NCBI RefSeq assembly: GCF_002216065.1
Contig: NZ_CP022282.1
Span: forward strand, 3,038,001 to 3,102,000
Reading direction: 5' to 3'
Origin: Chryseobacterium sp. T16E-39
GTDB taxonomy: Bacteria > Bacteroidota > Bacteroidia > Flavobacteriales > Weeksellaceae
DNA length: 64,000 bases
A program made the position numbers and the translations under genes. This document shows, in pieces, positions 1 through 64,000 of this stretch. The notes under the pieces are model-generated. The model did not search any database. It worked only from the letters and a program-made list of their open reading frames with translations, and was not told where the DNA came from. Numbering within the stretch: the stretch's first letter is position 1; each line of letters opens with the position of its first letter.

Positions 1-227
1 CTACCACAAAATGCTGTATTTTTTTGTTTTGAAATCTTCTTCAAAAACTCCAGGGCTTCCTCATTTCTATCTGAAACTTCAGAAGCATCCATACAAAAAC
101 CAGTAGAAAACATTTCAGGTAAGAGAAAAAGATCAGCCTCCTGATCATTCAACTCTTCTTCTATTAAACGAAAGTTTTCATTTTTATCTTTCCAGACAAT
201 ATCTAAATTTAATCCCTTAATTTTCAT
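1..227 (-). CDS. Nitrilase-family amidohydrolase (omega-amidase YafV-like), N-terminal part
   Basis: This is the first 75 codons of a gene that runs off the left edge of the window. The reading frame opens at an ATG at 227 and has no stop. It contains LFLLPEMFSTGF, the conserved block around the catalytic Glu (residue 38) of carbon-nitrogen hydrolases. The wording LPEMF-x-x-GF is typical of the YafV/omega-amidase branch, which hydrolyses alpha-ketoglutaramate-type omega-amides. The catalytic Lys and Cys would lie outside the window, so activity cannot be judged. It is divergent from the beta-barrel gene at 330. The family call rests on one strong motif and the N-terminal pattern. Confidence 0.75.
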   Translation of the reverse strand, partial: MKIKGLNLDIVWKDKNENFRLIEEELNDQEADLFLLPEMFSTGFCMDASEVSDRNEEALEFLKKISKQKNTAFCG

Positions 228-279
228 AAAACCATTCAAAATCTTGTATAAAAATAGGATTTTTAATCGATTTCGGTTC

Positions 280-287
280 TATTTTTG
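280..287 (+). promoter_or_regulatory. -7 promoter box of the small beta-barrel gene
   Basis: TATTTTTG fits the Bacteroidota -7 consensus TAnnTTTG and lies 42 bp before the ATG at 330. No convincing -33 element was found at the usual distance. Confidence 0.45.
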
Positions 288-329
288 CAGCTGATTATTA
301 TCAAATAATAGATCTAAAGTTTAAAATTT

Positions 330-770
330 ATGAAGAAATTGGTTTTTATATTTATGGTAATCTTTTGTGGAGCTACCATAAATGCTCAGGCATGGAATGG
401 AAAGGGAGATCAGAAAATACAGCTTGGTTTTAGTGCCTGGGGCTATGGAACAGGGATTACAGGAACTTACGATTATGGTCTCAATAAACTCATCTCCGTA
501 GGAGCGGGCTTAAATGGTTATTTTAGCGGATATAAGAACAACGATAATGATAACAGAGTTTTCATTTTTGGAAGAGTCAATTTTCATTTAAAAGAAGCAT
601 TACAACTTCCTGAAAAGTTAGATATTTATCCGGGTGTCGATCTGGGTATCCTGGGAAAAGATTTTGGAATTGGTGCTCATATTGGTGCCCGCTACTTTTT
701 CACAGAAAAAATCGGGGTATTTGCGGAAGTTGGAAACAATGGCAGCCTTGGAGTTTCTTTAAATTTGTAA
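330..770 (+). CDS. Small outer-membrane beta-barrel protein (DUF6646-like)
   Basis: This 146-residue protein begins with a Sec signal peptide (MKKLVFIFMVIFCGATINAQ) that would be cleaved after AQ. The rest is alternating aromatic and glycine residues (GFSAWGYGTG, GAHIGARYFF, GVSLNL), as in a small outer-membrane beta-barrel, and it ends in a hydrophobic strand. The sequence resembles a Flavobacteriia-specific family that I recall as DUF6646, of unknown function. It is a single gene with its own -7 box and a hairpin terminator immediately after it. No substrate or partner can be inferred. Confidence 0.7.
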   Translation: MKKLVFIFMVIFCGATINAQAWNGKGDQKIQLGFSAWGYGTGITGTYDYGLNKLISVGAGLNGYFSGYKNNDNDNRVFIFGRVNFHLKEALQLPEKLDIYPGVDLGILGKDFGIGAHIGARYFFTEKIGVFAEVGNNGSLGVSLNL

Positions 771-790
771 AAACAGTCTTAATATATGAC

Positions 791-819
791 AAAGCTTCTC
801 TATATGAGGAGCTTTTTTA
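791..819 (+). terminator. Intrinsic terminator after the beta-barrel gene
   Basis: A 9-bp stem (AAGCTTCTC/GAGGAGCTT, one G-T pair) with a TATAT loop is followed by a T run. Confidence 0.75.
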
Positions 820-850
820 TTTGGCATAGTTTTGATAATTGTTACCTTTG
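820..850 (+). promoter_or_regulatory. rseP promoter
   Basis: TTTG at 820-823 and TACCTTTG at 843-850 are separated by 19 bp, matching the Bacteroidota -33/-7 promoter. The box ends 23 bp before the rseP ATG. Confidence 0.7.
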
Positions 851-873
851 CAAATTAAATCTAAAATTTATTA

Positions 874-2223
874 ATGGAATTAGCAATTAAAATTTTTCAA
901 TTCATATTAAGCATTTCTATCTTAGTTATTCTTCATGAACTTGGTCACTTTCTACCAGCTAAATGGTTTAAAACCAAAGTAGAGAAGTTTTACCTATTTT
1001 TCGATCCTTACTTTTCTATAGTAAAGAAAAAAATCGGTGAGACTGAATATGGTATCGGATGGCTTCCTTTTGGAGGATATGTGAAAATTGCCGGAATGGT
1101 GGATGAAAGTATGGATACGGAGCAATTGAAACAGCCTGCACAACCATGGGAGTTTCGTGCAAAACCAGCTTGGCAGAGATTAATCATTATGATGGGTGGG
1201 GTTACTGTAAACTTTTTCCTTGCCTGGTTAATATACAGCTGCCTTTCTCTTTTTAATGGAGAAATGTATACAGATCTTACCAAATTTGATAATGGTATCG
1301 GTGTAACGGAAGCTGGTAAAAAAATGGGATTCCAAAGTGGTGATAAAATCGTTTCTATAGATGGAAAACCTGCAGAAAGATTGGAAAATTCGGCTATTAA
1401 TATACTTTTCAGTGACAAGGTTACTGTTCTTAGAAATGGAAAAGAAGTAACATTCAAAGTAAATGAAGATGGTGTAGCTGATGTGATCAAACAAAGAGAA
1501 GCAAAGCTGTACATTACACCTAGAATTCCGATGATCATTGACTCTTTAGCAACTCCTTCTTCTAAAGCATCCGGATTGGCTAAAGGCGATAGAATTATAG
1601 CAATTAATGGGAAATCTACCCCCTTCTTCGATGAAGTAAGTTCAACATTAGCAGAAAACAAGGGAAAAACAGTCAGTATCGAGGTAACCCGTGGTGCTGA
1701 AAAACAGACCATCTCTGCACCGGTAGATAAAAATGGTAAGTTGGGAATTGCAGTTGATCAAAAAAGTCTTGCAAGTGTAGTAACGGATAAAAAATATTCT
1801 TTTGGAGAATCTATCCCAAGAGGACTTGAAAGAACAATTGAAGCTTTAACTATGCAGGTAAAGCAATTCAAAATCATGTTCAATTCTAAAATTCAAGGAT
1901 ACAAAAATGTAGGCGGACCTATTGCAATTGTGAAATCGATGCCTGTAAACAAAGCTGCAGATGGTAGTTTTGCGATTAACTGGCCAGCGTTTTGGAGCTT
2001 TACAGCAATGTTCTCGATCTGGTTAGCATTTCTGAACCTTATCCCTATTCCAGGGCTTGATGGTGGACATGTTATTTTCACATTATATGAAATTATTGTT
2101 GGAAAACCAGTTCCTCAAAAGGTATTGGAAAACGCACAGATGATTGGTGTTATCTTCCTGTTAGGCTTGATGTTACTGATTTTCGGAAGCGACATATTCA
2201 AAATATTTACAGGAAAATTATAA
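874..2223 (+). CDS. rseP: RIP metalloprotease RseP (site-2 protease)
   Basis: This 449-residue integral-membrane zinc protease cuts anti-sigma factors or signal-peptide remnants within the membrane. HELGH at residues 21-25 in the first transmembrane helix supplies the zinc ligands and catalytic Glu. The C-terminal NLIPIPGLDGGH at about 388-399 holds the third zinc ligand Asp. Between them are two PDZ-like segments (around GFQSGDKIVSIDGK and GLAKGDRIIAING), which normally gate substrate access. Length and motif order match the RseP/YaeL family. It stands alone between its own promoter and a tRNA gene, not in the bacterial dxr-rseP-bamA arrangement. Confidence 0.95.
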   Translation: MELAIKIFQFILSISILVILHELGHFLPAKWFKTKVEKFYLFFDPYFSIVKKKIGETEYGIGWLPFGGYVKIAGMVDESMDTEQLKQPAQPWEFRAKPAWQRLIIMMGGVTVNFFLAWLIYSCLSLFNGEMYTDLTKFDNGIGVTEAGKKMGFQSGDKIVSIDGKPAERLENSAINILFSDKVTVLRNGKEVTFKVNEDGVADVIKQREAKLYITPRIPMIIDSLATPSSKASGLAKGDRIIAINGKSTPFFDEVSSTLAENKGKTVSIEVTRGAEKQTISAPVDKNGKLGIAVDQKSLASVVTDKKYSFGESIPRGLERTIEALTMQVKQFKIMFNSKIQGYKNVGGPIAIVKSMPVNKAADGSFAINWPAFWSFTAMFSIWLAFLNLIPIPGLDGGHVIFTLYEIIVGKPVPQKVLENAQMIGVIFLLGLMLLIFGSDIFKIFTGKL

Positions 2224-2249
2224 GATTTTTCAAATTTTCAAAAGAAAAA

Positions 2250-2281
2250 TTTGTGTGGTATAGATATTCGTCCTATATTTG
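2250..2281 (+). promoter_or_regulatory. Promoter of tRNA-Asn copy 1
   Basis: TTTG at 2250-2253 and TATATTTG at 2274-2281 are spaced by 20 bp. The downstream stretch beginning GCACCACTTAAAA is shared with copy 2. Confidence 0.75.
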
Positions 2282-2303
2282 CACCACTTAAAAATAAGGA
2301 CAT

Positions 2304-2377
2304 TCCTCCTTAGCTCAGTTGGTTAGAGCATCTGACTGTTAATCAGAGGGTCGCTGGTTCGAGCCCAGCAGGAGGAG
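2304..2377 (+). tRNA. tRNA-Asn(GTT), copy 1
   Basis: It folds as a full cloverleaf. The acceptor stem is TCCTCCT/AGGAGGA with discriminator G, and the T arm is GCTGG-TTCGAGC-CCAGC. The anticodon loop is CTGTTAA with GTT at 2338-2340, which reads Asn codons. CCA follows directly at 2378-2380, so this copy encodes its own 3' end. The 74-nt body is identical to the copy at 6695. Confidence 0.97.
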
Positions 2378-2380
2378 CCA

Positions 2381-2412
2381 AAAGACTTACAGAAATGTAG
2401 GTCTTTTTTTTT
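2381..2412 (+). terminator. Terminator of tRNA-Asn copy 1
   Basis: A 10-bp stem AAAGACTTAC/GTAGGTCTTT with loop AGAAAT is followed by a long T run. The same hairpin follows tRNA copy 2. Confidence 0.85.
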
Positions 2413-2574
2413 GCTTTATATTCTTCAAATTCCTATAATTTAACTGCCCGGAACTCTTTACTTTTTTTTAAAAAATACTAGATATTTGTAACTTATTATT
2501 AAGTTTTCATACTCTTTAGTAAAGGGGTTTTTAGAACCCTCTTTTACAATCTTGTATACATATTGAAATATCCC

Positions 2575-5500
2575 ATGAGAAAAATTTTTGTTTCGGTATT
2601 AGCTGCTTTTGCCGCTATTCAGGTTTCAGCCCAGGAAAAGTCTTATTTTTTATCAAGTCCATCATTAAGCCCTGATGGAAAAACTGCTTATTTTGCTTAT
2701 GACGGAGATATCTGGAAAGTAGATTCCAATGGTGGAAATGCTTCAAGAATTACCGCTTTGGACGGAGAAGAAATCAATCCACGTGTTTCACCTGACGGGA
2801 AATGGCTTGCATTCAGCTCCAATCAATATGGAAATTATGACGTTTACGTAATGCCTGCTGAAGGAGGTACGATCAAACAACTTACTTTCCATACCGGAAA
2901 AGACGAAATAGAAAACTGGGGATGGGATAGCAAAACCATTTATTTTACATCTAGCAGAAATAATAATTTTGGAAGTTTTAAAACGAGTATTGTAGGAAAA
3001 ACCCCGCAAAAACTTTTTAACAATTATTTCAACAATACGAATGGGCTTGCCGAGACTCCTTCAGGCGAATATCTTTTCACCAATTCATCAGAAAGTGCGA
3101 ACCAAGTTCACAGAAAACATTACAAGGGAGAAAACAATCCTGATATTTTAGGGTTCAACCCTAAGAATAATACCTTCAAACAGTATACAAACTACGAGGG
3201 GAAAGATTTCAATCCAACTGTAGATAAAAACGGGGTGATCTATTTTATTTCCGATGAAAATAACAATGAATACAATTTATATAAAATTGAAAATGGGAAG
3301 AAGGTAGCGCTAAGCCAGTTCAGCACTTCTATCAAAAAGCCATTTGTTTCTGCGGACGGATCTAAAGTAATTTTTGAAAAAGATTACCAACTTTATACGT
3401 ATGATGTCGCTACAAAGAATACAAAATCACTGAGCATTAGCTTAAACACCAACAAAACACTGGAAAAAGAGCAAAACTTCATGACCGAGAATAATATTTC
3501 TTATTATGACGTTTCTCCAGATGGAAAAAAAATGGCCTTTGTAAGCAGAGGTGTTTTATTTGTTTCTGACATTGAGGGCAAGTTCACCCAACAAATTTCC
3601 AATGGGAAAGAACGCGTCATGGAAGTAAAATGGCTGAAAGATAACCGCACATTACTTTTTAATCAAACTGATAAAGGATATCAAAACTGGTTTAGCATTT
3701 CTGCAGACGGTAAAGGTGAAGTAAAACAATTGACAAAGGATTTGCGTAACAACCGTAATTTAACCCTTAATCATGATCTGACAAAAGGAGTGTATTTAAG
3801 TGGAAGGGACGAGGTAAGGTTAATAGATTTAAAAAATTTCAATTCTACCACGATCGTAAATGATGAAATCTGGGCTTTTCAAAATTCAATCCCTTCATTT
3901 TCTCCCAATGATGAATATGTACTATTCTCAGCAAAAAGAAATTTCGAACTGGATATTTTTATTTATAACATTAAAAAAGGTCAAACGATAAACCTTACCA
4001 ATACCGGTGTTTCAGAAGAAGACCCTTACTGGTCTCCCAATGGAAAGTATATTTATTTTACCAGCGACAGAACCAGTCCGTCTTATCCTTTAGGAATGCA
4101 AAAATCCAATATTTACCGAATGGCGCTGGATTGGTTTGATGAACCCTACAAATCTGAAAAATTTGACAAGCTTTTTATTGAAGAGAAAAAAGAAACCAAA
4201 ACTGACGAGGATAAAAAGGATAATAAAGAAAAAAAAGGTGAGAAGGAGGAGGAAAATAAAGAGAAAAAGGAAGCAAAGGAACCCATTGTAAAAGAACTAA
4301 GGGTTAACCCTGAAAATGCATTGGAAAGAATCGAGATGGTTACTGACAGATATGGATATCAGGATGACCCAATTGTTTTTGCAGATGACAAGAAAGAAAT
4401 CTTGTTTTTTAATTCCAATCAGGATAACGGAAAAAAACAGCTTTTCAAAAAAGTATTTACTGATTTCGAACCTGCCAAATCTGAGAAGGTTTTCGATAAG
4501 GCGGCTAGCTATATGACCAAAAACGATAAAAATCTTTTTGCATTAATAGAAGGCAATATCTATAAAATGACACTGGCGGCTTTAAAGCCGGAGAAAATAA
4601 GCATCCAGTACACTTTTGATAAAAATCTGGCATCAGAATTCACTCAAATGTTTGACGAAGCCTGGACTGGTGTTGAAGAAAACTTTTATGATCAGAAGTT
4701 TCATGGCATTGATTGGAAAGCAAAAAAGGAACAATATGCCAGATACCTTCCTTATGTAAATAATAGAAATGATCTGAGAATTTTATTAAATGATCTTTTA
4801 GGTGAACTTAACTCTTCACACATCGGGTTTGCTTCTACCGGAAAAGAAGAAACCAGGTACCTGAATTATTTTACCAACGAAACCGGAATTATATTTAAGA
4901 AAGATGAACCTTATACCGTAGAAAGCATTGTTCGTAAATCTCCGGCATTCCGCTCAGGTGTTGATATTAACCCGGGAGACAAATTGTTGACTGTAAATGG
5001 GAAAAACGTTGATTCTAATGAAAACCGTGAGGCTTATTTCACTAGTCCAAAAAAGCAGGAAGAGTTGATCCTTAGCTTTAGTCGTAGCGGCAAAAACATA
5101 ACCACCAAAGTGCATCCTGTCTCAAATATGGAATTAAAAGGATTGCTTTATGATGACTGGATCTTTAACAACCGTCAACGTGTTAATACTCTCAGCAATA
5201 ACCGTATTGCTTATTCATACATGAAAAATATGTCTACTGATGAATTGGATCATTTTCTTTTAGATATGGTAGAGCAGGAAAACAGAAAAGACGCCGTCAT
5301 TCTTGATCTCCGTTATAATACCGGTGGAAATGTACATGATAAAGTATTAAATTTCCTTGCACAAAAGCCTTATTTACAATGGAAATACCGTGAGGGAAAA
5401 ATGACTACACAACCAAACTTTGCCCCTTCAGGAAAACCTATTGTTTTGCTTATTAATGAAGGTTCACTAAGTGATGCTGAAATAACTGCGGCTGGTTTCA

Positions 5501-5754
5501 AAGCTCTAAAACTGGGAAAAATTATTGGTCAGGATACCTATCGCTGGATTATCTTCACTTCATCAAAAGGTCTCGTAGATAACTCTTCTTACAGACTTCC
5601 TTCATGGGGTACCTATACTCTGGACGGGCAGAATCTGGAAAAAACAGGTGTAAAGCCGGATATTTATATTAAAAATAGTTTTATGGACCGTCAGTTGGAT
5701 AACGACCCTCAACTGGAACGGGCAGTTCAGGAAATACTTAAAGATTTAAAATAA
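2575..5754 (+). CDS. Tricorn-like S41 family peptidase with beta-propeller domain
   Basis: A large exported protease of about 1059 residues. The first ATG is at 2575; an in-frame TTG at 2563 would only lengthen the signal peptide (MRKIFVSVLAAFAAIQVSAQ). The N-terminal half contains TolB/PD40-type propeller repeats (SPDGKTAYFAYDGDIWKV, SPDGKWLAFSSNQYG, SPNGKYIYFTSDRT). A very Lys/Glu-rich linker follows near residues 540-575. The C-terminal half has a core around GELNSSHIGF (candidate catalytic His), a PDZ domain (GVDINPGDKLLTVNGK) and an S41 fold with LRYNTGGNVHD and NEGSLSDAE, which holds the nucleophile Ser near residue 966. Tricorn homologs degrade peptides into small fragments. Here it probably acts in the periplasm on imported peptides. 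It is a monocistronic gene. Confidence 0.9.
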   Translation: MRKIFVSVLAAFAAIQVSAQEKSYFLSSPSLSPDGKTAYFAYDGDIWKVDSNGGNASRITALDGEEINPRVSPDGKWLAFSSNQYGNYDVYVMPAEGGTIKQLTFHTGKDEIENWGWDSKTIYFTSSRNNNFGSFKTSIVGKTPQKLFNNYFNNTNGLAETPSGEYLFTNSSESANQVHRKHYKGENNPDILGFNPKNNTFKQYTNYEGKDFNPTVDKNGVIYFISDENNNEYNLYKIENGKKVALSQFSTSIKKPFVSADGSKVIFEKDYQLYTYDVATKNTKSLSISLNTNKTLEKEQNFMTENNISYYDVSPDGKKMAFVSRGVLFVSDIEGKFTQQISNGKERVMEVKWLKDNRTLLFNQTDKGYQNWFSISADGKGEVKQLTKDLRNNRNLTLNHDLTKGVYLSGRDEVRLIDLKNFNSTTIVNDEIWAFQNSIPSFSPNDEYVLFSAKRNFELDIFIYNIKKGQTINLTNTGVSEEDPYWSPNGKYIYFTSDRTSPSYPLGMQKSNIYRMALDWFDEPYKSEKFDKLFIEEKKETKTDEDKKDNKEKKGEKEEENKEKKEAKEPIVKELRVNPENALERIEMVTDRYGYQDDPIVFADDKKEILFFNSNQDNGKKQLFKKVFTDFEPAKSEKVFDKAASYMTKNDKNLFALIEGNIYKMTLAALKPEKISIQYTFDKNLASEFTQMFDEAWTGVEENFYDQKFHGIDWKAKKEQYARYLPYVNNRNDLRILLNDLLGELNSSHIGFASTGKEETRYLNYFTNETGIIFKKDEPYTVESIVRKSPAFRSGVDINPGDKLLTVNGKNVDSNENREAYFTSPKKQEELILSFSRSGKNITTKVHPVSNMELKGLLYDDWIFNNRQRVNTLSNNRIAYSYMKNMSTDELDHFLLDMVEQENRKDAVILDLRYNTGGNVHDKVLNFLAQKPYLQWKYREGKMTTQPNFAPSGKPIVLLINEGSLSDAEITAAGFKALKLGKIIGQDTYRWIIFTSSKGLVDNSSYRLPSWGTYTLDGQNLEKTGVKPDIYIKNSFMDRQLDNDPQLERAVQEILKDLK

Positions 5755-5789
5755 AAATAGGGCTTACATTTCTGTAAGCCCTATTTTTT
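5755..5789 (+). terminator. Terminator of the S41 peptidase gene
   Basis: A perfect 13-bp stem beginning directly after the stop codon (AAATAGGGCTTAC / GTAAGCCCTATTT, loop ATTTCT) precedes a T run. Confidence 0.9.
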
Positions 5790-5839
5790 GCATATAATTT
5801 GCTTGACAGAGATTAACAATAGTAAATAATATAGATACA

Positions 5840-6559
5840 ATGCCTTACTTATCCCGGATCTATTTAAATGATGATCATCCAAAAGATTTCCCCTTCAATC
5901 TTCCTTTTCTAAGCAACGGATTGGATCTTAAATTTAGAAGTAATGTCACCTTTTTCGTTGGAGAAAATGGAATTGGCAAATCGACATTATTGGAAGCCAT
6001 TGCAGAAAAATGTGGGTTCAACGTATCAGGAGGCAACCGAAATCACAATTATAGTTCCCACAAAACAGAATCTGAACTATCAGAATATCTGACACTTTCA
6101 TGGGACACAAAAACCGCACAAGGTTTTTTCATGAGAGCGGAAAGCTTTTTTAACTTCGCTACCTATATTGACGAGGTAGCACAGGAAGACAGGAGGGTTC
6201 TGGATGCTTATGGTGGAAAATCATTGCATCAACAATCACATGGCGAAGCATTCTTATCATTATTCCACAATCATTTTCAGAAAGGCATTTATATTCTCGA
6301 TGAGCCAGAGTCTGCCCTTTCCCCGCAAAGACAGCTTTCCCTATTATCGATTATTCATAAATTAGAAAAGTCCCGACAAGCTCAGTTTATCATTTCCAGC
6401 CATTCCCCTATTTTAATGAGCTATCCCGATGCAGAAGTTTATCTACTGGACGATAAAATTCAACAAATCCATTATAAAGAAACCGAACACTATCAACTTA
6501 CAAAGAGTTTTTTAGAATCCCCGGAGCTGTATTTTCGGCATTTATTTGAAGATATTTAA
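5840..6559 (+). CDS. Stand-alone AAA/ABC-type ATPase (COG3910-like)
   Basis: A 239-residue soluble ATPase with no transporter partner. Walker A is GENGIGKST at residues 41-49. An ABC-type signature-like segment is LHQQSHGEAFLSLF, Walker B is YILDEPESAL with D154-E155, and the switch His is in FIISSHSPIL. The order and length match predicted ATPases of the COG3910 type, which are related to the SMC/RecF-like nucleotide-binding folds. Their role is not established. It sits between the S41 peptidase and the second tRNA-Asn gene, so context does not suggest a function. Confidence 0.85.
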   Translation: MPYLSRIYLNDDHPKDFPFNLPFLSNGLDLKFRSNVTFFVGENGIGKSTLLEAIAEKCGFNVSGGNRNHNYSSHKTESELSEYLTLSWDTKTAQGFFMRAESFFNFATYIDEVAQEDRRVLDAYGGKSLHQQSHGEAFLSLFHNHFQKGIYILDEPESALSPQRQLSLLSIIHKLEKSRQAQFIISSHSPILMSYPDAEVYLLDDKIQQIHYKETEHYQLTKSFLESPELYFRHLFEDI

Positions 6560-6640
6560 ATTTCATTACAAAACAGGTTAAATATTTCTTATTGAAATTC
6601 ACATATTTAGTCTAAAATCACTGATAATTGCGTGTAAAAC

Positions 6641-6671
6641 TTGCTTGATATTAATATTCATATTATATTTG
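6641..6671 (+). promoter_or_regulatory. Promoter of tRNA-Asn copy 2
   Basis: TTG at 6641-6643 and TATATTTG at 6664-6671 are separated by 20 bp, the same geometry as the copy 1 promoter. Confidence 0.65.
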
Positions 6672-6694
6672 CACCACTTAAAACAAAGGAAAAT

Positions 6695-6768
6695 TCCTCC
6701 TTAGCTCAGTTGGTTAGAGCATCTGACTGTTAATCAGAGGGTCGCTGGTTCGAGCCCAGCAGGAGGAG
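6695..6768 (+). tRNA. tRNA-Asn(GTT), copy 2
   Basis: The 74-nt body is identical to copy 1, with anticodon GTT at 6729-6731. Unlike copy 1 it is followed by CAA rather than CCA, so the CCA tail must be added after transcription. Promoter, leader and terminator are also near-identical, showing that a whole transcription unit was duplicated. It may mark the left boundary of a decayed insertion (see the fragment at 9242). Confidence 0.97.
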
Positions 6769-6771
6769 CAA

Positions 6772-6801
6772 AAAGACTTACAGAAATGTAGGTCTTTTTT
6801 T
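6772..6801 (+). terminator. Terminator of tRNA-Asn copy 2
   Basis: The same hairpin as behind copy 1 (AAAGACTTAC, loop AGAAAT, GTAGGTCTTT), followed by T residues. Confidence 0.85.
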
Positions 6802-7000
6802 ATGCCTACTTAATTTCCGTGAGTATAGATTAAAATCTAATACGTCAAGTCTTGGCGCACTCAATTCCTAACTTTACTTTATAATAGATAGAAAAGTAAA
6901 GATTTCCATAGTAAAACATCTCAATTAAAAGACACAGAAAACCCTATACTGTGAATTAAAAAATATTTTTATATTAGCAAAGTAAAAACACAAACAATCA

Positions 7001-8374
7001 ATGAAGAAAAATTTAATTATTCGGCTGGTGCTTTCCATAGCACTGGTTACCTTTATGGGCTCCTGTAGCTCTGAAGAAGACCTCTTCATCAGGAAAGAAG
7101 AAAAGTATTCAAAAAAATTTCAGGTATTTACTTCTAAAAAAGAGGAAGCTGTTAACTATGGGAATGGCTTTAAAACTTTATTAGAACGTTATGATGAAAT
7201 CAAGAATGTTCAACACACTTTAAAATCAATTAAAAAAGCTTGGAAAAATTCATCAAAAATAGCTGATGAATTTGTAGAATTTAATATTAGGTCTCAGGAC
7301 ATAACAACTAATAATAAAGAAAAATATACTCTTTTTCCTCTAATCAAAAATTATACTGTAGGAGGAATAATTATCGCTGTTTTAAAAGAGAATGATACGC
7401 AGGTAGAATTTCTAAAAATGTCTTCTGATGCTGACAATTATAATGAAATATTAGGATTATTCCGGGCTCAATACTTAAAAAGCAATTTAAAAAATAAAAA
7501 TTTAAATAAAGGAGCTGGAGGACCATGTGGTTTTGATGGTGCCCCTCCATGTGATATAGAAACTGTAGTTATTACCATCGGAGGAGGGGGTGGCGGAGGT
7601 TCTTTACCTCCAGGAGGCGGCTGGGTTCCGCCAGGAGGATGTGGACCTTATGAAGATTGCCTACATAATCCTGACGCAGGAGGAACTGCTGGAAGTGGAG
7701 ATACTCCTAATAATAATCAAAATGCAAATCCTTGTGAGAAAACCAAAAGTAACTTAGAAAATCCTAACATAAAGTCAAAAATTGCTGAACTGAAAACACA
7801 ATCAACACAGGGAGGAGAAAAAGGTGTGATGTTTAAAGCAGATGGTACTCCTTCAGCAACAAAACTCGGCGGTGATCATAATGTGGATTTTGGTAATAAA
7901 ACAGGATATCAAGGAGGCTATCATAATCATACACCCACGGGTATACCAATGCTTTCCCCTCCGGATATTGATCAACTTTTGCAATTTGCATTAGCACAAG
8001 GAAATGGAAACCCTACAAATGCTAGTAATGCATATATAGGAATGGTAGCTCCTAATGGCATGCATTATGTGATATCTTTTAATGGAACTTATAATGATGC
8101 ATTAGTAACTTTTTCACAAGAACAACTAAAACAATTAAAAGATGATTATAGAGATTTAGCCAATGATTTGACTTCAATCATAGTAAGCGGAACACAATAT
8201 ATTAATAGTGATGGTTCGATAAATCATCTAGGAGCAGAAAAATTATTTTTTACTATTTTAAAAAAAATGAATTTAGAAGGGAAGATCAATCTACAAAGAA
8301 TTGAAAGCACGGGAACAATTCAAAACATAAATTTGAATAGTAATAACCAACCTACTCCAACTCCATGTTCTTAA
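7001..8374 (+). CDS. Lipoprotein with Gly-rich linker and JAMM-like C-terminal motif
   Basis: This 457-residue protein has a lipoprotein signal with Cys22 (FMGSC). An N-terminal Lys-rich segment is followed by a low-complexity linker at about 190-240 (GGGGGGGS, PPGGGWVPPGG) with several Cys residues. The C-terminal part contains GGYHNHTPTG and MLSPPDIDQL. This HxH followed by SxxD resembles the JAMM/MPN+ zinc-peptidase signature, and GGEKGVMF upstream could supply the Glu. The spacing from HxH to Ser is eight residues instead of the canonical seven, so catalysis is an inference. It is followed by a DUF6705-like gene 14 bp downstream. The pair lies in an accessory stretch after tRNA-Asn and could be a surface-exposed or toxin-like module. 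Confidence 0.6.
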   Translation: MKKNLIIRLVLSIALVTFMGSCSSEEDLFIRKEEKYSKKFQVFTSKKEEAVNYGNGFKTLLERYDEIKNVQHTLKSIKKAWKNSSKIADEFVEFNIRSQDITTNNKEKYTLFPLIKNYTVGGIIIAVLKENDTQVEFLKMSSDADNYNEILGLFRAQYLKSNLKNKNLNKGAGGPCGFDGAPPCDIETVVITIGGGGGGGSLPPGGGWVPPGGCGPYEDCLHNPDAGGTAGSGDTPNNNQNANPCEKTKSNLENPNIKSKIAELKTQSTQGGEKGVMFKADGTPSATKLGGDHNVDFGNKTGYQGGYHNHTPTGIPMLSPPDIDQLLQFALAQGNGNPTNASNAYIGMVAPNGMHYVISFNGTYNDALVTFSQEQLKQLKDDYRDLANDLTSIIVSGTQYINSDGSINHLGAEKLFFTILKKMNLEGKINLQRIESTGTIQNINLNSNNQPTPTPCS

Positions 8375-8388
8375 ATAAAAATAAAAAT

Positions 8389-8961
8389 ATGAAAATAATA
8401 ACAAATTTCAAGACCATACTATTATTCAGCTTCATTATTAGTGCTCTATCATGCGAAGCACAAATAATCCCTTTGAATACAGGAATATTGAGCATTCCTG
8501 AAAATGCATATGTTAAAGATTCAAACAACGAATTAATGCCTTACATAGGTACATATAAAGCTAATTTTCAAGGAAAAGAAATTACTTTATTTATTAATAA
8601 AGAAGAAAAAAGAATAGTCAAAAGAATTGACAAACAATTCTATAGAGATGCATTAGTGGTGAAATACATTGTGAAAAATGCTACAGGAACGATTTTGCAA
8701 GACACTCAAAACAATAACAGTCAAGGCATCTATCTTATTAGTAGTAATATGAAATCGGGAAATACTGTTAGATTAATCTATAGTGGTACTAATTGTGGTG
8801 TAGGTTGGGGAGATATTTTCTTAAAAAAAATCAATTCAACACAAATCTCTTGGGAATATCGTCCAGATGATATCATAATTGATAGTAGTAAATGTCCAAG
8901 TGGTACAGATATAAATATCTATTTACCTGAAACAAAGGACTTGATATTTACTAAACAATAG
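8389..8961 (+). CDS. DUF6705-like small lipoprotein
   Basis: A 190-residue protein when started at the ATG at 8389. An in-frame ATG at 8365 overlaps the previous gene and would put nine charged residues before the signal peptide. The signal ends in SALSC with Cys22, so it is probably a lipoprotein. The start of the mature protein (QIIPLNTG, ENAYVKDSNNELMPYIGTYKANFQGKEITLFI) matches a family I recall as DUF6705, which is common and multicopy in Chryseobacterium and Flavobacterium. Its function is unknown. It is probably cotranscribed with the JAMM-like lipoprotein and is followed by a terminator. Confidence 0.7.
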   Translation: MKIITNFKTILLFSFIISALSCEAQIIPLNTGILSIPENAYVKDSNNELMPYIGTYKANFQGKEITLFINKEEKRIVKRIDKQFYRDALVVKYIVKNATGTILQDTQNNNSQGIYLISSNMKSGNTVRLIYSGTNCGVGWGDIFLKKINSTQISWEYRPDDIIIDSSKCPSGTDINIYLPETKDLIFTKQ

Positions 8962-8985
8962 AACTGTTTATTTTTTTAAATAATT

Positions 8986-9017
8986 AAAGACCTTTATCTA
9001 TTTTGGTAAGGGTTTTT
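8986..9017 (+). terminator. Terminator of the accessory lipoprotein pair
   Basis: A 12-bp stem with several G-T pairs (AAAGACCTTTAT against GTAAGGGTTTTT) ends in a T run, 25 bp after the DUF6705-like stop. Confidence 0.6.
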
Positions 9018-9024
9018 AGTACAT

Positions 9025-9240
9025 CTAACAGAAAAAAAAGCCTTCCTTAAAAGAGACTTGAAGAACAAGGCCTTTAGGCATTAATATTGCTGCGGCAAAC
9101 TGATTAGCTTCCATTTCAATTTTGTAGTCTTTGCCTTTCAAGCTTGTTTTTCTAAACATATACGTTTATGCTATCTACAAATACCTCTTGTTGTTTGTTT
9201 TTATTTTTATGAAGCATATAATGACTACCTGCAGCCACAT
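9025..9240 (-). pseudogene. Decayed ImmA/IrrE-type metallopeptidase fragment
   Basis: There is no intact ORF here, but the minus strand reads SHYMLHKNKNKQQEVFVDSI and then NVYV followed by a stop. One frame over it continues FRKTSLKGKDYKIEMEANQF and AAAILMPKGLV. The order (H-Y-x-L-H, a short linker, then EANQFAAAILMP) is characteristic of ImmA/IrrE (DUF955) peptidases, where it is usually HELGHYLLH and EANxFAAxLLMP. The HExxH glutamate region is lost (AAGSHY), one frameshift is present near 9150-9160, and both ends are missing. Such peptidases cleave phage or ICE repressors. It abuts the tRNA-Asn fragment. Confidence 0.6.
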
Positions 9241-9241
9241 A

Positions 9242-9295
9242 GAGTTTGAGTCCAGCAGGAAGAGCTAAAAAACCTACATTTCTGTAGGTCTTTTT
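9242..9295 (+). repeat. tRNA-Asn 3'-end fragment with terminator (possible att scar)
   Basis: GTTTGAGTCCAGCAGGAAGA matches the T arm and acceptor 3' strand of the tRNA-Asn genes with three mismatches in 20 bases. The match continues colinearly through the tRNA terminator hairpin (CTAC, six-base loop, GTAGGTCTTTTT). The 5' half of the tRNA is absent, so it cannot be a functional tRNA. It is a direct repeat of the copy 2 3' end about 2.5 kb downstream. Confidence 0.6.
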
Positions 9296-9355
9296 ACTTT
9301 GTTGTTTGCTAAAGCCACAGGTAACAAATAACCAAATTCATCCTATTATTTTTGC

Positions 9356-9363
9356 TACATTTG
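9356..9363 (+). promoter_or_regulatory. -7 box upstream of the DUF5686-like gene
   Basis: TACATTTG fits TAnnTTTG. No -33 element was found at normal spacing. Confidence 0.4.
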
Positions 9364-9424
9364 CATTTTTGTAAACAAACACGAAATTTTTTTAAACCTT
9401 ATCCGTTTTAAATGCATAAACAGC

Positions 9425-11989
9425 ATGCTTTTTGTTTATGCTAAATGCTTGATGAAATACCTAATGTTAATTAATAACCCCAAATACCATTACCTCTATC
9501 TTTTTCTATTATTTTCCAGCATTGTCTGTGCCCAAAATACAGCAAGTGGTAAAATTGTTGATGCAAAAACCAACAAAGAAATTACAGGGGTTGATGTTTT
9601 CATCAATGATAGTAATAATCCTCTATTAACAACAACTACAGGAAACTTTAGTGTTCAGTCGGACAGTATTATTTATAAATTAAAGTTCTTAAGAAAGAGT
9701 TATGCATTACAAAGCGTGGATGTTACCCCGGAAAATGCGAACAATATATTTGTAAAACTCTCTAAGGAGAAAGTAGAAAGCATTCAGGAAGTTGTTATTC
9801 ATAACGAAAAAACAAAATTCAAGAACAAGAAAGAAAATCCGGCTTATGCAATTATGCAGGAAGTATGGAAACGGAAGAGAAATAATGGTTTAGATAAATT
9901 TGATACGTATACCTATAAGGAATACGAGAAGATTCAATTTGATGCGAATAATCTGGACAGCACGTTCATGAAAAGAAAGATCTTTAACAAACTGGATTTC
10001 ATTTTTGACTATGCCGACTCAACGGCCAGTGGTAAAATGGCTCTCCCAATCTTTCTCAATGAGGCTGTTTATAAAAATTATGGTGAAAACAAACCCGGCA
10101 AAAAAACAAAAAAACTCCTCGTAGCCCAGAAAACTTCAGGGTTTCAGGATAATCAGATTGTTACTTTAACCGCAAAAAATCTATACCGCGACATCAATAT
10201 CTATGATAATACCCTGAATTATTTTGATATTGGATTTCCAAGTCCGGTAGGAAGTGACGGCTTTAGTACTTATGATTATAACTTAATTGATACCATCTCC
10301 ATGCGTGGAGAGAATGCTTATAAAATAAGGTACCAGCCTAAAAGAACAGAAATCCTGGCTTTTCAGGGTTACCTTTATATCGACACTGATACATATGCCG
10401 TTTTAGGTGCGACATTAAAGTCAACCCAAAAGATGAACGTTAACTTTGTCAATGGAATTTCCACAGAACTGGAATATGATAATCCTGACGAAAATACATT
10501 CTTGCCTAAAAAGTTTGTAACAGTTATAGAAATGACTCCTTTTTCGAAAAAGAAAACATCAAAAAGTATTATTGCTAAAAGAACTGTCGATTATTCTGAG
10601 TACGAATTTAATAAACCTCTCGAAGCTTCAGTTTTTAAACGAAGCGAAGAGGAGTACGATAACAAGTTTGTAGATAAGGATGATTCTTATTGGGTGAAAG
10701 CAAGACCTGATTCATTATCCAAATCAGAACAAGGAGTTTATGACATGCTTGAGAAGCTTCAGCAGGTTCCAAAATTCAACCGGATTGTTAAATTATACGA
10801 AACCCTTGGGTCGGGTTATTACAATGTTACAAAAGGGATTGATTTAGGTCCTATTTTTTCAGTATACGGAGTAAATGAGGTTGAAGGAGACAGAATAAGA
10901 TTGGGAGCAAGAAGCTATTTCTCTATGAATGACCCATGGAGAGTACAGTTCTATACTGCTTACGGATTTAAAGATCAGAAATTCAAATACGGTGTAGAAG
11001 CGAAATACATGTTCAACAGGGTAAACCGATTCACGATTGGAGCCGGAACGAGAAGGGATGTTATGCAGCTTGGAGTTCAGTTAACAACGGATGATGGAAT
11101 TATGTCGCGAACATTTGCCTCTTCCACTGTATTTGCAAGAGGAGACAATGCCTCTCTAAGTTCTTTAAACCAAACCAACATTTTTGCTTCTATAGAGCCA
11201 TGGAAAAACTTCCAGGTCAGAGTGGACGGAACCATGCAAAGTATTAAATCTGCTAATCCCACGGGATTTAACCTGATGTACTACCGAGATGGAGATCTAA
11301 GAAAAACAGTGAATGATTCCCACGTAACGGTCAGCTTAATCGCAAGACCGGGAGCAAAATTTTCACAAACCGGAGTTGACAGACACGAACATGGGACATT
11401 AGCACCAACTATTGTTTTAAAGTATACAAGAGGTCTTGAAGGACTTTTTAATGCAGATTTTAATTATAATAAATTACAGTTTCTTTTCTATAAACCGGTC
11501 CTGATTGGAAGCTGGGGAAAGACTTTAATTAATTTTGAGGCCGGAAAAAACTTCAACACTGTTCCATTGGCCCTACAGAATGTAATTCCTGGAAACCAAT
11601 CTTACAGTCTGGTCGGAAATACTTTTGCACAGCTTAATTACTATGAATTTGTAGCAGATACCTATACAACGCTTCATTTAGAACATCATTTCAATGGTAA
11701 GATTCTTTCCTATATTCCTTTAATTAAAAAACTTAAATTAAGAGAAATTGCATTCATAAGGGGCGCATACGGAACATTAAGCAATGCTTCTAAAGCGATC
11801 AATGTAGACAGTTCTAAATACTCTGCTCCAAGTGATCATATTTATTATGAATACGGATTTGGTATTGAAAATATAGGATTTGGAAATCTTAGAATCTTCA
11901 GAGTCGATTTTAACTGGAGGGGAAATTACCTGAACAGACCCGATATTTCTACATTTGGAGTAAAGGCTGGATTCCAGGTTGGTTTTTAA
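9425..11989 (+). CDS. DUF5686-like outer-membrane protein with carboxypeptidase-regulatory-like domain
   Basis: An 854-residue protein. After a signal peptide ending near SIVCAQ comes a beta-sandwich of the CarboxypepD_reg-like type (NTASGKIVDAKTNKEITGVDVFIND). A middle domain follows with NPAYAIMQEVWKRKRNNGLD and DTYTYKEYEK, characteristic of the DUF5686 family. The C-terminal half is a long beta-barrel rich in aromatic strands and ends in GVKAGFQVGF. It is predicted to sit in the outer membrane; the role is unknown. The start is uncertain: in-frame ATGs at 9452 and 9464 give a shorter, more normal signal peptide. It is monocistronic with a -7 box upstream. Confidence 0.8.
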   Translation: MLFVYAKCLMKYLMLINNPKYHYLYLFLLFSSIVCAQNTASGKIVDAKTNKEITGVDVFINDSNNPLLTTTTGNFSVQSDSIIYKLKFLRKSYALQSVDVTPENANNIFVKLSKEKVESIQEVVIHNEKTKFKNKKENPAYAIMQEVWKRKRNNGLDKFDTYTYKEYEKIQFDANNLDSTFMKRKIFNKLDFIFDYADSTASGKMALPIFLNEAVYKNYGENKPGKKTKKLLVAQKTSGFQDNQIVTLTAKNLYRDINIYDNTLNYFDIGFPSPVGSDGFSTYDYNLIDTISMRGENAYKIRYQPKRTEILAFQGYLYIDTDTYAVLGATLKSTQKMNVNFVNGISTELEYDNPDENTFLPKKFVTVIEMTPFSKKKTSKSIIAKRTVDYSEYEFNKPLEASVFKRSEEEYDNKFVDKDDSYWVKARPDSLSKSEQGVYDMLEKLQQVPKFNRIVKLYETLGSGYYNVTKGIDLGPIFSVYGVNEVEGDRIRLGARSYFSMNDPWRVQFYTAYGFKDQKFKYGVEAKYMFNRVNRFTIGAGTRRDVMQLGVQLTTDDGIMSRTFASSTVFARGDNASLSSLNQTNIFASIEPWKNFQVRVDGTMQSIKSANPTGFNLMYYRDGDLRKTVNDSHVTVSLIARPGAKFSQTGVDRHEHGTLAPTIVLKYTRGLEGLFNADFNYNKLQFLFYKPVLIGSWGKTLINFEAGKNFNTVPLALQNVIPGNQSYSLVGNTFAQLNYYEFVADTYTTLHLEHHFNGKILSYIPLIKKLKLREIAFIRGAYGTLSNASKAINVDSSKYSAPSDHIYYEYGFGIENIGFGNLRIFRVDFNWRGNYLNRPDISTFGVKAGFQVGF

Positions 11990-12021
11990 AACACTCATTA
12001 ATAATTACATTTAATAAGATA

Positions 12022-12045
12022 AAAGCCTCAATAATATTGAGGCTT
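12022..12045. terminator. Bidirectional terminator between the DUF5686-like gene and the peptide cassette
   Basis: A perfect stem (AAGCCTCAATA... TTGAGGCTT) lies between convergent genes, with T-rich flanks on both strands. Confidence 0.75.
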
Positions 12046-12070
12046 CATATTTTTAATTGCTGGAATCAGA

Positions 12071-12238
12071 TTAGCATGAACATGGATCTATATCAAGAAT
12101 CATATTAACGCAACGAAGCTGTTGTTGAGGAGTCCATGCGCACCATGCTATACACGTTGTCCCTGGTGAAGGGCAAATCATTAAACCTCCATCTATTGAT
12201 TTCAATTCTCTTTTTGTAAGTCTTTTTAAATTTTTCAT
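12071..12238 (-). CDS. GG-leader six-cysteine bacteriocin-like peptide 1
   Basis: A 55-residue peptide starting MKNLKRLTKRELKSIDGG. The leader (MKNLK-x-L-x-x-x-ELKSI-x-GG) is a double-glycine leader of the type cut by C39 peptidase-containing exporters. The mature part has six cysteines and the pattern CPxP, C, WCxWT, Q, CxN, PCxC. The two neighbouring genes share all of these positions. It has its own leader copy and a terminator hairpin before it, so it is probably transcribed separately. No exporter or modification enzyme is nearby. Antimicrobial activity is an inference; signalling is equally possible. Confidence 0.8.
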   Translation of the reverse strand: MKNLKRLTKRELKSIDGGLMICPSPGTTCIAWCAWTPQQQLRCVNMILDIDPCSC

Positions 12239-12295
12239 AATACATTAGTTTTAATTTATCGCCTACTCTATATGCTTTTCGGCTCTCGCATGGTT
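12239..12295 (-). promoter_or_regulatory. Conserved leader copy A of the peptide cassette
   Basis: The block upstream of peptide 1 contains GCCGAAAAGCATATAGAGTA and AATTAAAACTA. It matches the block at 12737-12792 almost base for base, although the flanking DNA differs. It has no TAnnTTTG box, so it is either an unusual promoter or an RNA leader. Confidence 0.5.
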
Positions 12296-12324
12296 TTAGC
12301 TCATATATAAAATGACGGAAAATA

Positions 12325-12352
12325 TAAAAAGCCCCAACGATGCTGAGGCCTA
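12325..12352 (-). terminator. Terminator between peptide 2 and peptide 1
   Basis: On the minus strand, AGGCCTCA pairs with TTGGGGCTT around the loop GCATCG, and TTT follows. It lies 18 bp after the peptide 2 stop. Confidence 0.65.
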
Positions 12353-12369
12353 TTATTTTTACATTCAAA

Positions 12370-12537
12370 TTAGCAAGGGCAAGGATCTGGATCCATAACC
12401 ATATTAGGACAACGGAGTCTTTGCTGCGGTGTCCATGAGCACCATTCCGAGCAAGTAGTTGCAGGTGCAGGACATGCCATAGCACCTCCATCGATTGATT
12501 TCAATTCTCTTTTTGTAAGTCTTTTTAGATTTTTCAT
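12370..12537 (-). CDS. GG-leader six-cysteine bacteriocin-like peptide 2
   Basis: A 55-residue peptide beginning MKNLKRLTKRELKSIDGG, with a leader identical to that of peptide 1. The mature part starts AMACPAPATTCSEWCSWTPQ and ends PDPCPC. Six cysteines align with peptides 1 and 3. It lies 34 bp downstream of peptide 3 without an intervening terminator, so the two are probably one transcript. It is a tandem duplicate that has diverged mainly in the mature region, as expected for secreted peptides. A 128-residue frame overlapping it is not conserved and was discarded. Confidence 0.8.
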   Translation of the reverse strand: MKNLKRLTKRELKSIDGGAMACPAPATTCSEWCSWTPQQRLRCPNMVMDPDPCPC

Positions 12538-12571
12538 AAAAATAGATTTTTTAATTTGCTACAATTTATAA

Positions 12572-12736
12572 TTAACAGTCACATGGTGCATCGATAACAG
12601 AATTGATACAGTGAGCTTTTTGCCAGGCTGTCCATGAGCACCATTCCGCACACCAAGAAGCAGGAACCGGACATCTTTCAGCACCACCAGCTATTGATTT
12701 CAATTCTCCTTTTTTTAATTTTTTTAAATTTTTCAT
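12572..12736 (-). CDS. GG-leader six-cysteine bacteriocin-like peptide 3
   Basis: A 54-residue peptide beginning MKNLKKLKKGELKSIAGG. It is the most divergent of the three: the mature part is AERCPVPASWCAEWCSWTAW and ends APCDC. All six cysteines and the WCxWT core are kept. It is the first gene of the tandem set on the minus strand and carries leader copy B directly upstream. No C39 transporter, HlyD-like protein or immunity gene is adjacent, so export must occur in trans. Confidence 0.8.
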   Translation of the reverse strand: MKNLKKLKKGELKSIAGGAERCPVPASWCAEWCSWTAWQKAHCINSVIDAPCDC

Positions 12737-12792
12737 AATACATAGTTTTAATTTGTTGCCTACTCTATTTGCTTTTCGGCTACCGCAATGAT
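12737..12792 (-). promoter_or_regulatory. Conserved leader copy B of the peptide cassette
   Basis: This is the second copy of the block found at 12239-12295. It shares the GCCGAAAAGCA, ATAGAGTAGGC and AATTAAAACTA segments and has a similar distance to the start codon. Confidence 0.5.
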
Positions 12793-12872
12793 CTATTAAT
12801 TAAACGGTAACAATATAAAAATATTTCACAAAATATGGAATACCATCAAAAATTTTTACTTACATCAACAAA

Positions 12873-12903
12873 AAAAAGCCTCAACAAATGTTGAGGCTTT
12901 TAA
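12873..12903 (-). terminator. Terminator of rplU-rpmA
   Basis: A perfect AAAAGCCTCAACA/TGTTGAGGCTTTT stem with an eight-base T run on the minus strand lies 21 bp after the rpmA stop. Confidence 0.85.
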
Positions 12904-12923
12904 TTTTTTATGAAACGCTTATA

Positions 12924-13181
12924 TTACGCGTTCGGTTCTACAGATACAAAAGATCTGTTATTTGCTTTCTTTCTGAAAACTACTTTACCGTCTACCAATG
13001 CAAACAAAGTGTGGTCTTTACCCATTCCCACGTTTTCACCTGGGTGATGTTGAGTACCTCTTTGTCTGATAATAATATTACCGGCAATAGCTTCTTGTCC
13101 ACCGAAAATCTTTACACCTAATCTCTTAGAGTGAGATTCTCTACCGTTTTTGGAACTACCGACTCCTTTCTTGTGTGCCAT
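12924..13181 (-). CDS. rpmA: 50S ribosomal protein L27
   Basis: An 85-residue protein with the invariant L27 start [20 protein letters not shown], the [13 protein letters not shown] motif and the terminal FRKK segment. L27 sits near the peptidyl-transferase centre of the large subunit. There is no N-terminal propeptide of the Firmicutes type. It lies 18 bp downstream of rplU, the usual order in bacteria. Confidence 0.98.
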
Positions 13182-13199
13182 TTTATTTGTAGATTATTA

Positions 13200-13778
13200 T
13201 TACTTGTTAAGTGCTTTAAATTGATCAATATTCTTAACGATAGCAGCATCTACTTCTTCGTGAGTAAGAATATTTTTTTCCAATTCAACTTTAACTGCTT
13301 TTCCTAAAGTAATTAAAGTTTCTCTGTTTTCTTTAGACTGAGACAGGTTGTTTTTCTTTAAGTGATAATTCAATTCATGATCTTCACTAAAGTTAACCGT
13401 TGCGTTGTCTGAAAGAACTTCAGCTTTTTTTACAGTTTCTTTTTTAGCAGTCTTTTTTGCTCCACCTTCAAAACCAGTGATTCCTGTAATTTGAATTTGA
13501 GTTAAAGATTGTCTATGACCGTTTTTAACTTCATAACCTTTTCTTCTTTTCTTTTTGAAGATGATTACTTTATCAGCTTTAACATGGTCTAAGATCTCTG
13601 CATCTACAGTGATCCCGCTTACAGCTGGGGCGCCTACAGTGATTGTGCCGTTTACAGTAAGAAGAACTTTATCGAAAGAAACTTTTCCTCCTTTATCTCC
13701 TTTTAAACGGTGTACAAACAACTTTTGGTCTTGCTCAACTTTATATTGAAGCCCTGCTATTTCTACAATTGCAAACAT
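13200..13778 (-). CDS. rplU: 50S ribosomal protein L21 with C-terminal extension
   Basis: The first ~103 residues are a normal L21 (MFAIVEIAGLQYKV, KADKVIIFKKKRRKGY, KNGHRQSLTQIQI). About 85 further residues follow: a Lys/Ala-rich linker (GGAKKTAKKETVKKAE) and a charged, helix-like tail ending IDQFKALNK. Typical bacterial L21 stops soon after the QIQI strand. The reading frame is intact and the tail looks coding, so it is a true extension. It forms an operon with rpmA. Confidence 0.95.
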   Translation of the reverse strand: MFAIVEIAGLQYKVEQDQKLFVHRLKGDKGGKVSFDKVLLTVNGTITVGAPAVSGITVDAEILDHVKADKVIIFKKKRRKGYEVKNGHRQSLTQIQITGITGFEGGAKKTAKKETVKKAEVLSDNATVNFSEDHELNYHLKKNNLSQSKENRETLITLGKAVKVELEKNILTHEEVDAAIVKNIDQFKALNK

Positions 13779-13808
13779 TGTTTATAAATTTTTAGTTATT
13801 TCGAGGTG

Positions 13809-13842
13809 CAAATATAAGAATTATTTTCTAATTACCTTACAA
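13809..13842 (-). promoter_or_regulatory. rplU-rpmA promoter
   Basis: On the minus strand TTG (13842-13840), a 23-bp spacer and TATATTTG (13816-13809) precede the rplU start by about 30 bp. Confidence 0.6.
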
Positions 13843-13960
13843 TCAAAACAATGTTTTTCTAAAAAACACTTTTTCACCACACTAGGAATAATTTTAACTA
13901 TTTATGTATTAATATCTAAAAAATAATTTATACCTTCGTTTTCACCAAAAAATATTTTAT

Positions 13961-14842
13961 ATGAAAAATTTTAAATTCTGCTTTTTAGCAGGAGCTGTTG
14001 CTGTGTTATCCTTAACAGCATGTAATGACGACAAAATGGAAGACAATGTCTTACCTAATTCCCAAACAGAAAACGCTAAAATTGAACAACCCGGAGAACT
14101 GCAAAAAAGCTGTTCCTATGTAGATCAATACTGGAGTTCTACAGCCGTTCTTCTTACGGGTCTGCAAAATTCTGCCGACACTAACTTCATGAATGGACAA
14201 ATGACAAAAATCGCAAGCATGTGGGGAAGAAGCAATCCTACGCTAAGATTTGTAAATGACCCATCCAATTTCAACTCAACCTACAATGCAATTTCCTACT
14301 CTAACGGAAAAATCTATTATGGATATGCAATCTACGCAGATGCTAAAAATAAAGGGGGAGACATTGTAAACGCAATGATTTTAGCTCATGAATACGGGCA
14401 TCAGTTGCAATATGCTTTCAACCTACCTTCAGTGAATGAATCTACTGCCAGACCAAACGAACTGGAGGCAGATGGTTTTGCAGGATATTACCTGAGAAGA
14501 CCAAATGGGTATAATAAAACCCAATTCTCTGAAATTGCTGCTGCTTACGAGTTTGCACAAAGCATTGGGGATTACCAAACATCAAGTGCTAATCACCACG
14601 GAACTCCGCCACAAAGAAGATCTGCTGTTCGTTTAGGTTTCTTATTAGGACAGTATAGTCTTTCTGCAGCCGACTTCGATTATAACTTCTTCTACTATTA
14701 TCAAGGTGTTCTAAACGGAACATACAAAATGGGTAAAAACTCAAGAAATCCTGAAATTGATGCTTACATGAGTCAATATATGGATGAGTTGAGAAAAATC
14801 CAGACCGGAGAAATCTCTGCTGAAGAATACAGAAAACTGTAA
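13961..14842 (+). CDS. Zinc metallopeptidase lipoprotein (HEYGH)
   Basis: A 293-residue lipoprotein with the SPII signal LSLTAC (Cys21). The catalytic motif is LAHEYGHQLQ, with HEYGH at residues 143-147. NELEADGFAGYY about 20 residues later offers Glu169 as the likely third zinc ligand. This HExxH plus ELEAD arrangement is that of the predicted neutral zinc metallopeptidases related to YpfJ. The enzyme is probably anchored in the outer membrane or periplasm; its substrate is unknown. It is a single gene with a hairpin terminator. Confidence 0.8.
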   Translation: MKNFKFCFLAGAVAVLSLTACNDDKMEDNVLPNSQTENAKIEQPGELQKSCSYVDQYWSSTAVLLTGLQNSADTNFMNGQMTKIASMWGRSNPTLRFVNDPSNFNSTYNAISYSNGKIYYGYAIYADAKNKGGDIVNAMILAHEYGHQLQYAFNLPSVNESTARPNELEADGFAGYYLRRPNGYNKTQFSEIAAAYEFAQSIGDYQTSSANHHGTPPQRRSAVRLGFLLGQYSLSAADFDYNFFYYYQGVLNGTYKMGKNSRNPEIDAYMSQYMDELRKIQTGEISAEEYRKL

Positions 14843-14866
14843 ACATTCATTTTTAACATATTTAGA

Positions 14867-14899
14867 AAAGGAGGTAAAGTTCATCTTTACCTCTTTTTA
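14867..14899 (+). terminator. Terminator of the zinc peptidase gene
   Basis: GAGGTAAAG / CTTTACCTC with loop TTCAT, followed by a T run. Confidence 0.85.
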
Positions 14900-14928
14900 T
14901 TTATCATAGATTATTACCAAAGTTTATT

Positions 14929-14936
14929 TATTTTTG
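14929..14936 (+). promoter_or_regulatory. -7 box of the acyltransferase gene
   Basis: TATTTTTG fits TAnnTTTG and lies 19 bp before the ATG. No clear -33 element. Confidence 0.4.
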
Positions 14937-14955
14937 ACCCATACCATATATTATA

Positions 14956-16044
14956 ATGAACAGGGATCTTTACATCGACTTCGCAAAAGGGCTGGCAACC
15001 CTTTCTATCATATTTATCCATACTGCGTTCTGGTCCGGACAATTTTACATACCCGCTGAAGTAAGAGTTTTTTCTCTGGTTTTTGATGTGGCCTTGTTTT
15101 ACGCATTAAGCGGAATTACTTCCGGATCCAATATTGAAAAAACATTCTATCGGTTATTGAAACTGCAAATCACTTACATGATCTTTGTGACTTTTCTATT
15201 CTTCCTCGATTATTTTTTTAAGGTCTTTGGGTTGAACTTTTTTTCAATGGAGTGGTTACAGAAGTTTTACTCAACCTTTGGGTCTAAATATGCAACAACA
15301 AATATATCAACAGAACCTCAATGGCAGAATCTGGGCAATTGGTATCTTCATCAATACACCAATGCAGACACATTTCCTGTAGTCATGGGAAGCTTCTGGT
15401 ATTTAAAAGTATATTTTATACTAACTGTTTTTGGGGTCCTGGTTTTACGGTTTTTTCCTAAACATATTAATTGGTTTATCGGATTATGTATTGCCTTAAC
15501 CCTGATATTTAATATTTTCCCATGGTTGTATCCATCCGGACAGGTAGGTTATGTCGCATTTTATTTTGCCGTATTTTTAATTGCCAACAAGATGAAAGGC
15601 AGGAAAATCCCCTCTAAAATGATTCCCGTACTCTATGCTTTAGTGGGAATTTTATTGGTATGGATGTTCTCATATTATGGATCTGATATATTTTATAAGA
15701 TCAATAAAAATAAATTTCCACCTCAGATACCTTATATAATATGGACATTGTTCTCACTTGTAACTTTGTTCGTTTTCTACAACCGCTTAAAAATCATAAA
15801 AGAAAATTTCATTACCTATATTGGTAAAAATGCAATATTCTTTTATTTCGCACAGGGAATAAGCTCTTCTCTCGTTTATTTTCTGGTTGTTAATCTGAAT
15901 GAAAAGATGTCTTGGTGGATTCTGATGATCTTAATTTATATCATAAATATAATCCTGGCAACAGTGATATCAAAGGCATTAAAGAAGATAGATACTTTAG
16001 GATGGACCATTCTGGAATTTCTTCGAAGAAAAACAGCATCTTAA
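14956..16044 (+). CDS. Acyltransferase 3 family membrane protein
   Basis: A 362-residue protein with about ten hydrophobic helices. The start, DLYIDFAKGLATLSIIFIHT, is the family signature: an Asp and Lys before the first helix and a catalytic-type His within it. Such proteins transfer O-acyl groups to surface sugars from the cytoplasmic membrane. The target cannot be inferred: no glycan cluster adjoins it, and the gene is flanked by a peptidase and miaE. It resembles the Fuc4NAc/OafA-like membrane acyltransferases only at family level. Confidence 0.8.
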   Translation: MNRDLYIDFAKGLATLSIIFIHTAFWSGQFYIPAEVRVFSLVFDVALFYALSGITSGSNIEKTFYRLLKLQITYMIFVTFLFFLDYFFKVFGLNFFSMEWLQKFYSTFGSKYATTNISTEPQWQNLGNWYLHQYTNADTFPVVMGSFWYLKVYFILTVFGVLVLRFFPKHINWFIGLCIALTLIFNIFPWLYPSGQVGYVAFYFAVFLIANKMKGRKIPSKMIPVLYALVGILLVWMFSYYGSDIFYKINKNKFPPQIPYIIWTLFSLVTLFVFYNRLKIIKENFITYIGKNAIFFYFAQGISSSLVYFLVVNLNEKMSWWILMILIYIINIILATVISKALKKIDTLGWTILEFLRRKTAS

Positions 16045-16107
16045 ATAACTGAAATAAAACAAGATTTGTTATTGTAATTTAATTTAAATTTACAAAAAAT
16101 TTAAAAC

Positions 16108-16686
16108 ATGTTTAAGTTGAAACTTCCTACCGATCCAAGGTGGGCAAACATTGCAGAGGAAAACATTGAAGAAATTTTAACAGACCATGCCTGGTGTGAA
16201 CAAAAAGCCACAACTAATGCTATTTCTCTGATCATGATGCTTCCGGAACGTGCTGAAATTGTTACCGAACTTCTGGCTATTGCAAGAGAAGAGCTGGAGC
16301 ATTTTACTCAGGTTCATGAGATTATCAAGAAAAGAGGCTATACATTTGGTCGAGCCAGAAAAGATGATTACGTCAATGAATTGGCAAAGTTTGTTGTTCA
16401 GGGTAAAAGAGAAGACCTTATTGTAGACAAAATGCTATTTGCAGCCATGATCGAAGCAAGAAGCTGCGAAAGATTTAAAGTACTTACTGACAATATTAAA
16501 GACGAAGAGCTGAAAACGTTTTACAAAGAACTGATGATTTCAGAAGCTAATCATTATACTACCTTCATTGGATTTGCCAGACAACTGGGAGATCCTGAAA
16601 AAGTAAATAAACGTTGGGAAGAGTGGCTGGAATACGAAGCAGAGATTATTAAATCTTATGGAAACAAGGAGTCTATACACGGCTAA
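16108..16686 (+). CDS. miaE: tRNA-(ms2io6A)-hydroxylase MiaE
   Basis: A 192-residue four-helix diiron protein. Metal ligands are visible as Glu31 (WCEQKA), an ExxH in EELEHF (Glu62/His65), Glu in EARSCERF and a second ExxH in SEANHY. The pattern and length match MiaE, which hydroxylates the isopentenyl group of ms2i6A37 in tRNAs reading codons that begin with U. It is followed 19 bp later by a DUF502 gene and may share a transcript with it. Confidence 0.88.
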   Translation: MFKLKLPTDPRWANIAEENIEEILTDHAWCEQKATTNAISLIMMLPERAEIVTELLAIAREELEHFTQVHEIIKKRGYTFGRARKDDYVNELAKFVVQGKREDLIVDKMLFAAMIEARSCERFKVLTDNIKDEELKTFYKELMISEANHYTTFIGFARQLGDPEKVNKRWEEWLEYEAEIIKSYGNKESIHG

Positions 16687-16705
16687 ATCATAACGAGTAC
16701 AGAAG

Positions 16706-17323
16706 TTGAAAAAACTAACTTTCGAAAATATTGCCAATTTTTTCCTGAAAAATTTCTTTCAGGGACTTGTCATTATTGGACCTATCGGACTTACTATTTT
16801 TGTAATATGGTATATTGTTACTTCAATTGACAATATAATTCCATCTATTGCTAAAGAGATTCCGGGTTTGGTTTTTGTATCGACGATTCTGATAACTGCA
16901 CTTTTAGGATATCTGGGAAATAAGTTCGTTGTCGGAAGATTCTTTTTCGACACCATGGACAGCCTTTTAGAAAAAACTCCCGGAGTAAAACATATATATA
17001 CCCCAACGAAAGATGTCATGTCTTCATTTGTGGGTGATAAGAAAAAATTTAATGATCCCGTTTGGGTAAAGACCAATGAGAATCCTGAAATCTGGAGAAT
17101 TGGGTTTTTAACTCAGAAAGAAATGGCAGATGTAGATAAACACAATTATGTTGCAGTTTATCTTCCTCACTCCTATGCTATTTCCGGATGGGTAATTGTT
17201 ACCGAAGAAAAAAACATCAAACCTGTAGTGGGCATGTCTGCTGCTTCAGCAATGAAATTTGCTGTAAGTGGTGGAGTCGCAGGTTTTCACTCTGATGAAA
17301 ATATATTTAAAGCTCCCGAGTAG
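16706..17323 (+). CDS. DUF502 family membrane protein
   Basis: A 205-residue protein with two N-terminal transmembrane helices (FFQGLVIIGPIGLTIFVIWY and VFVSTILITALLGYLG). A soluble domain follows with the family pattern TPGVKHIYTPTKDVM and VYLPHSYAISGWVI. This is the DUF502 family, of unknown function. The likely start is TTG at 16706, because the resulting MKKLTFENIANFFLKNFF is the typical beginning and no ATG fits. It follows miaE by 19 bp. Confidence 0.85.
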   Translation: MKKLTFENIANFFLKNFFQGLVIIGPIGLTIFVIWYIVTSIDNIIPSIAKEIPGLVFVSTILITALLGYLGNKFVVGRFFFDTMDSLLEKTPGVKHIYTPTKDVMSSFVGDKKKFNDPVWVKTNENPEIWRIGFLTQKEMADVDKHNYVAVYLPHSYAISGWVIVTEEKNIKPVVGMSAASAMKFAVSGGVAGFHSDENIFKAPE

Positions 17324-17413
17324 TATTCTTTACTCTTTTTAAATATACTTGATGAATTGAAATTATTTTCAAACAAATTTTCTTTAAAAACAATCAAATA
17401 AAATACTTAACTC

Positions 17414-18790
17414 ATGAATTTACCGTACGCGGAACCTTTCCGCATTAAAATGGTTGAAGAAATCCGTCAATCAACAAGAGAAGAAAGAGAACAATGGCTT
17501 AAAGATGCCAACTATAATTTATTTAATTTAAAGTCTTCGCAGGTTTTTATCGATTTATTAACCGATTCAGGAACCGGAGCAATGTCTGACAGACAATGGG
17601 GAGCATTGATGACTGGAGACGAAAGCTATGCTGGTTCCCGTTCATTTGAAGAACTTCATAATACTGTAAAAAGTATAACAGGTTTCCAATACCTTTTACC
17701 AACACACCAGGGAAGAGCTGCAGAAAACGTTTTATTTTCCGTTCTGGTAAAAGATGGTGATGTAATTCCCGGAAACTCTCACTTCGATACAACCAAAGGG
17801 CATATTGAATTCCGTAAAGCACATGCTATTGATTGTACAGTTGATGAAGCTTTTGATATCAATGATCCTCATTTATTCAAGGGAAACATCAATCTTGAAA
17901 AACTGGAAGAGGTTTATAAAAGCCATCCAAAGGAAAAAATTCCTTTTTGTTTAATTACGATCACGTGTAATTCATCAGGAGGCCAGCCGGTTTCTTTAGA
18001 AAATATGAAAGCCGTAAGAGATCTTTCCAATCAATATGGAATTCCTGTTTTCTTTGATTCAGCGAGATTTGCTGAAAATGCATACTTTATCAAAAAAAGA
18101 GAAAAAGGCCAGGAAAACAGAAGCATCAAGGAAATCTGTAAAGAAATATTTTCTTACGGAGATGGAATGACGATGAGCTCTAAAAAAGATGGACTAGTAA
18201 ATATTGGAGGGTTCATTGCATTAAACAATGAAGAGGTTTTCAGAAAAGCCTCCAGCTTCACAATTATCTATGAAGGCTTCATTACTTACGGAGGTATGGC
18301 CGGAAGAGATATGGCAGCACTGGCAGTAGGATTGAATGAAGCGACAGAATTTGCTTATCTGGAAAGCAGAATTTCTCAGGTTGAATACCTTGGACATAAA
18401 CTGATAGAGTATGGAATCCCAGTTCAAAAGCCAATTGGCGGCCATGCGGTTTTCATCGATTCACTTAATTTTCTCCCTAACGTTTCCCGTGAAGAATATC
18501 CGGCCCAAACATTAGGTCTTGAAATCTATAAAGAAGCAGGAATCAGAACGGTTGAAATTGGCACTCTGCTCGCGGACAGAGATCCTGAAACAAGACAGAA
18601 CCGCTATCCAAAACTGGAATTAGTTCGTTTAGCGATTCCTAGAAGAACCTACACCAACAATCACATGGATTATATTGCTGCTGCGATCAAAAACGTTTAC
18701 GAAAGACGTGATGAAATCGCAAAAGGTTACAAGATTACATGGGAGCCAGAGCTTTTAAGACACTTTACAGTACAGCTGGAAGAAGCATAA
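17414..18790 (+). CDS. tnaA: Tryptophanase (tryptophan indole-lyase)
   Basis: A 458-residue PLP enzyme that splits L-tryptophan into indole, pyruvate and ammonia. It has IDLLTDSGTGAMS, PTHQGRAAENVL, HFDTTKGH, DSARFAENAYFIK and the PLP-lysine motif SSKKDG (Lys257/258). The close relative tyrosine phenol-lyase was considered and rejected. AGIRTVEIGTLL has Val-Glu-Ile where phenol-lyases have an Arg (SMERG), and the C-terminal LRHFT carries His as in tryptophanase rather than Phe. It is a single gene with a strong terminator, with no tnaB permease or tnaC leader peptide seen. Indole formation is a known trait of Chryseobacterium. Confidence 0.92.
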   Translation: MNLPYAEPFRIKMVEEIRQSTREEREQWLKDANYNLFNLKSSQVFIDLLTDSGTGAMSDRQWGALMTGDESYAGSRSFEELHNTVKSITGFQYLLPTHQGRAAENVLFSVLVKDGDVIPGNSHFDTTKGHIEFRKAHAIDCTVDEAFDINDPHLFKGNINLEKLEEVYKSHPKEKIPFCLITITCNSSGGQPVSLENMKAVRDLSNQYGIPVFFDSARFAENAYFIKKREKGQENRSIKEICKEIFSYGDGMTMSSKKDGLVNIGGFIALNNEEVFRKASSFTIIYEGFITYGGMAGRDMAALAVGLNEATEFAYLESRISQVEYLGHKLIEYGIPVQKPIGGHAVFIDSLNFLPNVSREEYPAQTLGLEIYKEAGIRTVEIGTLLADRDPETRQNRYPKLELVRLAIPRRTYTNNHMDYIAAAIKNVYERRDEIAKGYKITWEPELLRHFTVQLEEA

Positions 18791-18794
18791 ATTG

Positions 18795-18823
18795 AAAACC
18801 GGGAATTGAATCCCGGTTTTTTT
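18795..18823 (+). terminator. Terminator of tnaA
   Basis: AAAACCGGGA / TCCCGGTTTT stem with loop ATTGAA and a T run, 5 bp after the stop. Confidence 0.9.
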
Positions 18824-19025
18824 ATTTTTCACCGTCTTAATTTCAAATAATAAAAAATATTCGCCATAATTAACAATACAATAGATATTGTTTTTAGATT
18901 CTATAATTTTAACTTATTTTGGCTATTTAATTAAAATTTTTCATTTAATTATGCATTACATTTATTTTTCATAATACTTTTCAAAGAATAGTGATTTTTA
19001 ATGATGATTTAAAAGTAAAAATCAA

Positions 19026-19033
19026 TACTTTTG
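19026..19033 (+). promoter_or_regulatory. -7 box of the TonB receptor at 19066
   Basis: TACTTTTG fits TAnnTTTG and ends 32 bp before the ATG. It lies inside the longest possible reading frame and therefore argues for the shorter start. Confidence 0.5.
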
Positions 19034-19065
19034 ATCGAATTACCAATCACCGAAACTTGATTTAT

Positions 19066-21501
19066 ATGAAAATTAAATACTTAAGTGCCTTATTTCTTGG
19101 CACAACTGCCGCATTATATTCGCAGCAGATTAATGATACCATTTCCAAGGAAGCAAAAATTGAAGAAGTAGCCATTACCGGTAGTCGAAACAAAAAAAGA
19201 ACGGTCATAGACACTCCTGTACCTATTGATGTCATTGATATCAAACAAGTAAGCCAGTCTACAGGACAAGTGGAAGTGAACCAACTTTTGCAATTTGCAG
19301 CCCCTTCTTTCAACTCTAATAAACAATCCGGTTCAGACGGAGCCGACGCCGTAGACCCGGCAACCTTAAGGGGACTAGGTCCTGATCAAACACTACTTTT
19401 ATTGAACGGTAAAAGATATCACCAATCCTCACTTATTAATCTTTTTGGCACCAAAGGAAGAGGAAATACCGGGTACGATATGAATACGATTCCTATTGGC
19501 GCAATCAAAAGAGTAGAAGTTCTTCGTGATGGAGCATCTGCCCAATACGGCTCCGATGCTATTGCTGGTGTTATTAATATTATATTGAATGATAGAAATA
19601 AAGGATTTGAAGGCAATGTGTTTTCCGGAATGAATTTATTTAAAAGCCCGGGAAACAATGATGTCGTTTCAGATCATAAAATAGATGGACTTACATTTGA
19701 TTTCAATGGTAATTACGGCACAAAAATAGGAACACAGGGTGGTTTTGCTAATTTTACTGCAGAATTTATTAATAAAGAATACTCCATCAGAAATGCCAAT
19801 CCGGCAATCTATGATGCCCCAAGACAACGTTTTGGAGATGCCAAATCACAAAACATCTATTTTTTCGGAAATATTGAAGTCCCGCTTTCGGATAATTTGA
19901 AATTTTACTCTCATCCTGGATTCTCACACAGAAAGACAGATGCTAATGCATGGACAAGAAAAGCAGATGCCGACGGAAACGTTCCTGAAGTATATCCTAA
20001 TGGCTTCAATCCAATTCAAGGAACGAGTATAACCGACTTCACTTTTGATAATGGTTTAAAATTCAAAGTTCTGGATTGGGATATTGATTTTTATAATGCT
20101 TTCGGTAATAACCGCTTCACTTATCAAATTGACAATACAATTAATGCAACTCTGGGAGCAAAATCACCAACTACCTTTAATGCCGGTGGACATTCTATCC
20201 TGCAAAATACAACAGGATTTAATGCTACAAAACAATTTAAAGTACTGGAAGGGCTTAATATTGCATTTGGATCCGAATTCAGATATGAAAAATTCGAAGT
20301 GATTAAAGGTGAAGAAGCATCTTATGCGATGTATGATATTAATGGAAATATTGTAACAGCGAGTACCCCTCAAAATCTGTTAGTGGTAAATCCATTATCT
20401 GGAAATACAAGACCTGGTGGATCACAGGGTTTCCCAGGATATTCTCAGGAAGTTAACAAAAGTAGAAACAACTTCGCAGCATATGTTGACACTGAACTTG
20501 ATATTACTAAGAAATGGATGGTAAGTTTAGCGGGAAGATTTGAAAATTACAACGACTTCGGCAGTACGATCAACGGAAAGTTCGCGACAAGATATGCCAT
20601 AACTCCACAATTTGCTCTTCGTGGTTCAGTTTCTACCGGGTTTAGAGCTCCTTCTTTAGCTCAAAAATATTATGCATTACAGTTTACTAATTTTCAAGGC
20701 GGTAATCTGGTAACGATCCAGTTAGCATCAAATGACAGTGATCTTGCTACAAGAGCTGGAATTTCGCAATTAAAGCAAGAGACCTCATTAAACGGAAGTG
20801 TTGGGTTTACCTTCAACACCGGAAAATTTACAGCCACTGTCGACGGATACTATATTAATGTTAAAAACAGAATTGTACTGACAGGAAACTTCGCAAGAAC
20901 AGATTTACCACCAGATGTCCAGGTAGATTATCCTTACATTGACCAGGCACAGTTTTTCTCAAATGCGATAGATACAAGAACAAAAGGAGTAGATGTGATA
21001 TTAAGTTATAATGAAACTTTAGGAAATGGAAAGCTCACCGCCACTTTAGCAGGAAACTACAATGAAATGGAAATCACATCTGTAAATGCTTCAGATAAAT
21101 TAAAAGGTAAAGAAGATATTTATTTAAGCCCAAGAGAGCGGGCATTCATTTTAGCTTCCGCTCCTAAAACTAAAATTAACTTAAGCCTAAACTATAAAAT
21201 TGCTAATTTCAATGCTAACCTACAATTAGTAAGGTTCGATAAGCTTACACTGATTGGCTATAATGGAGCAGATGATTTCCAAACCTACAATGCAAGAGTG
21301 ACCACTGATTTATCATTCGGATATGATTTTTCAAAAAGTATCACCTTAACAGTTGGAAGTAAAAACCTTTTCAACAGATATCCGACGCTACAAACAGCTG
21401 CTGTTTCTGATGGAAATACGGAATCGGGAGGAATTTTTGACCCTGTACAGATGGGCTTTGCCGGAAGACAGGTCTTTGCAAGATTTAATTTTAGATTTTA
21501 A
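19066..21501 (+). CDS. TonB-dependent outer-membrane receptor
   Basis: An 811-residue receptor from the ATG at 19066. A longer frame from 18991 was rejected because it puts 25 residues before the signal peptide (MKIKYLSALFLGTTAALYSQ) and contains the -7 box. A TonB-box-like EEVAITGS and a plug domain (LRGLGPDQTLLLLNGKRYH, VEVLRDGASAQYGSDAIAGV) follow. The 22-strand barrel ends with QVFARFNFRF. VEVLRDGASAQYGSDAIAGV is typical of receptors in the BtuB/Cir-like class. There is no CarboxypepD domain, so it is not SusC-like. Its ligand is unknown and no transport partner adjoins it. Confidence 0.9.
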   Translation: MKIKYLSALFLGTTAALYSQQINDTISKEAKIEEVAITGSRNKKRTVIDTPVPIDVIDIKQVSQSTGQVEVNQLLQFAAPSFNSNKQSGSDGADAVDPATLRGLGPDQTLLLLNGKRYHQSSLINLFGTKGRGNTGYDMNTIPIGAIKRVEVLRDGASAQYGSDAIAGVINIILNDRNKGFEGNVFSGMNLFKSPGNNDVVSDHKIDGLTFDFNGNYGTKIGTQGGFANFTAEFINKEYSIRNANPAIYDAPRQRFGDAKSQNIYFFGNIEVPLSDNLKFYSHPGFSHRKTDANAWTRKADADGNVPEVYPNGFNPIQGTSITDFTFDNGLKFKVLDWDIDFYNAFGNNRFTYQIDNTINATLGAKSPTTFNAGGHSILQNTTGFNATKQFKVLEGLNIAFGSEFRYEKFEVIKGEEASYAMYDINGNIVTASTPQNLLVVNPLSGNTRPGGSQGFPGYSQEVNKSRNNFAAYVDTELDITKKWMVSLAGRFENYNDFGSTINGKFATRYAITPQFALRGSVSTGFRAPSLAQKYYALQFTNFQGGNLVTIQLASNDSDLATRAGISQLKQETSLNGSVGFTFNTGKFTATVDGYYINVKNRIVLTGNFARTDLPPDVQVDYPYIDQAQFFSNAIDTRTKGVDVILSYNETLGNGKLTATLAGNYNEMEITSVNASDKLKGKEDIYLSPRERAFILASAPKTKINLSLNYKIANFNANLQLVRFDKLTLIGYNGADDFQTYNARVTTDLSFGYDFSKSITLTVGSKNLFNRYPTLQTAAVSDGNTESGGIFDPVQMGFAGRQVFARFNFRF

Positions 21502-21507
21502 AAAACA

Positions 21508-21540
21508 AAAAAGGCTCCAGAGATTATCTGGAGCCTTTTT
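21508..21540. terminator. Bidirectional terminator between TonB receptor and sugar dehydrogenase genes
   Basis: A perfect 14-bp stem (AAAAAGGCTCCAGA / TCTGGAGCCTTTTT, loop GATTA) separates convergent genes. Confidence 0.92.
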
Positions 21541-21543
21541 GAT

Positions 21544-22761
21544 TTATTTCTTAGAAATCCGATATAATTTTCCACTGTCACTAATTGCATAAATATTGCC
21601 ATCCATTCCATCCAATACATCCCTGAACCTCTCTTTCTGATCTGCTAAAAGACGTTCTTCACCAACCACTTTCTTATCTTTCATTACAATCCTGTTGATG
21701 TGTTCGCCACTTAGACAGCCAATGAATAAATTACCCTTCCATTCTTCTATGTTTCCGGTATAGAACATCACTCCACTCGGAGAAATTACAGGATCCCAAT
21801 AATAAACAGGCTGTTCTGTACCTGCTTTCTGAGTGATCCCTTCTCCTACTTTTGCTCCCGAATATTCAATCCCATACGTAACATCACCCCATCCATAGTT
21901 TTTACCCGGCAGGATTAAATTTATCTCATCTCCTCCTCGTGGTCCCATTTCTACGTCCCAGAGATTTCCTTGTGGATCAAAAGCCAAACCTTGCGGGCTT
22001 CTTATGCCATAAGCATAAATTTCAGGTTTAAACCCAGCTTTTCCAATAAATGGATTTCCAGGGGCTGCCTTACCATCTTTTGTAATTTTAAGTATTTTGC
22101 CTAAATAATTATCTGTTTTCTGAGCATACACCCTTGTTTCTTTATCCGATCTTTCTCCGGTGCTTACGAATAAATAACCATCCTTATCAAAAGCCAATCT
22201 GCTTCCATAATGTTTATCTCCATCATAAGATGGCTCTGCACGAAAAATAACTTTTACCTCTTCAATATTTTTCAAATCTTTGGACAGCTTTCCTTTAGCA
22301 ACTGAAGTTAGATTTCCTTTTCCAAATGGTTCTGAAAAACTAAAATAAATCATATTATTTGTTTTAAAATCGGGATCAAGAGCAACATCCAGCATCCCTC
22401 CCTGTCCTTTTGAGTCCACCTTAGGAAAGCCTGAAATCTTGGAAACCAATTTTCCATCCTGAGAAACAACATTCATATAACCCGATTTCTCTGTAATTAA
22501 AAATCTTCCATCCGGTAAATTGATAATCCCCCATGGCCTGTCAAATTCTTTATTTAAAACCTCAACATTGTATGGTGTTGATGTTTTTACTGCTTTAATT
22601 CTTGTTTGCCCTGCAAATGCCGGTTTATAATTAGAATTCGGTTTTTCAGTTTCTACACTGCCATCATTACTCAATTTCTGAGCATTCGCTGTATTCTTTT
22701 TACAAGAAGATAAAACTAAAAGAAAACTTAAAATGGGTACATAAAACTTTTTGACTCTCAT
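21544..22761 (-). CDS. PQQ-dependent sugar dehydrogenase-like lipoprotein
   Basis: A 405-residue protein with a lipoprotein signal (LVLSSC, Cys20). It has the GSDH beta-propeller pattern: RPWGIINLPDGRFLITEKSG, GQGGMLDVALDPDF, GSRLAFDKDGYLFVSTGER, GIRSPQGLAFDPQGNLWDVE and GPRGGDEIN. These are the soluble aldose sugar dehydrogenase (YliI/Asd-like) signatures, with PQQ and calcium bound on the propeller face. It would oxidise free aldoses in the periplasm. No PQQ synthesis genes are in the window, so PQQ would have to be made elsewhere or imported. Confidence 0.88.
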   Translation of the reverse strand: MRVKKFYVPILSFLLVLSSCKKNTANAQKLSNDGSVETEKPNSNYKPAFAGQTRIKAVKTSTPYNVEVLNKEFDRPWGIINLPDGRFLITEKSGYMNVVSQDGKLVSKISGFPKVDSKGQGGMLDVALDPDFKTNNMIYFSFSEPFGKGNLTSVAKGKLSKDLKNIEEVKVIFRAEPSYDGDKHYGSRLAFDKDGYLFVSTGERSDKETRVYAQKTDNYLGKILKITKDGKAAPGNPFIGKAGFKPEIYAYGIRSPQGLAFDPQGNLWDVEMGPRGGDEINLILPGKNYGWGDVTYGIEYSGAKVGEGITQKAGTEQPVYYWDPVISPSGVMFYTGNIEEWKGNLFIGCLSGEHINRIVMKDKKVVGEERLLADQKERFRDVLDGMDGNIYAISDSGKLYRISKK

Positions 22762-22813
22762 AATATTGTGATTATTGGTTAAAAAAAAGAATGGAAAAAT
22801 AATGCCATAAAAA

Positions 22814-22848
22814 TTTGCAGGCTTAAAATTTTACTCTACATTTGTAGA
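22814..22848 (+). promoter_or_regulatory. BlaI-type promoter/operator
   Basis: TTTG (22814-22817), a 19-bp spacer and TACATTTG (22837-22844) form a full promoter. The -7 box lies inside the inverted repeat TCTACATTTGTAGA (22835-22848), which has the TACA-nn-TGTA core of BlaI/MecI operators. An extra half-site TGTAGA is at 22863-22868, next to the start codon. Repressor binding would block the -7 element, which predicts autoregulation. Confidence 0.7.
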
Positions 22849-22870
22849 ACAACATATCAAAATGTAGAAT

Positions 22871-23242
22871 ATGAAAGAAATAAAATTAACAGATTCTGAA
22901 AAAGATCTCATGGAAATTATTTGGGCTAAGCAAAAAGTATTCATGAAAGATATTTTAGATCTTTATCCCGAACCGAAACCCGCCTCAACAACAATCGCAA
23001 CGCTACTTAAAAGAATGCAGAATAAAGATCTGGTGGGATATACACTTTATGGAAATTCTCGCGAATACTATCCGAAGGTAGCTAAAGGAGAATATTTCAA
23101 GGAGGAAATGACCTCAATGATTGACCGTTTTTTCAACAGTTCAGTGACTCAATTTGCTTCATTTTTTACATCTAACACAAAATTGACACAGAAACAGCTG
23201 ATAGAACTACGAGAAATAATCGATCAACAAATAAAAGAATAA
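22871..23242 (+). CDS. BlaI/MecI/CopY family transcriptional repressor
   Basis: A 123-residue winged-helix protein. The N-terminal domain (LTDSEKDLMEIIWAKQKVFMKDI, ASTTIATLLKRMQNKDLV) is the penicillinase-repressor fold. The C-terminal helices dimerise and normally contain the site where cleavage inactivates the repressor. The gene is followed two bases later by an M56 sensor peptidase, the classic BlaI-BlaR1 pair. In Bacteroidota these pairs are common and are often not linked to beta-lactamases; none is present here. Confidence 0.92.
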   Translation: MKEIKLTDSEKDLMEIIWAKQKVFMKDILDLYPEPKPASTTIATLLKRMQNKDLVGYTLYGNSREYYPKVAKGEYFKEEMTSMIDRFFNSSVTQFASFFTSNTKLTQKQLIELREIIDQQIKE

Positions 23243-23244
23243 AA

Positions 23245-24693
23245 ATGTTTTACATTATTATTAAAATAATTCTTTGTTCTTCACTGCTTATTGCAATCTA
23301 CCATTTATTGTTGGAAAAAGAAAAGATGTATGGGTTTAACAGATTCTTTTTACTGTTTTCAATCGTATTTTCCTATTCAGTTCCTTTTCTTACGATTACG
23401 ACAGGAGAAGCAATCCCAACAAAAAGTCCGCAATTAATTTTTGAAGAAACAACTCAACAGGTATTATCACTATCTCCGAAACAGGAGACCTTCAACTGGA
23501 CTCCTATTCTTTGGATCATCTACGGAAGCATCACCTTCTTTTTTTTGGTAAGAGCTTTACTTACTATTTTAAAAATCCAAAACATTAAAGGAAATAAACA
23601 GTACCATGAACAGTATAAAATAGTTGTAACCGAGAATAATTTTTCACCATTTACCTTTTGGAAAACAATCTATCTGGGGAAAAACTATTTAATCAATGGA
23701 CAAATAGATTCAAGAATATTATTGCACGAGAAAGCCCATTTGGATCAAAAACATAGCTGGGATTTATTATTTATCGAGATATGCAAGGCGATAACATGGT
23801 TTAATCCTGCCATCTATTTTTATAAAAGAGCAGTTATTACCAATCATGAATTCTTAGCTGATGAATGTGTTTTGGAAAATAATTTTAATGTTAAGGAATA
23901 TCAAAACCTGATACTTACTGAGATCATTGGCACTCAAAAACTTGAATTTACACACTCATTTAATTTTAACAATACCAAAAAACGATTTATTATGATGAAC
24001 ACGAAAAGGTCTAAATTTATTGGGCTAAAGAAAGCTGTAAGCATCCCAATATTAGTAACAGCATTTGCCCTGTTTGTACAAAAAACTTACGCAAACAATC
24101 CCCTTTCAAATAACGATCCCACAGCAAATACTGCTAAAGAGGCCGGAGCATCTCTTTTTACAGGAACATTGCAAAAAATGGTTTCAGAAAAGAAAAAAAT
24201 ATTCGATCAAAAAGCAGTTTTTGATACGGTCCACCCTACAAAAAAAATGACCGCTAAAAAACCAAAAAAAAATGACAAGCCCCTTCCCCCACCTCCGCCA
24301 CCAATCGAAGACAGAAAGGCAAGAAATATAAATAACCAACAAAACACCAATGTTCCAGCTCCTCCCCCTCCATCATCTTCTTTTGTTCAGGCAAAATTTC
24401 CTCAAGGAAATGATGAATTAAGAAACAGGGTTTCACAAAATTTCGATGGAAGTGTTTTTAAAGGAAACGAAGGACTCGTGAAATCCACAGCATATATTTC
24501 AATTAAAGCAGATGGTACAGTCGATAAAATAACAACCAGCGGTGATAATAAAGTTTTTAACAATGAAATCTACAGAACCCTGAAATCTGTCACCGAAAAT
24601 GTTAAATGGGAGCCAGCTACAGACAATGGACAACCCACGGCGACTGTTTTCAAACTTCCAATGACGATGTCATTTGAAAACGGAAAAAAATGA
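23245..24693 (+). CDS. BlaR1-like M56 sensor peptidase with TonB C-terminal domain
   Basis: A 482-residue membrane protein. Several N-terminal helices surround an M56 zinc-peptidase domain with HEKAH at residues 161-165 and the downstream FLADECVL Glu region. After a fourth helix near residues 255-275, a Pro-rich stretch (PLPPPPPPIEDR, PAPPPPSSS) leads to a TonB-type C-terminal domain (STAYISIKADGTVDKITTSG, VKWEPATDNG). There is no penicillin-binding sensor domain of the staphylococcal type. It is predicted to sense an envelope signal and trigger loss of the upstream BlaI-like repressor. The TonB-like domain may be a periplasmic interaction module. Confidence 0.88.
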   Translation: MFYIIIKIILCSSLLIAIYHLLLEKEKMYGFNRFFLLFSIVFSYSVPFLTITTGEAIPTKSPQLIFEETTQQVLSLSPKQETFNWTPILWIIYGSITFFFLVRALLTILKIQNIKGNKQYHEQYKIVVTENNFSPFTFWKTIYLGKNYLINGQIDSRILLHEKAHLDQKHSWDLLFIEICKAITWFNPAIYFYKRAVITNHEFLADECVLENNFNVKEYQNLILTEIIGTQKLEFTHSFNFNNTKKRFIMMNTKRSKFIGLKKAVSIPILVTAFALFVQKTYANNPLSNNDPTANTAKEAGASLFTGTLQKMVSEKKKIFDQKAVFDTVHPTKKMTAKKPKKNDKPLPPPPPPIEDRKARNINNQQNTNVPAPPPPSSSFVQAKFPQGNDELRNRVSQNFDGSVFKGNEGLVKSTAYISIKADGTVDKITTSGDNKVFNNEIYRTLKSVTENVKWEPATDNGQPTATVFKLPMTMSFENGKK

Positions 24694-24703
24694 TAATAAT
24701 TAC

Positions 24704-24728
24704 AAGAGTCCTAAAAAGGACTCTTTTT
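24704..24728 (+). terminator. Terminator of the blaI-blaR1-like operon
   Basis: AAGAGTCCT / AGGACTCTT stem with a short A loop and a T run. Confidence 0.85.
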
Positions 24729-24734
24729 ATTTCA

Positions 24735-24742
24735 TAAATTTG
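24735..24742 (+). promoter_or_regulatory. -7 box of uvrB, 4 nt before the start codon
   Basis: TAAATTTG fits TAnnTTTG and ends exactly 4 nt before the uvrB ATG at 24747. It lies just behind the upstream terminator. A transcript from it would be leaderless or nearly so. No -33 element was recognised. Confidence 0.5.
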
Positions 24743-24746
24743 ATGT

Positions 24747-26738
24747 ATGAATTTCAATCTTCACTCAGAATACAAACCAACCGGAGATCAGCCACAAGCT
24801 ATTGAAAAACTTACCGAAGGAATTGAAATCGGTGAGAAATATCAGACTTTGCTTGGGGTTACCGGATCGGGAAAAACATTTACGATAGCCAATGTTGTAA
24901 ACAATATTCAGAGGCCAACACTGGTTCTAGCCCACAATAAAACTTTGGCGGCACAGCTCTTCATGGAGTTTAAAGAGTTTTTCCCTGACAACGCTGTTGA
25001 GTATTTTGTAAGTTATTATGATTATTACCAACCAGAAGCATATATTGCCACTACAGGAACTTATATTGAGAAAGATCTGAGCATCAATGAAGAAGTGGAA
25101 AAATTACGTCTTTCTGCAACTGCAAGTTTGCTTTCCGGAAGAAGAGATGTATTAATTGTTGCTTCTGTTTCATGCATCTATGGTATTGGAAACCCTACTG
25201 AATTTCACAAATCACTTATCTCGATTGGAATTGGAGAAAAAGTGACCCGGACAGCCCTTCTACATTCTCTTGTCAGTGCTTTATACGCAAGAACGCTCAA
25301 TGAGTTTCAAAGAGGAACCTTCAGGGTGAAAGGAGATGTTATTGATGTTTTCCCTGCATATGCAGACGACGCTGTAAGAATCCAGTTTTTTGGTGATGAG
25401 ATTGAAAAAATTCAAAGTTTCGATCCTGTTACGGGAAATGTTACTTCTAATTTTGAACAAATCCAGATCTATCCTGCCAATCTTTTCGTTACCTCAAAGG
25501 AAACCTTAAACGGAGCGATTAGAAACATCCAGGATGACATGGTAAAACAGGTAGACTTTTTCAGTTCGGTTGACAAACCCCTGGAAGCAAAAAGACTGCA
25601 GGAAAGAACAGAGCTCGATCTTGAAATGATCAAAGAATTGGGCTATTGTTCAGGAATTGAAAATTATTCAAGATATCTTGATGGGAGACAGCCTGGCTCA
25701 CGCCCTTTCTGCCTGATTGATTATTTTCCTAAAGACTTTCTCATGGTCATTGACGAAAGCCATGTAACAGTTCCTCAGGTTCACGCGATGTATGGTGGTG
25801 ACAGAAGTAGAAAAGAAGCCCTTGTAGAATACGGTTTCCGTTTACCGGCCGCAATGGATAACAGGCCTTTGAAATTTGCTGAATTTGAAACGATGCAGAA
25901 TCAGGTGATCTATGTTTCCGCAACTCCCGCAGATTATGAATTAGAAAAAACAGGAGGAGCTTATATTGAACAAATCATTCGACCTACAGGACTTTTAGAT
26001 CCCATAATTGAAGTGAGACCATCATTAAATCAGATTGATGATCTTATGGAAGAAATCCATAAGAGAGCTGCTGATGATGAAAGAGTCTTAGTGACTACCT
26101 TAACTAAAAAAATGGCAGAAGAACTCACGAAATATTTTACAAAATTTGGAATCAGAACAAGATACATCCATTCGGATGTTGAAACTCTGGAGCGTATTCA
26201 AATTATGCAAGATTTAAGGCTTGGCGTTTTTGATGTTTTAATCGGTGTAAACCTCTTGAGAGAAGGATTGGATTTACCCGAAGTTTCATTGGTTGCCATT
26301 TTAGATGCTGACAAAGAAGGAATGCTAAGAAGCAGAAGATCAATGATTCAGACGGTTGGGCGTGCTGCGAGAAACATTAATGGTAAGGCCATCCTGTATG
26401 CGGATAAGATGACAAAATCAATGCAGGCCACCATCGATGAAACAGAATACCGCCGTGCAAAACAGATGCAGCATAATACAGATAATGGTTTGGTTCCAAC
26501 TGCTTTAAATAAAAAGATCTCGGAAAATCTGGTGGGCCGAAGCAAAGACTTTCCCGATTCAAAATATACCCAAAAAGAAATCATACAAAAAGTTGCTGAA
26601 ACAAAAGCAAATTACGCTACAGAAGACATCGAAAAGATGATTGAACAAAAGCAAAAAGAAATGGAAGCCGCTGCGAAAAATCTTGATTTCATAAAAGCAG
26701 CAAAACTGCGTGATGAAATCGCAGGTTTGAAAAATTAA
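24747..26738 (+). CDS. uvrB: Excinuclease ABC subunit UvrB
   Basis: A 663-residue helicase-fold protein of nucleotide excision repair. Walker A is GVTGSGKT at residues 37-44. The DNA-clamping beta-hairpin region has YYDYYQPEAYIATTGTYIEK, and the helicase motifs DESHVTVPQVHAMYGGD and VGRAARNINGK are intact. The C-terminal UVR/UvrC-binding helix-hairpin (MEAAAKNLDFIKAAKLRDEI) is present. Length and motifs match the family fully. It appears to be transcribed with the small membrane protein gene 12 bp downstream. Confidence 0.98.
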   Translation: MNFNLHSEYKPTGDQPQAIEKLTEGIEIGEKYQTLLGVTGSGKTFTIANVVNNIQRPTLVLAHNKTLAAQLFMEFKEFFPDNAVEYFVSYYDYYQPEAYIATTGTYIEKDLSINEEVEKLRLSATASLLSGRRDVLIVASVSCIYGIGNPTEFHKSLISIGIGEKVTRTALLHSLVSALYARTLNEFQRGTFRVKGDVIDVFPAYADDAVRIQFFGDEIEKIQSFDPVTGNVTSNFEQIQIYPANLFVTSKETLNGAIRNIQDDMVKQVDFFSSVDKPLEAKRLQERTELDLEMIKELGYCSGIENYSRYLDGRQPGSRPFCLIDYFPKDFLMVIDESHVTVPQVHAMYGGDRSRKEALVEYGFRLPAAMDNRPLKFAEFETMQNQVIYVSATPADYELEKTGGAYIEQIIRPTGLLDPIIEVRPSLNQIDDLMEEIHKRAADDERVLVTTLTKKMAEELTKYFTKFGIRTRYIHSDVETLERIQIMQDLRLGVFDVLIGVNLLREGLDLPEVSLVAILDADKEGMLRSRRSMIQTVGRAARNINGKAILYADKMTKSMQATIDETEYRRAKQMQHNTDNGLVPTALNKKISENLVGRSKDFPDSKYTQKEIIQKVAETKANYATEDIEKMIEQKQKEMEAAAKNLDFIKAAKLRDEIAGLKN

Positions 26739-26749
26739 ATGCAGCAAGA

Positions 26750-27121
26750 ATGGAAACAATCATCATTATATGCGGAATATATTCTTTAATACTTGGTGTG
26801 TTTCATCTATTTTTTTGGAAATTTTTTAATTGGAAGAAAGATTTGATTAAACTCTCCCCCGTTAACAGGGGAATTATGCAAATCTTAAATATTCAGATGA
26901 TTTTCGTTTTCTTCGCGACTGGACTATTATGCCTTTATTTTAATAAAGAAATAATAGAAACAAGCTTGGGCAGATGGTTTCTTTTAGCCAATTCTGGATT
27001 CTGGGCTTTAAGAATAATTAATCGGTTTCTCTTTTTAAGAATCAACGATTACAGAGTTCACCTTTTAACGTTTGCTTTCTTTATTGGATGTATTCTCTTT
27101 TTAATTCCCGTAATGTATTGA
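26750..27121 (+). CDS. Small four-helix membrane protein of unknown function
   Basis: A 123-residue protein made almost entirely of four hydrophobic helices (around residues 4-24, 42-64, 75-97 and 102-122), with short charged loops. I do not recognise the family. It starts 12 bp after uvrB and is probably read from the same transcript, but a link to DNA repair is not implied. A convergent gene follows. Confidence 0.7.
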   Translation: METIIIICGIYSLILGVFHLFFWKFFNWKKDLIKLSPVNRGIMQILNIQMIFVFFATGLLCLYFNKEIIETSLGRWFLLANSGFWALRIINRFLFLRINDYRVHLLTFAFFIGCILFLIPVMY

Positions 27122-27131
27122 AATAAAAAAT

Positions 27132-27156
27132 TGGCAGTATTTTTTGATACCGCCAT
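27132..27156 (-). terminator. Terminator of the lipoprotein/beta-barrel pair
   Basis: A TGGC-x-GTAT / ATAC-x-GCCA stem, with a T run on the minus strand, lies between convergent genes. Confidence 0.6.
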
Positions 27157-27163
27157 CTCTTTC

Positions 27164-27736
27164 TTAGTTGAAGAAATAAGTTAGCCCAATTCTGTAAACA
27201 TCTCTGCGCGCTTGATAATAAGTTAGTGCTAATTGGTCAAATTGTTTAGTAAATCCTTTCGAGAAATTTCCTTCTACAAGAAAACGTTTAGAGATTTTAT
27301 AATCCAATCCAATATCACCACTTATTCCAAATCTTCTGCGAAAAAAATAAAGATTATTATATTGTTCATCTGGAATATAATTTAATTTAGGCCCTGCCAG
27401 AAATGAAAAATTCTTATAAAAATTATACTTAAAATAGAGAGGTAACTCTATAAAAGTAACAGATTCGGTGTAAGAAATAATTGAAGAGACCTGTATATAA
27501 AATTTTTGAGAAATTTGTTTTTCCAATATAACTCCAACATAAGCTTCGTCAATTATATCACTTGTATATCCCGAAGAATTTCCATTTTCATCAATGGCAT
27601 TAACACTAGAATAATTCCAGCCTGCTTTTACTCCAAACCTTACTGGATATCTTTGCGAATAAATAACAATTGACAACAACAAAAATAGAATATTGAGGGA
27701 TTTCCCCTCAATATTCAGACTATTAATATACTTCAT
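27164..27736 (-). CDS. Outer-membrane beta-barrel protein (porin-family-like)
   Basis: A 190-residue protein from the ATG at 27736. The longer frame from 27781 has 15 polar residues before the signal peptide. After a signal ending near IVIYSQ, eight amphipathic strands are visible (RFGVKAGWNYSSV, FSFLAGPKLNY, VYRIGLTYFF), as in the OMP_b-brl_2/PorT-like class. Its start codon overlaps the end of the upstream lipoprotein gene by 14 bp, suggesting translational coupling. The function is unknown. Confidence 0.75.
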   Translation of the reverse strand: MKYINSLNIEGKSLNILFLLLSIVIYSQRYPVRFGVKAGWNYSSVNAIDENGNSSGYTSDIIDEAYVGVILEKQISQKFYIQVSSIISYTESVTFIELPLYFKYNFYKNFSFLAGPKLNYIPDEQYNNLYFFRRRFGISGDIGLDYKISKRFLVEGNFSKGFTKQFDQLALTYYQARRDVYRIGLTYFFN

Positions 27737-28925
27737 TTTGATACGAATTTCCCTCCTGTTTGTGCACACTAAAGAACTCATCTTGTTTTACTGAAATATC
27801 TCCTATGATATAACTTCTTTCCTTAATTTTCTTCCTCCTTTTTTCTTTACCGGTTAATGGCTCATTCCCAAAATCAGTACATTGTACCGGAATAGACGTT
27901 TTCCCATAATATCCGGTAAAAATAGTAGCTCTGAATCTTTTCCATTTACCTTTTTTCTTACCAAAAGATTTTGTAAAGGTCTTCATGAGGGTGGTTCCAG
28001 AAGTATTTGGAAATTTAGCATCTTTCAGTTTGTGTTTCCATAATATTCTTCTTTCAGAACTAAATAAGTGCTGTCCTTTATTTTTCACGCCGTCGCGACA
28101 ACTTACGGATTGTGACGATGAAGGATTTGTCACAGTAATAGTATAGTTTATCTCTCTAAATGGTTTTAATCCTCCAACTACCTGATCTTTCGTTGCCCCT
28201 CCTATATTTATCGGCTGCTGGGTTGGATTGCTGATAGTATTTAGCGCAGTTAATACTGCAATTGTTGTATTCACATTTGTAATAGGAAAGCTTACATATC
28301 CCCAATCATATCTTTTATATAAAGTATATCCACTTTTACAATCCCCAACTATAAACTCAGAGCCCAAGCTTAATAAAGCCCTTTCAGTTTCATCATCAAT
28401 ATAATATTCATCTGGCGACGTGTCTAAGTTCCACATTCCATCTCCTTGCTGAGCTATCCAGGCATTATCCAATCCTAATATATGCTGTCTTAAAGAACAA
28501 AAATCCAATTCTCTTTCAAAATCTACTAAAGGCTTATTTTCATCAAATGAAATAGATTCTGCATAATCATCAGCTTCAACATCTGTCATGTTTATTGTCT
28601 GTTGATCAAAGTCATCATTATATCCTTCAATTTTCTTATCCAGTAAAAGAATAGCCTCTTCATAGCTTTTAAGAGTAGGAAAAATTAAAATATTGTTCTT
28701 ACATGTTGTGGAAACACCATTATCAAGATAAACCGAATTTACGCCAGAGATCATTGAGCTCTCAACTTTAGAATCAAAATAATCACAAGGAGAATCTTTT
28801 GAGCTCCTTTTTAATAAAGATTTATCAAGAGTTTTACCGTTATCCCTTTCTAAATCAGAAGAGCAAGAATAAAATAACGAACCTGCAATAAAGCTCATTA
28901 CAATCATTAAATAATTTTTTTTCAT
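27723..28925 (-). CDS. Putative lipoprotein of unknown family
   Basis: A 400-residue protein from the ATG at 28925. The frame from 28982 adds 19 residues before a good lipoprotein signal (MKKNYLMIVMSFIAGSLFYSC, Cys21 of the short form). The mature protein has a Cys pair (SPCDYF, STTCKN), a DNA segment spelling acidic repeats around DDFDQQ, and a basic C-terminal part (KGKWKRF, KEKRRKKIKER). I recognise no domain. It is translationally coupled to the beta-barrel gene behind it, so the two probably act together at the outer membrane. Confidence 0.65.
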   Translation of the reverse strand: MKKNYLMIVMSFIAGSLFYSCSSDLERDNGKTLDKSLLKRSSKDSPCDYFDSKVESSMISGVNSVYLDNGVSTTCKNNILIFPTLKSYEEAILLLDKKIEGYNDDFDQQTINMTDVEADDYAESISFDENKPLVDFERELDFCSLRQHILGLDNAWIAQQGDGMWNLDTSPDEYYIDDETERALLSLGSEFIVGDCKSGYTLYKRYDWGYVSFPITNVNTTIAVLTALNTISNPTQQPINIGGATKDQVVGGLKPFREINYTITVTNPSSSQSVSCRDGVKNKGQHLFSSERRILWKHKLKDAKFPNTSGTTLMKTFTKSFGKKKGKWKRFRATIFTGYYGKTSIPVQCTDFGNEPLTGKEKRRKKIKERSYIIGDISVKQDEFFSVHKQEGNSYQNEVY

Positions 28926-29240
28926 ATAAATGTTTTCAAGCAATATATAGACAAAAAAACATTTAAAACAAGACCAACTCACTGAATCATACTTAATTAA
29001 AACATAAAACTCTCATTCAAGTGATAAAATACGTTTTACTTTCAAAATCCAAGAATAATATAAATTTATATGATATCATTTAAATAGACAAAAAGAACAT
29101 TTGCAATCATTTTATCGTTTAATTTAATGCTTATTATATATTCCCGACTTCAAACAAGTGCTCCCTTACTTTTATTGAATCATTGTATGTAAATATGAAA
29201 ACCAAAGATTGAAATCAAAAAATCAATATATTTTAAACAC
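28926..29240. other. Gene-free stretch upstream of the lipoprotein gene
   Basis: AT-rich sequence of about 315 bp. I see no coding frame, RNA gene or convincing -7 box on either strand. Confidence 0.5.
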
Positions 29241-29271
29241 AAAAAAGCTGCTTAAAATTTAGGCAGCTTTA
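29241..29271 (-). terminator. Terminator downstream of the cupin gene operon
   Basis: On the minus strand, AAAGCTGCCTAAA pairs with TTTAAGCAGCTTT-like sequence, followed by a T run. It lies about 160 bp beyond the cupin stop. Confidence 0.75.
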
Positions 29272-29428
29272 TAACAATATTCTTTAATTTTTATTGATCT
29301 TTATTTTATGACAGATAATTTATTTTTTTCAAATCTATACTTACATTTGAAAAGTAGCGAAATTTGTGATCATAGCATTAAAAAATTAGTGCACCCGCAC
29401 ATTCCTTCATAAACATTTACTTAATAAC
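29272..29428. other. Gap between the cupin gene and its terminator, with opposed -7 boxes
   Basis: CAAATCTA at 29330-29337 reads TAGATTTG on the minus strand, and TACATTTG at 29342-29349 is on the plus strand. Both fit TAnnTTTG. A minus-strand transcript from here would be roughly 60-90 nt long and end at the hairpin at 29241. No ORF is visible. Confidence 0.3.
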
Positions 29429-29908
29429 TTAATGCGTAAATTCTTCGATTACTTCTTTCAAACTGGGATATTCTTGTAATAACACATCTCTATCTGCCAA
29501 TTCGAAGTCTAAAAAATCAAATCCGGGAGCAACAGTACAGCTCACTAATGAATATCCATTACCTCCTAAAATTTTAGCCCCAAACCATAAATTCGCTTCA
29601 ATTTTTAACTGAGGAACCTCTCCGTTTTCTAAAGAATTTCCTAATAAGACGGTATGCAATTCTCCATTTTTAATAAAGACAATCTCCAAAGGCTCTCCCT
29701 GGTGAAAAAACCACAATTCATCAGACTTGATTCGATGAAAAGATGACTTTTTTTTATTTTCCAGCAAATAATAAATAGCAGTGCTTACATTCCTTACCTC
29801 ACCTCCTTCTAAAGCCAACGTCTGCTCACTCCTGTAAGTTTCTTTAAAATAGCCTCCTTCTGGATGTGGCTCCAATTTCAAAATATCAACTAGCTTTTTA
29901 TAATCCAT
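29429..29908 (-). CDS. Cupin domain-containing protein (DUF985)
   Basis: A 159-residue cytoplasmic cupin. The start LKLEPHPEGGYFKETYRS, the middle SSFHRIKSDELWFFHQGEPLEI and the end TVAPGFDFLDFELADR are signatures of the DUF985 cupin_5 family. The function of this family is unsettled; epimerase-like or metal-binding roles have been proposed. It is the last gene of a minus-strand group and lies 9 bp after the DUF3820 gene. Confidence 0.88.
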   Translation of the reverse strand: MDYKKLVDILKLEPHPEGGYFKETYRSEQTLALEGGEVRNVSTAIYYLLENKKKSSFHRIKSDELWFFHQGEPLEIVFIKNGELHTVLLGNSLENGEVPQLKIEANLWFGAKILGGNGYSLVSCTVAPGFDFLDFELADRDVLLQEYPSLKEVIEEFTH

Positions 29909-29917
29909 CTGTTTATA

Positions 29918-30172
29918 TTAAAATTTATGAACTTTATTTTTAGGTGCTCCATATACCTGTCTAATGGGTGTAAGTAAATCCATTAAACCATTTAATTTGA
30001 TTTCATATATGGTAGAAAGCTGCATTCCCAATTTTCCCTTTGGCATTCCCTGTCTGTAAAACCATTCGAGATAACTTATTGGCAAATCAGCCAGTATTGT
30101 TCCTTCATACTTTCCAAAAGGCATCTTTACAACACAAATCTCCTTTAATATTTCTGAGTTTATTCCTTCCAC
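29918..30172 (-). CDS. DUF3820 family protein
   Basis: An 84-residue cytoplasmic protein. VVKMPFGKYEGTILADLPISYLEWFYRQG and KGKLGMQLSTIYEIKLNGL are the defining segments of DUF3820, also called putative quorum-sensing-regulated virulence factor. The name comes from distant Pseudomonas members and says little about function here. It lies 3 bp after the AI-2E-family transporter gene, so it is cotranscribed. Confidence 0.85.
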   Translation of the reverse strand: MEGINSEILKEICVVKMPFGKYEGTILADLPISYLEWFYRQGMPKGKLGMQLSTIYEIKLNGLMDLLTPIRQVYGAPKNKVHKF

Positions 30173-30175
30173 AAT

Positions 30176-31267
30176 TTATACTATTAAATCAATTTTATTT
30201 TCTACATCGTCATCATCATCCGGTAATTTCAGGTCAGGATGCGTTTCAGTATCTGAAAATTCATTTCTATACACCTGAACAAGCAATAGGGTCAGCGAGA
30301 TCAAAATAGGCCCGAAAATCAATCCCATAAAACCAAAAAGGTTCATCCCCATAATAATACCGAATACCGTATTAAGAGGATGGATATCTTCCAGTTTTTT
30401 CAATAAAGTAAAACGAAGTAAATTATCCGTCAACCCAACTACAACAAGGCAATAGGCAGCCAGTCCAAGACCAGGTCCTGTATCTCCAACCGCTATCATA
30501 TAAATACATACGGGAACATAAACGATGGCAGCGCCCACAACAGGAATCATAGATCCTGCAGCAGTCAGCGCAAAAAGTAAAACAGGACTTGGTGCACCAA
30601 AAACAAAATACCCAATTAACGCTACAACACCTTGCCCGATTGCTACAACAGGAATTCCTATTGCATTGGCTATAATCAGCTTTCTCATTTTATCCCCGAT
30701 CAAAGAGACGTTAGCTCTTTTTAGCGGAGCAGATGATGTAAGTATTTTTTCAAATAATCTCGGTTTTTCAAGCATAAAGTAAAGAATGAAATACATGGAC
30801 ATGATCACAGTGAGGGTATTAAAAGTCCCGCTTAATGCAATCGTAGAGATTTTTCCTACCGAACCTTTTACCTTATCCATATTCTCTTTACTTAGGATAT
30901 CAAATCCAAATTTAGTATCAATATAGGTATGTATTTTTTCTAAAAATATATTGAACTTTGCCATATATGCCTGTGCATTCCCCAGCTTGTCTATCAAAAG
31001 ATCGGCAATAAAATAAATCGGCAAAATCAGAATAACCAAACTAGCCAACATTAAAACAAATGACGCCAGCCAAGGTTTCCAATTTTTAACTTCCTGCAGA
31101 TAAAAATTATACTTGCGGCATACTACATAAATTGTAATTGCACCCAATACTGAAGGAATGAAAAGTGCCAGGTTAAAACAAATCAGTCCTGCCAACACCA
31201 AAATAATAACAAGCAGGAAAACCTGCTTTATTGCAACACCGCTTATTTGTTTTTCTTTATTTATCAT
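30176..31267 (-). CDS. AI-2E family transporter (TqsA/PerM-like)
   Basis: A 363-residue membrane protein with about eight helices. The central ALIGYFVFGAPSPVLLFALTAAGSMIPVVGAAIVYVP and the GLTDNLLRFTLL and FGIIMGMNLFGFMGLIFGPI segments are typical of the AI-2E/PerM exporter family. Substrates vary between members, including ions and small molecules, and autoinducer-2 export is not established for this one. An acidic tail (DDDDDVENK) ends it. It is preceded by a membrane-protein gene with a 2-bp gap. Confidence 0.9.
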   Translation of the reverse strand: MINKEKQISGVAIKQVFLLVIILVLAGLICFNLALFIPSVLGAITIYVVCRKYNFYLQEVKNWKPWLASFVLMLASLVILILPIYFIADLLIDKLGNAQAYMAKFNIFLEKIHTYIDTKFGFDILSKENMDKVKGSVGKISTIALSGTFNTLTVIMSMYFILYFMLEKPRLFEKILTSSAPLKRANVSLIGDKMRKLIIANAIGIPVVAIGQGVVALIGYFVFGAPSPVLLFALTAAGSMIPVVGAAIVYVPVCIYMIAVGDTGPGLGLAAYCLVVVGLTDNLLRFTLLKKLEDIHPLNTVFGIIMGMNLFGFMGLIFGPILISLTLLLVQVYRNEFSDTETHPDLKLPDDDDDVENKIDLIV

Positions 31268-31269
31268 AA

Positions 31270-31995
31270 TTATTTAAACATTATTTGCCTTGGTTTTCCC
31301 AAGAAAGCACAATAGGCAGAATACATAACCACCATAATAAATGGGGCTGTTATAATAAGACCGATCCCACAAAGCACTACACCCGCTACCGATATTAAAA
31401 TTCCGACAAGAGTAGTCCCAAGGAAAATCCCGTAATTCTCTTTTGCAATATTGAAAGATTTCCCAAGAGCTTCCGTGGCAGAAGCATTTTCAAACAGCAG
31501 AATTGGATATCCCAGAAGTAACAAAGGATAAACAAAGAAAAATGGCAAAAAGCAAATAGAAAGAGCTACACTGGATATAACCCCAGATAATAAACTGTAA
31601 ATCAATATATTTACAAAATTCTGACGATATCCGATAAATAGATCTGAAAATTCAATTGGATTCTTCGTATTGTATTTATTTACAATGAAGATCAGGCCTA
31701 CATATAGAGGCGCCAGAAGAATACCTAATAATCCAGACAGAGTAAGATACAAGGAAAACCCGGGAGCATTCCAATAGCTGAATCCACTTCCTGCATCTCT
31801 CATTTCTTCTACCATAGATGCAGAATTAAAACCTGAGACTGACTGAATAACAATCCCCCCGATAATGTATATTATCATTGCAACAATAGCATAAAGGAAA
31901 ACCCCTTTATACATTTCGAAAGCATGCGAAATAATTGAGCCCGTATCTCTATTGGGAACGGAGCCTTGCTGATCAAATTCGTCGAATCCAGACAT
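31270..31995 (-). CDS. Multi-helix membrane protein of unknown function (paralog A)
   Basis: A 241-residue protein with six predicted helices after a polar N-terminus (MSGFDEFDQQG). The pattern GDLF/SDLFIGY, PLLLLGYPILLFENASATEALGKSFNIAKENYG and ITAPFIMVVMYSAYCAFLG resembles DUF975-like membrane proteins. Relatives in Flavobacteria have been labelled beta-carotene 15,15'-monooxygenase, a name I do not accept because no metal ligands are present. It is cotranscribed with the AI-2E-family gene. Confidence 0.7.
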   Translation of the reverse strand: MSGFDEFDQQGSVPNRDTGSIISHAFEMYKGVFLYAIVAMIIYIIGGIVIQSVSGFNSASMVEEMRDAGSGFSYWNAPGFSLYLTLSGLLGILLAPLYVGLIFIVNKYNTKNPIEFSDLFIGYRQNFVNILIYSLLSGVISSVALSICFLPFFFVYPLLLLGYPILLFENASATEALGKSFNIAKENYGIFLGTTLVGILISVAGVVLCGIGLIITAPFIMVVMYSAYCAFLGKPRQIMFK

Positions 31996-32066
31996 TGTTT
32001 AGTTTTTTTAATGTTTTACCAAATTTAATTTTTTTTGATAAAAAAAGCATTAAACAAAGCTAAATT

Positions 32067-32789
32067 TTAATTTTTTTCCGAAAAAACAGTCTTATACAGT
32101 GAATATATAATAGCATTCCAAAATGGAAAAGTAAACAACCCGCCTACCAGAAATAAAGCAAATCCCACATATCTGAATATAAATGCAACGATAACGCAGA
32201 CCATTATTTCTACAAAATACATCTTCAGAGCCTTAAAGTTCAAAGTAATCGCTTCAAAAATTCTTTTATCCGTAAAAAACATCAATGGAGCTACAAAAAC
32301 AGTAACAAGAACCCAAACAATACCAAGGATAATGGTTTGCGCAGTAAGTAGATAAACAAAAAACCAAAACAGGAAATAGCTGACATATTTGAAGAAATTA
32401 ATCCCATTATATCCGACGAACAAGTCTCCAATTTCAATTTTCTCATTAAGATCCATCTTTCTGAAAATCTGAAAAAGCCCAAGGTTTAAAGGATAAAGAA
32501 AAACAATTGTTCCCAATATAGCATAGCTGAAATTCTGATATTCTTTGGTTGCACTTATAGCTGCCACTTTTTCCATGTAAGCTTTAGTTCCTAACTTAAA
32601 AGCTTCCGCCAGTTCCTGATTTTGCTCCCAGATCCCAAATCTTGAAGCGAAGAAAAACATTCCTGTAAAAAATATCGCAAAGTAAATGATGGAAAACATC
32701 AGTTGAAAAATAAGAGTTTTATTCCAGTAGAAAAATGCCTGCTTCAATATAAAATCAATTCCCGGTTTCTGAGGATATTTGTTCTCCAT
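32067..32789 (-). CDS. Multi-helix membrane protein of unknown function (paralog B)
   Basis: A 240-residue protein with six predicted helices, distantly related to the gene downstream. Shared landmarks are the IGDLFVGY loop, the APLMFFTDKRIFEAITLNFKALK segment (matching LLFENASATEALGKSFNIAKENY) and the C-terminal aromatic helix. It begins MENKYPQKPGIDFILKQAFFY and has a -7 box on the minus strand at 32813-32806 (TACTTTTG). It starts the minus-strand group that ends with the cupin gene. Its role is unknown. Confidence 0.7.
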   Translation of the reverse strand: MENKYPQKPGIDFILKQAFFYWNKTLIFQLMFSIIYFAIFFTGMFFFASRFGIWEQNQELAEAFKLGTKAYMEKVAAISATKEYQNFSYAILGTIVFLYPLNLGLFQIFRKMDLNEKIEIGDLFVGYNGINFFKYVSYFLFWFFVYLLTAQTIILGIVWVLVTVFVAPLMFFTDKRIFEAITLNFKALKMYFVEIMVCVIVAFIFRYVGFALFLVGGLFTFPFWNAIIYSLYKTVFSEKN

Positions 32790-32799
32790 GTAAAAATAT

Positions 32800-32833
32800 T
32801 TTGTGCAAAAGTAAACATCAATAAGTACTTTTG
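32800..32833 (+). promoter_or_regulatory. pabB promoter, overlapping a divergent -7 box
   Basis: On the plus strand TTTG (32800-32803), a 22-bp spacer and TACTTTTG (32826-32833) precede pabB. On the minus strand TACTTTTG (32813-32806) serves the membrane-protein gene. The plus box ends exactly 4 nt before the ATG at 32838. Confidence 0.6.
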
Positions 32834-32837
32834 TCGA

Positions 32838-33815
32838 ATGTTTTCAGTGAATCATCAAAAATTTATCAAAATGGACGAGCTTTCCCTCGAGAAGACGCCC
32901 TTTTTTTTCATCATCGACTTCCTTTGTGAGAATGTTGAAATATACCTCGAAAATGAAATTGAAAAATCAGGCTTATTAATTGATTTTCAATCATTTTCAA
33001 CATCAAAAACAAACAACAAACTCACTAAAAAAATTGAATGGAAATCTTATCCCGAAACTTTACAAAGCTTCAAAACAGGATTTGACAAAGTTCAGAAAAA
33101 TATTCACCGTGGAGATTCTTATTTAGTTAATTATACTAGAAAAACTAAAATAGAAACAAATTTATCCTTAGAAGAGATATTTCTTCACTCTGATGCGAAA
33201 TATAAAGTTTTTTATAAAGATTTTTTCGTATTTTTTTCTCCAGAAACTTTCGTAAAGATCATTGACGATAAAATTTCTACATATCCAATGAAAGGAACGA
33301 TTGATGCTTCAGTAGAAAATGCAAAGGAAACCCTGAAGAATGATAAAAAAGAAAAAGCGGAGCATTATACCGTCGTGGATTTACTGCGAAATGATCTTAG
33401 CATGGTATCAGATGATGTGACTGTAGATCAGTTTCAACATATCGATCTTATTAAGACCCAGCAGAAGGACCTCTATGCCATGAGTTCTGAAATTGTTGGA
33501 AATATAAAACCTGAGTTTAAAGGGAAAATAGGAAGTATTATGAAAAAACTACTTCCTGCAGGTTCTATTTTAGGGGCACCAAAGCTAAAAACCCTGGAAA
33601 TCATTCTGGAGGCCGAGGCATATCAAAGAGGATATTATACCGGCGTTTGTGGCTGGTTTGATGGTAAAAATGTTGACAGTTGTGTTATGATCCGTTTTAT
33701 TGAAAAGGATAATGACACTTTATATTTCAAAAGCGGAGGCGGAATTACGCATATGAGCAAATTAGAAGATGAGTATCAGGAAATGAAAAACAAAATTTAT
33801 GTTCCAATTTATTGA
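32838..33815 (+). CDS. pabB: Aminodeoxychorismate synthase component I
   Basis: A 325-residue member of the chorismate-binding family. It is short, lacking the long N-terminal domain of TrpE. PMKGTIDAS contains the active-site Lys (residue 152 from this start) that separates PabB (PIKGT) from anthranilate synthases (PIAGT). RGDSYLVNYTRKT, HYTVVDLLRNDLS, AGSILGAPKLKTLE and YYTGVCGWFDG are also typical. It makes 4-amino-4-deoxychorismate for folate. The start is taken at 32838, 4 nt after the -7 box; ATG at 32871 is a possible alternative. The longer frame from 32703 crosses the promoter and is rejected. It overlaps the next gene by 17 bp. Confidence 0.9.
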   Translation: MFSVNHQKFIKMDELSLEKTPFFFIIDFLCENVEIYLENEIEKSGLLIDFQSFSTSKTNNKLTKKIEWKSYPETLQSFKTGFDKVQKNIHRGDSYLVNYTRKTKIETNLSLEEIFLHSDAKYKVFYKDFFVFFSPETFVKIIDDKISTYPMKGTIDASVENAKETLKNDKKEKAEHYTVVDLLRNDLSMVSDDVTVDQFQHIDLIKTQQKDLYAMSSEIVGNIKPEFKGKIGSIMKKLLPAGSILGAPKLKTLEIILEAEAYQRGYYTGVCGWFDGKNVDSCVMIRFIEKDNDTLYFKSGGGITHMSKLEDEYQEMKNKIYVPIY

Positions 33816-34425
33816 AAGCATTAAAGTAGAAGATCAGGAAATCTTCTTATTGGACCTTCATCAAAAAAGAGTAAACGAGACATTTGCCCATTTTGGAAAA
33901 GAGGGATCTATCGATCTGTCTAAACTGTTTAAAAATCTTGACCATGATGAAGATGGTCTTTTCAAGCTGAGAATTGCTTATGATCTGGATAAAAAAGTCA
34001 GAACAAAAATGATTCCCTACGCTATTCCGGAAATACAGGATTTTCAATTGGTGGAAAACAATACATTCGATTATTCCTTCAAATTTGAGGACCGTAAAGA
34101 GCTGGACAAAATGAAAATGAAGTCTAAAGCTGAAGAAATCATTATCGTAAAAAATAACCATATTACAGACACCTCATTTTCCAATCTTCTATTTATGAAG
34201 GGGAAAGAATGGTACACCCCAACAACCTATCTTTTGAATGGTGTTCAGAGACAGAATCTTTTGAAGAAAAAGAAAATAAAAGAGATGGAAATCACTTTGC
34301 AAAACATTAAACAATTTTCTCATTTTCAATTGATCAATGCTTTGAATGACTTCGACGACATGTTTATATACCCTATTGACAGGATCAACAATTTACCCGG
34401 CAATGAAGAATATTTGGAAATTTAA
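33799..34425 (+). CDS. pabC: Aminotransferase class IV, probable aminodeoxychorismate lyase
   Basis: A 208-residue PLP fold-type IV protein, shorter than usual (about 270). EEIIIVKNNHITDTSFSNLLF and TPTTYLLNGVQRQNLL are the two most characteristic segments. The candidate PLP-lysine region is not clear from sequence alone. It overlaps pabB by 17 bp, so translation is coupled and the product very likely finishes p-aminobenzoate synthesis by releasing pyruvate. The symbol is assigned from context as much as from sequence. Confidence 0.75.
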   Translation: MFQFIESIKVEDQEIFLLDLHQKRVNETFAHFGKEGSIDLSKLFKNLDHDEDGLFKLRIAYDLDKKVRTKMIPYAIPEIQDFQLVENNTFDYSFKFEDRKELDKMKMKSKAEEIIIVKNNHITDTSFSNLLFMKGKEWYTPTTYLLNGVQRQNLLKKKKIKEMEITLQNIKQFSHFQLINALNDFDDMFIYPIDRINNLPGNEEYLEI

Positions 34426-36098
34426 CTTTCCTGCATGAATTCGAAATAACCTTTTAACACATCTGCACTATTCGTCCCATGCGTATTGATTTCCAATATC
34501 TTAGGCTGATTATCCGGTTTAAAGAAATTATCTAGCACCCGATCCAGTGTCATATCATCTTCTACTTTAGTGTATGAGAACCCAAAATGTTTAGCCAGAT
34601 GCTCTGCATTTTTGTGATGTTTCGTAGCGATAAATTCATCAAGCGTATTAGGGTTTGCATTACCTGGTCCTGGAATAATTTTAAAAATGTTTCCTTCTCC
34701 ATTATTAAAAATGATAATTCTAACAAATGGTGGAATATATTGATTCCAAAGCCCATTAATATCGTAGAAAAAGCTTAAATCCCCTGTAATTAATAAGGTC
34801 GGATTAGCGTTTTTTATAGCAAATCCCATTGCTGTAGAAGTGGATCCGTCTATTCCGCTTGTTCCTCTGTTGCAATACATTTTTCTTTTTCCAAAATCAA
34901 AGAGCTGTGCGTATCTTATTCCTGAACTATTACTGAAATGAATGTTATAATTTTCAGGTACTGTCTGAGAAGCCTTATTGAAAAAATAAAAATCAGAAAA
35001 CTCAACAAGATTCAAAAATTTTTCATGTTTAGCGTCTTTTTTATCTCTAAGAACATCCCACAGGTTATAATAAGGTCTTGGTTCAAGGTTGATAAATTTC
35101 AATAACCTTGAGAAGAAAATTTCAGGTTTTACTTCGATCTTTTCAGTTAAAGAAAAATACGTATCCGGTTGCCAAACTTCGTCCAAATGCCAATGCTGTT
35201 TCGGACGAGCTTTTCTAAGGAATTGTTTTACTTTTTTTGAAACTACATTTTGCCCCACCGTAATCAATAAGTCTGGAGCATACTTTTTATAATCTTCCTC
35301 TGTAAAGTTGAAAATATAACGATCTATAAACCGGAAGAATTTTTCATGATATACGTTGGAATTAGCTTCACTTAAAACTACAGCAGTATGATTCTTAACC
35401 AGCTGTGACAATTGGTTTTCAAGCTCAGGAATATAATCCTTTGTCCCCACCAAAATTAAAATACGTTGTGACGTATTCCAGTCTGCAACTAAATTGGAAG
35501 GAATTTCATATTCTTTCTTCTTTATTGTTTTTTCAACAATTGGAAAAGTAGGCAGCTCAGAAACCAAATCATAAAGAGGTTCTTCAAGAGGAATATTAAT
35601 ATGTACAGGCCCTTGTTTTTCAAAACAAAGTTCGATTGCTTTTTTAATTGTCTCAAAATTAATATCCTCAGCATTTTCTTCCTTATCTTCTAAAAGTTGG
35701 AAATCTCCATAAGAATGCTGATGAAAAACATCCTTTTGCCTGATGGTCTGTCCATCAAAAATATCCACGAAATCCACTGGCCTGTCAGCAGTTAACACCA
35801 AAAGGGGAACATTCTGATAAAAAGCTTCTGTTATAGCAGGATAATAGTTCACCGTCGCAGAACCGCTAGTACAAGTAATGGCAACAGGCTTCTTTTCACT
35901 TTTTGCCATTCCTAATGCTACAAAAGCAGCACTTCTTTCATCTACAATACTAAAACAGTTAAAATGATCTATTTCTGAAAAATGAATTGCAATGGGTGCA
36001 TTTCTTGATCCGGGAGAAATGACAACATCTGAAATCCCGTACTGCTGAAGAAGATTTGCAAGTATCTGAATGCTTCTTTTAGAAGAATATTTTTTCAT
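34422..36098 (-). CDS. menD: MenD: SEPHCHC synthase of menaquinone biosynthesis
   Basis: A 558-residue thiamine-diphosphate enzyme that joins 2-oxoglutarate and isochorismate. The N-terminal part has SPGSRNAPIAIHF, DERSAAFVALGMAK and TSGSATVNYYPA; the C-terminal cofactor-binding part has GTSGIDGSTSTAMGFAI and ITGDLSFFYDINGLWN, with NNGEGNIF. These are MenD hallmarks. The start is taken at 36098, because the ATG at 36116 lies in front of the -7 box. It is convergent with pabC, overlapping by 4 bp. Confidence 0.95.
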   Translation of the reverse strand: MKKYSSKRSIQILANLLQQYGISDVVISPGSRNAPIAIHFSEIDHFNCFSIVDERSAAFVALGMAKSEKKPVAITCTSGSATVNYYPAITEAFYQNVPLLVLTADRPVDFVDIFDGQTIRQKDVFHQHSYGDFQLLEDKEENAEDINFETIKKAIELCFEKQGPVHINIPLEEPLYDLVSELPTFPIVEKTIKKKEYEIPSNLVADWNTSQRILILVGTKDYIPELENQLSQLVKNHTAVVLSEANSNVYHEKFFRFIDRYIFNFTEEDYKKYAPDLLITVGQNVVSKKVKQFLRKARPKQHWHLDEVWQPDTYFSLTEKIEVKPEIFFSRLLKFINLEPRPYYNLWDVLRDKKDAKHEKFLNLVEFSDFYFFNKASQTVPENYNIHFSNSSGIRYAQLFDFGKRKMYCNRGTSGIDGSTSTAMGFAIKNANPTLLITGDLSFFYDINGLWNQYIPPFVRIIIFNNGEGNIFKIIPGPGNANPNTLDEFIATKHHKNAEHLAKHFGFSYTKVEDDMTLDRVLDNFFKPDNQPKILEINTHGTNSADVLKGYFEFMQES

Positions 36099-36102
36099 AT
36101 CA

Positions 36103-36110
36103 CAAATGTA
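36103..36110 (-). promoter_or_regulatory. -7 box of menD, 4 nt before the start codon
   Basis: On the minus strand TACATTTG fits TAnnTTTG and ends 4 nt before the ATG at 36098, as at uvrB and pabB. Confidence 0.5.
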
Positions 36111-36184
36111 GTTCATAAATACTTAATTGTAAAATCATTTAATTTAAAAAAGACGTAATTTAGCGCCACGTTAAATTTCTAAAA

Positions 36185-37135
36185 ATGGACAAAATACCTA
36201 GTGTAGACCTGCGTGATTTCCTTTCGGGTAACCCGGAACGCAAACAGAAATTTGTAAATGAAATCGGAAAAGCTTACGAAGAAATTGGTTTTGTAGCCTT
36301 AAAAGGGCACTTTCTTGATGACCAATTAGTAGGTGATCTTTATGGTGAGGTGAAAAACTTTTTTGAACTTCCTACGGAAACGAAACAGAAGTATGAGATT
36401 CCCGGAATTGGAGGACAAAGAGGTTATGTAGGATTCGGTAAAGAAACCGCAAAGGGTTTCAAAAAAGGAGACTTAAAAGAATTTTGGCATTTCGGACAGT
36501 ATGTGTCTGATGATTCAAAATATAAAGATGAGTATCCTGACAATGTGATCGTTGATGAACTTCCGAAATTCAACGAGGTAGGTAAAGAAACTTACCAAAT
36601 GCTGGAAAAAACAGGAAAGTCTGTTTTAAGAGCCCTAGCACTGTATCTTGGTTTGGACGAGTTTTATTTTGATGACAAAATAGCAGAAGGAAACTCTATT
36701 TTAAGACCTATTCATTATCCGCCAATTACTCAGGAACCTGATGATGCTGTAAGAGCTGCTGCTCACGGAGATATCAACTTAATTACCCTTCTAATGGGCT
36801 CTCAGGGAAAAGGACTACAGGTACAAAATCATAATGGAGATTGGATTGATGCAATTGCTGAACCAGATGAATTGGTGATCAATGTTGGTGATATGCTTTC
36901 GAGGCACACTAATAATAAGCTCAAGTCTACGATTCACCGTGTGGTAAACCCGCCAAGAGAATTATGGGGAACTTCAAGATATTCAATTCCTTTCTTTATG
37001 CATCCGGTAAGTGGAATGTCACTGAACTGTCTTGAGAATTGTGTAGATGAGACTCATCCGAAATTATATGAAGATACAACAGCCGGAGAATTTTTACACG
37101 AGAGGCTTATTGAATTAGGATTAATTAAAAAATAA
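36185..37135 (+). CDS. Isopenicillin N synthase-like 2-oxoglutarate/Fe(II) dioxygenase
   Basis: A 316-residue non-haem iron oxygenase. The iron triad is visible as AAHGDINLITLL (His and Asp) and STIHRVVNP (distal His), and RYSIPFF gives the Arg-x-Ser that binds 2-oxoglutarate. The N-terminal IPSVDLRDFLSG, GFVALKGH and GGQRGYVGFGKETAKG segments are typical of bacterial members. The natural substrate is unknown. It follows menD divergently and stands alone. Confidence 0.88.
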   Translation: MDKIPSVDLRDFLSGNPERKQKFVNEIGKAYEEIGFVALKGHFLDDQLVGDLYGEVKNFFELPTETKQKYEIPGIGGQRGYVGFGKETAKGFKKGDLKEFWHFGQYVSDDSKYKDEYPDNVIVDELPKFNEVGKETYQMLEKTGKSVLRALALYLGLDEFYFDDKIAEGNSILRPIHYPPITQEPDDAVRAAAHGDINLITLLMGSQGKGLQVQNHNGDWIDAIAEPDELVINVGDMLSRHTNNKLKSTIHRVVNPPRELWGTSRYSIPFFMHPVSGMSLNCLENCVDETHPKLYEDTTAGEFLHERLIELGLIKK

Positions 37136-37209
37136 TTTCAAAAGTTCGTTTTTCATGTCAATTTTTAATTATATATTTACTTTCGTATCAAATTTTTAAT
37201 TAAAACAGT

Positions 37210-37365
37210 ATGAAAAACTTAAAAAAACTAAACAATAGTCAATTAAAGACTATTGCTGGAGCGGGAATCAAACCAGTAGAAGATTTCTGTATGTATTATT
37301 GCGATGGGGTTGTTATTTGTGCAACTTGCAGCGATGATTTCAAATGTCCGGATAATACAATGTAG
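37210..37365 (+). CDS. GG-leader-type bacteriocin-like peptide, singleton
   Basis: A 51-residue peptide beginning MKNLKKLNNSQLKTIAGAG. The leader matches the cassette at 12 kb (MKNLKKL, QLKTIAG), but the cleavage site reads Gly-Ala rather than Gly-Gly. The mature part, IKPVEDFCMYYCDGVVICAT, has five cysteines in a different order from the other three peptides. It has its own -7-like box (TACTTTCG at 37178) and a terminator. No exporter or immunity gene is next to it. Function is unknown; antimicrobial or signalling use is inferred. Confidence 0.75.
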   Translation: MKNLKKLNNSQLKTIAGAGIKPVEDFCMYYCDGVVICATCSDDFKCPDNTM

Positions 37366-37390
37366 AATATTACATTCTACACAACACTAC

Positions 37391-37420
37391 AAAACCGTTC
37401 CATTATTTGGGACGGTTTTT
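37391..37420. terminator. Terminator of the singleton peptide gene
   Basis: AAAACCGTTCC / GGGACGGTTTT stem with a seven-base loop and a T run. It may also serve the convergent radical SAM gene. Confidence 0.85.
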
Positions 37421-37422
37421 AT

Positions 37423-38475
37423 TTAATCAAAAAGTCTCAACTGCTGATCTTTTGCTCCTGTAAAATTGGCTGTTGAAAGTTTCGGAAATACCTTATCTGA
37501 AAAATACTTTTTCTTCCCGATTTTAAAAGTATTATGAATCATCTCCGCAATATTCCCTTCTCCCTTATATCTGTCAAAATATCTTTTTTCCCCCAATTTC
37601 CCGCCGCGCATTGACCGGATCAGATTCAGTACTTTTTGAGCCCTGTCCGGGAAGTGGGTTTCAATCCATTTCACAAACACCGGTTCAACCGTGTCGTTTA
37701 ACCTTACCAGCGTGTATCCAAACCCCAATGCTCCCGCATCTGAAATAGCCTTTAAAATGCCTAGGGATTCATCACTGGTTAAACCAGGAATCACTGGAGC
37801 CACCATTACATGGACAGGAATCTTGTTTTCAGATAAGATCTCAACTGCTTTTAATTTATTTTTAGCAGAACTGGTTCTTGGTTCCATTTTTCTGCGTAAA
37901 TCTTCATTTATGGTTGGAATACTTAAAGAAACAGAAACCAGATTTTGTTCAGCCATTGGTTTCAATATATCCAAATCCCTTAGTACCAATGCATTTTTTG
38001 TCAAGACATTGACAGGATGTCTATAATCAAGACAAATTTGCAGGAGTTGCCGTGTGATCTCAAATTGCCTTTCTGCCGGCTGATAGCAATCTGTATTTCC
38101 TGACAGCAAAATAGGCTCGGCCTTGTATCCTCTTTTCTGAAAAAAATTTTCAAGTAATTGAGGGGCATTCTTTTTTACCATGATCTTTCTTTCAAAATCA
38201 ATCCCCGCACTATATCCCCAATATTCATGAGTTGGTCTCGCAAAACAATAAGAGCATCCATGCTCGCATCCCTGGTAAGGATTCATAGAATACTCCATAG
38301 GAAGGTCTTCACTTTTCACCTGATTAACGATCGTTTTAGGAAAAACTTCGGTGAATGAAGTTTTTACTGTTTCGAAATCTTCATCCTCAGGTTCAAAGGT
38401 ATACCTCTCGAAATGATTAATTACATTTCGCTGAGCTCCCTGACCTTTTATGATATTTTCGTTCTGCATTCTCAT
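37423..38475 (-). CDS. PA0069-family radical SAM protein (spore photoproduct lyase-like)
   Basis: A 350-residue protein with the cluster motif CEHGCSYC (CxxxCxxC) inside MNPYQGCEHGCSYCFARPTH, the signature of the PA0069/Rv2578c group related to spore photoproduct lyase. LSGNTDCYQPAERQ and VSLSIPTINEDLRRKMEPRT follow as in the family. The reaction is not known. The likely start is 38475; a second ATG at 38469 would remove only two residues. It is convergent with the singleton peptide. Confidence 0.9.
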   Translation of the reverse strand: MRMQNENIIKGQGAQRNVINHFERYTFEPEDEDFETVKTSFTEVFPKTIVNQVKSEDLPMEYSMNPYQGCEHGCSYCFARPTHEYWGYSAGIDFERKIMVKKNAPQLLENFFQKRGYKAEPILLSGNTDCYQPAERQFEITRQLLQICLDYRHPVNVLTKNALVLRDLDILKPMAEQNLVSVSLSIPTINEDLRRKMEPRTSSAKNKLKAVEILSENKIPVHVMVAPVIPGLTSDESLGILKAISDAGALGFGYTLVRLNDTVEPVFVKWIETHFPDRAQKVLNLIRSMRGGKLGEKRYFDRYKGEGNIAEMIHNTFKIGKKKYFSDKVFPKLSTANFTGAKDQQLRLFD

Positions 38476-38536
38476 GTAAATTTAGAGTGGTTTTCTTTAA
38501 TAATAATTAATTTTAACACTAAAGTTTTCCACAAAA

Positions 38537-38565
38537 AAATCCAGCACATTCAAAGTGCTGGATTT
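38537..38565 (-). terminator. Terminator of the small one-helix membrane protein gene
   Basis: A perfect AAATCCAGCAC / GTGCTGGATTT stem with a T run on the minus strand. Confidence 0.9.
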
Positions 38566-38590
38566 AAACAAAATTAGATATATCGTTTTA

Positions 38591-38785
38591 CTACTTCACT
38601 GCACAAAATTCGACACCGTGATATTCATCTTCATGCTCCTTCCCATCGAAGTGTCTGTGATAATCTGAATAATAATCACTGTATTTTTTATCTTTTTTAT
38701 TTAAAATCTTTTTTATTCCTAAGAAACTTAATACTGCCAGAAGTCCAACTCCTCCTGCCAATAAAACTCCAATTTCTTTTTTCAT
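38591..38785 (-). CDS. Small single-helix membrane protein
   Basis: A 64-residue protein with one transmembrane helix at about residues 5-24 (IGVLLAGGVGLLAVLSFLGI), a basic stretch and a His/Asp/Tyr-rich tail (YSDYYSDYHRHFDGKEHEDE). It is preceded by a clean start and followed by its own terminator, so it is probably a real gene. I do not recognise the family. Confidence 0.6.
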   Translation of the reverse strand: MKKEIGVLLAGGVGLLAVLSFLGIKKILNKKDKKYSDYYSDYHRHFDGKEHEDEYHGVEFCAVK

Positions 38786-38958
38786 ATTCTGTTCGATTTA
38801 TTAATGTCTGTATTGCAAAAAATGTACCTTTTCTATTTTAGGCAATTATAAATTTTGTTAACATTAAAAAATAAATTTGAACAAAGAATACATCATACAC
38901 AGGAGAAATTCATAAAAATAATGGTTTAATTATTGTACTACCTGAGAAAAGCATTACT

Positions 38959-39309
38959 ATGGATAATTCAGAAAACATTGACAGAATGACTACTCTAAGC
39001 CAGGTTATGAATACCTTATCTGAAAGAGGAATAAAAAGAGAGTTCAGAATGAATGAAGATTGTGAAATGAAATTTGAAAATTCAGACAAAAATTACCAGC
39101 CTTCGGATTTAACCATTATAAAAACATATCGTTTTGAGGGAGAAAGCGACCCCGACGATAACGCCGTTCTTTACGTACTCAAAGATACTGCAGGAAATAT
39201 AGGGATGATGATCGATTCTTATGGGGCAGACAGTAATTATCCTGGTGAAAAATTTGATGAATTTCTAAGGGAAATCCCCGTTAAGGAAAGTGATGAATTC
39301 AATTTTTAA
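38959..39309 (+). CDS. Small conserved cytoplasmic protein of Bacteroidota
   Basis: A 116-residue acidic protein. The pattern TLSQVMNTLSERGIKREF, YRFEGESDPDDNAVLYVLKD and GNIGMMIDSYG matches a small Bacteroidota family often mislabelled phosphoribosylpyrophosphate synthetase. It is far too short for that enzyme and has none of its motifs. No signal peptide. It is monocistronic and followed by a hairpin that also ends the convergent gene. Confidence 0.75.
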   Translation: MDNSENIDRMTTLSQVMNTLSERGIKREFRMNEDCEMKFENSDKNYQPSDLTIIKTYRFEGESDPDDNAVLYVLKDTAGNIGMMIDSYGADSNYPGEKFDEFLREIPVKESDEFNF

Positions 39310-39317
39310 ATAGATAT

Positions 39318-39345
39318 AAACCCGAAATTATTCTTTTTCGGGTTT
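39318..39345. terminator. Bidirectional terminator at 39.3 kb
   Basis: AAACCCGAAA / TTTCGGGTTT stem with T-rich flanks, between convergent genes. It overlaps the last codons of the AsmA-like gene. Confidence 0.75.
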
Positions 39346-40626
39346 CTCTTTTTTCTTAAAGACATTTTTTAGAAATCCTTTTTTAGGTTTGTCTTCTTCA
39401 ACCTTTTGGGAGCTTTCTTCTTTATTATTATCCTGTGTTGTTCCTTTAATCTCTTTAATTGATTCTTTTACATCTTTAACCGCAGAAACCGTTTTCTTAA
39501 CTGCCTTTTTTGCTTTATCGGTATTAACTCCTATTAATGTTTTCTTTAACCCTTCCTGAATACCTTTCCAGAACAAGTTAAAAAAAGATTTTGTTGGATC
39601 CCTTTCTACATTTTCTACCATAACGGAGTCCGGAAACTGACCAGAGTTTGATTTTATAAACAAGTTTGCAACGGCCGTTAAAAAGCCTTTCTTCTCTTCA
39701 TTATTCTTATTTAAAATGGCAATTTTAAGATCTTTATGCTTAAGATTAAAAGTTCCTCCCAATCCTTTTGGATTTCCTCTAAAATTGAAAAGCATCTCCT
39801 GAATAGTACCTGTTGCTGTAATATGAAGATATGGTCTGATGAAAGGGTTGATGCCTTGTGCTGGTAGATTAACTGCCTTACCGGAAATCGTAAAATTATC
39901 ATGCTGATCCGCAACATTAAAATTCCAATCGACAGCTAAAGGCGCAAGATTCATAAACGAACAATCAATTTTTATTTGTACCTGAGTTGGTTTTCCTTTA
40001 AACTTTGCTGAATTCAGGTTTTTGACATTCATATTAAAATTGCTAAATGTTAATTTTCCCGGTCCGGAGCTTTCCGGAGTATCTTCTTCATATACGAGAA
40101 CTGAATTCTTTAAATCAAGATTATTAATATACATCGGAATTTTAATAGATCTCAGAAGCCTTGAGTACAAAGGTTTTTCTTTCGGATCATCCTTGGGGAT
40201 CTTACTTCTGAAAATATTAGCATCCGCAGATTGAATGACAACATGAGACGCATTAATAAATTTGTTACTGGAAAATAACTCCCAATTACCTTCAGCAGTA
40301 ATCTGGCCCGCTTTCAGATCATACAAATCTTTCTCCACCGGGATCATTTTAATAAATTGAGCTCTCGAAACAAGTGGTTTCATTGCAAAATTATTAACCT
40401 GAACTTTATTCTTACCTACTTTCAAAAGTCCAACACTCATATTGTAGAACTTTGTTTTGTAAGCAAAATTTTTCGTGGTAAGCTGATAATCTTTTACGGT
40501 AACTCCAAGTCCTGAATGATCTGCTTTTGGCTTCAGTTCTATATGATTTATTGTAGCGTTGAGATCGTTAAAAGTTAGTGGTTGATCTCCTTTATCATAA
40601 ATAATATTTGAGTTTTTGACTGTCAC
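39328..40626 (-). pseudogene. C-terminal part of a frameshifted AsmA/DUF748-like gene
   Basis: The frame beginning with GTG at 40626 reads upstream without a stop through KKADFTGIQFPLVIRKVTVK as far as an A6 tract (minus-strand complement of 40673-40678). Just past that tract the other fragment continues in the neighbouring frame. One extra A would join them into about 883 residues. This part has repetitive beta-strand segments (NFNMNVKNLNSAKF, FTISGKAVNLPAQGINPF) and a Lys/Glu-rich tail, like AsmA-family proteins bridging the envelope. It could be a real inactivation, a sequencing error or recoding. Confidence 0.7.
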
Positions 40627-40634
40627 CTTTCTTA

Positions 40635-41978
40635 TTACCAGAGGAAACTGAATTCCTGTAAAGTCAGCTTTCTTTTTTGCGCAGCATCCCGGGCTTTGAT
40701 CTTTCCATATATGCCATCCACAAGAACGTCCTTTACATCAAGATTAAGTTTTTTATCAATAAATTCCCATTTATTGATATTAAAAGCGATGTGATTAGCT
40801 TTAAAATCCAGTGATGTTCTGGAATCGGTAGGTAAGGCAACAATATTTCTAATTTCTCCACTTTTCGGATTCAGCGCCACACTTCCAACAGTAATATTCT
40901 GTTTATCTGTATAATGAATATCTTTCCCTGAAAAATTAAAATCATTATAATTTATCGGGATTATATTTTCAGAGGATTCTTTATTAAATGCAAGCTTATT
41001 AATAGTCAGATTTAAACCTTGTCCATATAAAAGTTTATTTCCATCTGGCTTAAAAACCTGCACCGCTCCGTTACTTAATTTAATATCTTCAAGATTCAAT
41101 CCGAAGCTCACTGGTTTATCACTCTTCTTTACGACAGCTCCTGTTGTATAAACGGTCAGTAATGGCTTTTGAAAATCCGCATTGGATAAAGAGATGTTAT
41201 TTTTCTTCAACACCACATCTTTAAATTCCATTTTTTGGATATCAAACTTGAAAAGTTTATTTTTTTGGGGGTAAAACTTTTTAAACTGATTGAAACTCAG
41301 CAATGGGATGAGTTTAAAATCCTCAACAAGCATCTGTCCGTTCGTCGTACTTATTCTTTTGATTGTCAGAGCATAAACATTGTCGAGACGGAAGAAAAAA
41401 TCTTTACCCTTAATATCATATTTATCGAACACGACTGGTAATTTATCTTCAACCGACTCTTCTGTCATCTGAAGATTTTCAACAAATAAATTGAATTGCT
41501 TTACCCCTAAAAATTTCTGTTTATTATATTTAAAGATATTTATGTTGCCCTTATTGATCCTGATATTTTCAAACAGGACAGGATTTCTTTTCTTGCCGTT
41601 TTTTTTATCGACCGGTTTTGCCAGGGTAACATTCAGATTAGGATTTGCCAGTAACAGGTCCGTAGAACTTATAGTCTTGTTAACGACAGCATCATAAATT
41701 CCCAAACGACTGATCTTCAAAGTATCTATTGTTCCCTGAAGACCAATAACATTCGTATTTTGTGGATTTTTGCTGTTTATTGTAATTCCCTTTGCCAGAA
41801 TATTTCCACTCCCTATATCTACATCCAATGTTTTGTAGGAAACTTTATAATCTGTATTGTTCTTGATGTATTTAGGAAGCTGGGTTTTAAGCCAGATATT
41901 TAATCCAAAGTTAGCTAGCAAGAAAATTATTGCTAAAACTCCGAGACCAATTAATGACTTTTTAACCCATTTTTTCAT
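40635..41978 (-). CDS. N-terminal part of a frameshifted AsmA/DUF748-like gene
   Basis: 447 residues as read, ending at a TAA 13 codons after an A6 tract. One transmembrane helix at about residues 8-30 (SLIGLGVLAIIFLLANFGLNIWL) is followed by LKTQLPKYIKNNTDYKVSYKTLDVDIGSG, the start typical of AsmA/DUF748-like proteins, and then a long beta-rich repeat region. The end (RKLTLQEFSFLW) is out of frame with the family; in the next frame the same DNA reads KKADFTGIQF and joins the second fragment. The gene is thus one broken unit spanning 39328-41978. Confidence 0.75.
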   Translation of the reverse strand: MKKWVKKSLIGLGVLAIIFLLANFGLNIWLKTQLPKYIKNNTDYKVSYKTLDVDIGSGNILAKGITINSKNPQNTNVIGLQGTIDTLKISRLGIYDAVVNKTISSTDLLLANPNLNVTLAKPVDKKNGKKRNPVLFENIRINKGNINIFKYNKQKFLGVKQFNLFVENLQMTEESVEDKLPVVFDKYDIKGKDFFFRLDNVYALTIKRISTTNGQMLVEDFKLIPLLSFNQFKKFYPQKNKLFKFDIQKMEFKDVVLKKNNISLSNADFQKPLLTVYTTGAVVKKSDKPVSFGLNLEDIKLSNGAVQVFKPDGNKLLYGQGLNLTINKLAFNKESSENIIPINYNDFNFSGKDIHYTDKQNITVGSVALNPKSGEIRNIVALPTDSRTSLDFKANHIAFNINKWEFIDKKLNLDVKDVLVDGIYGKIKARDAAQKRKLTLQEFSFLW

Positions 41979-42014
41979 ATTTGTGATTTGGACTAATTAT
42001 ATCTAAATATAATA

Positions 42015-42812
42015 TTAATTTTTTACACTTAGCTCTATTACATATCCCTCATGTCCTCTTACATTAATAAAATCTCCACCTTGAAAGCTGAGATACTGTC
42101 CTTTTATTCCGTTTAACCGGCCTGTAAATTCGGGTTTTTTATCTAATGTGAAGGAACTTACTTTTTCGGGTTTATCAAAGGGATAATCAAATTTCCAAAG
42201 TTCTTCCCCTTCACTATAGAATTTCTGGAAATCCTCCGGAAAGTATTGTTTTATTTTTTGCTGAAAATCTGCAAGGTCCATTTCACCTTCAAAATCATCC
42301 TGCAACATCTTTTTCCAATTGGTTTTATCAGGCAAGTGATCTTTCAACGCTACTTCAATCATTCCAGCTTCATAGCGATTCTCAGTTCTTGCAATAGGTA
42401 AGGCAAAAGTTGCTCCCTGATCAATCCACCTTGTTGGGATCTGGGTATTTCTTGTCACTCCTACTTTTACATCTCCTGTATAAGCAAGATACACTGTGTG
42501 AGGTTGGAGCTGAATTGATTTCTCTATCTCCAAATCCCTTTCGGCAACTCCGAGATGAGCCGTTGAAAGTTCTGGACGAATAATGGTATCACTCGCATAA
42601 GGGCTTTCAAAAAAACAATTTTTACAGAATCCCATTCTGTAGATGGGTTTATTTTCTCCGCAGTTTACACATTGAAATCCGGTATGTTTTAGAGTCAGCT
42701 CTTTTCCGAACAATTCATTCATATGAATTAAATCTCCTGAAAGATTAAGATAGTATTGAATAGGCTTGTCATCGTAGCTCGTCATTTTTAAAATTTGTCC
42801 TTGAAACTGCAT
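42015..42812 (-). CDS. DUF2797 domain-containing protein
   Basis: A 265-residue cytoplasmic protein. FQCVNCGENKPIYRMGFCKNCFFESP is a four-Cys zinc-ribbon-like motif typical of DUF2797, followed by IIRPELSTAHLGVAERDLEIEK and KVGVTRNTQIPTRWIDQGA. The latter is related to GIY-YIG-like folds but lacks clear catalytic residues. The function is unknown; the gene is widespread in Bacteroidota. It is close to the divergent epimerase gene. Confidence 0.88.
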   Translation of the reverse strand: MQFQGQILKMTSYDDKPIQYYLNLSGDLIHMNELFGKELTLKHTGFQCVNCGENKPIYRMGFCKNCFFESPYASDTIIRPELSTAHLGVAERDLEIEKSIQLQPHTVYLAYTGDVKVGVTRNTQIPTRWIDQGATFALPIARTENRYEAGMIEVALKDHLPDKTNWKKMLQDDFEGEMDLADFQQKIKQYFPEDFQKFYSEGEELWKFDYPFDKPEKVSSFTLDKKPEFTGRLNGIKGQYLSFQGGDFINVRGHEGYVIELSVKN

Positions 42813-42874
42813 ATTAACTTTATATTACTTTTTTAAGTAAATTTAATGATTATATTTTCAAGAAGTAAATTTTA

Positions 42875-42882
42875 TATTTTTG
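42875..42882 (+). promoter_or_regulatory. -7 box of the epimerase gene
   Basis: TATTTTTG fits TAnnTTTG, 19 bp before the ATG. Confidence 0.4.
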
Positions 42883-42901
42883 TGCTAATAAAAAAACACG
42901 A

Positions 42902-43924
42902 ATGACATATCTTATAACTGGAGGGAGTGGATTTATAGGTTCTCATTTAATAGAACACCTATTGAAAAATGGACAATCTGTCATAAACGTAGACAACTTT
43001 GATGACTTTTATAATTATCAGATAAAAGTTAAAAATACATTAGAATCCTTAGATAAAGATCCAGGTTTTGAATTTTCAGATAAAGAAAGTGACATTGACA
43101 AATTAATCTCACTCACGAAATCACATCATTATACCTTGTATTACCAAGATATCAGGTACAAAAACAAACTTGAAGAGATATTCAGGACCCATAAAGTAGA
43201 TATGGTGATCCACCTGGCCGCACTAGCTGGAGTACGCCCTTCCATAGAAAGACCATTGGAATATGAGGAAGTAAATGTGAGAGGAACAATGAATCTTTGG
43301 GAGCTTTGTAATGAATTCAATATCAAAAAATTCATTTGCGCCTCTTCTTCAAGTGTTTATGGAAATAATCCCAAAACCCCTTTTGCAGAAACCGACAATG
43401 TAGACAATCCTATTTCTCCTTATGCAGCGACAAAAAAATGCGGGGAAATTCTTGGTCATGTATACCACCATTTATATGGTATTGATATGTTACAACTGAG
43501 GTTTTTTACCGTTTATGGTCCAAGACAAAGACCTGATTTAGCCATCCATAAGTTTACTAAATTAATTTCTGAAGATAAAGAAATCCCTTATTACGGCGAT
43601 GGAAATACAGCAAGAGACTACACTTATATCGATGACATTGTCGATGGAATTATGAAATCGATCACCTATTTAGAAAATAATTCCAACGTGTACGAGATTA
43701 TCAATCTGGGAGAAAGTGAGGTGATCTGTTTATCGGACATGCTTTCTGCCATTGAGATGGCACTAGGGAAAACAGCTCATAAGAAAATACTGCCAATGCA
43801 GCCTGGAGACGTAGAAAAGACCAATGCAGACATCACAAAAGCCCGGACCTTAATTGGCTACAAACCAGCCACAGACTTCCAAAATGGCATAAAAAAATTT
43901 ATGGAATGGTTTTTGAGAAAATGA
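42902..43924 (+). CDS. Extended-SDR NAD-dependent epimerase/dehydratase (UDP-sugar epimerase)
   Basis: A 340-residue nucleotide-sugar enzyme. The NAD motif is GGSGFIGS at residues 7-14; the catalytic region has HLAALAGVRPSIERP, ASSSSVYG and YAATKK (Tyr-x-x-x-Lys). HLAALAGVRPSIERPLEYEEVNVRGT and RDYTYIDDIVDGI are typical of UDP-glucuronate 4-epimerases and related UDP-GlcA/GlcNAc enzymes. The exact sugar cannot be assigned. It has its own -7 box and no glycan genes adjacent. Confidence 0.88.
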   Translation: MTYLITGGSGFIGSHLIEHLLKNGQSVINVDNFDDFYNYQIKVKNTLESLDKDPGFEFSDKESDIDKLISLTKSHHYTLYYQDIRYKNKLEEIFRTHKVDMVIHLAALAGVRPSIERPLEYEEVNVRGTMNLWELCNEFNIKKFICASSSSVYGNNPKTPFAETDNVDNPISPYAATKKCGEILGHVYHHLYGIDMLQLRFFTVYGPRQRPDLAIHKFTKLISEDKEIPYYGDGNTARDYTYIDDIVDGIMKSITYLENNSNVYEIINLGESEVICLSDMLSAIEMALGKTAHKKILPMQPGDVEKTNADITKARTLIGYKPATDFQNGIKKFMEWFLRK

Positions 43925-44041
43925 CAACAAATGATTGGTTGGCAGTAGTTTTTTCAGAGAAGTATTGCACGCTATGAACAAAAGTTAACAAAAAGAATTG
44001 AAAATCAAGTATAAAAAAGGTTATTATATAAGCTAATTTTA

Positions 44042-44049
44042 TACTTTTG
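44042..44049 (+). promoter_or_regulatory. -7 box of the DUF2795 gene
   Basis: TACTTTTG fits TAnnTTTG, 18 bp before the ATG. Confidence 0.45.
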
Positions 44050-44067
44050 CAAAAAAAATAGAAAATT

Positions 44068-44289
44068 ATGTACTGGACATTAGAACTAGCTTCGTATTTA
44101 AGTGACGCACCTTGGCCAATGACAAAAGCTGAGCTTATTGATTATGCAATCAGAACTGGTGCACCTATGGAGGTCGTAGAAAATCTTCAGGCAATCGAAG
44201 ATGAAGGAGAGATCTATGATGCCATAGATGAGATCTGGAGCGACTATCCAACGGATGAAGACTATCTTTGGAACGAAGACGAATACTAA
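44068..44289 (+). CDS. DUF2795 domain-containing small protein
   Basis: A 73-residue acidic protein. The segment WPMTKAELIDYAIRTGAPMEVVENLQAI is the DUF2795 signature. The tail is strongly acidic (DEIWSDYPTDEDYLWNEDEY). Such proteins are short, single and conserved in many Bacteroidota; their function is unknown. A hairpin terminator follows and secA lies 116 bp downstream. Confidence 0.85.
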   Translation: MYWTLELASYLSDAPWPMTKAELIDYAIRTGAPMEVVENLQAIEDEGEIYDAIDEIWSDYPTDEDYLWNEDEY

Positions 44290-44295
44290 AATCAC

Positions 44296-44328
44296 AAAAG
44301 CTTTAAGCTCTATGTTTAAAGCTTTTTT
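44296..44328 (+). terminator. Terminator of the DUF2795 gene
   Basis: AAAAGCTTTAA / TTAAAGCTTTT stem with a nine-base loop and T run. Confidence 0.8.
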
Positions 44329-44405
44329 AGATATACCATAAACACCGGTAAGGTGTAATAATTAAATGCTCAAGGCTTAAGTTTTGAGCCTAAATCAAAA
44401 TTTTT

Positions 44406-47400
44406 ATGAGTTTTTTAAATAAAGTTCTTAAGGGGTTTTTGGGAGACAAGAAAGCGCAGGACCTAAAAGAAGTAAAAAAAGTTGTAACAAAAATCAAATC
44501 TGTTGAATCTGGTATTCAGCAATTATCTGATGATGGTTTAAGAGAAAAAACTGCTGAGTTTAAAGAAAAAATCAAATCAGCAACCAGCAACATTACCACA
44601 CAGATAGAACAGATTAAAGAGCAGATAAAAAACTCAACAAATGTTGATGAAAAGGAAGCTCTTTTCACCAAAATTGAGTCTCTTAAAAAAGAATCATACG
44701 AAATTGAAGAAAAAGTTCTTGCTCAGGTTCTTCCTGAAGCTTTCGCATTAATAAAGGAAACAGCAAGAAGGTGGGCAGAGAACGGAGAGATCCGCGTAAC
44801 TGCTACACCAATGGATAGAGAATTAGCCGCCGCTAAAGATTTTGTAGAAATACAGGGAGATACAGCAGTTTGGAAAAACTCTTGGGATGCAGCCGGAACT
44901 CCAGTTGTTTGGGATATGGTGCATTATGATGTTCAGTTTATTGGAGGGGTTATTCTTCACAGTGGTAAGATTGCCGAAATGGCAACCGGTGAAGGTAAAA
45001 CTTTAGTAGGGACGTTACCTATTTATTTAAATGCACTTCCGGAAAGAGGAGTACACGTGGTTACTGTAAACGACTACCTTGCAAAAAGGGACTCCGCATG
45101 GATGGGACCATTGTATCAATTCCATGGAATGACTATCGACTGTATCGATAACCACCAACCTAACTCAGACGGAAGAAGAAAAGCATACAACTCAGATATT
45201 ACCTATGGAACCAATAACGAATTTGGTTTTGATTACCTGAGAGATAACATGGTGACTTCACCTTCAGAACTTGTACAAAGAGAATTGAACTTTGCTATCG
45301 TGGATGAGGTTGACTCTGTGTTAGTAGATGACGCAAGAACACCTTTGATCATTTCAGGTCCGGTTCCTCAGGGAGACAGACAGGAATTTGATGTTCTAAA
45401 ACCTTCTATCGACAGAATTGTAGAAGTTCAGAAAAAAACAGTTTCAGTTATTTTTAACGAAGCTAAAAAATTAATTGCTGCCGGAAATACAAAAGAAGGA
45501 GGATTCAAATTACTTCAGGCTTACAGAGGTCTTCCAAAAAACAGACAATTAATCAAATTTTTATCGGAAAGCGGAAACAGAGCATTGCTTCAAAAAGTTG
45601 AAGGTCAGTACATGCAGGATAACAACCGTGATATGCCGATTGTAGATAAAGATCTATACTTTGTAATCGAAGAAAAAAACAATCAGGTTGACTTGACGGA
45701 TAAAGGAGTAGAATACATGTCTCAAGGAAACTCTGATGCAAACTTCTTCGTTCTTCCGGACATCGGAACTGAAATTGCAGAATTGGAAGCTAAAAATTTA
45801 TCTAAAGAAGAAGAATTTGAAGCTAAAGAAAGATTATTCTCCGATTTCGCTGAAAAATCTGAGCGAGTACACACGATGAGCCAGCTATTGAAAGCATATA
45901 CATTATTTGAAAAAGATGATGAGTATGTAGTAATTGACGGAGAGGTAAAAATCGTTGATGAGCAGACTGGGCGTATCATGGAAGGACGTCGTTATTCAGA
46001 TGGTCTTCACCAGGCTATTGAAGCTAAAGAGAATGTAAAAATTGAGGCAGCTACTCAAACTTTTGCAACGGTAACGCTTCAGAACTACTTCCGTATGTAC
46101 AATAAACTTGCGGGGATGACCGGTACTGCTGAAACGGAAGCTGGCGAGCTTTGGGAAATCTACAAATTAGATGTTGTGGTAATTCCTACCAACCGCCCTA
46201 TTTTAAGACATGACAGACAAGATTTAGTTTTCAAAACTAACAGAGAAAAATACAACGCCGTAATCGAGGAAATTGAAAAACTAACCGCAGCAAAAAGACC
46301 TGTTCTTGTAGGTACAACTTCTGTTGAAATTTCTCAATTACTTTCAAAGGCGCTTCAATTAAGAAAAATCCAGCACCAGGTATTGAATGCTAAACTTCAC
46401 AAGAAGGAAGCAGAAATCGTTGCCGGAGCAGGACAGCCTGGAGTGGTAACTATTGCAACCAACATGGCAGGTCGTGGTACGGATATTAAACTTTCTAAAG
46501 ATGTAAAAGAAGCTGGAGGTTTAGCAATTATCGGTACAGAAAGACATGATTCAAGACGTGTTGACAGACAGCTGAGAGGTAGAGCCGGACGTCAGGGAGA
46601 CCCTGGTAGTTCACAGTTCTACGTATCTCTTGAAGATAACCTTATGCGTCTATTCGGTTCTGAAAGAATCGCTAAAATGATGGACAGAATGGGTCATAAA
46701 GAAGGCGAGGTTATTCAGCACTCTATGATCAGCAAGTCTATTGAAAGAGCTCAGAAAAAAGTAGAAGAAAACAACTTCGGAATCAGAAAGAGACTTCTTG
46801 AGTATGATGACGTAATGAATAAGCAGCGTGATGTAATTTATAAAAGAAGAAAGAACGCTTTATTCGGAGATCACCTGAAGTATGATATCACCAATATGAT
46901 CTTCGATGTTTCTAATTCTATTGCTGCAAGAGGTAAAGCGAACGGAAACTTTAAAGATTTCGAATTTGAAATCATTAAGCATTTCACAATGGGATCTCCT
47001 GTTTCTGAAAGTGACTTCGGTAATAAATCTGTTCAGGATCTTACCAATATCCTTTTCAAAGCAGCTCAGGAAGACTATCAAATGAAATTGAACCTATTGA
47101 AAGAGAAATCATTCCCTATCATTGAGAATGTTTATCAAAATCAAGGATCAATGTTCAAAATGATTCAGGTTCCTTTTTCTGATGGACATAAAACTTTGAC
47201 TATCGTTACTGATCTTAAAGAAGCTTATGAAAGTCAGTGTGACACATTGATCAATGATTTTGAAAAGAATATTACTTTATCAATCATCGATGAGAACTGG
47301 AAACTTCACTTACGTGAAATGGATGACTTGAGAAGATCTTCACAGGGAGCTGTTTATGAACAAAAAGATCCGCTTGTTATTTACAAACAAGAATCTTTCC

Positions 47401-47477
47401 ACCTATTCAGCGAAATGGTAGATAAAATGAATAAAGAAATTATTTCATTCTTATATAAAGGAGAGATTCCAGCGTAG
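44406..47477 (+). CDS. secA: Preprotein translocase ATPase SecA
   Basis: A 1023-residue motor of the Sec pathway. Walker A is [14 protein letters not shown], the DEAD-like box is [21 protein letters not shown], and the helicase core has [11 protein letters not shown] and [20 protein letters not shown] coiled-coil-like insertion near residues 45-105 and a second insertion near 330-480 make it longer than E. coli SecA (901). It stops after [14 protein letters not shown], so it lacks the C-terminal zinc-binding CxCxSG tail that binds SecB. It is a single gene between two terminators. Confidence 0.97.
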
Positions 47478-47495
47478 GAAAGAATTAACACTATA

Positions 47496-47533
47496 AAAAA
47501 AGCCGTATCAAGAATACTTGATGCGGCTTTTTT
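47496..47533 (+). terminator. Terminator of secA
   Basis: AAAGCCGTATCAAG / CTTGATGCGGCTTT stem with one G-T pair and a T run. Confidence 0.88.
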
Positions 47534-47683
47534 ATTAACACCTAAACGCAGAATCTGGCATCGTTTTTAAAAATAAAAATTCATTTATATTCAGTTTTTT
47601 CATATCTCTATCTGTACGTCACACAATTAATATAGTTAATAGAAATAAGAAATTTTTACTAAAAAAATAAGTTAATACTTCAT

Positions 47684-47719
47684 AAAAAGCCCCATTTAAT
47701 AGACTTAATGGGGCTTTTT
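47684..47719. terminator. Second hairpin terminator after secA, no gene assigned
   Basis: AAAAAGCCCCATT / AATGGGGCTTTTT stem. No ORF lies between it and the secA terminator. Confidence 0.6.
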
Positions 47720-47812
47720 GTTATTCATTAAATACCTTTTACATGATAAATATCAATTTTATGATTTATTTAGAATAATTAAAAACAATATATTTGCAAA
47801 AAAATTGCTTTC

Positions 47813-49993
47813 ATGAAAAATGTACTGATTGGTGTTTCAATGTTGGGTTCCATATTCGCTTTTGCACAAGAAAAGGATTCAACAAAGGTGGAAAAGATTG
47901 ATGAAGTTATTATGAATACCTACATCAAAAAAGACAGTGATTACTCAAATAAAATGTCTTTAAAAGCTATTGAAAACCCTCAGGTATATTCAAGTATTGA
48001 CAAAGCAATTTTAGAAAACCAGGTTATTTATACTGTTGATGCAGCATTTCGAAATATTCCAGGATTACAAACCATGTGGACAGCTAATGGAAGAGCCGGT
48101 GACGGAGGCGCTTACGTAAATCTTAGAGGATTCGTGGCTTCAAACTCTTTAAGAAACGGTGTTTTAGGATCAATTACGGGAACGATAGACGCTGTTAACC
48201 TTGAAAAAGTAGAAGTACTTAAAGGTCCATCAGGAACGTTATTCGGAAGTTTATTAACAAGCTATGGTGGTGTAATTAACAGGGTTACAAAAAAACCATT
48301 CGATACATTTGGCGGAAATGTGAGCCTATCCGGAGGAAATTACGACACTTACAGAGCATCAGTTGATATCAACACTCCCCTTACAAAAGATAAAAAATTA
48401 TTGTTCAGATTAAATTCTGCATACACTAATGAAGGAACTTTCCAGACTGAAGGATATAGAAGAAATTTTGCTGTAGCTCCAAGTCTTACTTATAACCCCA
48501 CAGACCGATTGAATATCAATTTTGAAATGGAGTTATTCAATATGAAAAGTATGAGTGATCAAACTTTTTTCTTTTATGGTGGTGATTATTTAAAAAAGGT
48601 TAATAACGTTAAAGATCTTAATCTGGATTATAAAAATTCTTATCTCGGAAAAGATCTTAACAACACAGGAAGAAGTATCAACTTTTTCGGACAGGTGAAC
48701 TATAAAATATCCAACACAATCAAATCATCAACAAATATCAGTACATCTTCCAGTTACTCTGATGGATTTATGCCTTACCTGTATTTTAGTGGTGATGATC
48801 CTACGAAAATGTACAGAAGTGATCAATCTACGAGGGATAGTAGAAAGAAAGCAATTAATTTCCAACAAAACTTTAATGGTGATTTCCGCATTGGAAACTT
48901 ACGAAACCGTGTGGTTTTAGGGTTTGATTATTTAAGAATTAATAATGATCAAAATTTTTATGATGTAAACGGCTTTGATAAAGTGAATGGAGTTTCTGTT
49001 CCTGTTCCATTACATCAGCCAGGATTTGATTATACTAACTTTAATGGTACTGCACTACAAGCACAATATGATGCGATGGCAGGAAATGAAACTCCATATT
49101 TGATCAAAAGCATACAAAACAATTATGCTGTATATCTTTCCAACGTCTTGAACATTACAGACAATCTGAATGTTTTAATGGCCCTTAGAGTAGATCGTTT
49201 TTCAAATAAACCAGGTATTGTAAATCCTCAAACTTTAGAAACAGCTAAGAGCTCTAATCAAACTTTTTTCTCTCCGAAACTTGGAATTGTGTATGAAGTT
49301 ATAAAAGATAAAGTTTCCTTCTTCGGAAATTACCAGAACAGTTTTAAAAACCTCGATTATTACACCAATACTGATGGCCAAATGACAACAGCCGTTCCAG
49401 AGCAGGCAAACCAAATGGAAGGAGGAATAAAGACCAGCTTATTCAATGGAAAAATTTCATCTACATTAAGTTACTATAATATTAAAGTAAAAGATGTTTT
49501 AAGAAATACACCAAACCCAAAATTTAATAGTGCACAGACTCAAGATGGTACTATTGTAAGCAAAGGACTTGAACTTGAGATCAATGCTTACCTTGTAAAA
49601 GGCTTTACTGCAATTGCAGGTTTCACCTACAATGATTCAACTTTCACACAAGCAGATGAGTCTGTTTTAAACAGAAGACCCAACACTTCAGGATCTCCTT
49701 ATTTAGCAAATTTATATGCAAGCTACCAATTTTTAGATGGGAAACTTAAAGGTCTTGGATTTGGTGTTGGTGGAAACTATGCAAGTGAAAATAAAATCTA
49801 TAACGCAACCGATGGGGTATTCTCTTTACCATCTTACGTTGTACTAAATGCTAACGCATTTTATGACGCTAAGAAATTCAGAATAGGTGTAAAAGTAGAC
49901 AACTTCACCAACCAACATTACTGGATTGGCTATACTACCGCCAACCCACAAAGATTGCTTAATGCTTTGGGAAGCGTGACTTACAAGTTTTAA
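47813..49993 (+). CDS. TonB-dependent siderophore receptor A
   Basis: A 726-residue outer-membrane receptor with signal MKNVLIGVSMLGSIFAFAQ. The plug has VNLRGFVASNSLRNGVLG and VEVLKGPSGTLFG, a pattern typical of siderophore receptors, and the barrel ends ALGSVTYKF. It begins a five-gene iron-uptake cluster, 36 bp before receptor B. No CarboxypepD domain and no sigma-regulator signalling domain are present, so regulation probably works through a repressor of the Fur type; a Fur box could not be confirmed. Confidence 0.9.
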   Translation: MKNVLIGVSMLGSIFAFAQEKDSTKVEKIDEVIMNTYIKKDSDYSNKMSLKAIENPQVYSSIDKAILENQVIYTVDAAFRNIPGLQTMWTANGRAGDGGAYVNLRGFVASNSLRNGVLGSITGTIDAVNLEKVEVLKGPSGTLFGSLLTSYGGVINRVTKKPFDTFGGNVSLSGGNYDTYRASVDINTPLTKDKKLLFRLNSAYTNEGTFQTEGYRRNFAVAPSLTYNPTDRLNINFEMELFNMKSMSDQTFFFYGGDYLKKVNNVKDLNLDYKNSYLGKDLNNTGRSINFFGQVNYKISNTIKSSTNISTSSSYSDGFMPYLYFSGDDPTKMYRSDQSTRDSRKKAINFQQNFNGDFRIGNLRNRVVLGFDYLRINNDQNFYDVNGFDKVNGVSVPVPLHQPGFDYTNFNGTALQAQYDAMAGNETPYLIKSIQNNYAVYLSNVLNITDNLNVLMALRVDRFSNKPGIVNPQTLETAKSSNQTFFSPKLGIVYEVIKDKVSFFGNYQNSFKNLDYYTNTDGQMTTAVPEQANQMEGGIKTSLFNGKISSTLSYYNIKVKDVLRNTPNPKFNSAQTQDGTIVSKGLELEINAYLVKGFTAIAGFTYNDSTFTQADESVLNRRPNTSGSPYLANLYASYQFLDGKLKGLGFGVGGNYASENKIYNATDGVFSLPSYVVLNANAFYDAKKFRIGVKVDNFTNQHYWIGYTTANPQRLLNALGSVTYKF

Positions 49994-50029
49994 TTAAATA
50001 ATTCAACACACTTAAGGATAATATAAACA

Positions 50030-52237
50030 ATGAGAAAGGTAATAATAGGAGCCGCTTTACTATCATCAATGATGGCATTCGCTCAGGAAAAAAAAGATAC
50101 CATTAAATCAAATGATATTGAAGAGGTTGTAGTGAGCGGAAAATACTACAAAAAATATGTAGAAAAAGAAGGTTCTTCCTCGATGCGTTTAGATGAGGCA
50201 CTCATTAAAATTCCTCAAAACATATCTATTATTACCAATAGAGCTTTAGAAGATCAGCAAGTGACTACATTAAGTGACGGGGTTCTTAGAAACGTTGCTG
50301 GAGCACAAAGATTGGAGCACTGGGGAGATATGTATACAAGAGTTAACATGAGAGGTTCAAGAGCAGCTGCTTTCATGAACGGAGTTAATGTTACTTCAAA
50401 CTGGGGACCTCTAAGCGAAGATATGAGCTTTGTAGATCACATAGAATTCATCAAAGGACCTTCAGGATTCCTGATGTCGAATGGAGAACCAAGTGGTATT
50501 TATAATATTGTTACTAAAAAACCAACAGGACAATCCTTAAACGGATCTGCAAGGGTAACTCTTGGAAGCTTCAATATGTACAGAGGTGAAACGGATATCG
50601 ATACAAAAATTACTGATAAAGTTGCTTTCAGATTGAATTTAATGGCTCAGAATAAGAACAGCTTCAGGGACTATGAATTCAATGACAGATATATTATTAA
50701 CCCTTCATTAAAAGTTAAGTTGTCTGATAAAACAACTTTAACAGCAGAATATATCTACCAAAAAGCAAAAATGTCTGAAGTCGGTTCTGCTTATGTTTTC
50801 TCTTTTGAAGGCTACAGAGCAAAGCCAGTTGGATATACTGTTACCGATCCAAGCATTGACCCCACTAAAGTAGATAACAATACAGTTAATATCAATTTAC
50901 AGCATAAATTCAATGAAAACTGGAAATTAACTTCTCAGCTAACTTATGTAAATGAGTACACGATGGGTAGTGATATCTGGCCAAGTAATTTCGAAAACGG
51001 CTACATGATTCGTCGTGTAAACTATTGGGAAGCGGATAACACGATGAAATTTGGACAAGTATTTTTAAACGGTTACGTTAAAACAGGATCTGTTTCTCAC
51101 AAAATTTTAGCTGGCCTTGATTTAGGAAGCAAAAAGTATATGGCTGATTGGTCTCAGGGATATAATTTAGATAAGTTTAATGCTAATGGAGACGCTTCTG
51201 CTACCAATACAGTTGCTGACCATAACTATTGGTACAATACCAATACTGGTAATTATGATATCAATGGGATAAATGGGTATTCTGGACCTAATAATACAGA
51301 GAACTACAAAGCCTTCAATAAAAGCACTCCTCTTTCTACCAGAGCAGGTGCAGGAAGTACTATAGACCAAAATTATACTGGTTTATATTTACAGGATGAA
51401 TTAGGGTTCTTTAATGATGCTTTAAGACTTACCCTTGCTGCACGCTATACCAATGTAAAAGAGATCAATTATGGAACAAAATCTGAAGCTAACAGAATTA
51501 CTCCTCGTATTGGATTAAGCTATTCAGTAAATGAAAGCTTAGCGGCCTATGCTTTATATGATCAAACTTTTGTACCGCAGGCTGGTTTATTTAGAGATGG
51601 AACAACAGCAACACCATTAACTGGTAGCAATATCGAGGTAGGGGTAAAAAAAGACTGGTTCTCAGGAAAGTGGAACACCACATTATCATTATATAATATT
51701 AATAAAAATAATGAAATTACAGGAGACCCTGACCAGACAAATAACCCGAATGGAAGATATTCAATCCTTCTTGGAAAGACAAGAGTTCAAGGGGTAGAAT
51801 TTGATCTTAAAGGAGAAATCGTAAAAGGGTTCAATGCCATCTTTAATTACGCCTTCACCGAAAATAAGTTTACGGAAACCACAGCAAAAGCAAAAAAAGG
51901 AGATAAAGTTCCTGGATATGCAAAGCATACAGCAAACGGTTGGTTAAACTATACCTTTACTGATGGTTTATTAGAGGGGTTCGGATTAAGTTTTGGTGGA
52001 ACTTATTTAGCTGGCAGAAGCAGCTGGGATTGGGGAGCTACAAACTCTCTACAAATGGGAGATTATGTGAAATTTGATGCTGGTGCGTCTTGGGAGAATA
52101 CCAAATTCAGAGTGGGAATTAATGTATTCAATGTATTCAACAGATACTTGTATTCAGGTTCTCCATATGGGAATTATTATTATTATCAGGCAGATGCTCC
52201 TAGAAACTTCAGAGTATCTATAGGATACAAATTCTAA
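50030..52237 (+). CDS. TonB-dependent siderophore receptor B
   Basis: A 735-residue receptor with signal MRKVIIGAALLSSMMAFAQ, a TonB-box-like EEVVVSG, and plug segments VNMRGSRAAAFMNGVNVT and IEFIKGPSGFLMSNGEPSGIYNIVTKKP. This is the FhuA/FoxA-like siderophore receptor type. The barrel ends NFRVSIGYKF. It lies 36 bp after receptor A and is followed by a strong hairpin 8 bp behind the stop, which separates it from the PepSY gene. Confidence 0.92.
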   Translation: MRKVIIGAALLSSMMAFAQEKKDTIKSNDIEEVVVSGKYYKKYVEKEGSSSMRLDEALIKIPQNISIITNRALEDQQVTTLSDGVLRNVAGAQRLEHWGDMYTRVNMRGSRAAAFMNGVNVTSNWGPLSEDMSFVDHIEFIKGPSGFLMSNGEPSGIYNIVTKKPTGQSLNGSARVTLGSFNMYRGETDIDTKITDKVAFRLNLMAQNKNSFRDYEFNDRYIINPSLKVKLSDKTTLTAEYIYQKAKMSEVGSAYVFSFEGYRAKPVGYTVTDPSIDPTKVDNNTVNINLQHKFNENWKLTSQLTYVNEYTMGSDIWPSNFENGYMIRRVNYWEADNTMKFGQVFLNGYVKTGSVSHKILAGLDLGSKKYMADWSQGYNLDKFNANGDASATNTVADHNYWYNTNTGNYDINGINGYSGPNNTENYKAFNKSTPLSTRAGAGSTIDQNYTGLYLQDELGFFNDALRLTLAARYTNVKEINYGTKSEANRITPRIGLSYSVNESLAAYALYDQTFVPQAGLFRDGTTATPLTGSNIEVGVKKDWFSGKWNTTLSLYNINKNNEITGDPDQTNNPNGRYSILLGKTRVQGVEFDLKGEIVKGFNAIFNYAFTENKFTETTAKAKKGDKVPGYAKHTANGWLNYTFTDGLLEGFGLSFGGTYLAGRSSWDWGATNSLQMGDYVKFDAGASWENTKFRVGINVFNVFNRYLYSGSPYGNYYYYQADAPRNFRVSIGYKF

Positions 52238-52245
52238 ATAAAAAC

Positions 52246-52277
52246 AAAAGTTAGCCGAATATTCGGCTAACTTTTTT
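52246..52277 (+). terminator. Perfect 30-bp palindrome/terminator between receptor B and PepSY gene 1
   Basis: Two perfect 15-base arms (AAAAGTTAGCCGAAT and ATTCGGCTAACTTTT) form a hairpin with a T6 tract ending 2 nt before the PepSY ATG at 52280. There is no room for a separate promoter after it. Confidence 0.85.
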
Positions 52278-52279
52278 CT

Positions 52280-53482
52280 ATGCATAAAAAACATCATCAT
52301 AAAAAGAAGCCATCTGCTTCAAAAAAATGGTCTGCAAAGCTGCATTTGTGGTTTGGTTTATCTGTGGGTTTAATTGTATTTATTGTTTCCTTATCGGGGA
52401 CTTTATATGTTTTTAAAGATGAAATTCAAAATGTCCTTCGTAAGGATGCCATTGAACTCAGGAAAGAAACTATAAAAAACCAACCTTTATCCGTTGAGCT
52501 ACTGCGAGAAAAAGTGACCTTAGAACTTAATGAAAAGTATCCCATTAGCTCTGTTGAAATCCCATTGGACAAAACTAAATCTTATGGCTTCTTATACTAT
52601 AAAAAAGGGAAGAAAGGCTGGAATTACTTTCAGGATGTCCTTATTAACAAACAGGTATATGTCAATCAATATACCGGTGAAATTTTAGGAGTCTACAATG
52701 AAAAGTATGACATCTTTCCGATTCTAAAATCACTTCACTGGAGTCTTCTTCTGAAATCTGAATGGGGGCCTTATGTTGTCGGAATACCTGTCGTTCTTTT
52801 TATTATCATGCTGATTACCGGAATTATTCTTTGGTGGCCACAAAATAAAAAGGCGAGGAAAGGACGTTTTTGGTTCAACTGGAAAAATGTAAAAACCTGG
52901 AAACGGAAAAATTATGACCTTCATAATGTTTTAGGCTTCTATGCTTCCTTTATCGCTTTATTAATGAGCATTACGGGAATCTATTTTACGTATCCCTATG
53001 TGAAGAATGTATTCAACTTTGCATTATCCGGTTCAATGACTCTTCCCAAAGAAAAAGAGATCAGATCCCCGGATTCTTTGGCTGCAAAAAACAATTCAGT
53101 TTTTGATCTGGCTGTACAAGAAACAAGAAGACTCTATACTTCTTCTTCAAGTTTTCGATTTCCATTAAATGGGAAAAATAAAAAAGGAAAAGATCTTAAA
53201 AATATTCCTGTGACCATTTACCAAAAAGACGGGAGATTTAGTGAAAGAAATGTTCTGATATTCGATAAATACTCAGGAAAACTATTAGCAAACAGACCTC
53301 ATCAGAAATTATCAACAGCTGAAAAGTATTCCAATGCCAATTATGACATTCATACAGGATCTTACTTTGGGTTATTTGGTAAAATAATCTGGTTTATAGC
53401 CGGGCTCATCTGCACTTCATTACCTGTAACAGGATTTTTGGTATGGTGGGGAAAAAGAAAGAAACAAGGGAAAAAAATATAA
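52280..53482 (+). CDS. PepSY-domain inner-membrane protein 1
   Basis: A 400-residue protein with a His/Lys-rich start (MHKKHHHKKK), a conserved KLHLWFGLSVGLIVFIVSLSGTLYVFKDEI helix, a periplasmic PepSY-like part and further helices (GIPVVLFIIMLITGIILWWP, LPVTGFLVWWGKRKK). This is the PepSY-associated membrane helix family, in which related proteins reduce ferric siderophores at the inner membrane. His residues in LHWSLL and DLHNVLGFYAS are candidate haem ligands. It begins 2 nt after a terminator and its stop overlaps the start of receptor C (TAATG). Confidence 0.88.
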   Translation: MHKKHHHKKKPSASKKWSAKLHLWFGLSVGLIVFIVSLSGTLYVFKDEIQNVLRKDAIELRKETIKNQPLSVELLREKVTLELNEKYPISSVEIPLDKTKSYGFLYYKKGKKGWNYFQDVLINKQVYVNQYTGEILGVYNEKYDIFPILKSLHWSLLLKSEWGPYVVGIPVVLFIIMLITGIILWWPQNKKARKGRFWFNWKNVKTWKRKNYDLHNVLGFYASFIALLMSITGIYFTYPYVKNVFNFALSGSMTLPKEKEIRSPDSLAAKNNSVFDLAVQETRRLYTSSSSFRFPLNGKNKKGKDLKNIPVTIYQKDGRFSERNVLIFDKYSGKLLANRPHQKLSTAEKYSNANYDIHTGSYFGLFGKIIWFIAGLICTSLPVTGFLVWWGKRKKQGKKI

Positions 53483-55599
53483 TGAAAAAAACTTTTTTAT
53501 CAATGGCATGCCTTGGAACAGTGGCTGCTTTTGCACAAAATAAAGATACTTTACAAACAAGGAATGTTGAGGAAGTTGTATTAACAGCTTCCAGGAAAAA
53601 AGAAAGTATCAAAGAAGTTCCGAGTTCTATTACAATTGTTGGAGAAAAACAGGTTCAGTCTCAACTTACCGTCAACTCAGATATTTCAAGTATTCTTCAA
53701 TATACAGTTCCTAGTTTAGGACCGAGCTCAGGGCAAACTTCCAATTCAGGACAAACGTTGAGAGGGCGCCAGGTTTTAGTACTTATCGACGGAATTCCTC
53801 AGTCTACCCCATTGAGAAATGGAGCAAGAGATATCAGATCAATTGACCCATCAGTTATTGAAAGGATCGAAGTCATTAAAGGGGCATCATCCATCTATGG
53901 CAATGGAGCAGATGGTGGTATTATCAACTACATTACCAAAAGAAGTAAATCTGATCAGAAGATTTCAGGTATTTCTCAGATTGGCATCACGGGCCAGCCG
54001 TATGGCGGAACATTAGGCTTCAGGGCAAGTCAGCTTTTATCCGGAAAAATCACAAACAAGTTCGACTATGTAGCCTCACTGGCTTATGAAAGAACAGGTT
54101 ATATGAAAGACGGTGATGGCGTAAGTCTGAGTCCTACCTACAGCACCGCCAAAATGGACAACTACAATGGAATGTTGAAATTAGGTTATGATCTTAATCA
54201 AAATCAAAGAATTGAAGCTTCCTATATCGGTTATGCATCAAAATCTGATCTGGATCTAGGCTTAAAAACAGGGAAATATGGGATCACCCCTACCATAGGT
54301 GAAGGAAGAGGAAAAAATCTGGAAACAACTCCACAGGGAACTCCACGAAATCACAATTATAAATTAAGCTACGATAATAAAAATCTGTTCGATGGAACAT
54401 CCCTGAATGTAAACCTTTATTATCAGGATTTCAGAACGGTATATGGATACAGTGATACTTTTCTGAATGGGGGTCAATCAAATGTTATTTCAAAGAAAAA
54501 AGGAGCCAGAATTAACCTTGACACTCAACTTTGGAATGCTCAAAATTCTCAGGCGGAAATCATTTATGGAGTTGATATCCTTAATGACCAAACTGTCCAG
54601 AAACTGGAAGACGGCCGTTACTGGACACCGGACATGAATATGACCAATATTGCTCCTTTTGCTTTAGTTAAAATTGATCTTTTAAAAAAGCTAACCATCA
54701 AAGGAGGAGTTCGGTATGAAAATATAAAAGTAAAAGCCGGAGATTTCAATACGTTATCATCCATCAAAAGTGACGGAACTTTCACACAAAGTATTTTTGT
54801 ACAAGGAGGAGATCTGAAATACAATGCCTTTGTGGGAAATATTGGAGTTCGTTATAATATTGAAGATTATCTTAATCTATTCGGAAGCTTTTCACAGGCA
54901 TATTCCATCAATGAACTTGGCCGAATCTTAAGAACTTCTACTCAGGGAACCATACAGAATCTTGAAACAAAACCGATTATCGTCAATAACTACGAATTCG
55001 GGGCAACGGGACAGATTTCAAAATGGATCAATTATGAAATTACATCATATGTAAGTACATCAAAACTAGGGGCATCATTTGTCCAAAGCCCTGATCGTGC
55101 ATTGACGATTCAAAGATCTCCCGAAGTTGTGTATGGGGTGGAAGGCTTTTTACATTTTACTCCCGTTAAATGGATCAATTTCGGTGGAAGCTATAGCTGG
55201 ATGGAAGGAATTACTTCGATAAAAAATGACGGAGACTATTCAGCGAAGATTAATAACAGCAGAATCTCAGCTCCGAAAGTCCTGGCTTATGTGCAAATAA
55301 GACCCATAAAAACGCTATCCGTAGCCTTTGATATGCTACACTCCTTTAAACAAGACAGATTTGAGCCTAATGCAAAAACCGGACAGTACGCTTATGGAGA
55401 AGGAAAAGTTGCTGAATATACTGTTTTCAATTTCAGATCAAGCTACGAAGTAAGTGACAATTGGAAGATTTCTCTAGGGATAGAAAACTTATTTAATAAG
55501 CTATACCAACCCTCAATTGCATGGTGGTCTGCACGAGACAGTGAATTTATCAACTCATTAGGAATGAGAGGAACTTTCATGATTGAATATAAATTTTAA
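53482..55599 (+). CDS. TonB-dependent receptor C
   Basis: A 705-residue receptor from the ATG at 53482, which shares one base with the stop of PepSY 1. A frame starting at 53443 only adds residues before the signal peptide. It has signal MKKTFLSMACLGTVAAFAQ, TonB-box EEVVLTASRKKES, plug GQTLRGRQVLVLIDGIPQS and IERIEVIKGASSIYGNGADGGIINYITK. The pattern is that of the FepA/FyuA-like siderophore class. The tight coupling to PepSY 1 suggests one functional pair. Confidence 0.92.
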   Translation: MKKTFLSMACLGTVAAFAQNKDTLQTRNVEEVVLTASRKKESIKEVPSSITIVGEKQVQSQLTVNSDISSILQYTVPSLGPSSGQTSNSGQTLRGRQVLVLIDGIPQSTPLRNGARDIRSIDPSVIERIEVIKGASSIYGNGADGGIINYITKRSKSDQKISGISQIGITGQPYGGTLGFRASQLLSGKITNKFDYVASLAYERTGYMKDGDGVSLSPTYSTAKMDNYNGMLKLGYDLNQNQRIEASYIGYASKSDLDLGLKTGKYGITPTIGEGRGKNLETTPQGTPRNHNYKLSYDNKNLFDGTSLNVNLYYQDFRTVYGYSDTFLNGGQSNVISKKKGARINLDTQLWNAQNSQAEIIYGVDILNDQTVQKLEDGRYWTPDMNMTNIAPFALVKIDLLKKLTIKGGVRYENIKVKAGDFNTLSSIKSDGTFTQSIFVQGGDLKYNAFVGNIGVRYNIEDYLNLFGSFSQAYSINELGRILRTSTQGTIQNLETKPIIVNNYEFGATGQISKWINYEITSYVSTSKLGASFVQSPDRALTIQRSPEVVYGVEGFLHFTPVKWINFGGSYSWMEGITSIKNDGDYSAKINNSRISAPKVLAYVQIRPIKTLSVAFDMLHSFKQDRFEPNAKTGQYAYGEGKVAEYTVFNFRSSYEVSDNWKISLGIENLFNKLYQPSIAWWSARDSEFINSLGMRGTFMIEYKF

Positions 55600-55623
55600 T
55601 TAAACTAAATAAAAGTTAAGCGT

Positions 55624-55631
55624 TATCTTTG
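55624..55631 (+). promoter_or_regulatory. -7 box of PepSY gene 2
   Basis: TATCTTTG fits TAnnTTTG, 18 bp before the ATG at 55650. No clear -33 element. Confidence 0.4.
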
Positions 55632-55649
55632 CCAGACTTTCTATACGAT

Positions 55650-56861
55650 ATGAAGAAAAAGCATCATCCTAAAAAAAAGCCGGGATTTTTTAAAAAATGG
55701 TCCGCCAAACTGCATTTGTGGTTCGGACTGGGAATTGGTTTTTTAATTTTCATCATTTCCATTACCGGAGCATTATATGTTTTTAAAGATGAAATTGAAA
55801 ATATAACGCGAAAAGATGTTATCTACCACAACGAGCAGAATATCGATCAAAAGCAGATCCTACCTATCAGGGTACTGGAAAAATCTGTTACACAACAGGT
55901 AAAGGAAAAATATCCTGTTCATTGGGTCAACATCCCTATTGACAAAAAAATGTCCTATGTTTTTTACTGGTATGAGCATAATAATAATGCATGGAACTAT
56001 TTTGATGAATTTCCAGTTTACAAAGCAGCCTATGTAAATCCTTACAACGGAAAAGTCTTAAGAACTTATGATGAAAAGAATGGATTTTTCCAAATTGTAA
56101 AGATGATCCACTGGAGTTATCTGCTAAAGCAGGATTGGGGAACGTATGTAGTAGGAATTCCTGTCATTATCTTTGTCATCATGCTGATCACAGGAATTAT
56201 TCTATGGTGGCCTAAAAATAAAGCTGCAAGAAAACAACGTTTTTCGTTTAAATGGAAAAACATTAAAAGCTGGAAAAGAAAGAATTATGACCTCCACAAT
56301 ATACTAGGCTTTTATGCCTCTATCTTTGCCTTAATATTTTCTATTACAGGGCTATTTTATGCATTCTTTGTTGTACAGGCTGCTATTTATGTTATTTTCT
56401 CAGGCGGAAATACCGTTTACCCGGACTTTTCGAATATTAAAACAAAAGCTCCTATAGAACTCAGAACGGAAGGAACTTTAGATAAGATCAGCAATACCGT
56501 TAAAGCAAAGTATCCTGATTCTTTTGGCTTTGCTATCGATCTGGGGCATGAACATATGGATGATCATGAACATCCAAATTTTGAAGTCTACGTAAAGCAT
56601 CTTTCGTATTCTTACCATAAAAGCAGCAGTTTAATTTTTGATGAAAATTCTGGTGAACTCCTTCATACTCACGATCCTAAAGACAAAAATTTCGGAGAAA
56701 AAACGGTAGGAGCTAATTATGACATTCACGTCGGATCTATTTTAGGCCTTCCTACAAAGATCATTGCCTTTATTGTGAGTCTTATATGTGCCTCATTACC
56801 AGTGACTGGATTCCTGGTTTGGTGGGGAAGGAGAAAAAAGAAAACACCCAAAACAGCTTAA
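55650..56861 (+). CDS. PepSY-domain inner-membrane protein 2
   Basis: A 403-residue paralog of PepSY 1, from the ATG at 55650; a TTG at 55629 would add seven residues and lies within the -7 box. It shares the basic start (MKKKHHPKKK), KLHLWFGLGIGFLIFIISITGALYVFKDEI, MIHWSYLL, DLHNILGFYAS and the ending LPVTGFLVWWGRRKK. A His/Asp-rich stretch (DLGHEHMDDHEHPNFEVY) is not in PepSY 1. It probably serves the same role: partner of a TonB receptor in iron release. Confidence 0.88.
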   Translation: MKKKHHPKKKPGFFKKWSAKLHLWFGLGIGFLIFIISITGALYVFKDEIENITRKDVIYHNEQNIDQKQILPIRVLEKSVTQQVKEKYPVHWVNIPIDKKMSYVFYWYEHNNNAWNYFDEFPVYKAAYVNPYNGKVLRTYDEKNGFFQIVKMIHWSYLLKQDWGTYVVGIPVIIFVIMLITGIILWWPKNKAARKQRFSFKWKNIKSWKRKNYDLHNILGFYASIFALIFSITGLFYAFFVVQAAIYVIFSGGNTVYPDFSNIKTKAPIELRTEGTLDKISNTVKAKYPDSFGFAIDLGHEHMDDHEHPNFEVYVKHLSYSYHKSSSLIFDENSGELLHTHDPKDKNFGEKTVGANYDIHVGSILGLPTKIIAFIVSLICASLPVTGFLVWWGRRKKKTPKTA

Positions 56862-56947
56862 AAAGTTTTTTTAATAAATTCTCACTTAATAATCTATTAA
56901 TACAATCTTTTTTATAATTTTAACCCTTTAGAATTATAAAAATAGAA

Positions 56948-57916
56948 ATGTCATTAATAGATTTATCAAAACATGTTGCTCTAGGAATTGATATAGGAGG
57001 AACCAATACAAAGTTTGGAGTGGTTAACCACAGAGGAGAGGTTCTTGAAAAAGGAAACCTGAGAACGGACGAATATGAGAAGGTTGAAGATTTTATCGAT
57101 GCTTTATATGAGAAGGTTCATCCCTTAATTGAAAAATACGGTGATGAAATCAACTTCGATGGAATTGGAGTCGGTGCTCCTAACGGGAACTATTATACAG
57201 GAACTATAGAACAGGCACCCAATTTACCTTGGAAAGGAGTTGTTCCCTTTGCAGAGTTAATGACAGCCAAATTCAATATGCCGTGTACCATTACCAATGA
57301 TGCCAATGCAGCAGCTTATGGAGAAATGCTTTTCGGAGCAGCGCGTGGAATGAAGGATTTTATCATGATTACTTTAGGAACAGGAGTAGGAAGCGGAATT
57401 GTTGCCAGCGGAAAACTGATCTACGGACATGATGGATTTGCCGGAGAACTTGGCCACACGATTGTAAAACCAGGTGGAAGAAAACATTGGAGTACAGGTT
57501 CTGAAGGAAGTTTAGAGGCATACGCATCTGCAACGGGAATTGCGATTACCGCTAAAAAAATGAGAGCTGAATTTCCTGAATCAATCTTAAACCAATATCC
57601 TGAAGAAGCTATTAATTCTAAAACAGTGCACGAATGTGCTTTAAAAGGGGATCCGATAGCTATTGAAGTATTCAGATACACTGGACAGAAATTAGGTGAA
57701 GCTCTTGCTAACTTTGTGATGTTCTCTTCACCTGAAGCCATTCTTCTATTTGGAGGCGTTATCAAGGCTGGAGATTTTATTTTAAAACCGGCTAAACTTC
57801 ATATGGAAAGAAACCTTCTTTCTATTTTCAGAAATAAAGTAAAGCTGGTTTTCAGTGAGCTTGATGAAGCAGATGCTGCTATTCTTGGAGCAAGTGCTTT
57901 AGTTTGGGAAAAATAA
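56948..57916 (+). CDS. ROK family sugar kinase (glucokinase-like)
   Basis: A 322-residue cytoplasmic kinase. ALGIDIGGTNTKFGVV is the ATP-binding phosphate-1 loop, NDANAAAYGEMLFG contains the catalytic Asp, and ITLGTGVGSGIV is phosphate-2. FAGELGHTIVKPGGRKH keeps the ROK His, but the Cys-rich zinc motif CxCGxxGCxE is replaced by STGSEGSLE, so no structural zinc is expected. ROK members include glucokinases, fructokinases and repressors. There is no DNA-binding domain, so it is an enzyme. Confidence 0.88.
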   Translation: MSLIDLSKHVALGIDIGGTNTKFGVVNHRGEVLEKGNLRTDEYEKVEDFIDALYEKVHPLIEKYGDEINFDGIGVGAPNGNYYTGTIEQAPNLPWKGVVPFAELMTAKFNMPCTITNDANAAAYGEMLFGAARGMKDFIMITLGTGVGSGIVASGKLIYGHDGFAGELGHTIVKPGGRKHWSTGSEGSLEAYASATGIAITAKKMRAEFPESILNQYPEEAINSKTVHECALKGDPIAIEVFRYTGQKLGEALANFVMFSSPEAILLFGGVIKAGDFILKPAKLHMERNLLSIFRNKVKLVFSELDEADAAILGASALVWEK

Positions 57917-58281
57917 TTGATCCTTAATTTATTAGATATACTGAGCATCCTTTAGGGGATGCTTTTTGTTTTCTCTCACCGATTTTGTGGATTGAGCAGA
58001 TGTTTCTGTTTTATTATTCGTGCTTATTTGTGAAACCATTTTGTGCCATTTGTTTTTAAAACGTAGATTTCGAGAGCCTCAGTCTACAACAAGTATAATA
58101 ATATCTTTAGATACAACAACAAATAACAATAGATAACGAGTATAAAAATCATGTTTTCTTGTTGATTAAGGAAGAGGAATTTCGGCGAAAAATGAAAAAG
58201 TTTTTCTTACTTTTGATTAGTTTTTTTCATTATCCTACCATGGATAAATAAAAAAAATGTAACCTAAACAATCAACTTAAA
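57917..58281. other. Gap between the ROK kinase and msrA
   Basis: 365 bp containing the ROK terminator and a -7 box TACTTTTG (58208-58215), 66 bp before msrA. I see no coding frame or RNA gene in the rest. Confidence 0.5.
57944..57967 (+). terminator. Terminator of the ROK kinase gene
   Basis: AGCATCC / GGGATGCT stem with a short loop and a T run. Confidence 0.8.
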
Positions 58282-58836
58282 ATGGATAACAATAATTTAG
58301 AGCAGATCACTTTCGGAGGCGGATGCTTCTGGTGTGTAGAAAGCTGTTTCAATATGCTGAAGGGTGTTACATCTGCTATTTCAGGATATTCCGGAGGTCA
58401 CAAAAACAATCCAACTTATGAGGAAGTATGTACCGGAGAGACAGGTCATGCTGAAGTGGTACAGATCACTTATGATCCTGCCATAATATCTTATGAACAG
58501 CTTATGGATGTTTTCTTCTTCCTTCATGATCCGACCCAATTAAACAGACAGGGAAATGATATCGGTACACAATACCGTTCAGTTATCTACTATAAAGATG
58601 ACGCTGAAAAGGCAAAAGCTGAAGAAGCCATTAAAGTATCTGAAGCATCAGGAAGATGGTCTGGAGAATACGTTACAGAATTGACAAAATTTGATACTTT
58701 CTGGCCAGCTGAGCAATACCATCAGGGATATTACAACGAAAACCCTACGCAACCTTATTGTAGTGCAGTGGTAGGTCCTAAAATTCAGAAGTTCAAAAAA
58801 TATTTCGGAGAACTGGGAATGTTGAATGAGGAATAA
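58282..58836 (+). CDS. msrA: Peptide-methionine (S)-S-oxide reductase MsrA
   Basis: A 184-residue cytoplasmic enzyme that repairs oxidised methionine. The catalytic Cys is in GGGCFWCVE near residue 15; GYSGGHKNNPTYEEVCTGETGHAEVVQ and the HxxTQLNRQGNDIGTQYRS segment are family hallmarks. The resolving Cys is probably in PTQPYCSAVVGPK. It is a single gene with a -7 box 66 bp upstream and a strong terminator after. Confidence 0.97.
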   Translation: MDNNNLEQITFGGGCFWCVESCFNMLKGVTSAISGYSGGHKNNPTYEEVCTGETGHAEVVQITYDPAIISYEQLMDVFFFLHDPTQLNRQGNDIGTQYRSVIYYKDDAEKAKAEEAIKVSEASGRWSGEYVTELTKFDTFWPAEQYHQGYYNENPTQPYCSAVVGPKIQKFKKYFGELGMLNEE

Positions 58837-58878
58837 TTTTTAAGTTTTGCTTAAAAGCTGTGCCATTAATAAAATAAT

Positions 58879-58912
58879 AAAAGCGAAGAGATATTTCTCT
58901 TCGCTTTTATTT
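58879..58912. terminator. Bidirectional terminator between msrA and susD
   Basis: A perfect AAAAGCGAAGAGA / TCTCTTCGCTTTT stem between convergent genes. Confidence 0.9.
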
Positions 58913-58942
58913 GCAAAAAATAATCTGTTTATATGAGTAAAA

Positions 58943-60709
58943 TTAGTATCCAGGGTTCTGTTTAAAATCCGGAGACGCATCAAGCGTTGCCTGAGGGATC
59001 GGGAAGATTCTTCTGTAAGGTTGAGAAGCAGGCTTAGCTGTTCCCGGAAGATCAAATTTATTGAATCTGATCATCGCTTTTCTTCTGTACATTTCCCAAT
59101 ACAATTCGTATCCCGATTCTTTAAATAAAATATTAGCATCTAAAGAGGCAATTGCAACTCCAGGAGCACTGTTGTATAAAGATTCACGGGTTCTGCTCGT
59201 TCTTAGTTTATTAACGTCAGCCAACGCAGCCCCCACGTTTCCGCTTCTGAAAAAAGCCTCTGCTCTCATCATATAAATTGTTCCCAATCGGTATAATGGT
59301 ACATCCATTCCGCTTGTTCCGTTGTTTCCATAGCCTGGGTCAAATTCAAATTTGAAGTTTCTTACCCCTCTGTTAATCTGAGCCTGTGTAAATACAGATT
59401 CTGAAGGATTATCAAAATTCAGCTCAGGAGTAAAATCTGCAGCAAGCGTTGTGTTTTTTTCTGTAAACAATTTATATACCTTAATTCTTCCGTCAGGAGT
59501 CAGATCAAAGTTTCCATTCTGAAGAATTTTAGGACCATACTGCTGCCCAACCTGCAAACCTCTGTTGAAATGAAACCAAGGTTTTCCTGTTCCTTCTACC
59601 TTACTTGTTGATGGCACACTTACGTCTGTTCCATCATTTTTAAACCATGTTCCGTCTTCATATTGATAGGTTCTCTGGAAACGGGGATCATCATGATTTC
59701 CATCCCATGAATAATAGAATTCCGGAGTAATACAATTTGCATTTGTTCCTCTGTTGTCCGGTGACGGCTTCTGAATTCTTTCCATTGACATATAAGCCAG
59801 ATCATTGTCTGAACCTTTGTCTGAACTCGCAATTTTTTTCTGAACAATAGTAAAGATCATTTCCTTGCTTGTATCATTATTGATATCAAAATTGTGGAAA
59901 TAATTAGATTCTAAGCTGAAATTAGGATTATTAATCAACAAATTAGAATATGTAATCACTTTATCCATATCTGTTCCACTTCCACTCACTGCCGGCTCTA
60001 AAAAGTTGTAATTACTGGTTGCTTTATTCTTTATAACAGTCCTGTTCAGATACATATCTGCTAAAAGTGCATAAGCTGCCTGTTTTGTGAATCTTCCGGC
60101 ATGTGTATTTTGAGTTTTAATATCTGCTAAGTTGGGAATAAGCCCTTCAACTTCAGTAATTAAAGCATCAATTGTAGTTTCCGCTTTTCGGATCTCAATC
60201 GGAGCATTGATATTGTCCGGGTCTCTATAAGGAGCCTGTCCAAACAAATCAATTGTAGTATAAGTATAATAAGCCAACAATCCTTTTGCCTCCGCTAAAA
60301 ACAAAGCTTTATTGTTTCCATTACTTTTGCTGGCACTTGATATGGCTGTTAATGACTTTGTAATTCCAAAGTTCAATTGATTCCAGGTTGTCTTTACAAC
60401 ATCACTGTTCGCATCCCACGTAAATTCGTGCATTGCTCTCCATTTTCCACCATCTCCCCAGTCACTTCCTCTTGTAGGCAACAATGCCTCATCCGTAGAA
60501 TATTCCTGTAAAGCAAAAACACTTCCATGGTCTACAAAAGTTCCTTCTCCAAGCTGGCTATAAGCAGCAGCCAGAGCAGCTTCAGGGTCCGCAACTTCAG
60601 AACCCAAAACCTCATCGATTACTTTTTCATCCAGATTTGTACATCCAACTAAAGCCAGTACAGAAACGGATAAAAGGATGGTATTAATATTTAAAAATTT
60701 AGATTTCAT
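58943..60709 (-). CDS. RagB/SusD family nutrient-binding outer-membrane lipoprotein
   Basis: A 588-residue lipoprotein (LALVGC, Cys23). The start (NLDEKVIDEV, DPEAALAAAYSQLGEG) and the C-terminal RTSRTRESLYN, MYRRKAMIRFNKFD and YRRIFPIPQATLDASPDFKQNPGY are SusD signatures. It caps the SusC channel and binds ligand. It follows susC by 18 bp and ends the operon. No glycoside hydrolase or peptidase is visible in the window, so the ligand may be a glycan or a peptide. Confidence 0.95.
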   Translation of the reverse strand: MKSKFLNINTILLSVSVLALVGCTNLDEKVIDEVLGSEVADPEAALAAAYSQLGEGTFVDHGSVFALQEYSTDEALLPTRGSDWGDGGKWRAMHEFTWDANSDVVKTTWNQLNFGITKSLTAISSASKSNGNNKALFLAEAKGLLAYYTYTTIDLFGQAPYRDPDNINAPIEIRKAETTIDALITEVEGLIPNLADIKTQNTHAGRFTKQAAYALLADMYLNRTVIKNKATSNYNFLEPAVSGSGTDMDKVITYSNLLINNPNFSLESNYFHNFDINNDTSKEMIFTIVQKKIASSDKGSDNDLAYMSMERIQKPSPDNRGTNANCITPEFYYSWDGNHDDPRFQRTYQYEDGTWFKNDGTDVSVPSTSKVEGTGKPWFHFNRGLQVGQQYGPKILQNGNFDLTPDGRIKVYKLFTEKNTTLAADFTPELNFDNPSESVFTQAQINRGVRNFKFEFDPGYGNNGTSGMDVPLYRLGTIYMMRAEAFFRSGNVGAALADVNKLRTSRTRESLYNSAPGVAIASLDANILFKESGYELYWEMYRRKAMIRFNKFDLPGTAKPASQPYRRIFPIPQATLDASPDFKQNPGY

Positions 60710-60727
60710 GATTTCTTTTAACTTAAA

Positions 60728-63700
60728 TTAAAATTTAACAGTTGCCCCCAAAATGAAAGTTTTTGCAGACGGATATGTTGTATAATCAATTCCCAAAGAC
60801 TGATTTCCTCCAACCTGTTTGTTGGTATCTACAAGTGGATCATAACCTGTATAGCTGGTAATTGTAAATAAATTCTGTGCACTTACATACAGATTGATGC
60901 TTCTTAAAAACTTCAGTTGGTGGATATCGAAAGTATACCCTAGTCTTACGTTGTTCAAACGAAGGAAATCAGATTTTTCAAGATATAAAGAAGACAATTG
61001 TGGCTGATTGGTAAAGCTTGCCCCTGAATCATAGAAGTTTTTCAAAACGTTTCTATCTGAAGCTAAGTTGTTGATATTTAAGTCCAATGCAGTATTATTT
61101 ACCAAATACCCTCCTGTTTGTCCAATGAAAGAGAATGAAAAATCAAACTTCTTGTATTTCATATAAGAATTGATCCCAAACGTGAAATTCGGAATAGCAC
61201 CTTCGAAAATCTTTCTGTCATTCTGATCAATTCTTCCATCTCCATTTATATCTTCATAAATATATTTCCCATTCGCATCAACCCCTAAATAATTATACAT
61301 ATAGAAAGATCCTGCTTCATATCCGTTTTTATAGATATTGGCAGTCACCCCGGAAAGTCCAGGTCCTGATACCTCACCTGAATAAATGGCGGAAACTGGA
61401 AGATTTTTCACCTCATTATTTACCGTTGCCCCATTTACATCCATGGTCCATGTGAAATTTTCATTTTTAATAATTTCTGAACCTAAGGAGAATTCAAAAC
61501 CTTTATTGACGATTTCAGCATCAACATTTTTCCAAACAGTACTTGTAGGGCTTAGTGGTCTTGAAGGGATATTGAGGATAGGATCTTTGGTGGTCTTGTT
61601 GTAATATTCCAATGATCCATACAATTTGTTTTTCCATAGGCTGAAATCAGCACCAATATTCGTTTGCTCTACAACCTCCCATTTCAAATCAGGATTCACG
61701 GTTCTGTTGATCGAAACTCCATTGATCAAATCTAAATTTGGATATAAATAATACCCTGAAGCCTGTGTCAACGAAGAACTCGCCTGTGTAATTTTATTCG
61801 GAACTTCCTGGTTACCTGTCTGTCCCCAGCTTCCTCTCAATTTTAATTCATTAATGATTTGAGAATCTTTCAAGAAGTTTTCATTAGAAATCGTCCAACC
61901 TACGGCAACAGAAGGGAAATATCCATATTTGTTATTCTTTCCAAAACGGGTAGAACCGTCTGCTCTCAATGAAGCCGTTAATAAATATTTCTTATCAAAA
62001 TTGTAATTTACTCTCCCGAAATATGACTGCAATTCATTTTCCTGAGCATAGCCAGCTCCCGGGACAAAAGCAGTTCCTGAGTATCCAGGATTAATTTCCG
62101 GAGCAATTCCCGCTCCCTGCGCAGCAATATCTTTTACTCCAAAATAAGTTCCTGTAGATTTGAATTTCTGATAAGAGAAACCTCCTAAGGCACTAAAGTT
62201 ATGTTTGTTGAAGTTAAAATCATAGGTCAAATAATGTTCTAAAAGTATATTATATGAATCAAGATTTGCCTGAACATATACTCCTTTTGGCGTTCTGTCC
62301 GTAATGTTCGGATACATTGTTGTATTTCTTTCAGACATTGTTTTATCAATCCCTAAATTGAATTTATAATTTAATCCCGGCAAGATCCTCAACGTTGCTT
62401 CCGTATTTCCCAGTACTCTGAATGTGTTGGTTTTATCATTATAAACACTCAGTAAGTACAAAGGATTGTAATGAGCGTTCATGTTGAAATTTGTGTAATT
62501 TCCATTCTGGTCATATACAGAACGGGTAGGATTCGCCATCAATGCATGAATAATTACCTGACCATCAGACCCAGCATTTCCGCCATTAGGGATTCCGGTT
62601 TCTCTAATATCACTCGCCGTAAGATTTAGTTTAACCTTTAATCTCTTATTATCAAAGAAAGATTCTTCAGCATTTAAACGGGCTGTTGTTCTTTTAAAAC
62701 CACTATTCAGAACGATACCATCCTGATCCATGTGGGAAATTGAAGCAAAATAATTTCCCGTTTCTGTAGATTTTGAGAAAGATACTGAGTGATTCTGAGA
62801 AACTGCATTTCTATAGATCTCATCCTGCCAGTCTGTATTTCCACCATGATCGTAAGATTTATCTATTCCAGCTGCCCTGTATTGATCCGCTGACATTAAA
62901 TCAAGCTTTTTAATCACTGAAGAAAATCCCAGATAGGTATCATAAGTAAACATTGGATCTCCTTTTTTCCCTCTTTTCGTCGTTACCAAAACAACTCCAT
63001 TCGATCCTCTTGCTCCATAAATGGCCGCAGCAGAAGCGTCTTTCAAGACAGTGATTGATTCAATATCTGATGTATTCAAAAAGTTCAATGGGTTTTTTGC
63101 CCCTGCATTTCCTAAACCAACGTTTGGTCCCGACGCGCTTACTGCATCATTACTCAAAGGAACCCCATCTACAACAAACAAAGGGGTGCTTCCACTTCTG
63201 ATCGAACCAATTCCCCTGATGGAAACATTCACTCCCGCTCCCGGCTCACCGCTTGATTGTACAATACGAACACCGGCAATCTTGCCCTGCATTAAGTTAT
63301 CGACAGAAATGTTCATTCCCTCTTTGAAATTTTCGGCCTTCAACTGACTTACAGCTCCTGTCAAGTCAGATTTTTTCTGAGAACCATATCCTACTAAAGT
63401 CACTTCTTCAATGGAAGTCGCTGCTTTTTTAGATTTTAAACTAAAAGAAATAGTGGTGCTTGAGATTTTTGTTTTTTGAACTTCATAGCCATCATAAGAG
63501 ACGGATAAGGTTTGTCCGATAGATGCCGAGATCGTAAAGTTTCCCGATGCATCAGAGGTAGCTGTAACTCCCGTTTCTGCAACTGTAATTTTTGCGCCTT
63601 CTATAGGTGTTCCCTCCTGATCCAGAACGGTTCCGGAAATGGTCTCATTTACCTGTGAGTAAACAGGGCTAATTCTGGTAAACCCTTCTGCATTAGCCTG

Positions 63701-63772
63701 ATTGGCAACCAGAAAGATTAATGCTATTGGAATTAGCTTTTTAAATTTAAAAAAATTAATTTTGTGGTACAT
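60728..63772 (-). CDS. SusC/RagA family TonB-linked outer-membrane protein
   Basis: A 1014-residue TonB-dependent channel. After the signal peptide comes a CarboxypepD_reg-like domain (ISGTVLDQEGTPIEGAKITVAETG), the SusC TonB-box EEVTLVGYGSQKKSDLTGAV, a plug (GVRIVQSSGEPGAGVNVSIRG, VLKDASAAAIYGARGSNGVVLVTTKRGK) and a barrel ending AKTFILGATVKF. It pairs with susD directly downstream. No anti-sigma or hybrid regulator is in view; the rest of the locus may lie beyond the right edge. Confidence 0.96.
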   Translation of the reverse strand: MYHKINFFKFKKLIPIALIFLVANQANAEGFTRISPVYSQVNETISGTVLDQEGTPIEGAKITVAETGVTATSDASGNFTISASIGQTLSVSYDGYEVQKTKISSTTISFSLKSKKAATSIEEVTLVGYGSQKKSDLTGAVSQLKAENFKEGMNISVDNLMQGKIAGVRIVQSSGEPGAGVNVSIRGIGSIRSGSTPLFVVDGVPLSNDAVSASGPNVGLGNAGAKNPLNFLNTSDIESITVLKDASAAAIYGARGSNGVVLVTTKRGKKGDPMFTYDTYLGFSSVIKKLDLMSADQYRAAGIDKSYDHGGNTDWQDEIYRNAVSQNHSVSFSKSTETGNYFASISHMDQDGIVLNSGFKRTTARLNAEESFFDNKRLKVKLNLTASDIRETGIPNGGNAGSDGQVIIHALMANPTRSVYDQNGNYTNFNMNAHYNPLYLLSVYNDKTNTFRVLGNTEATLRILPGLNYKFNLGIDKTMSERNTTMYPNITDRTPKGVYVQANLDSYNILLEHYLTYDFNFNKHNFSALGGFSYQKFKSTGTYFGVKDIAAQGAGIAPEINPGYSGTAFVPGAGYAQENELQSYFGRVNYNFDKKYLLTASLRADGSTRFGKNNKYGYFPSVAVGWTISNENFLKDSQIINELKLRGSWGQTGNQEVPNKITQASSSLTQASGYYLYPNLDLINGVSINRTVNPDLKWEVVEQTNIGADFSLWKNKLYGSLEYYNKTTKDPILNIPSRPLSPTSTVWKNVDAEIVNKGFEFSLGSEIIKNENFTWTMDVNGATVNNEVKNLPVSAIYSGEVSGPGLSGVTANIYKNGYEAGSFYMYNYLGVDANGKYIYEDINGDGRIDQNDRKIFEGAIPNFTFGINSYMKYKKFDFSFSFIGQTGGYLVNNTALDLNINNLASDRNVLKNFYDSGASFTNQPQLSSLYLEKSDFLRLNNVRLGYTFDIHQLKFLRSINLYVSAQNLFTITSYTGYDPLVDTNKQVGGNQSLGIDYTTYPSAKTFILGATVKF

Positions 63773-63807
63773 ATCATTAAGTAAATTGTAATAAACATTG
63801 CTTAATC

Positions 63808-63842
63808 AAAAGACCGCTGTTGTTCCCGCAACAGTGGTTTTT
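63808..63842. terminator. Hairpin in the region upstream of susC
   Basis: A 10-bp stem (ACCGCTGTTG / CAACAGTGGT, one G-T pair) with T runs on both sides lies 36 bp before the susC start. It may end an upstream transcript or act in the susC leader. Confidence 0.55.
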
Positions 63843-64000
63843 CTCAACTCTTTCACAGCTTATTTTCGGCATACAAAGTAAATTGATTTCCTTAAAAACT
63901 ATTTTAACATAATATTATCTTAAAGTGAATAAAATATAAATATCTCAAAATGAGAAAATAATATTGAATTAACTATCAATAGATTACAAACACCAAATTT
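63843..64000. other. Right-edge intergenic DNA
   Basis: AT-rich DNA. A minus-strand near-match to the -7 box (TTACTTTG, complement of 63874-63881) could start susC. No coding sequence is visible. Confidence 0.35.

What the first reader, a model, noticed from the sequence alone, without database searches (positions are those of the whole stretch)
12071..12736. Three tandem six-cysteine double-glycine-leader peptides
Three small minus-strand genes encode 54-55-residue peptides with near-identical leaders (MKNLK...ELKSI-x-GG) and diverged mature parts that keep six cysteines and a WCxWT core. Seen directly: frames, starts, stops and cysteine alignment. Known: GG leaders are cut by C39-type exporters. 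Inferred: secreted antimicrobial or signalling peptides with up to three disulfides or Cys-based modification. No maturation or immunity gene is adjacent.
Basis: partly seen in the sequence, partly recalled or inferred. Interest (0 to 1): 0.7.

Follow-up and report, generated by a model that had tools for sequence, protein, structure and literature searches.

The report
Six-cysteine leader peptides behind RNA pseudoknots
A Chryseobacterium genome carries three side-by-side genes for small cysteine-rich peptides that look built for export and disulfide bonding; they belong to a large genus-wide set sharing one leader, and here their messages appear to begin with a small folded RNA whose role was unassigned.

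Summary
In detail: three minus-strand genes (12071-12238, 12370-12537, 12572-12736) encode 54-55-residue peptides with double-glycine leaders and six-cysteine cores. The leader is catalogued (NCBIfam NF047798); the core is not. The core family was found in one genus only, has 83 distinct six-cysteine members in named genomes, and sits in one slot between rpmA and a DUF5686 gene. It is three of 57 leader peptides of this genome, 55 with an even cysteine count. A likely exporter locus lies 0.8 Mb away: C39 ABC exporter, HlyD, and an oxidase joining a cysteine-free C39-like domain to VKOR and DsbA domains. Across 98 genomes the five lacking this oxidase lack the leader; 92 of 93 with it have the leader (not corrected for ancestry). 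New here: both predicted transcripts start with an Rfam DUF805b RNA about 20 nt before the start codon. DUF805b heads leader peptides in 51 of 90 high-scoring genus copies, and an unmodelled second helix covaries, making it a pseudoknot. Best reading: exported three-disulfide bacteriocin-like peptides under RNA control. Export, disulfides and activity are untested.

The parts
12572..12736 (-). peptide W3, 54 aa, first gene of the predicted W3-W2 transcript; six-Cys core
12370..12537 (-). peptide W2, 55 aa, second gene, 34 nt after W3; six-Cys core
12071..12238 (-). peptide W1, 55 aa, predicted own transcript; six-Cys core
12757..12789 (-). DUF805b RNA (RF02914) ahead of W3, 44.0 bits (gathering 35.6), 20 nt before the W3 start codon
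   Evidence: pseudoknot pairing
12260..12292 (-). DUF805b RNA (RF02914) ahead of W1, 36.3 bits (gathering 35.6), 21 nt before the W1 start codon
   Evidence: pseudoknot pairing
12329..12351 (-). terminator-like hairpin after W2
   Evidence: pattern scan of 11950-12950, both strands: 5 found, 0.5 expected
12022..12046 (-). terminator-like hairpin after W1
12924..13181 (-). rpmA (ribosomal protein L27), conserved flank of the slot
   Evidence: synteny
13200..13778 (-). rplU (ribosomal protein L21), conserved flank
   Evidence: synteny
9425..11989 (+). DUF5686 gene (PF18939), conserved on the other side of the slot
   Evidence: synteny

Best explanation
W1-W3 are precursors of secreted, disulfide-rich, bacteriocin-like peptides. 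Shown from sequence: a catalogued GG leader, a conserved six-cysteine core, one fixed chromosomal slot, purifying selection, and a DUF805b RNA pseudoknot 20-21 nt before the first start codon of each predicted transcript. Inferred: the DUF805b knot sits next to the ribosome-binding region and gates translation (or early transcription) of the peptides; the leader is recognised and cut after GG by the highly conserved C39 ABC exporter of the 3.87 Mb locus, which with its HlyD adaptor and an outer-membrane channel exports the core; the C39-like/VKOR/DsbA protein of that locus oxidises the core to three disulfides; the mature 36-37-residue peptides act outside the cell on neighbours. Antagonism of other bacteria is the most likely role but rests on analogy with bacteroidetocins. 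Rough probabilities: exported by this locus 0.75; three disulfides 0.8; DUF805b regulates them 0.8; antibacterial 0.45.
Against: No expression, cleavage, disulfide or activity data. The six-Cys peptide inside the own exporter locus scores below the leader cut-off (17.7 against 23.5 bits; no NCBIfam family at 1e-3). G053 and G149 keep the exporter but show no NF047798 leader; in G053 a different GG six-Cys peptide lies near it, in G149 nothing was found on a 5.1 kb contig. The co-occurrence is not corrected for shared ancestry, and G029 counts as leader-positive on one match below the cut-off. The trio is 0.8 Mb from the exporter. Of the 57 own leader peptides only the trio has a DUF805b over threshold, and 39 of 90 genus copies head something else, so DUF805b is not specific to these peptides. 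Purifying selection and slot inheritance are unusual for an arms-race toxin. Helix count of the oxidase model puts its C39-like domain on the same side as the DsbA domain, which sits badly with binding a leader inside the cell. The W-peptide model is weak (pLDDT 76, pTM 0.45). Two of five shuffle measures for DUF805b (pairs changed on both sides, further pair types) were reached by 16 and 13 of 500 shuffles.
Confidence: 0.62

Rival explanations
1. Intraspecies signalling peptides: the cores are pheromones read by kin rather than weapons, which would explain a fixed slot, purifying selection and lack of a recognised immunity gene.
For: Core-family peptides in 53 of 55 named slot loci and dN/dS 0.02-0.24; no recognised immunity gene among the immediate neighbours.
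Against: No sensor or receptor gene recognised among the immediate neighbours; 57 cores in one genome is many for private signals; cores differ between neighbouring copies of the same slot.
Confidence: 0.2
2. Eukaryote- or enzyme-directed inhibitors: disulfide-knotted cores inhibit proteases or deter predators; several sister peptides have C..C..CC..C..C knottin-like spacing.
For: Such spacing in sister cores at 86256, 4197614 and 4564810 of the genome (the label knottin is recalled). Even cysteine counts.
Against: The W cores themselves do not have that spacing and match no solved structure convincingly by sequence (best E 0.27) and none by model (weak model).
Confidence: 0.15
3. Thioether or other enzyme-made RiPPs rather than disulfide peptides, modified by one of the genome's RiPP enzymes.
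For: Three other C39 exporters of the genome sit beside a lantibiotic dehydratase, a radical SAM protein and a weakly JmjC-like protein.
Against: None of these lies near the trio; a disulfide oxidase tracks the leader across genomes, while the other enzymes' co-occurrence was not tested; even cysteine counts fit disulfides.
Confidence: 0.1
4. Relic peptides: an old leader-peptide family kept by drift, mostly unexpressed.
For: Some copies are decaying (a 4-Cys copy in L051/L140/L164, a 7-Cys copy in L062/L145; in-frame stops in several rows).
Against: Purifying selection on leader and core, conserved DUF805b spacing of 19-22 nt and 83 of 83 six-Cys members.
Confidence: 0.05

Closest known systems
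NCBIfam NF047798 leader_Chryseo ('bacteriocin-like protein')
   Same: All three leaders exceed its cut-off (28.4-30.2 against 23.5 bits).
   Different: The model covers only the 18-residue leader; it says nothing of core, exporter, oxidase or RNA.
Bacteroidetocins (class IIf; PMC6671954, passages seen)
   Same: Short GG-leader peptides with cysteines from Bacteroidetes, no immunity gene found, an ABC exporter with double-glycine peptidase; deleting the thiol oxidoreductase attenuates activity.
   Different: There each peptide gene lies with ABC and TM protein genes and mostly an oxidoreductase gene, leaders are 15-16 aa, and A and B have 42-aa mature parts with four Cys; here the leader is 18 aa, cores have six Cys and the likely exporter is 0.8 Mb away.
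Class II bacteriocins with double-glycine leader (Pfam PF10439)
   Same: Leader-level resemblance.
   Different: Below the Pfam cut-off (16.8, 17.0, 12.7 against 27.1 bits).
Prochlorosins (PMC10783134, start of abstract in the listing)
   Same: Many different cores served by a single shared machine.
   Different: There the shared machine is a modifying enzyme of the ProcM group; here it would be an exporter plus disulfide oxidase.
Rfam RF02914 DUF805b RNA
   Same: Both 5' elements exceed the gathering score.
   Different: The Rfam consensus line shows one hairpin; a second helix covaries here, and the downstream genes here are leader peptides.

Membership tests
NF047798 leader_Chryseo | leader score over the curated cut-off of 23.5 bits | tested here: met
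   30.2, 30.1, 28.4 bits
NF047792 CCPGW family putative bacteriocin | whole-protein score over 80 bits | tested here: not met
   19.5-19.7 bits, first 22-30 residues only
Pfam PF10439 Bacteriocin_IIc | score over gathering cut-off 27.1 | tested here: not met
   12.7-17.0 bits
Class II bacteriocin (general) | double-glycine leader | tested here: met
   leader model
Class II bacteriocin (general) | C39 ABC exporter in the genome | tested here: met
   four C39 genes, none in the window
Class II bacteriocin (general) | dedicated immunity gene beside the peptide gene | tested here: inconclusive
   named neighbours are rpmA, rplU and DUF5686; an unrecognised small gene is not excluded
Class II bacteriocin (general) | killing activity | not testable with these tools
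   no activity data
Bacteroidetocins (class IIf) | peptide gene inside a region with ABC exporter/peptidase, TM protein and mostly thiol oxidoreductase | tested here: not met
   no C39 gene in the window, other neighbours; a C39 exporter and an oxidase lie at 3.87 Mb
Bacteroidetocins (class IIf) | sequence similarity of the mature peptide | not tested
   bacteroidetocin sequences were not fetched
DUF805b RNA (RF02914) | score at or above gathering 35.6 | tested here: met
   44.0 and 36.3 bits
Inhibitor cystine knot peptides | C..C..CC..C..C spacing | tested here: not met
   W cores lack adjacent cysteines
Inhibitor cystine knot peptides | knotted fold | tested here: inconclusive
   weak model, no PDB match

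The most novel reading that the evidence does not exclude
DUF805b is a small pseudoknot cis-regulator (possibly a riboswitch) of a Chryseobacterium surface-interaction regulon in which dozens of different disulfide peptides are fed by one common leader into a single, nearly invariant exporter coupled to an oxidase that carries a catalytically dead C39 leader-reading domain. The trio would be this genome's RNA-gated members. An orphan RNA family would gain a regulon and an oxidase class a substrate-reading mechanism.
Probability: 0.35. Interest if true: 0.82.

Novelty: new variant of a known kind. Interest (0 to 1): 0.62.

Why it matters
If right, Chryseobacterium species hold ready-made libraries of tens of disulfide-rich secreted peptides with one shared export and oxidation route, which makes them easy to survey as a whole by deleting one exporter or one oxidase.

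Tried and rejected
Rejected: trio as a self-contained operon with its own exporter (no C39 in the window). Rejected: DUF805b as the common regulator of all leader peptides; in the own genome only three copies exceed threshold, two at the trio and one before an unnamed 536-aa protein. Rejected: membership of the CCPGW family and PF10439. Rejected: positive selection on the cores (dN/dS 0.02-0.24; groups were defined by identical cysteine positions, so the absence of non-synonymous change at cysteines there is by construction).

Led nowhere: fold of the W peptide (no PDB match in Foldseek; the second aligner had nothing to compare); sequence match to solved structures (best E 0.27); literature on DUF805b (no held paper has the word; one search listed ten of 429 papers, none with DUF805); literature on Chryseobacterium GG peptides and on VKOR with C39 bacteriocins gave no description of this set in the listings. 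That the DUF805b motif comes from Weinberg and colleagues 2017 is recalled, not read, so I cannot say whether its authors drew the pseudoknot.

My first patterns missed members: the leader pattern missed the window's own peptides, and the core pattern undercounted; searches replaced them. The leader flagging (32 of 60) was loose and included signal-peptide proteins and lanthipeptide-like leaders; one search recounted with a leader profile (31 of 60, one of them a 37-aa frame without cysteine). Dropped before counts: 3 of the 60 leader hits (in longer unrelated frames) before the 57; cores with fewer than three Cys, leaders longer than 26 residues or with fewer than four K/R before the 259; 13 repeats among 65 DUF805b sequences before the 52, and L268 (RNA cut at the locus edge) before the 65. 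Named loci L188-L226 were not given to the RNA search.

Full report
1. What is there. On the minus strand the order is W3, 34 nt, W2, terminator-like hairpin (12351-12329), then W1 and a second hairpin (12046-12022). So there are probably two transcripts, W3-W2 and W1; this is inference from pattern matches.

2. The leader is known, the core is not. All three leaders pass the cut-off of NCBIfam NF047798, 'bacteriocin-like protein', an 18-residue leader model. Neither NCBIfam nor Pfam names the core. An alignment of 36 relatives shows invariant C22, C29, W32, C33, Q39, C43 and C53. Paralogues that lose the last CxC carry an extra earlier cysteine, so the total stays six. In named genomes 83 of 83 distinct members have six cysteines; the search pattern itself demands only three. 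Exceptions that this pattern does not collect exist: a copy with four cysteines (L051, L140, L164) and one with seven (L062, L145).

3. A fixed slot in one genus. Of the 30 best loci of the first relatives search, 30 carry rpmA/rplU on one side and/or the DUF5686 gene on the other. Of 79 named loci found with the family alignment, 55 lie in that slot and 24 elsewhere; core-family peptides by pattern occur in 53 of the 55 and in none of the 24. All but one of the 79 record titles name Chryseobacterium; the exception is a Weeksellaceae MAG whose locus lacks the core. The core family occurs in 58 of 98 genus genomes (my count from the listed best E-values), 1-4 copies in the rows I could see, some with stops inside. 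A single-sequence search found no match in 59 genomes outside the genus. Leader and core are under purifying selection: in the largest same-spacing group (20 sequences, 34 pairs) dN/dS is 0.15 (leader) and 0.24 (core without cysteines), in the W3 group (11 sequences, 8 pairs) 0.12 and 0.23; over all eight groups 0.02-0.24, the core being lower than the leader in three of them.

4. Three of fifty-seven. A leader-model search of the own genome gave 60 hits at E <= 10, 31 of them over the curated cut-off; I kept 57 short frames. At that loose limit 8 of 14 control genomes also ring, none over the cut-off, so the weaker members rest on their GG and cysteine pattern; at E <= 0.05 the own genome has 47 and no control rings. 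The 57 cores have 6 (35), 4 (17), 8 (3) or 5 (2) cysteines. Over the loci then in hand, 252 of 259 distinct cores with at least three cysteines have an even number (many are orthologues, so not 259 independent cases). The leader is found in 92 of 98 genus genomes at E <= 0.05 (91 over the cut-off), up to 65 times, but in only 16 of 290 genomes of other genera of the phylum at E <= 0.01, 1-5 times each (22 of 296 less six of the genus). Even counts over such varied cores point to disulfides.

5. Machinery. The genome has four C39 ABC exporters. Three sit beside RiPP-type enzymes: a weakly JmjC-like protein (below the Pfam cut-off), a lantibiotic dehydratase and a radical SAM protein. The fourth, at 3.87 Mb (L078), has a six-cysteine GG peptide between the C39 ABC gene and a HlyD gene, and a 501-residue VKOR-thioredoxin fusion upstream. 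The leader of that resident peptide scores only 17.7 bits, below the cut-off. In G041 and G074 the stretches fetched around the same locus carry ten and four leader peptides, some over the cut-off. The C39 ABC protein is mostly 88-94% identical across the genus, the fusion mostly 60-73%.

7. Co-occurrence. In the same 98 genomes the fusion's orthologue is missing in G011, G057, G060, G079 and (only a 27% paralogue) G053; all five have no leader. Of the 93 with it, 92 have leaders; G149 is the exception. Counted as present are G067 (51% identity), G147 (46%, residues 5-372 only) and the broken copies of G038 and G063; counted as leader-positive is G029 with one match at E 0.008. The exporter orthologue is missing in G011, G057, G060 and G079; G063, a poor assembly, gives only a weaker match. 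In G053 a GG peptide with another leader and six cysteines lies near the exporter. As simple draws the probabilities are 8.8e-8 and 4.2e-6, but related genomes are not independent and I did not correct for it.

8. The RNA. Rfam's DUF805b lies at 12757-12789 and 12260-12292, 44.0 and 36.3 bits against a gathering score of 35.6, 20 and 21 nt before the W3 and W1 start codons. Of the 79 named loci I gave 40, all in the slot, to the search: 33 copies in 30 loci (13 in 12 of 20; 20 in 18 of 20). Of the 33, 31 precede a WCxW peptide, one precedes the decayed four-Cys copy and one no frame; spacing 19-22 nt. In the genus 97 of 98 genomes have DUF805b at E <= 1e-5, 1-21 copies, with no match in 14 control genomes. 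I read the gene after 90 of the listed, highest-scoring copies (the 30 fetched with the search, the next 40 in order and 20 from further down): 51 of 90 are leader peptides by a profile built from 34 own leaders, 20 of 30 and 31 of 60, at 16-27 nt. The remaining genes include tail-collar-like, caspase-like, small secreted and other GG proteins (these labels are my reading of the sequences, not a family search). DUF805b is not confined to the genus: 83 of 296 phylum genomes have it, six of them of the genus. In the own genome the only other copy over threshold precedes an unnamed 536-aa protein; weaker own hits were ignored because all 14 controls ring at that limit.

9. A second helix. Rfam's consensus shows one hairpin. 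On 52 distinct sequences the loop triplet xCC and the 3' triplet GGx' pair in all rows: first pair GC 31, UA 16, CG 4, AU 1; third pair CG 49, UG 2, UA 1. The covariation score for two P1 and three P2 pairs is 0.350 against 0.071 in shuffles (0 of 500) and at most 0.036 when slid; two coarser measures are reached by 16 and 13 of 500 shuffles. I had noticed P2 in some of these same sequences, so this is not an independent test. A further 60 copies are closer to one: 50 have Watson-Crick triplets (UCC/GGA 39, GCC/GGC 7, CCC/GGG 2, UCU/AGA 2), 7 have one U-G (UCU/GGA 4, UCC/GGG 3), 2 have a mismatch (ACC/GGG) and 1 did not fit the pattern. So DUF805b most likely folds as a small H-type pseudoknot just upstream of the start codon. 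Whether this was already drawn by its discoverers I could not check.

10. What it most likely does. The sequence supports exported, three-disulfide peptides with RNA-level control. The outside role is open. The nearest tested analogue, bacteroidetocins (PMC6671954, passages seen), are GG-leader peptides of Bacteroidetes whose activity is attenuated without a thiol oxidoreductase and for which no immunity protein was found; that makes antagonism plausible, but the sequences were not compared, the gene layout differs, and purifying selection with slot inheritance fits signalling about as well as warfare. I therefore do not file the trio as bacteriocins.

11. Verdict. Finding real; interpretation partly supported; ordinary in its leader, new as far as I searched in its core family, its RNA heads and the exporter-oxidase link.

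Noticed in passing
window 37210-37365 (+): A further NF047798 leader peptide in the window (26.4 bits), 51 aa, core with five cysteines, one of only two odd counts among 57.
   Followed up: partly
L236:6132-6164 (-), own genome 4368131-4368163: Third DUF805b over threshold in this genome, 23 nt before a 536-aa protein with no Pfam or NCBIfam match.
   Followed up: partly
own genome 86256, 4197614, 4197829, 4564810, 4564986, 4565174 (L073, L086, L087): Sister leader peptides whose cores have C..C..CC..C..C spacing reminiscent of knottins (recalled label).
   Followed up: no
L129:9350-9613 (-), genome G053: Exporter kept at 93% identity but with a different GG-leader six-Cys peptide and a distant VKOR paralogue nearby; no NF047798 leader found in the genome.
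   Followed up: partly
L237, genome G029 C24:3402-3566: A genome with a single leader-model match (E 0.008, place not listed) but a clear trio-family member here, with exporter and oxidase present.
   Followed up: partly
L294, L296, L300, L301, L320, L322, L329, L330: DUF805b copies directly before about 180-aa proteins that look like tail-collar proteins (my reading, no family search).
   Followed up: no
window 13961-14842 (+): Lipoprotein-like 293-aa protein with an HEYGH zinc-binding-like motif (recalled label) and no Pfam match.
   Followed up: no
L079, L080, L081: The other three C39 exporters of the genome sit with a weakly JmjC-like protein, a lantibiotic dehydratase and a radical SAM protein.
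   Followed up: partly
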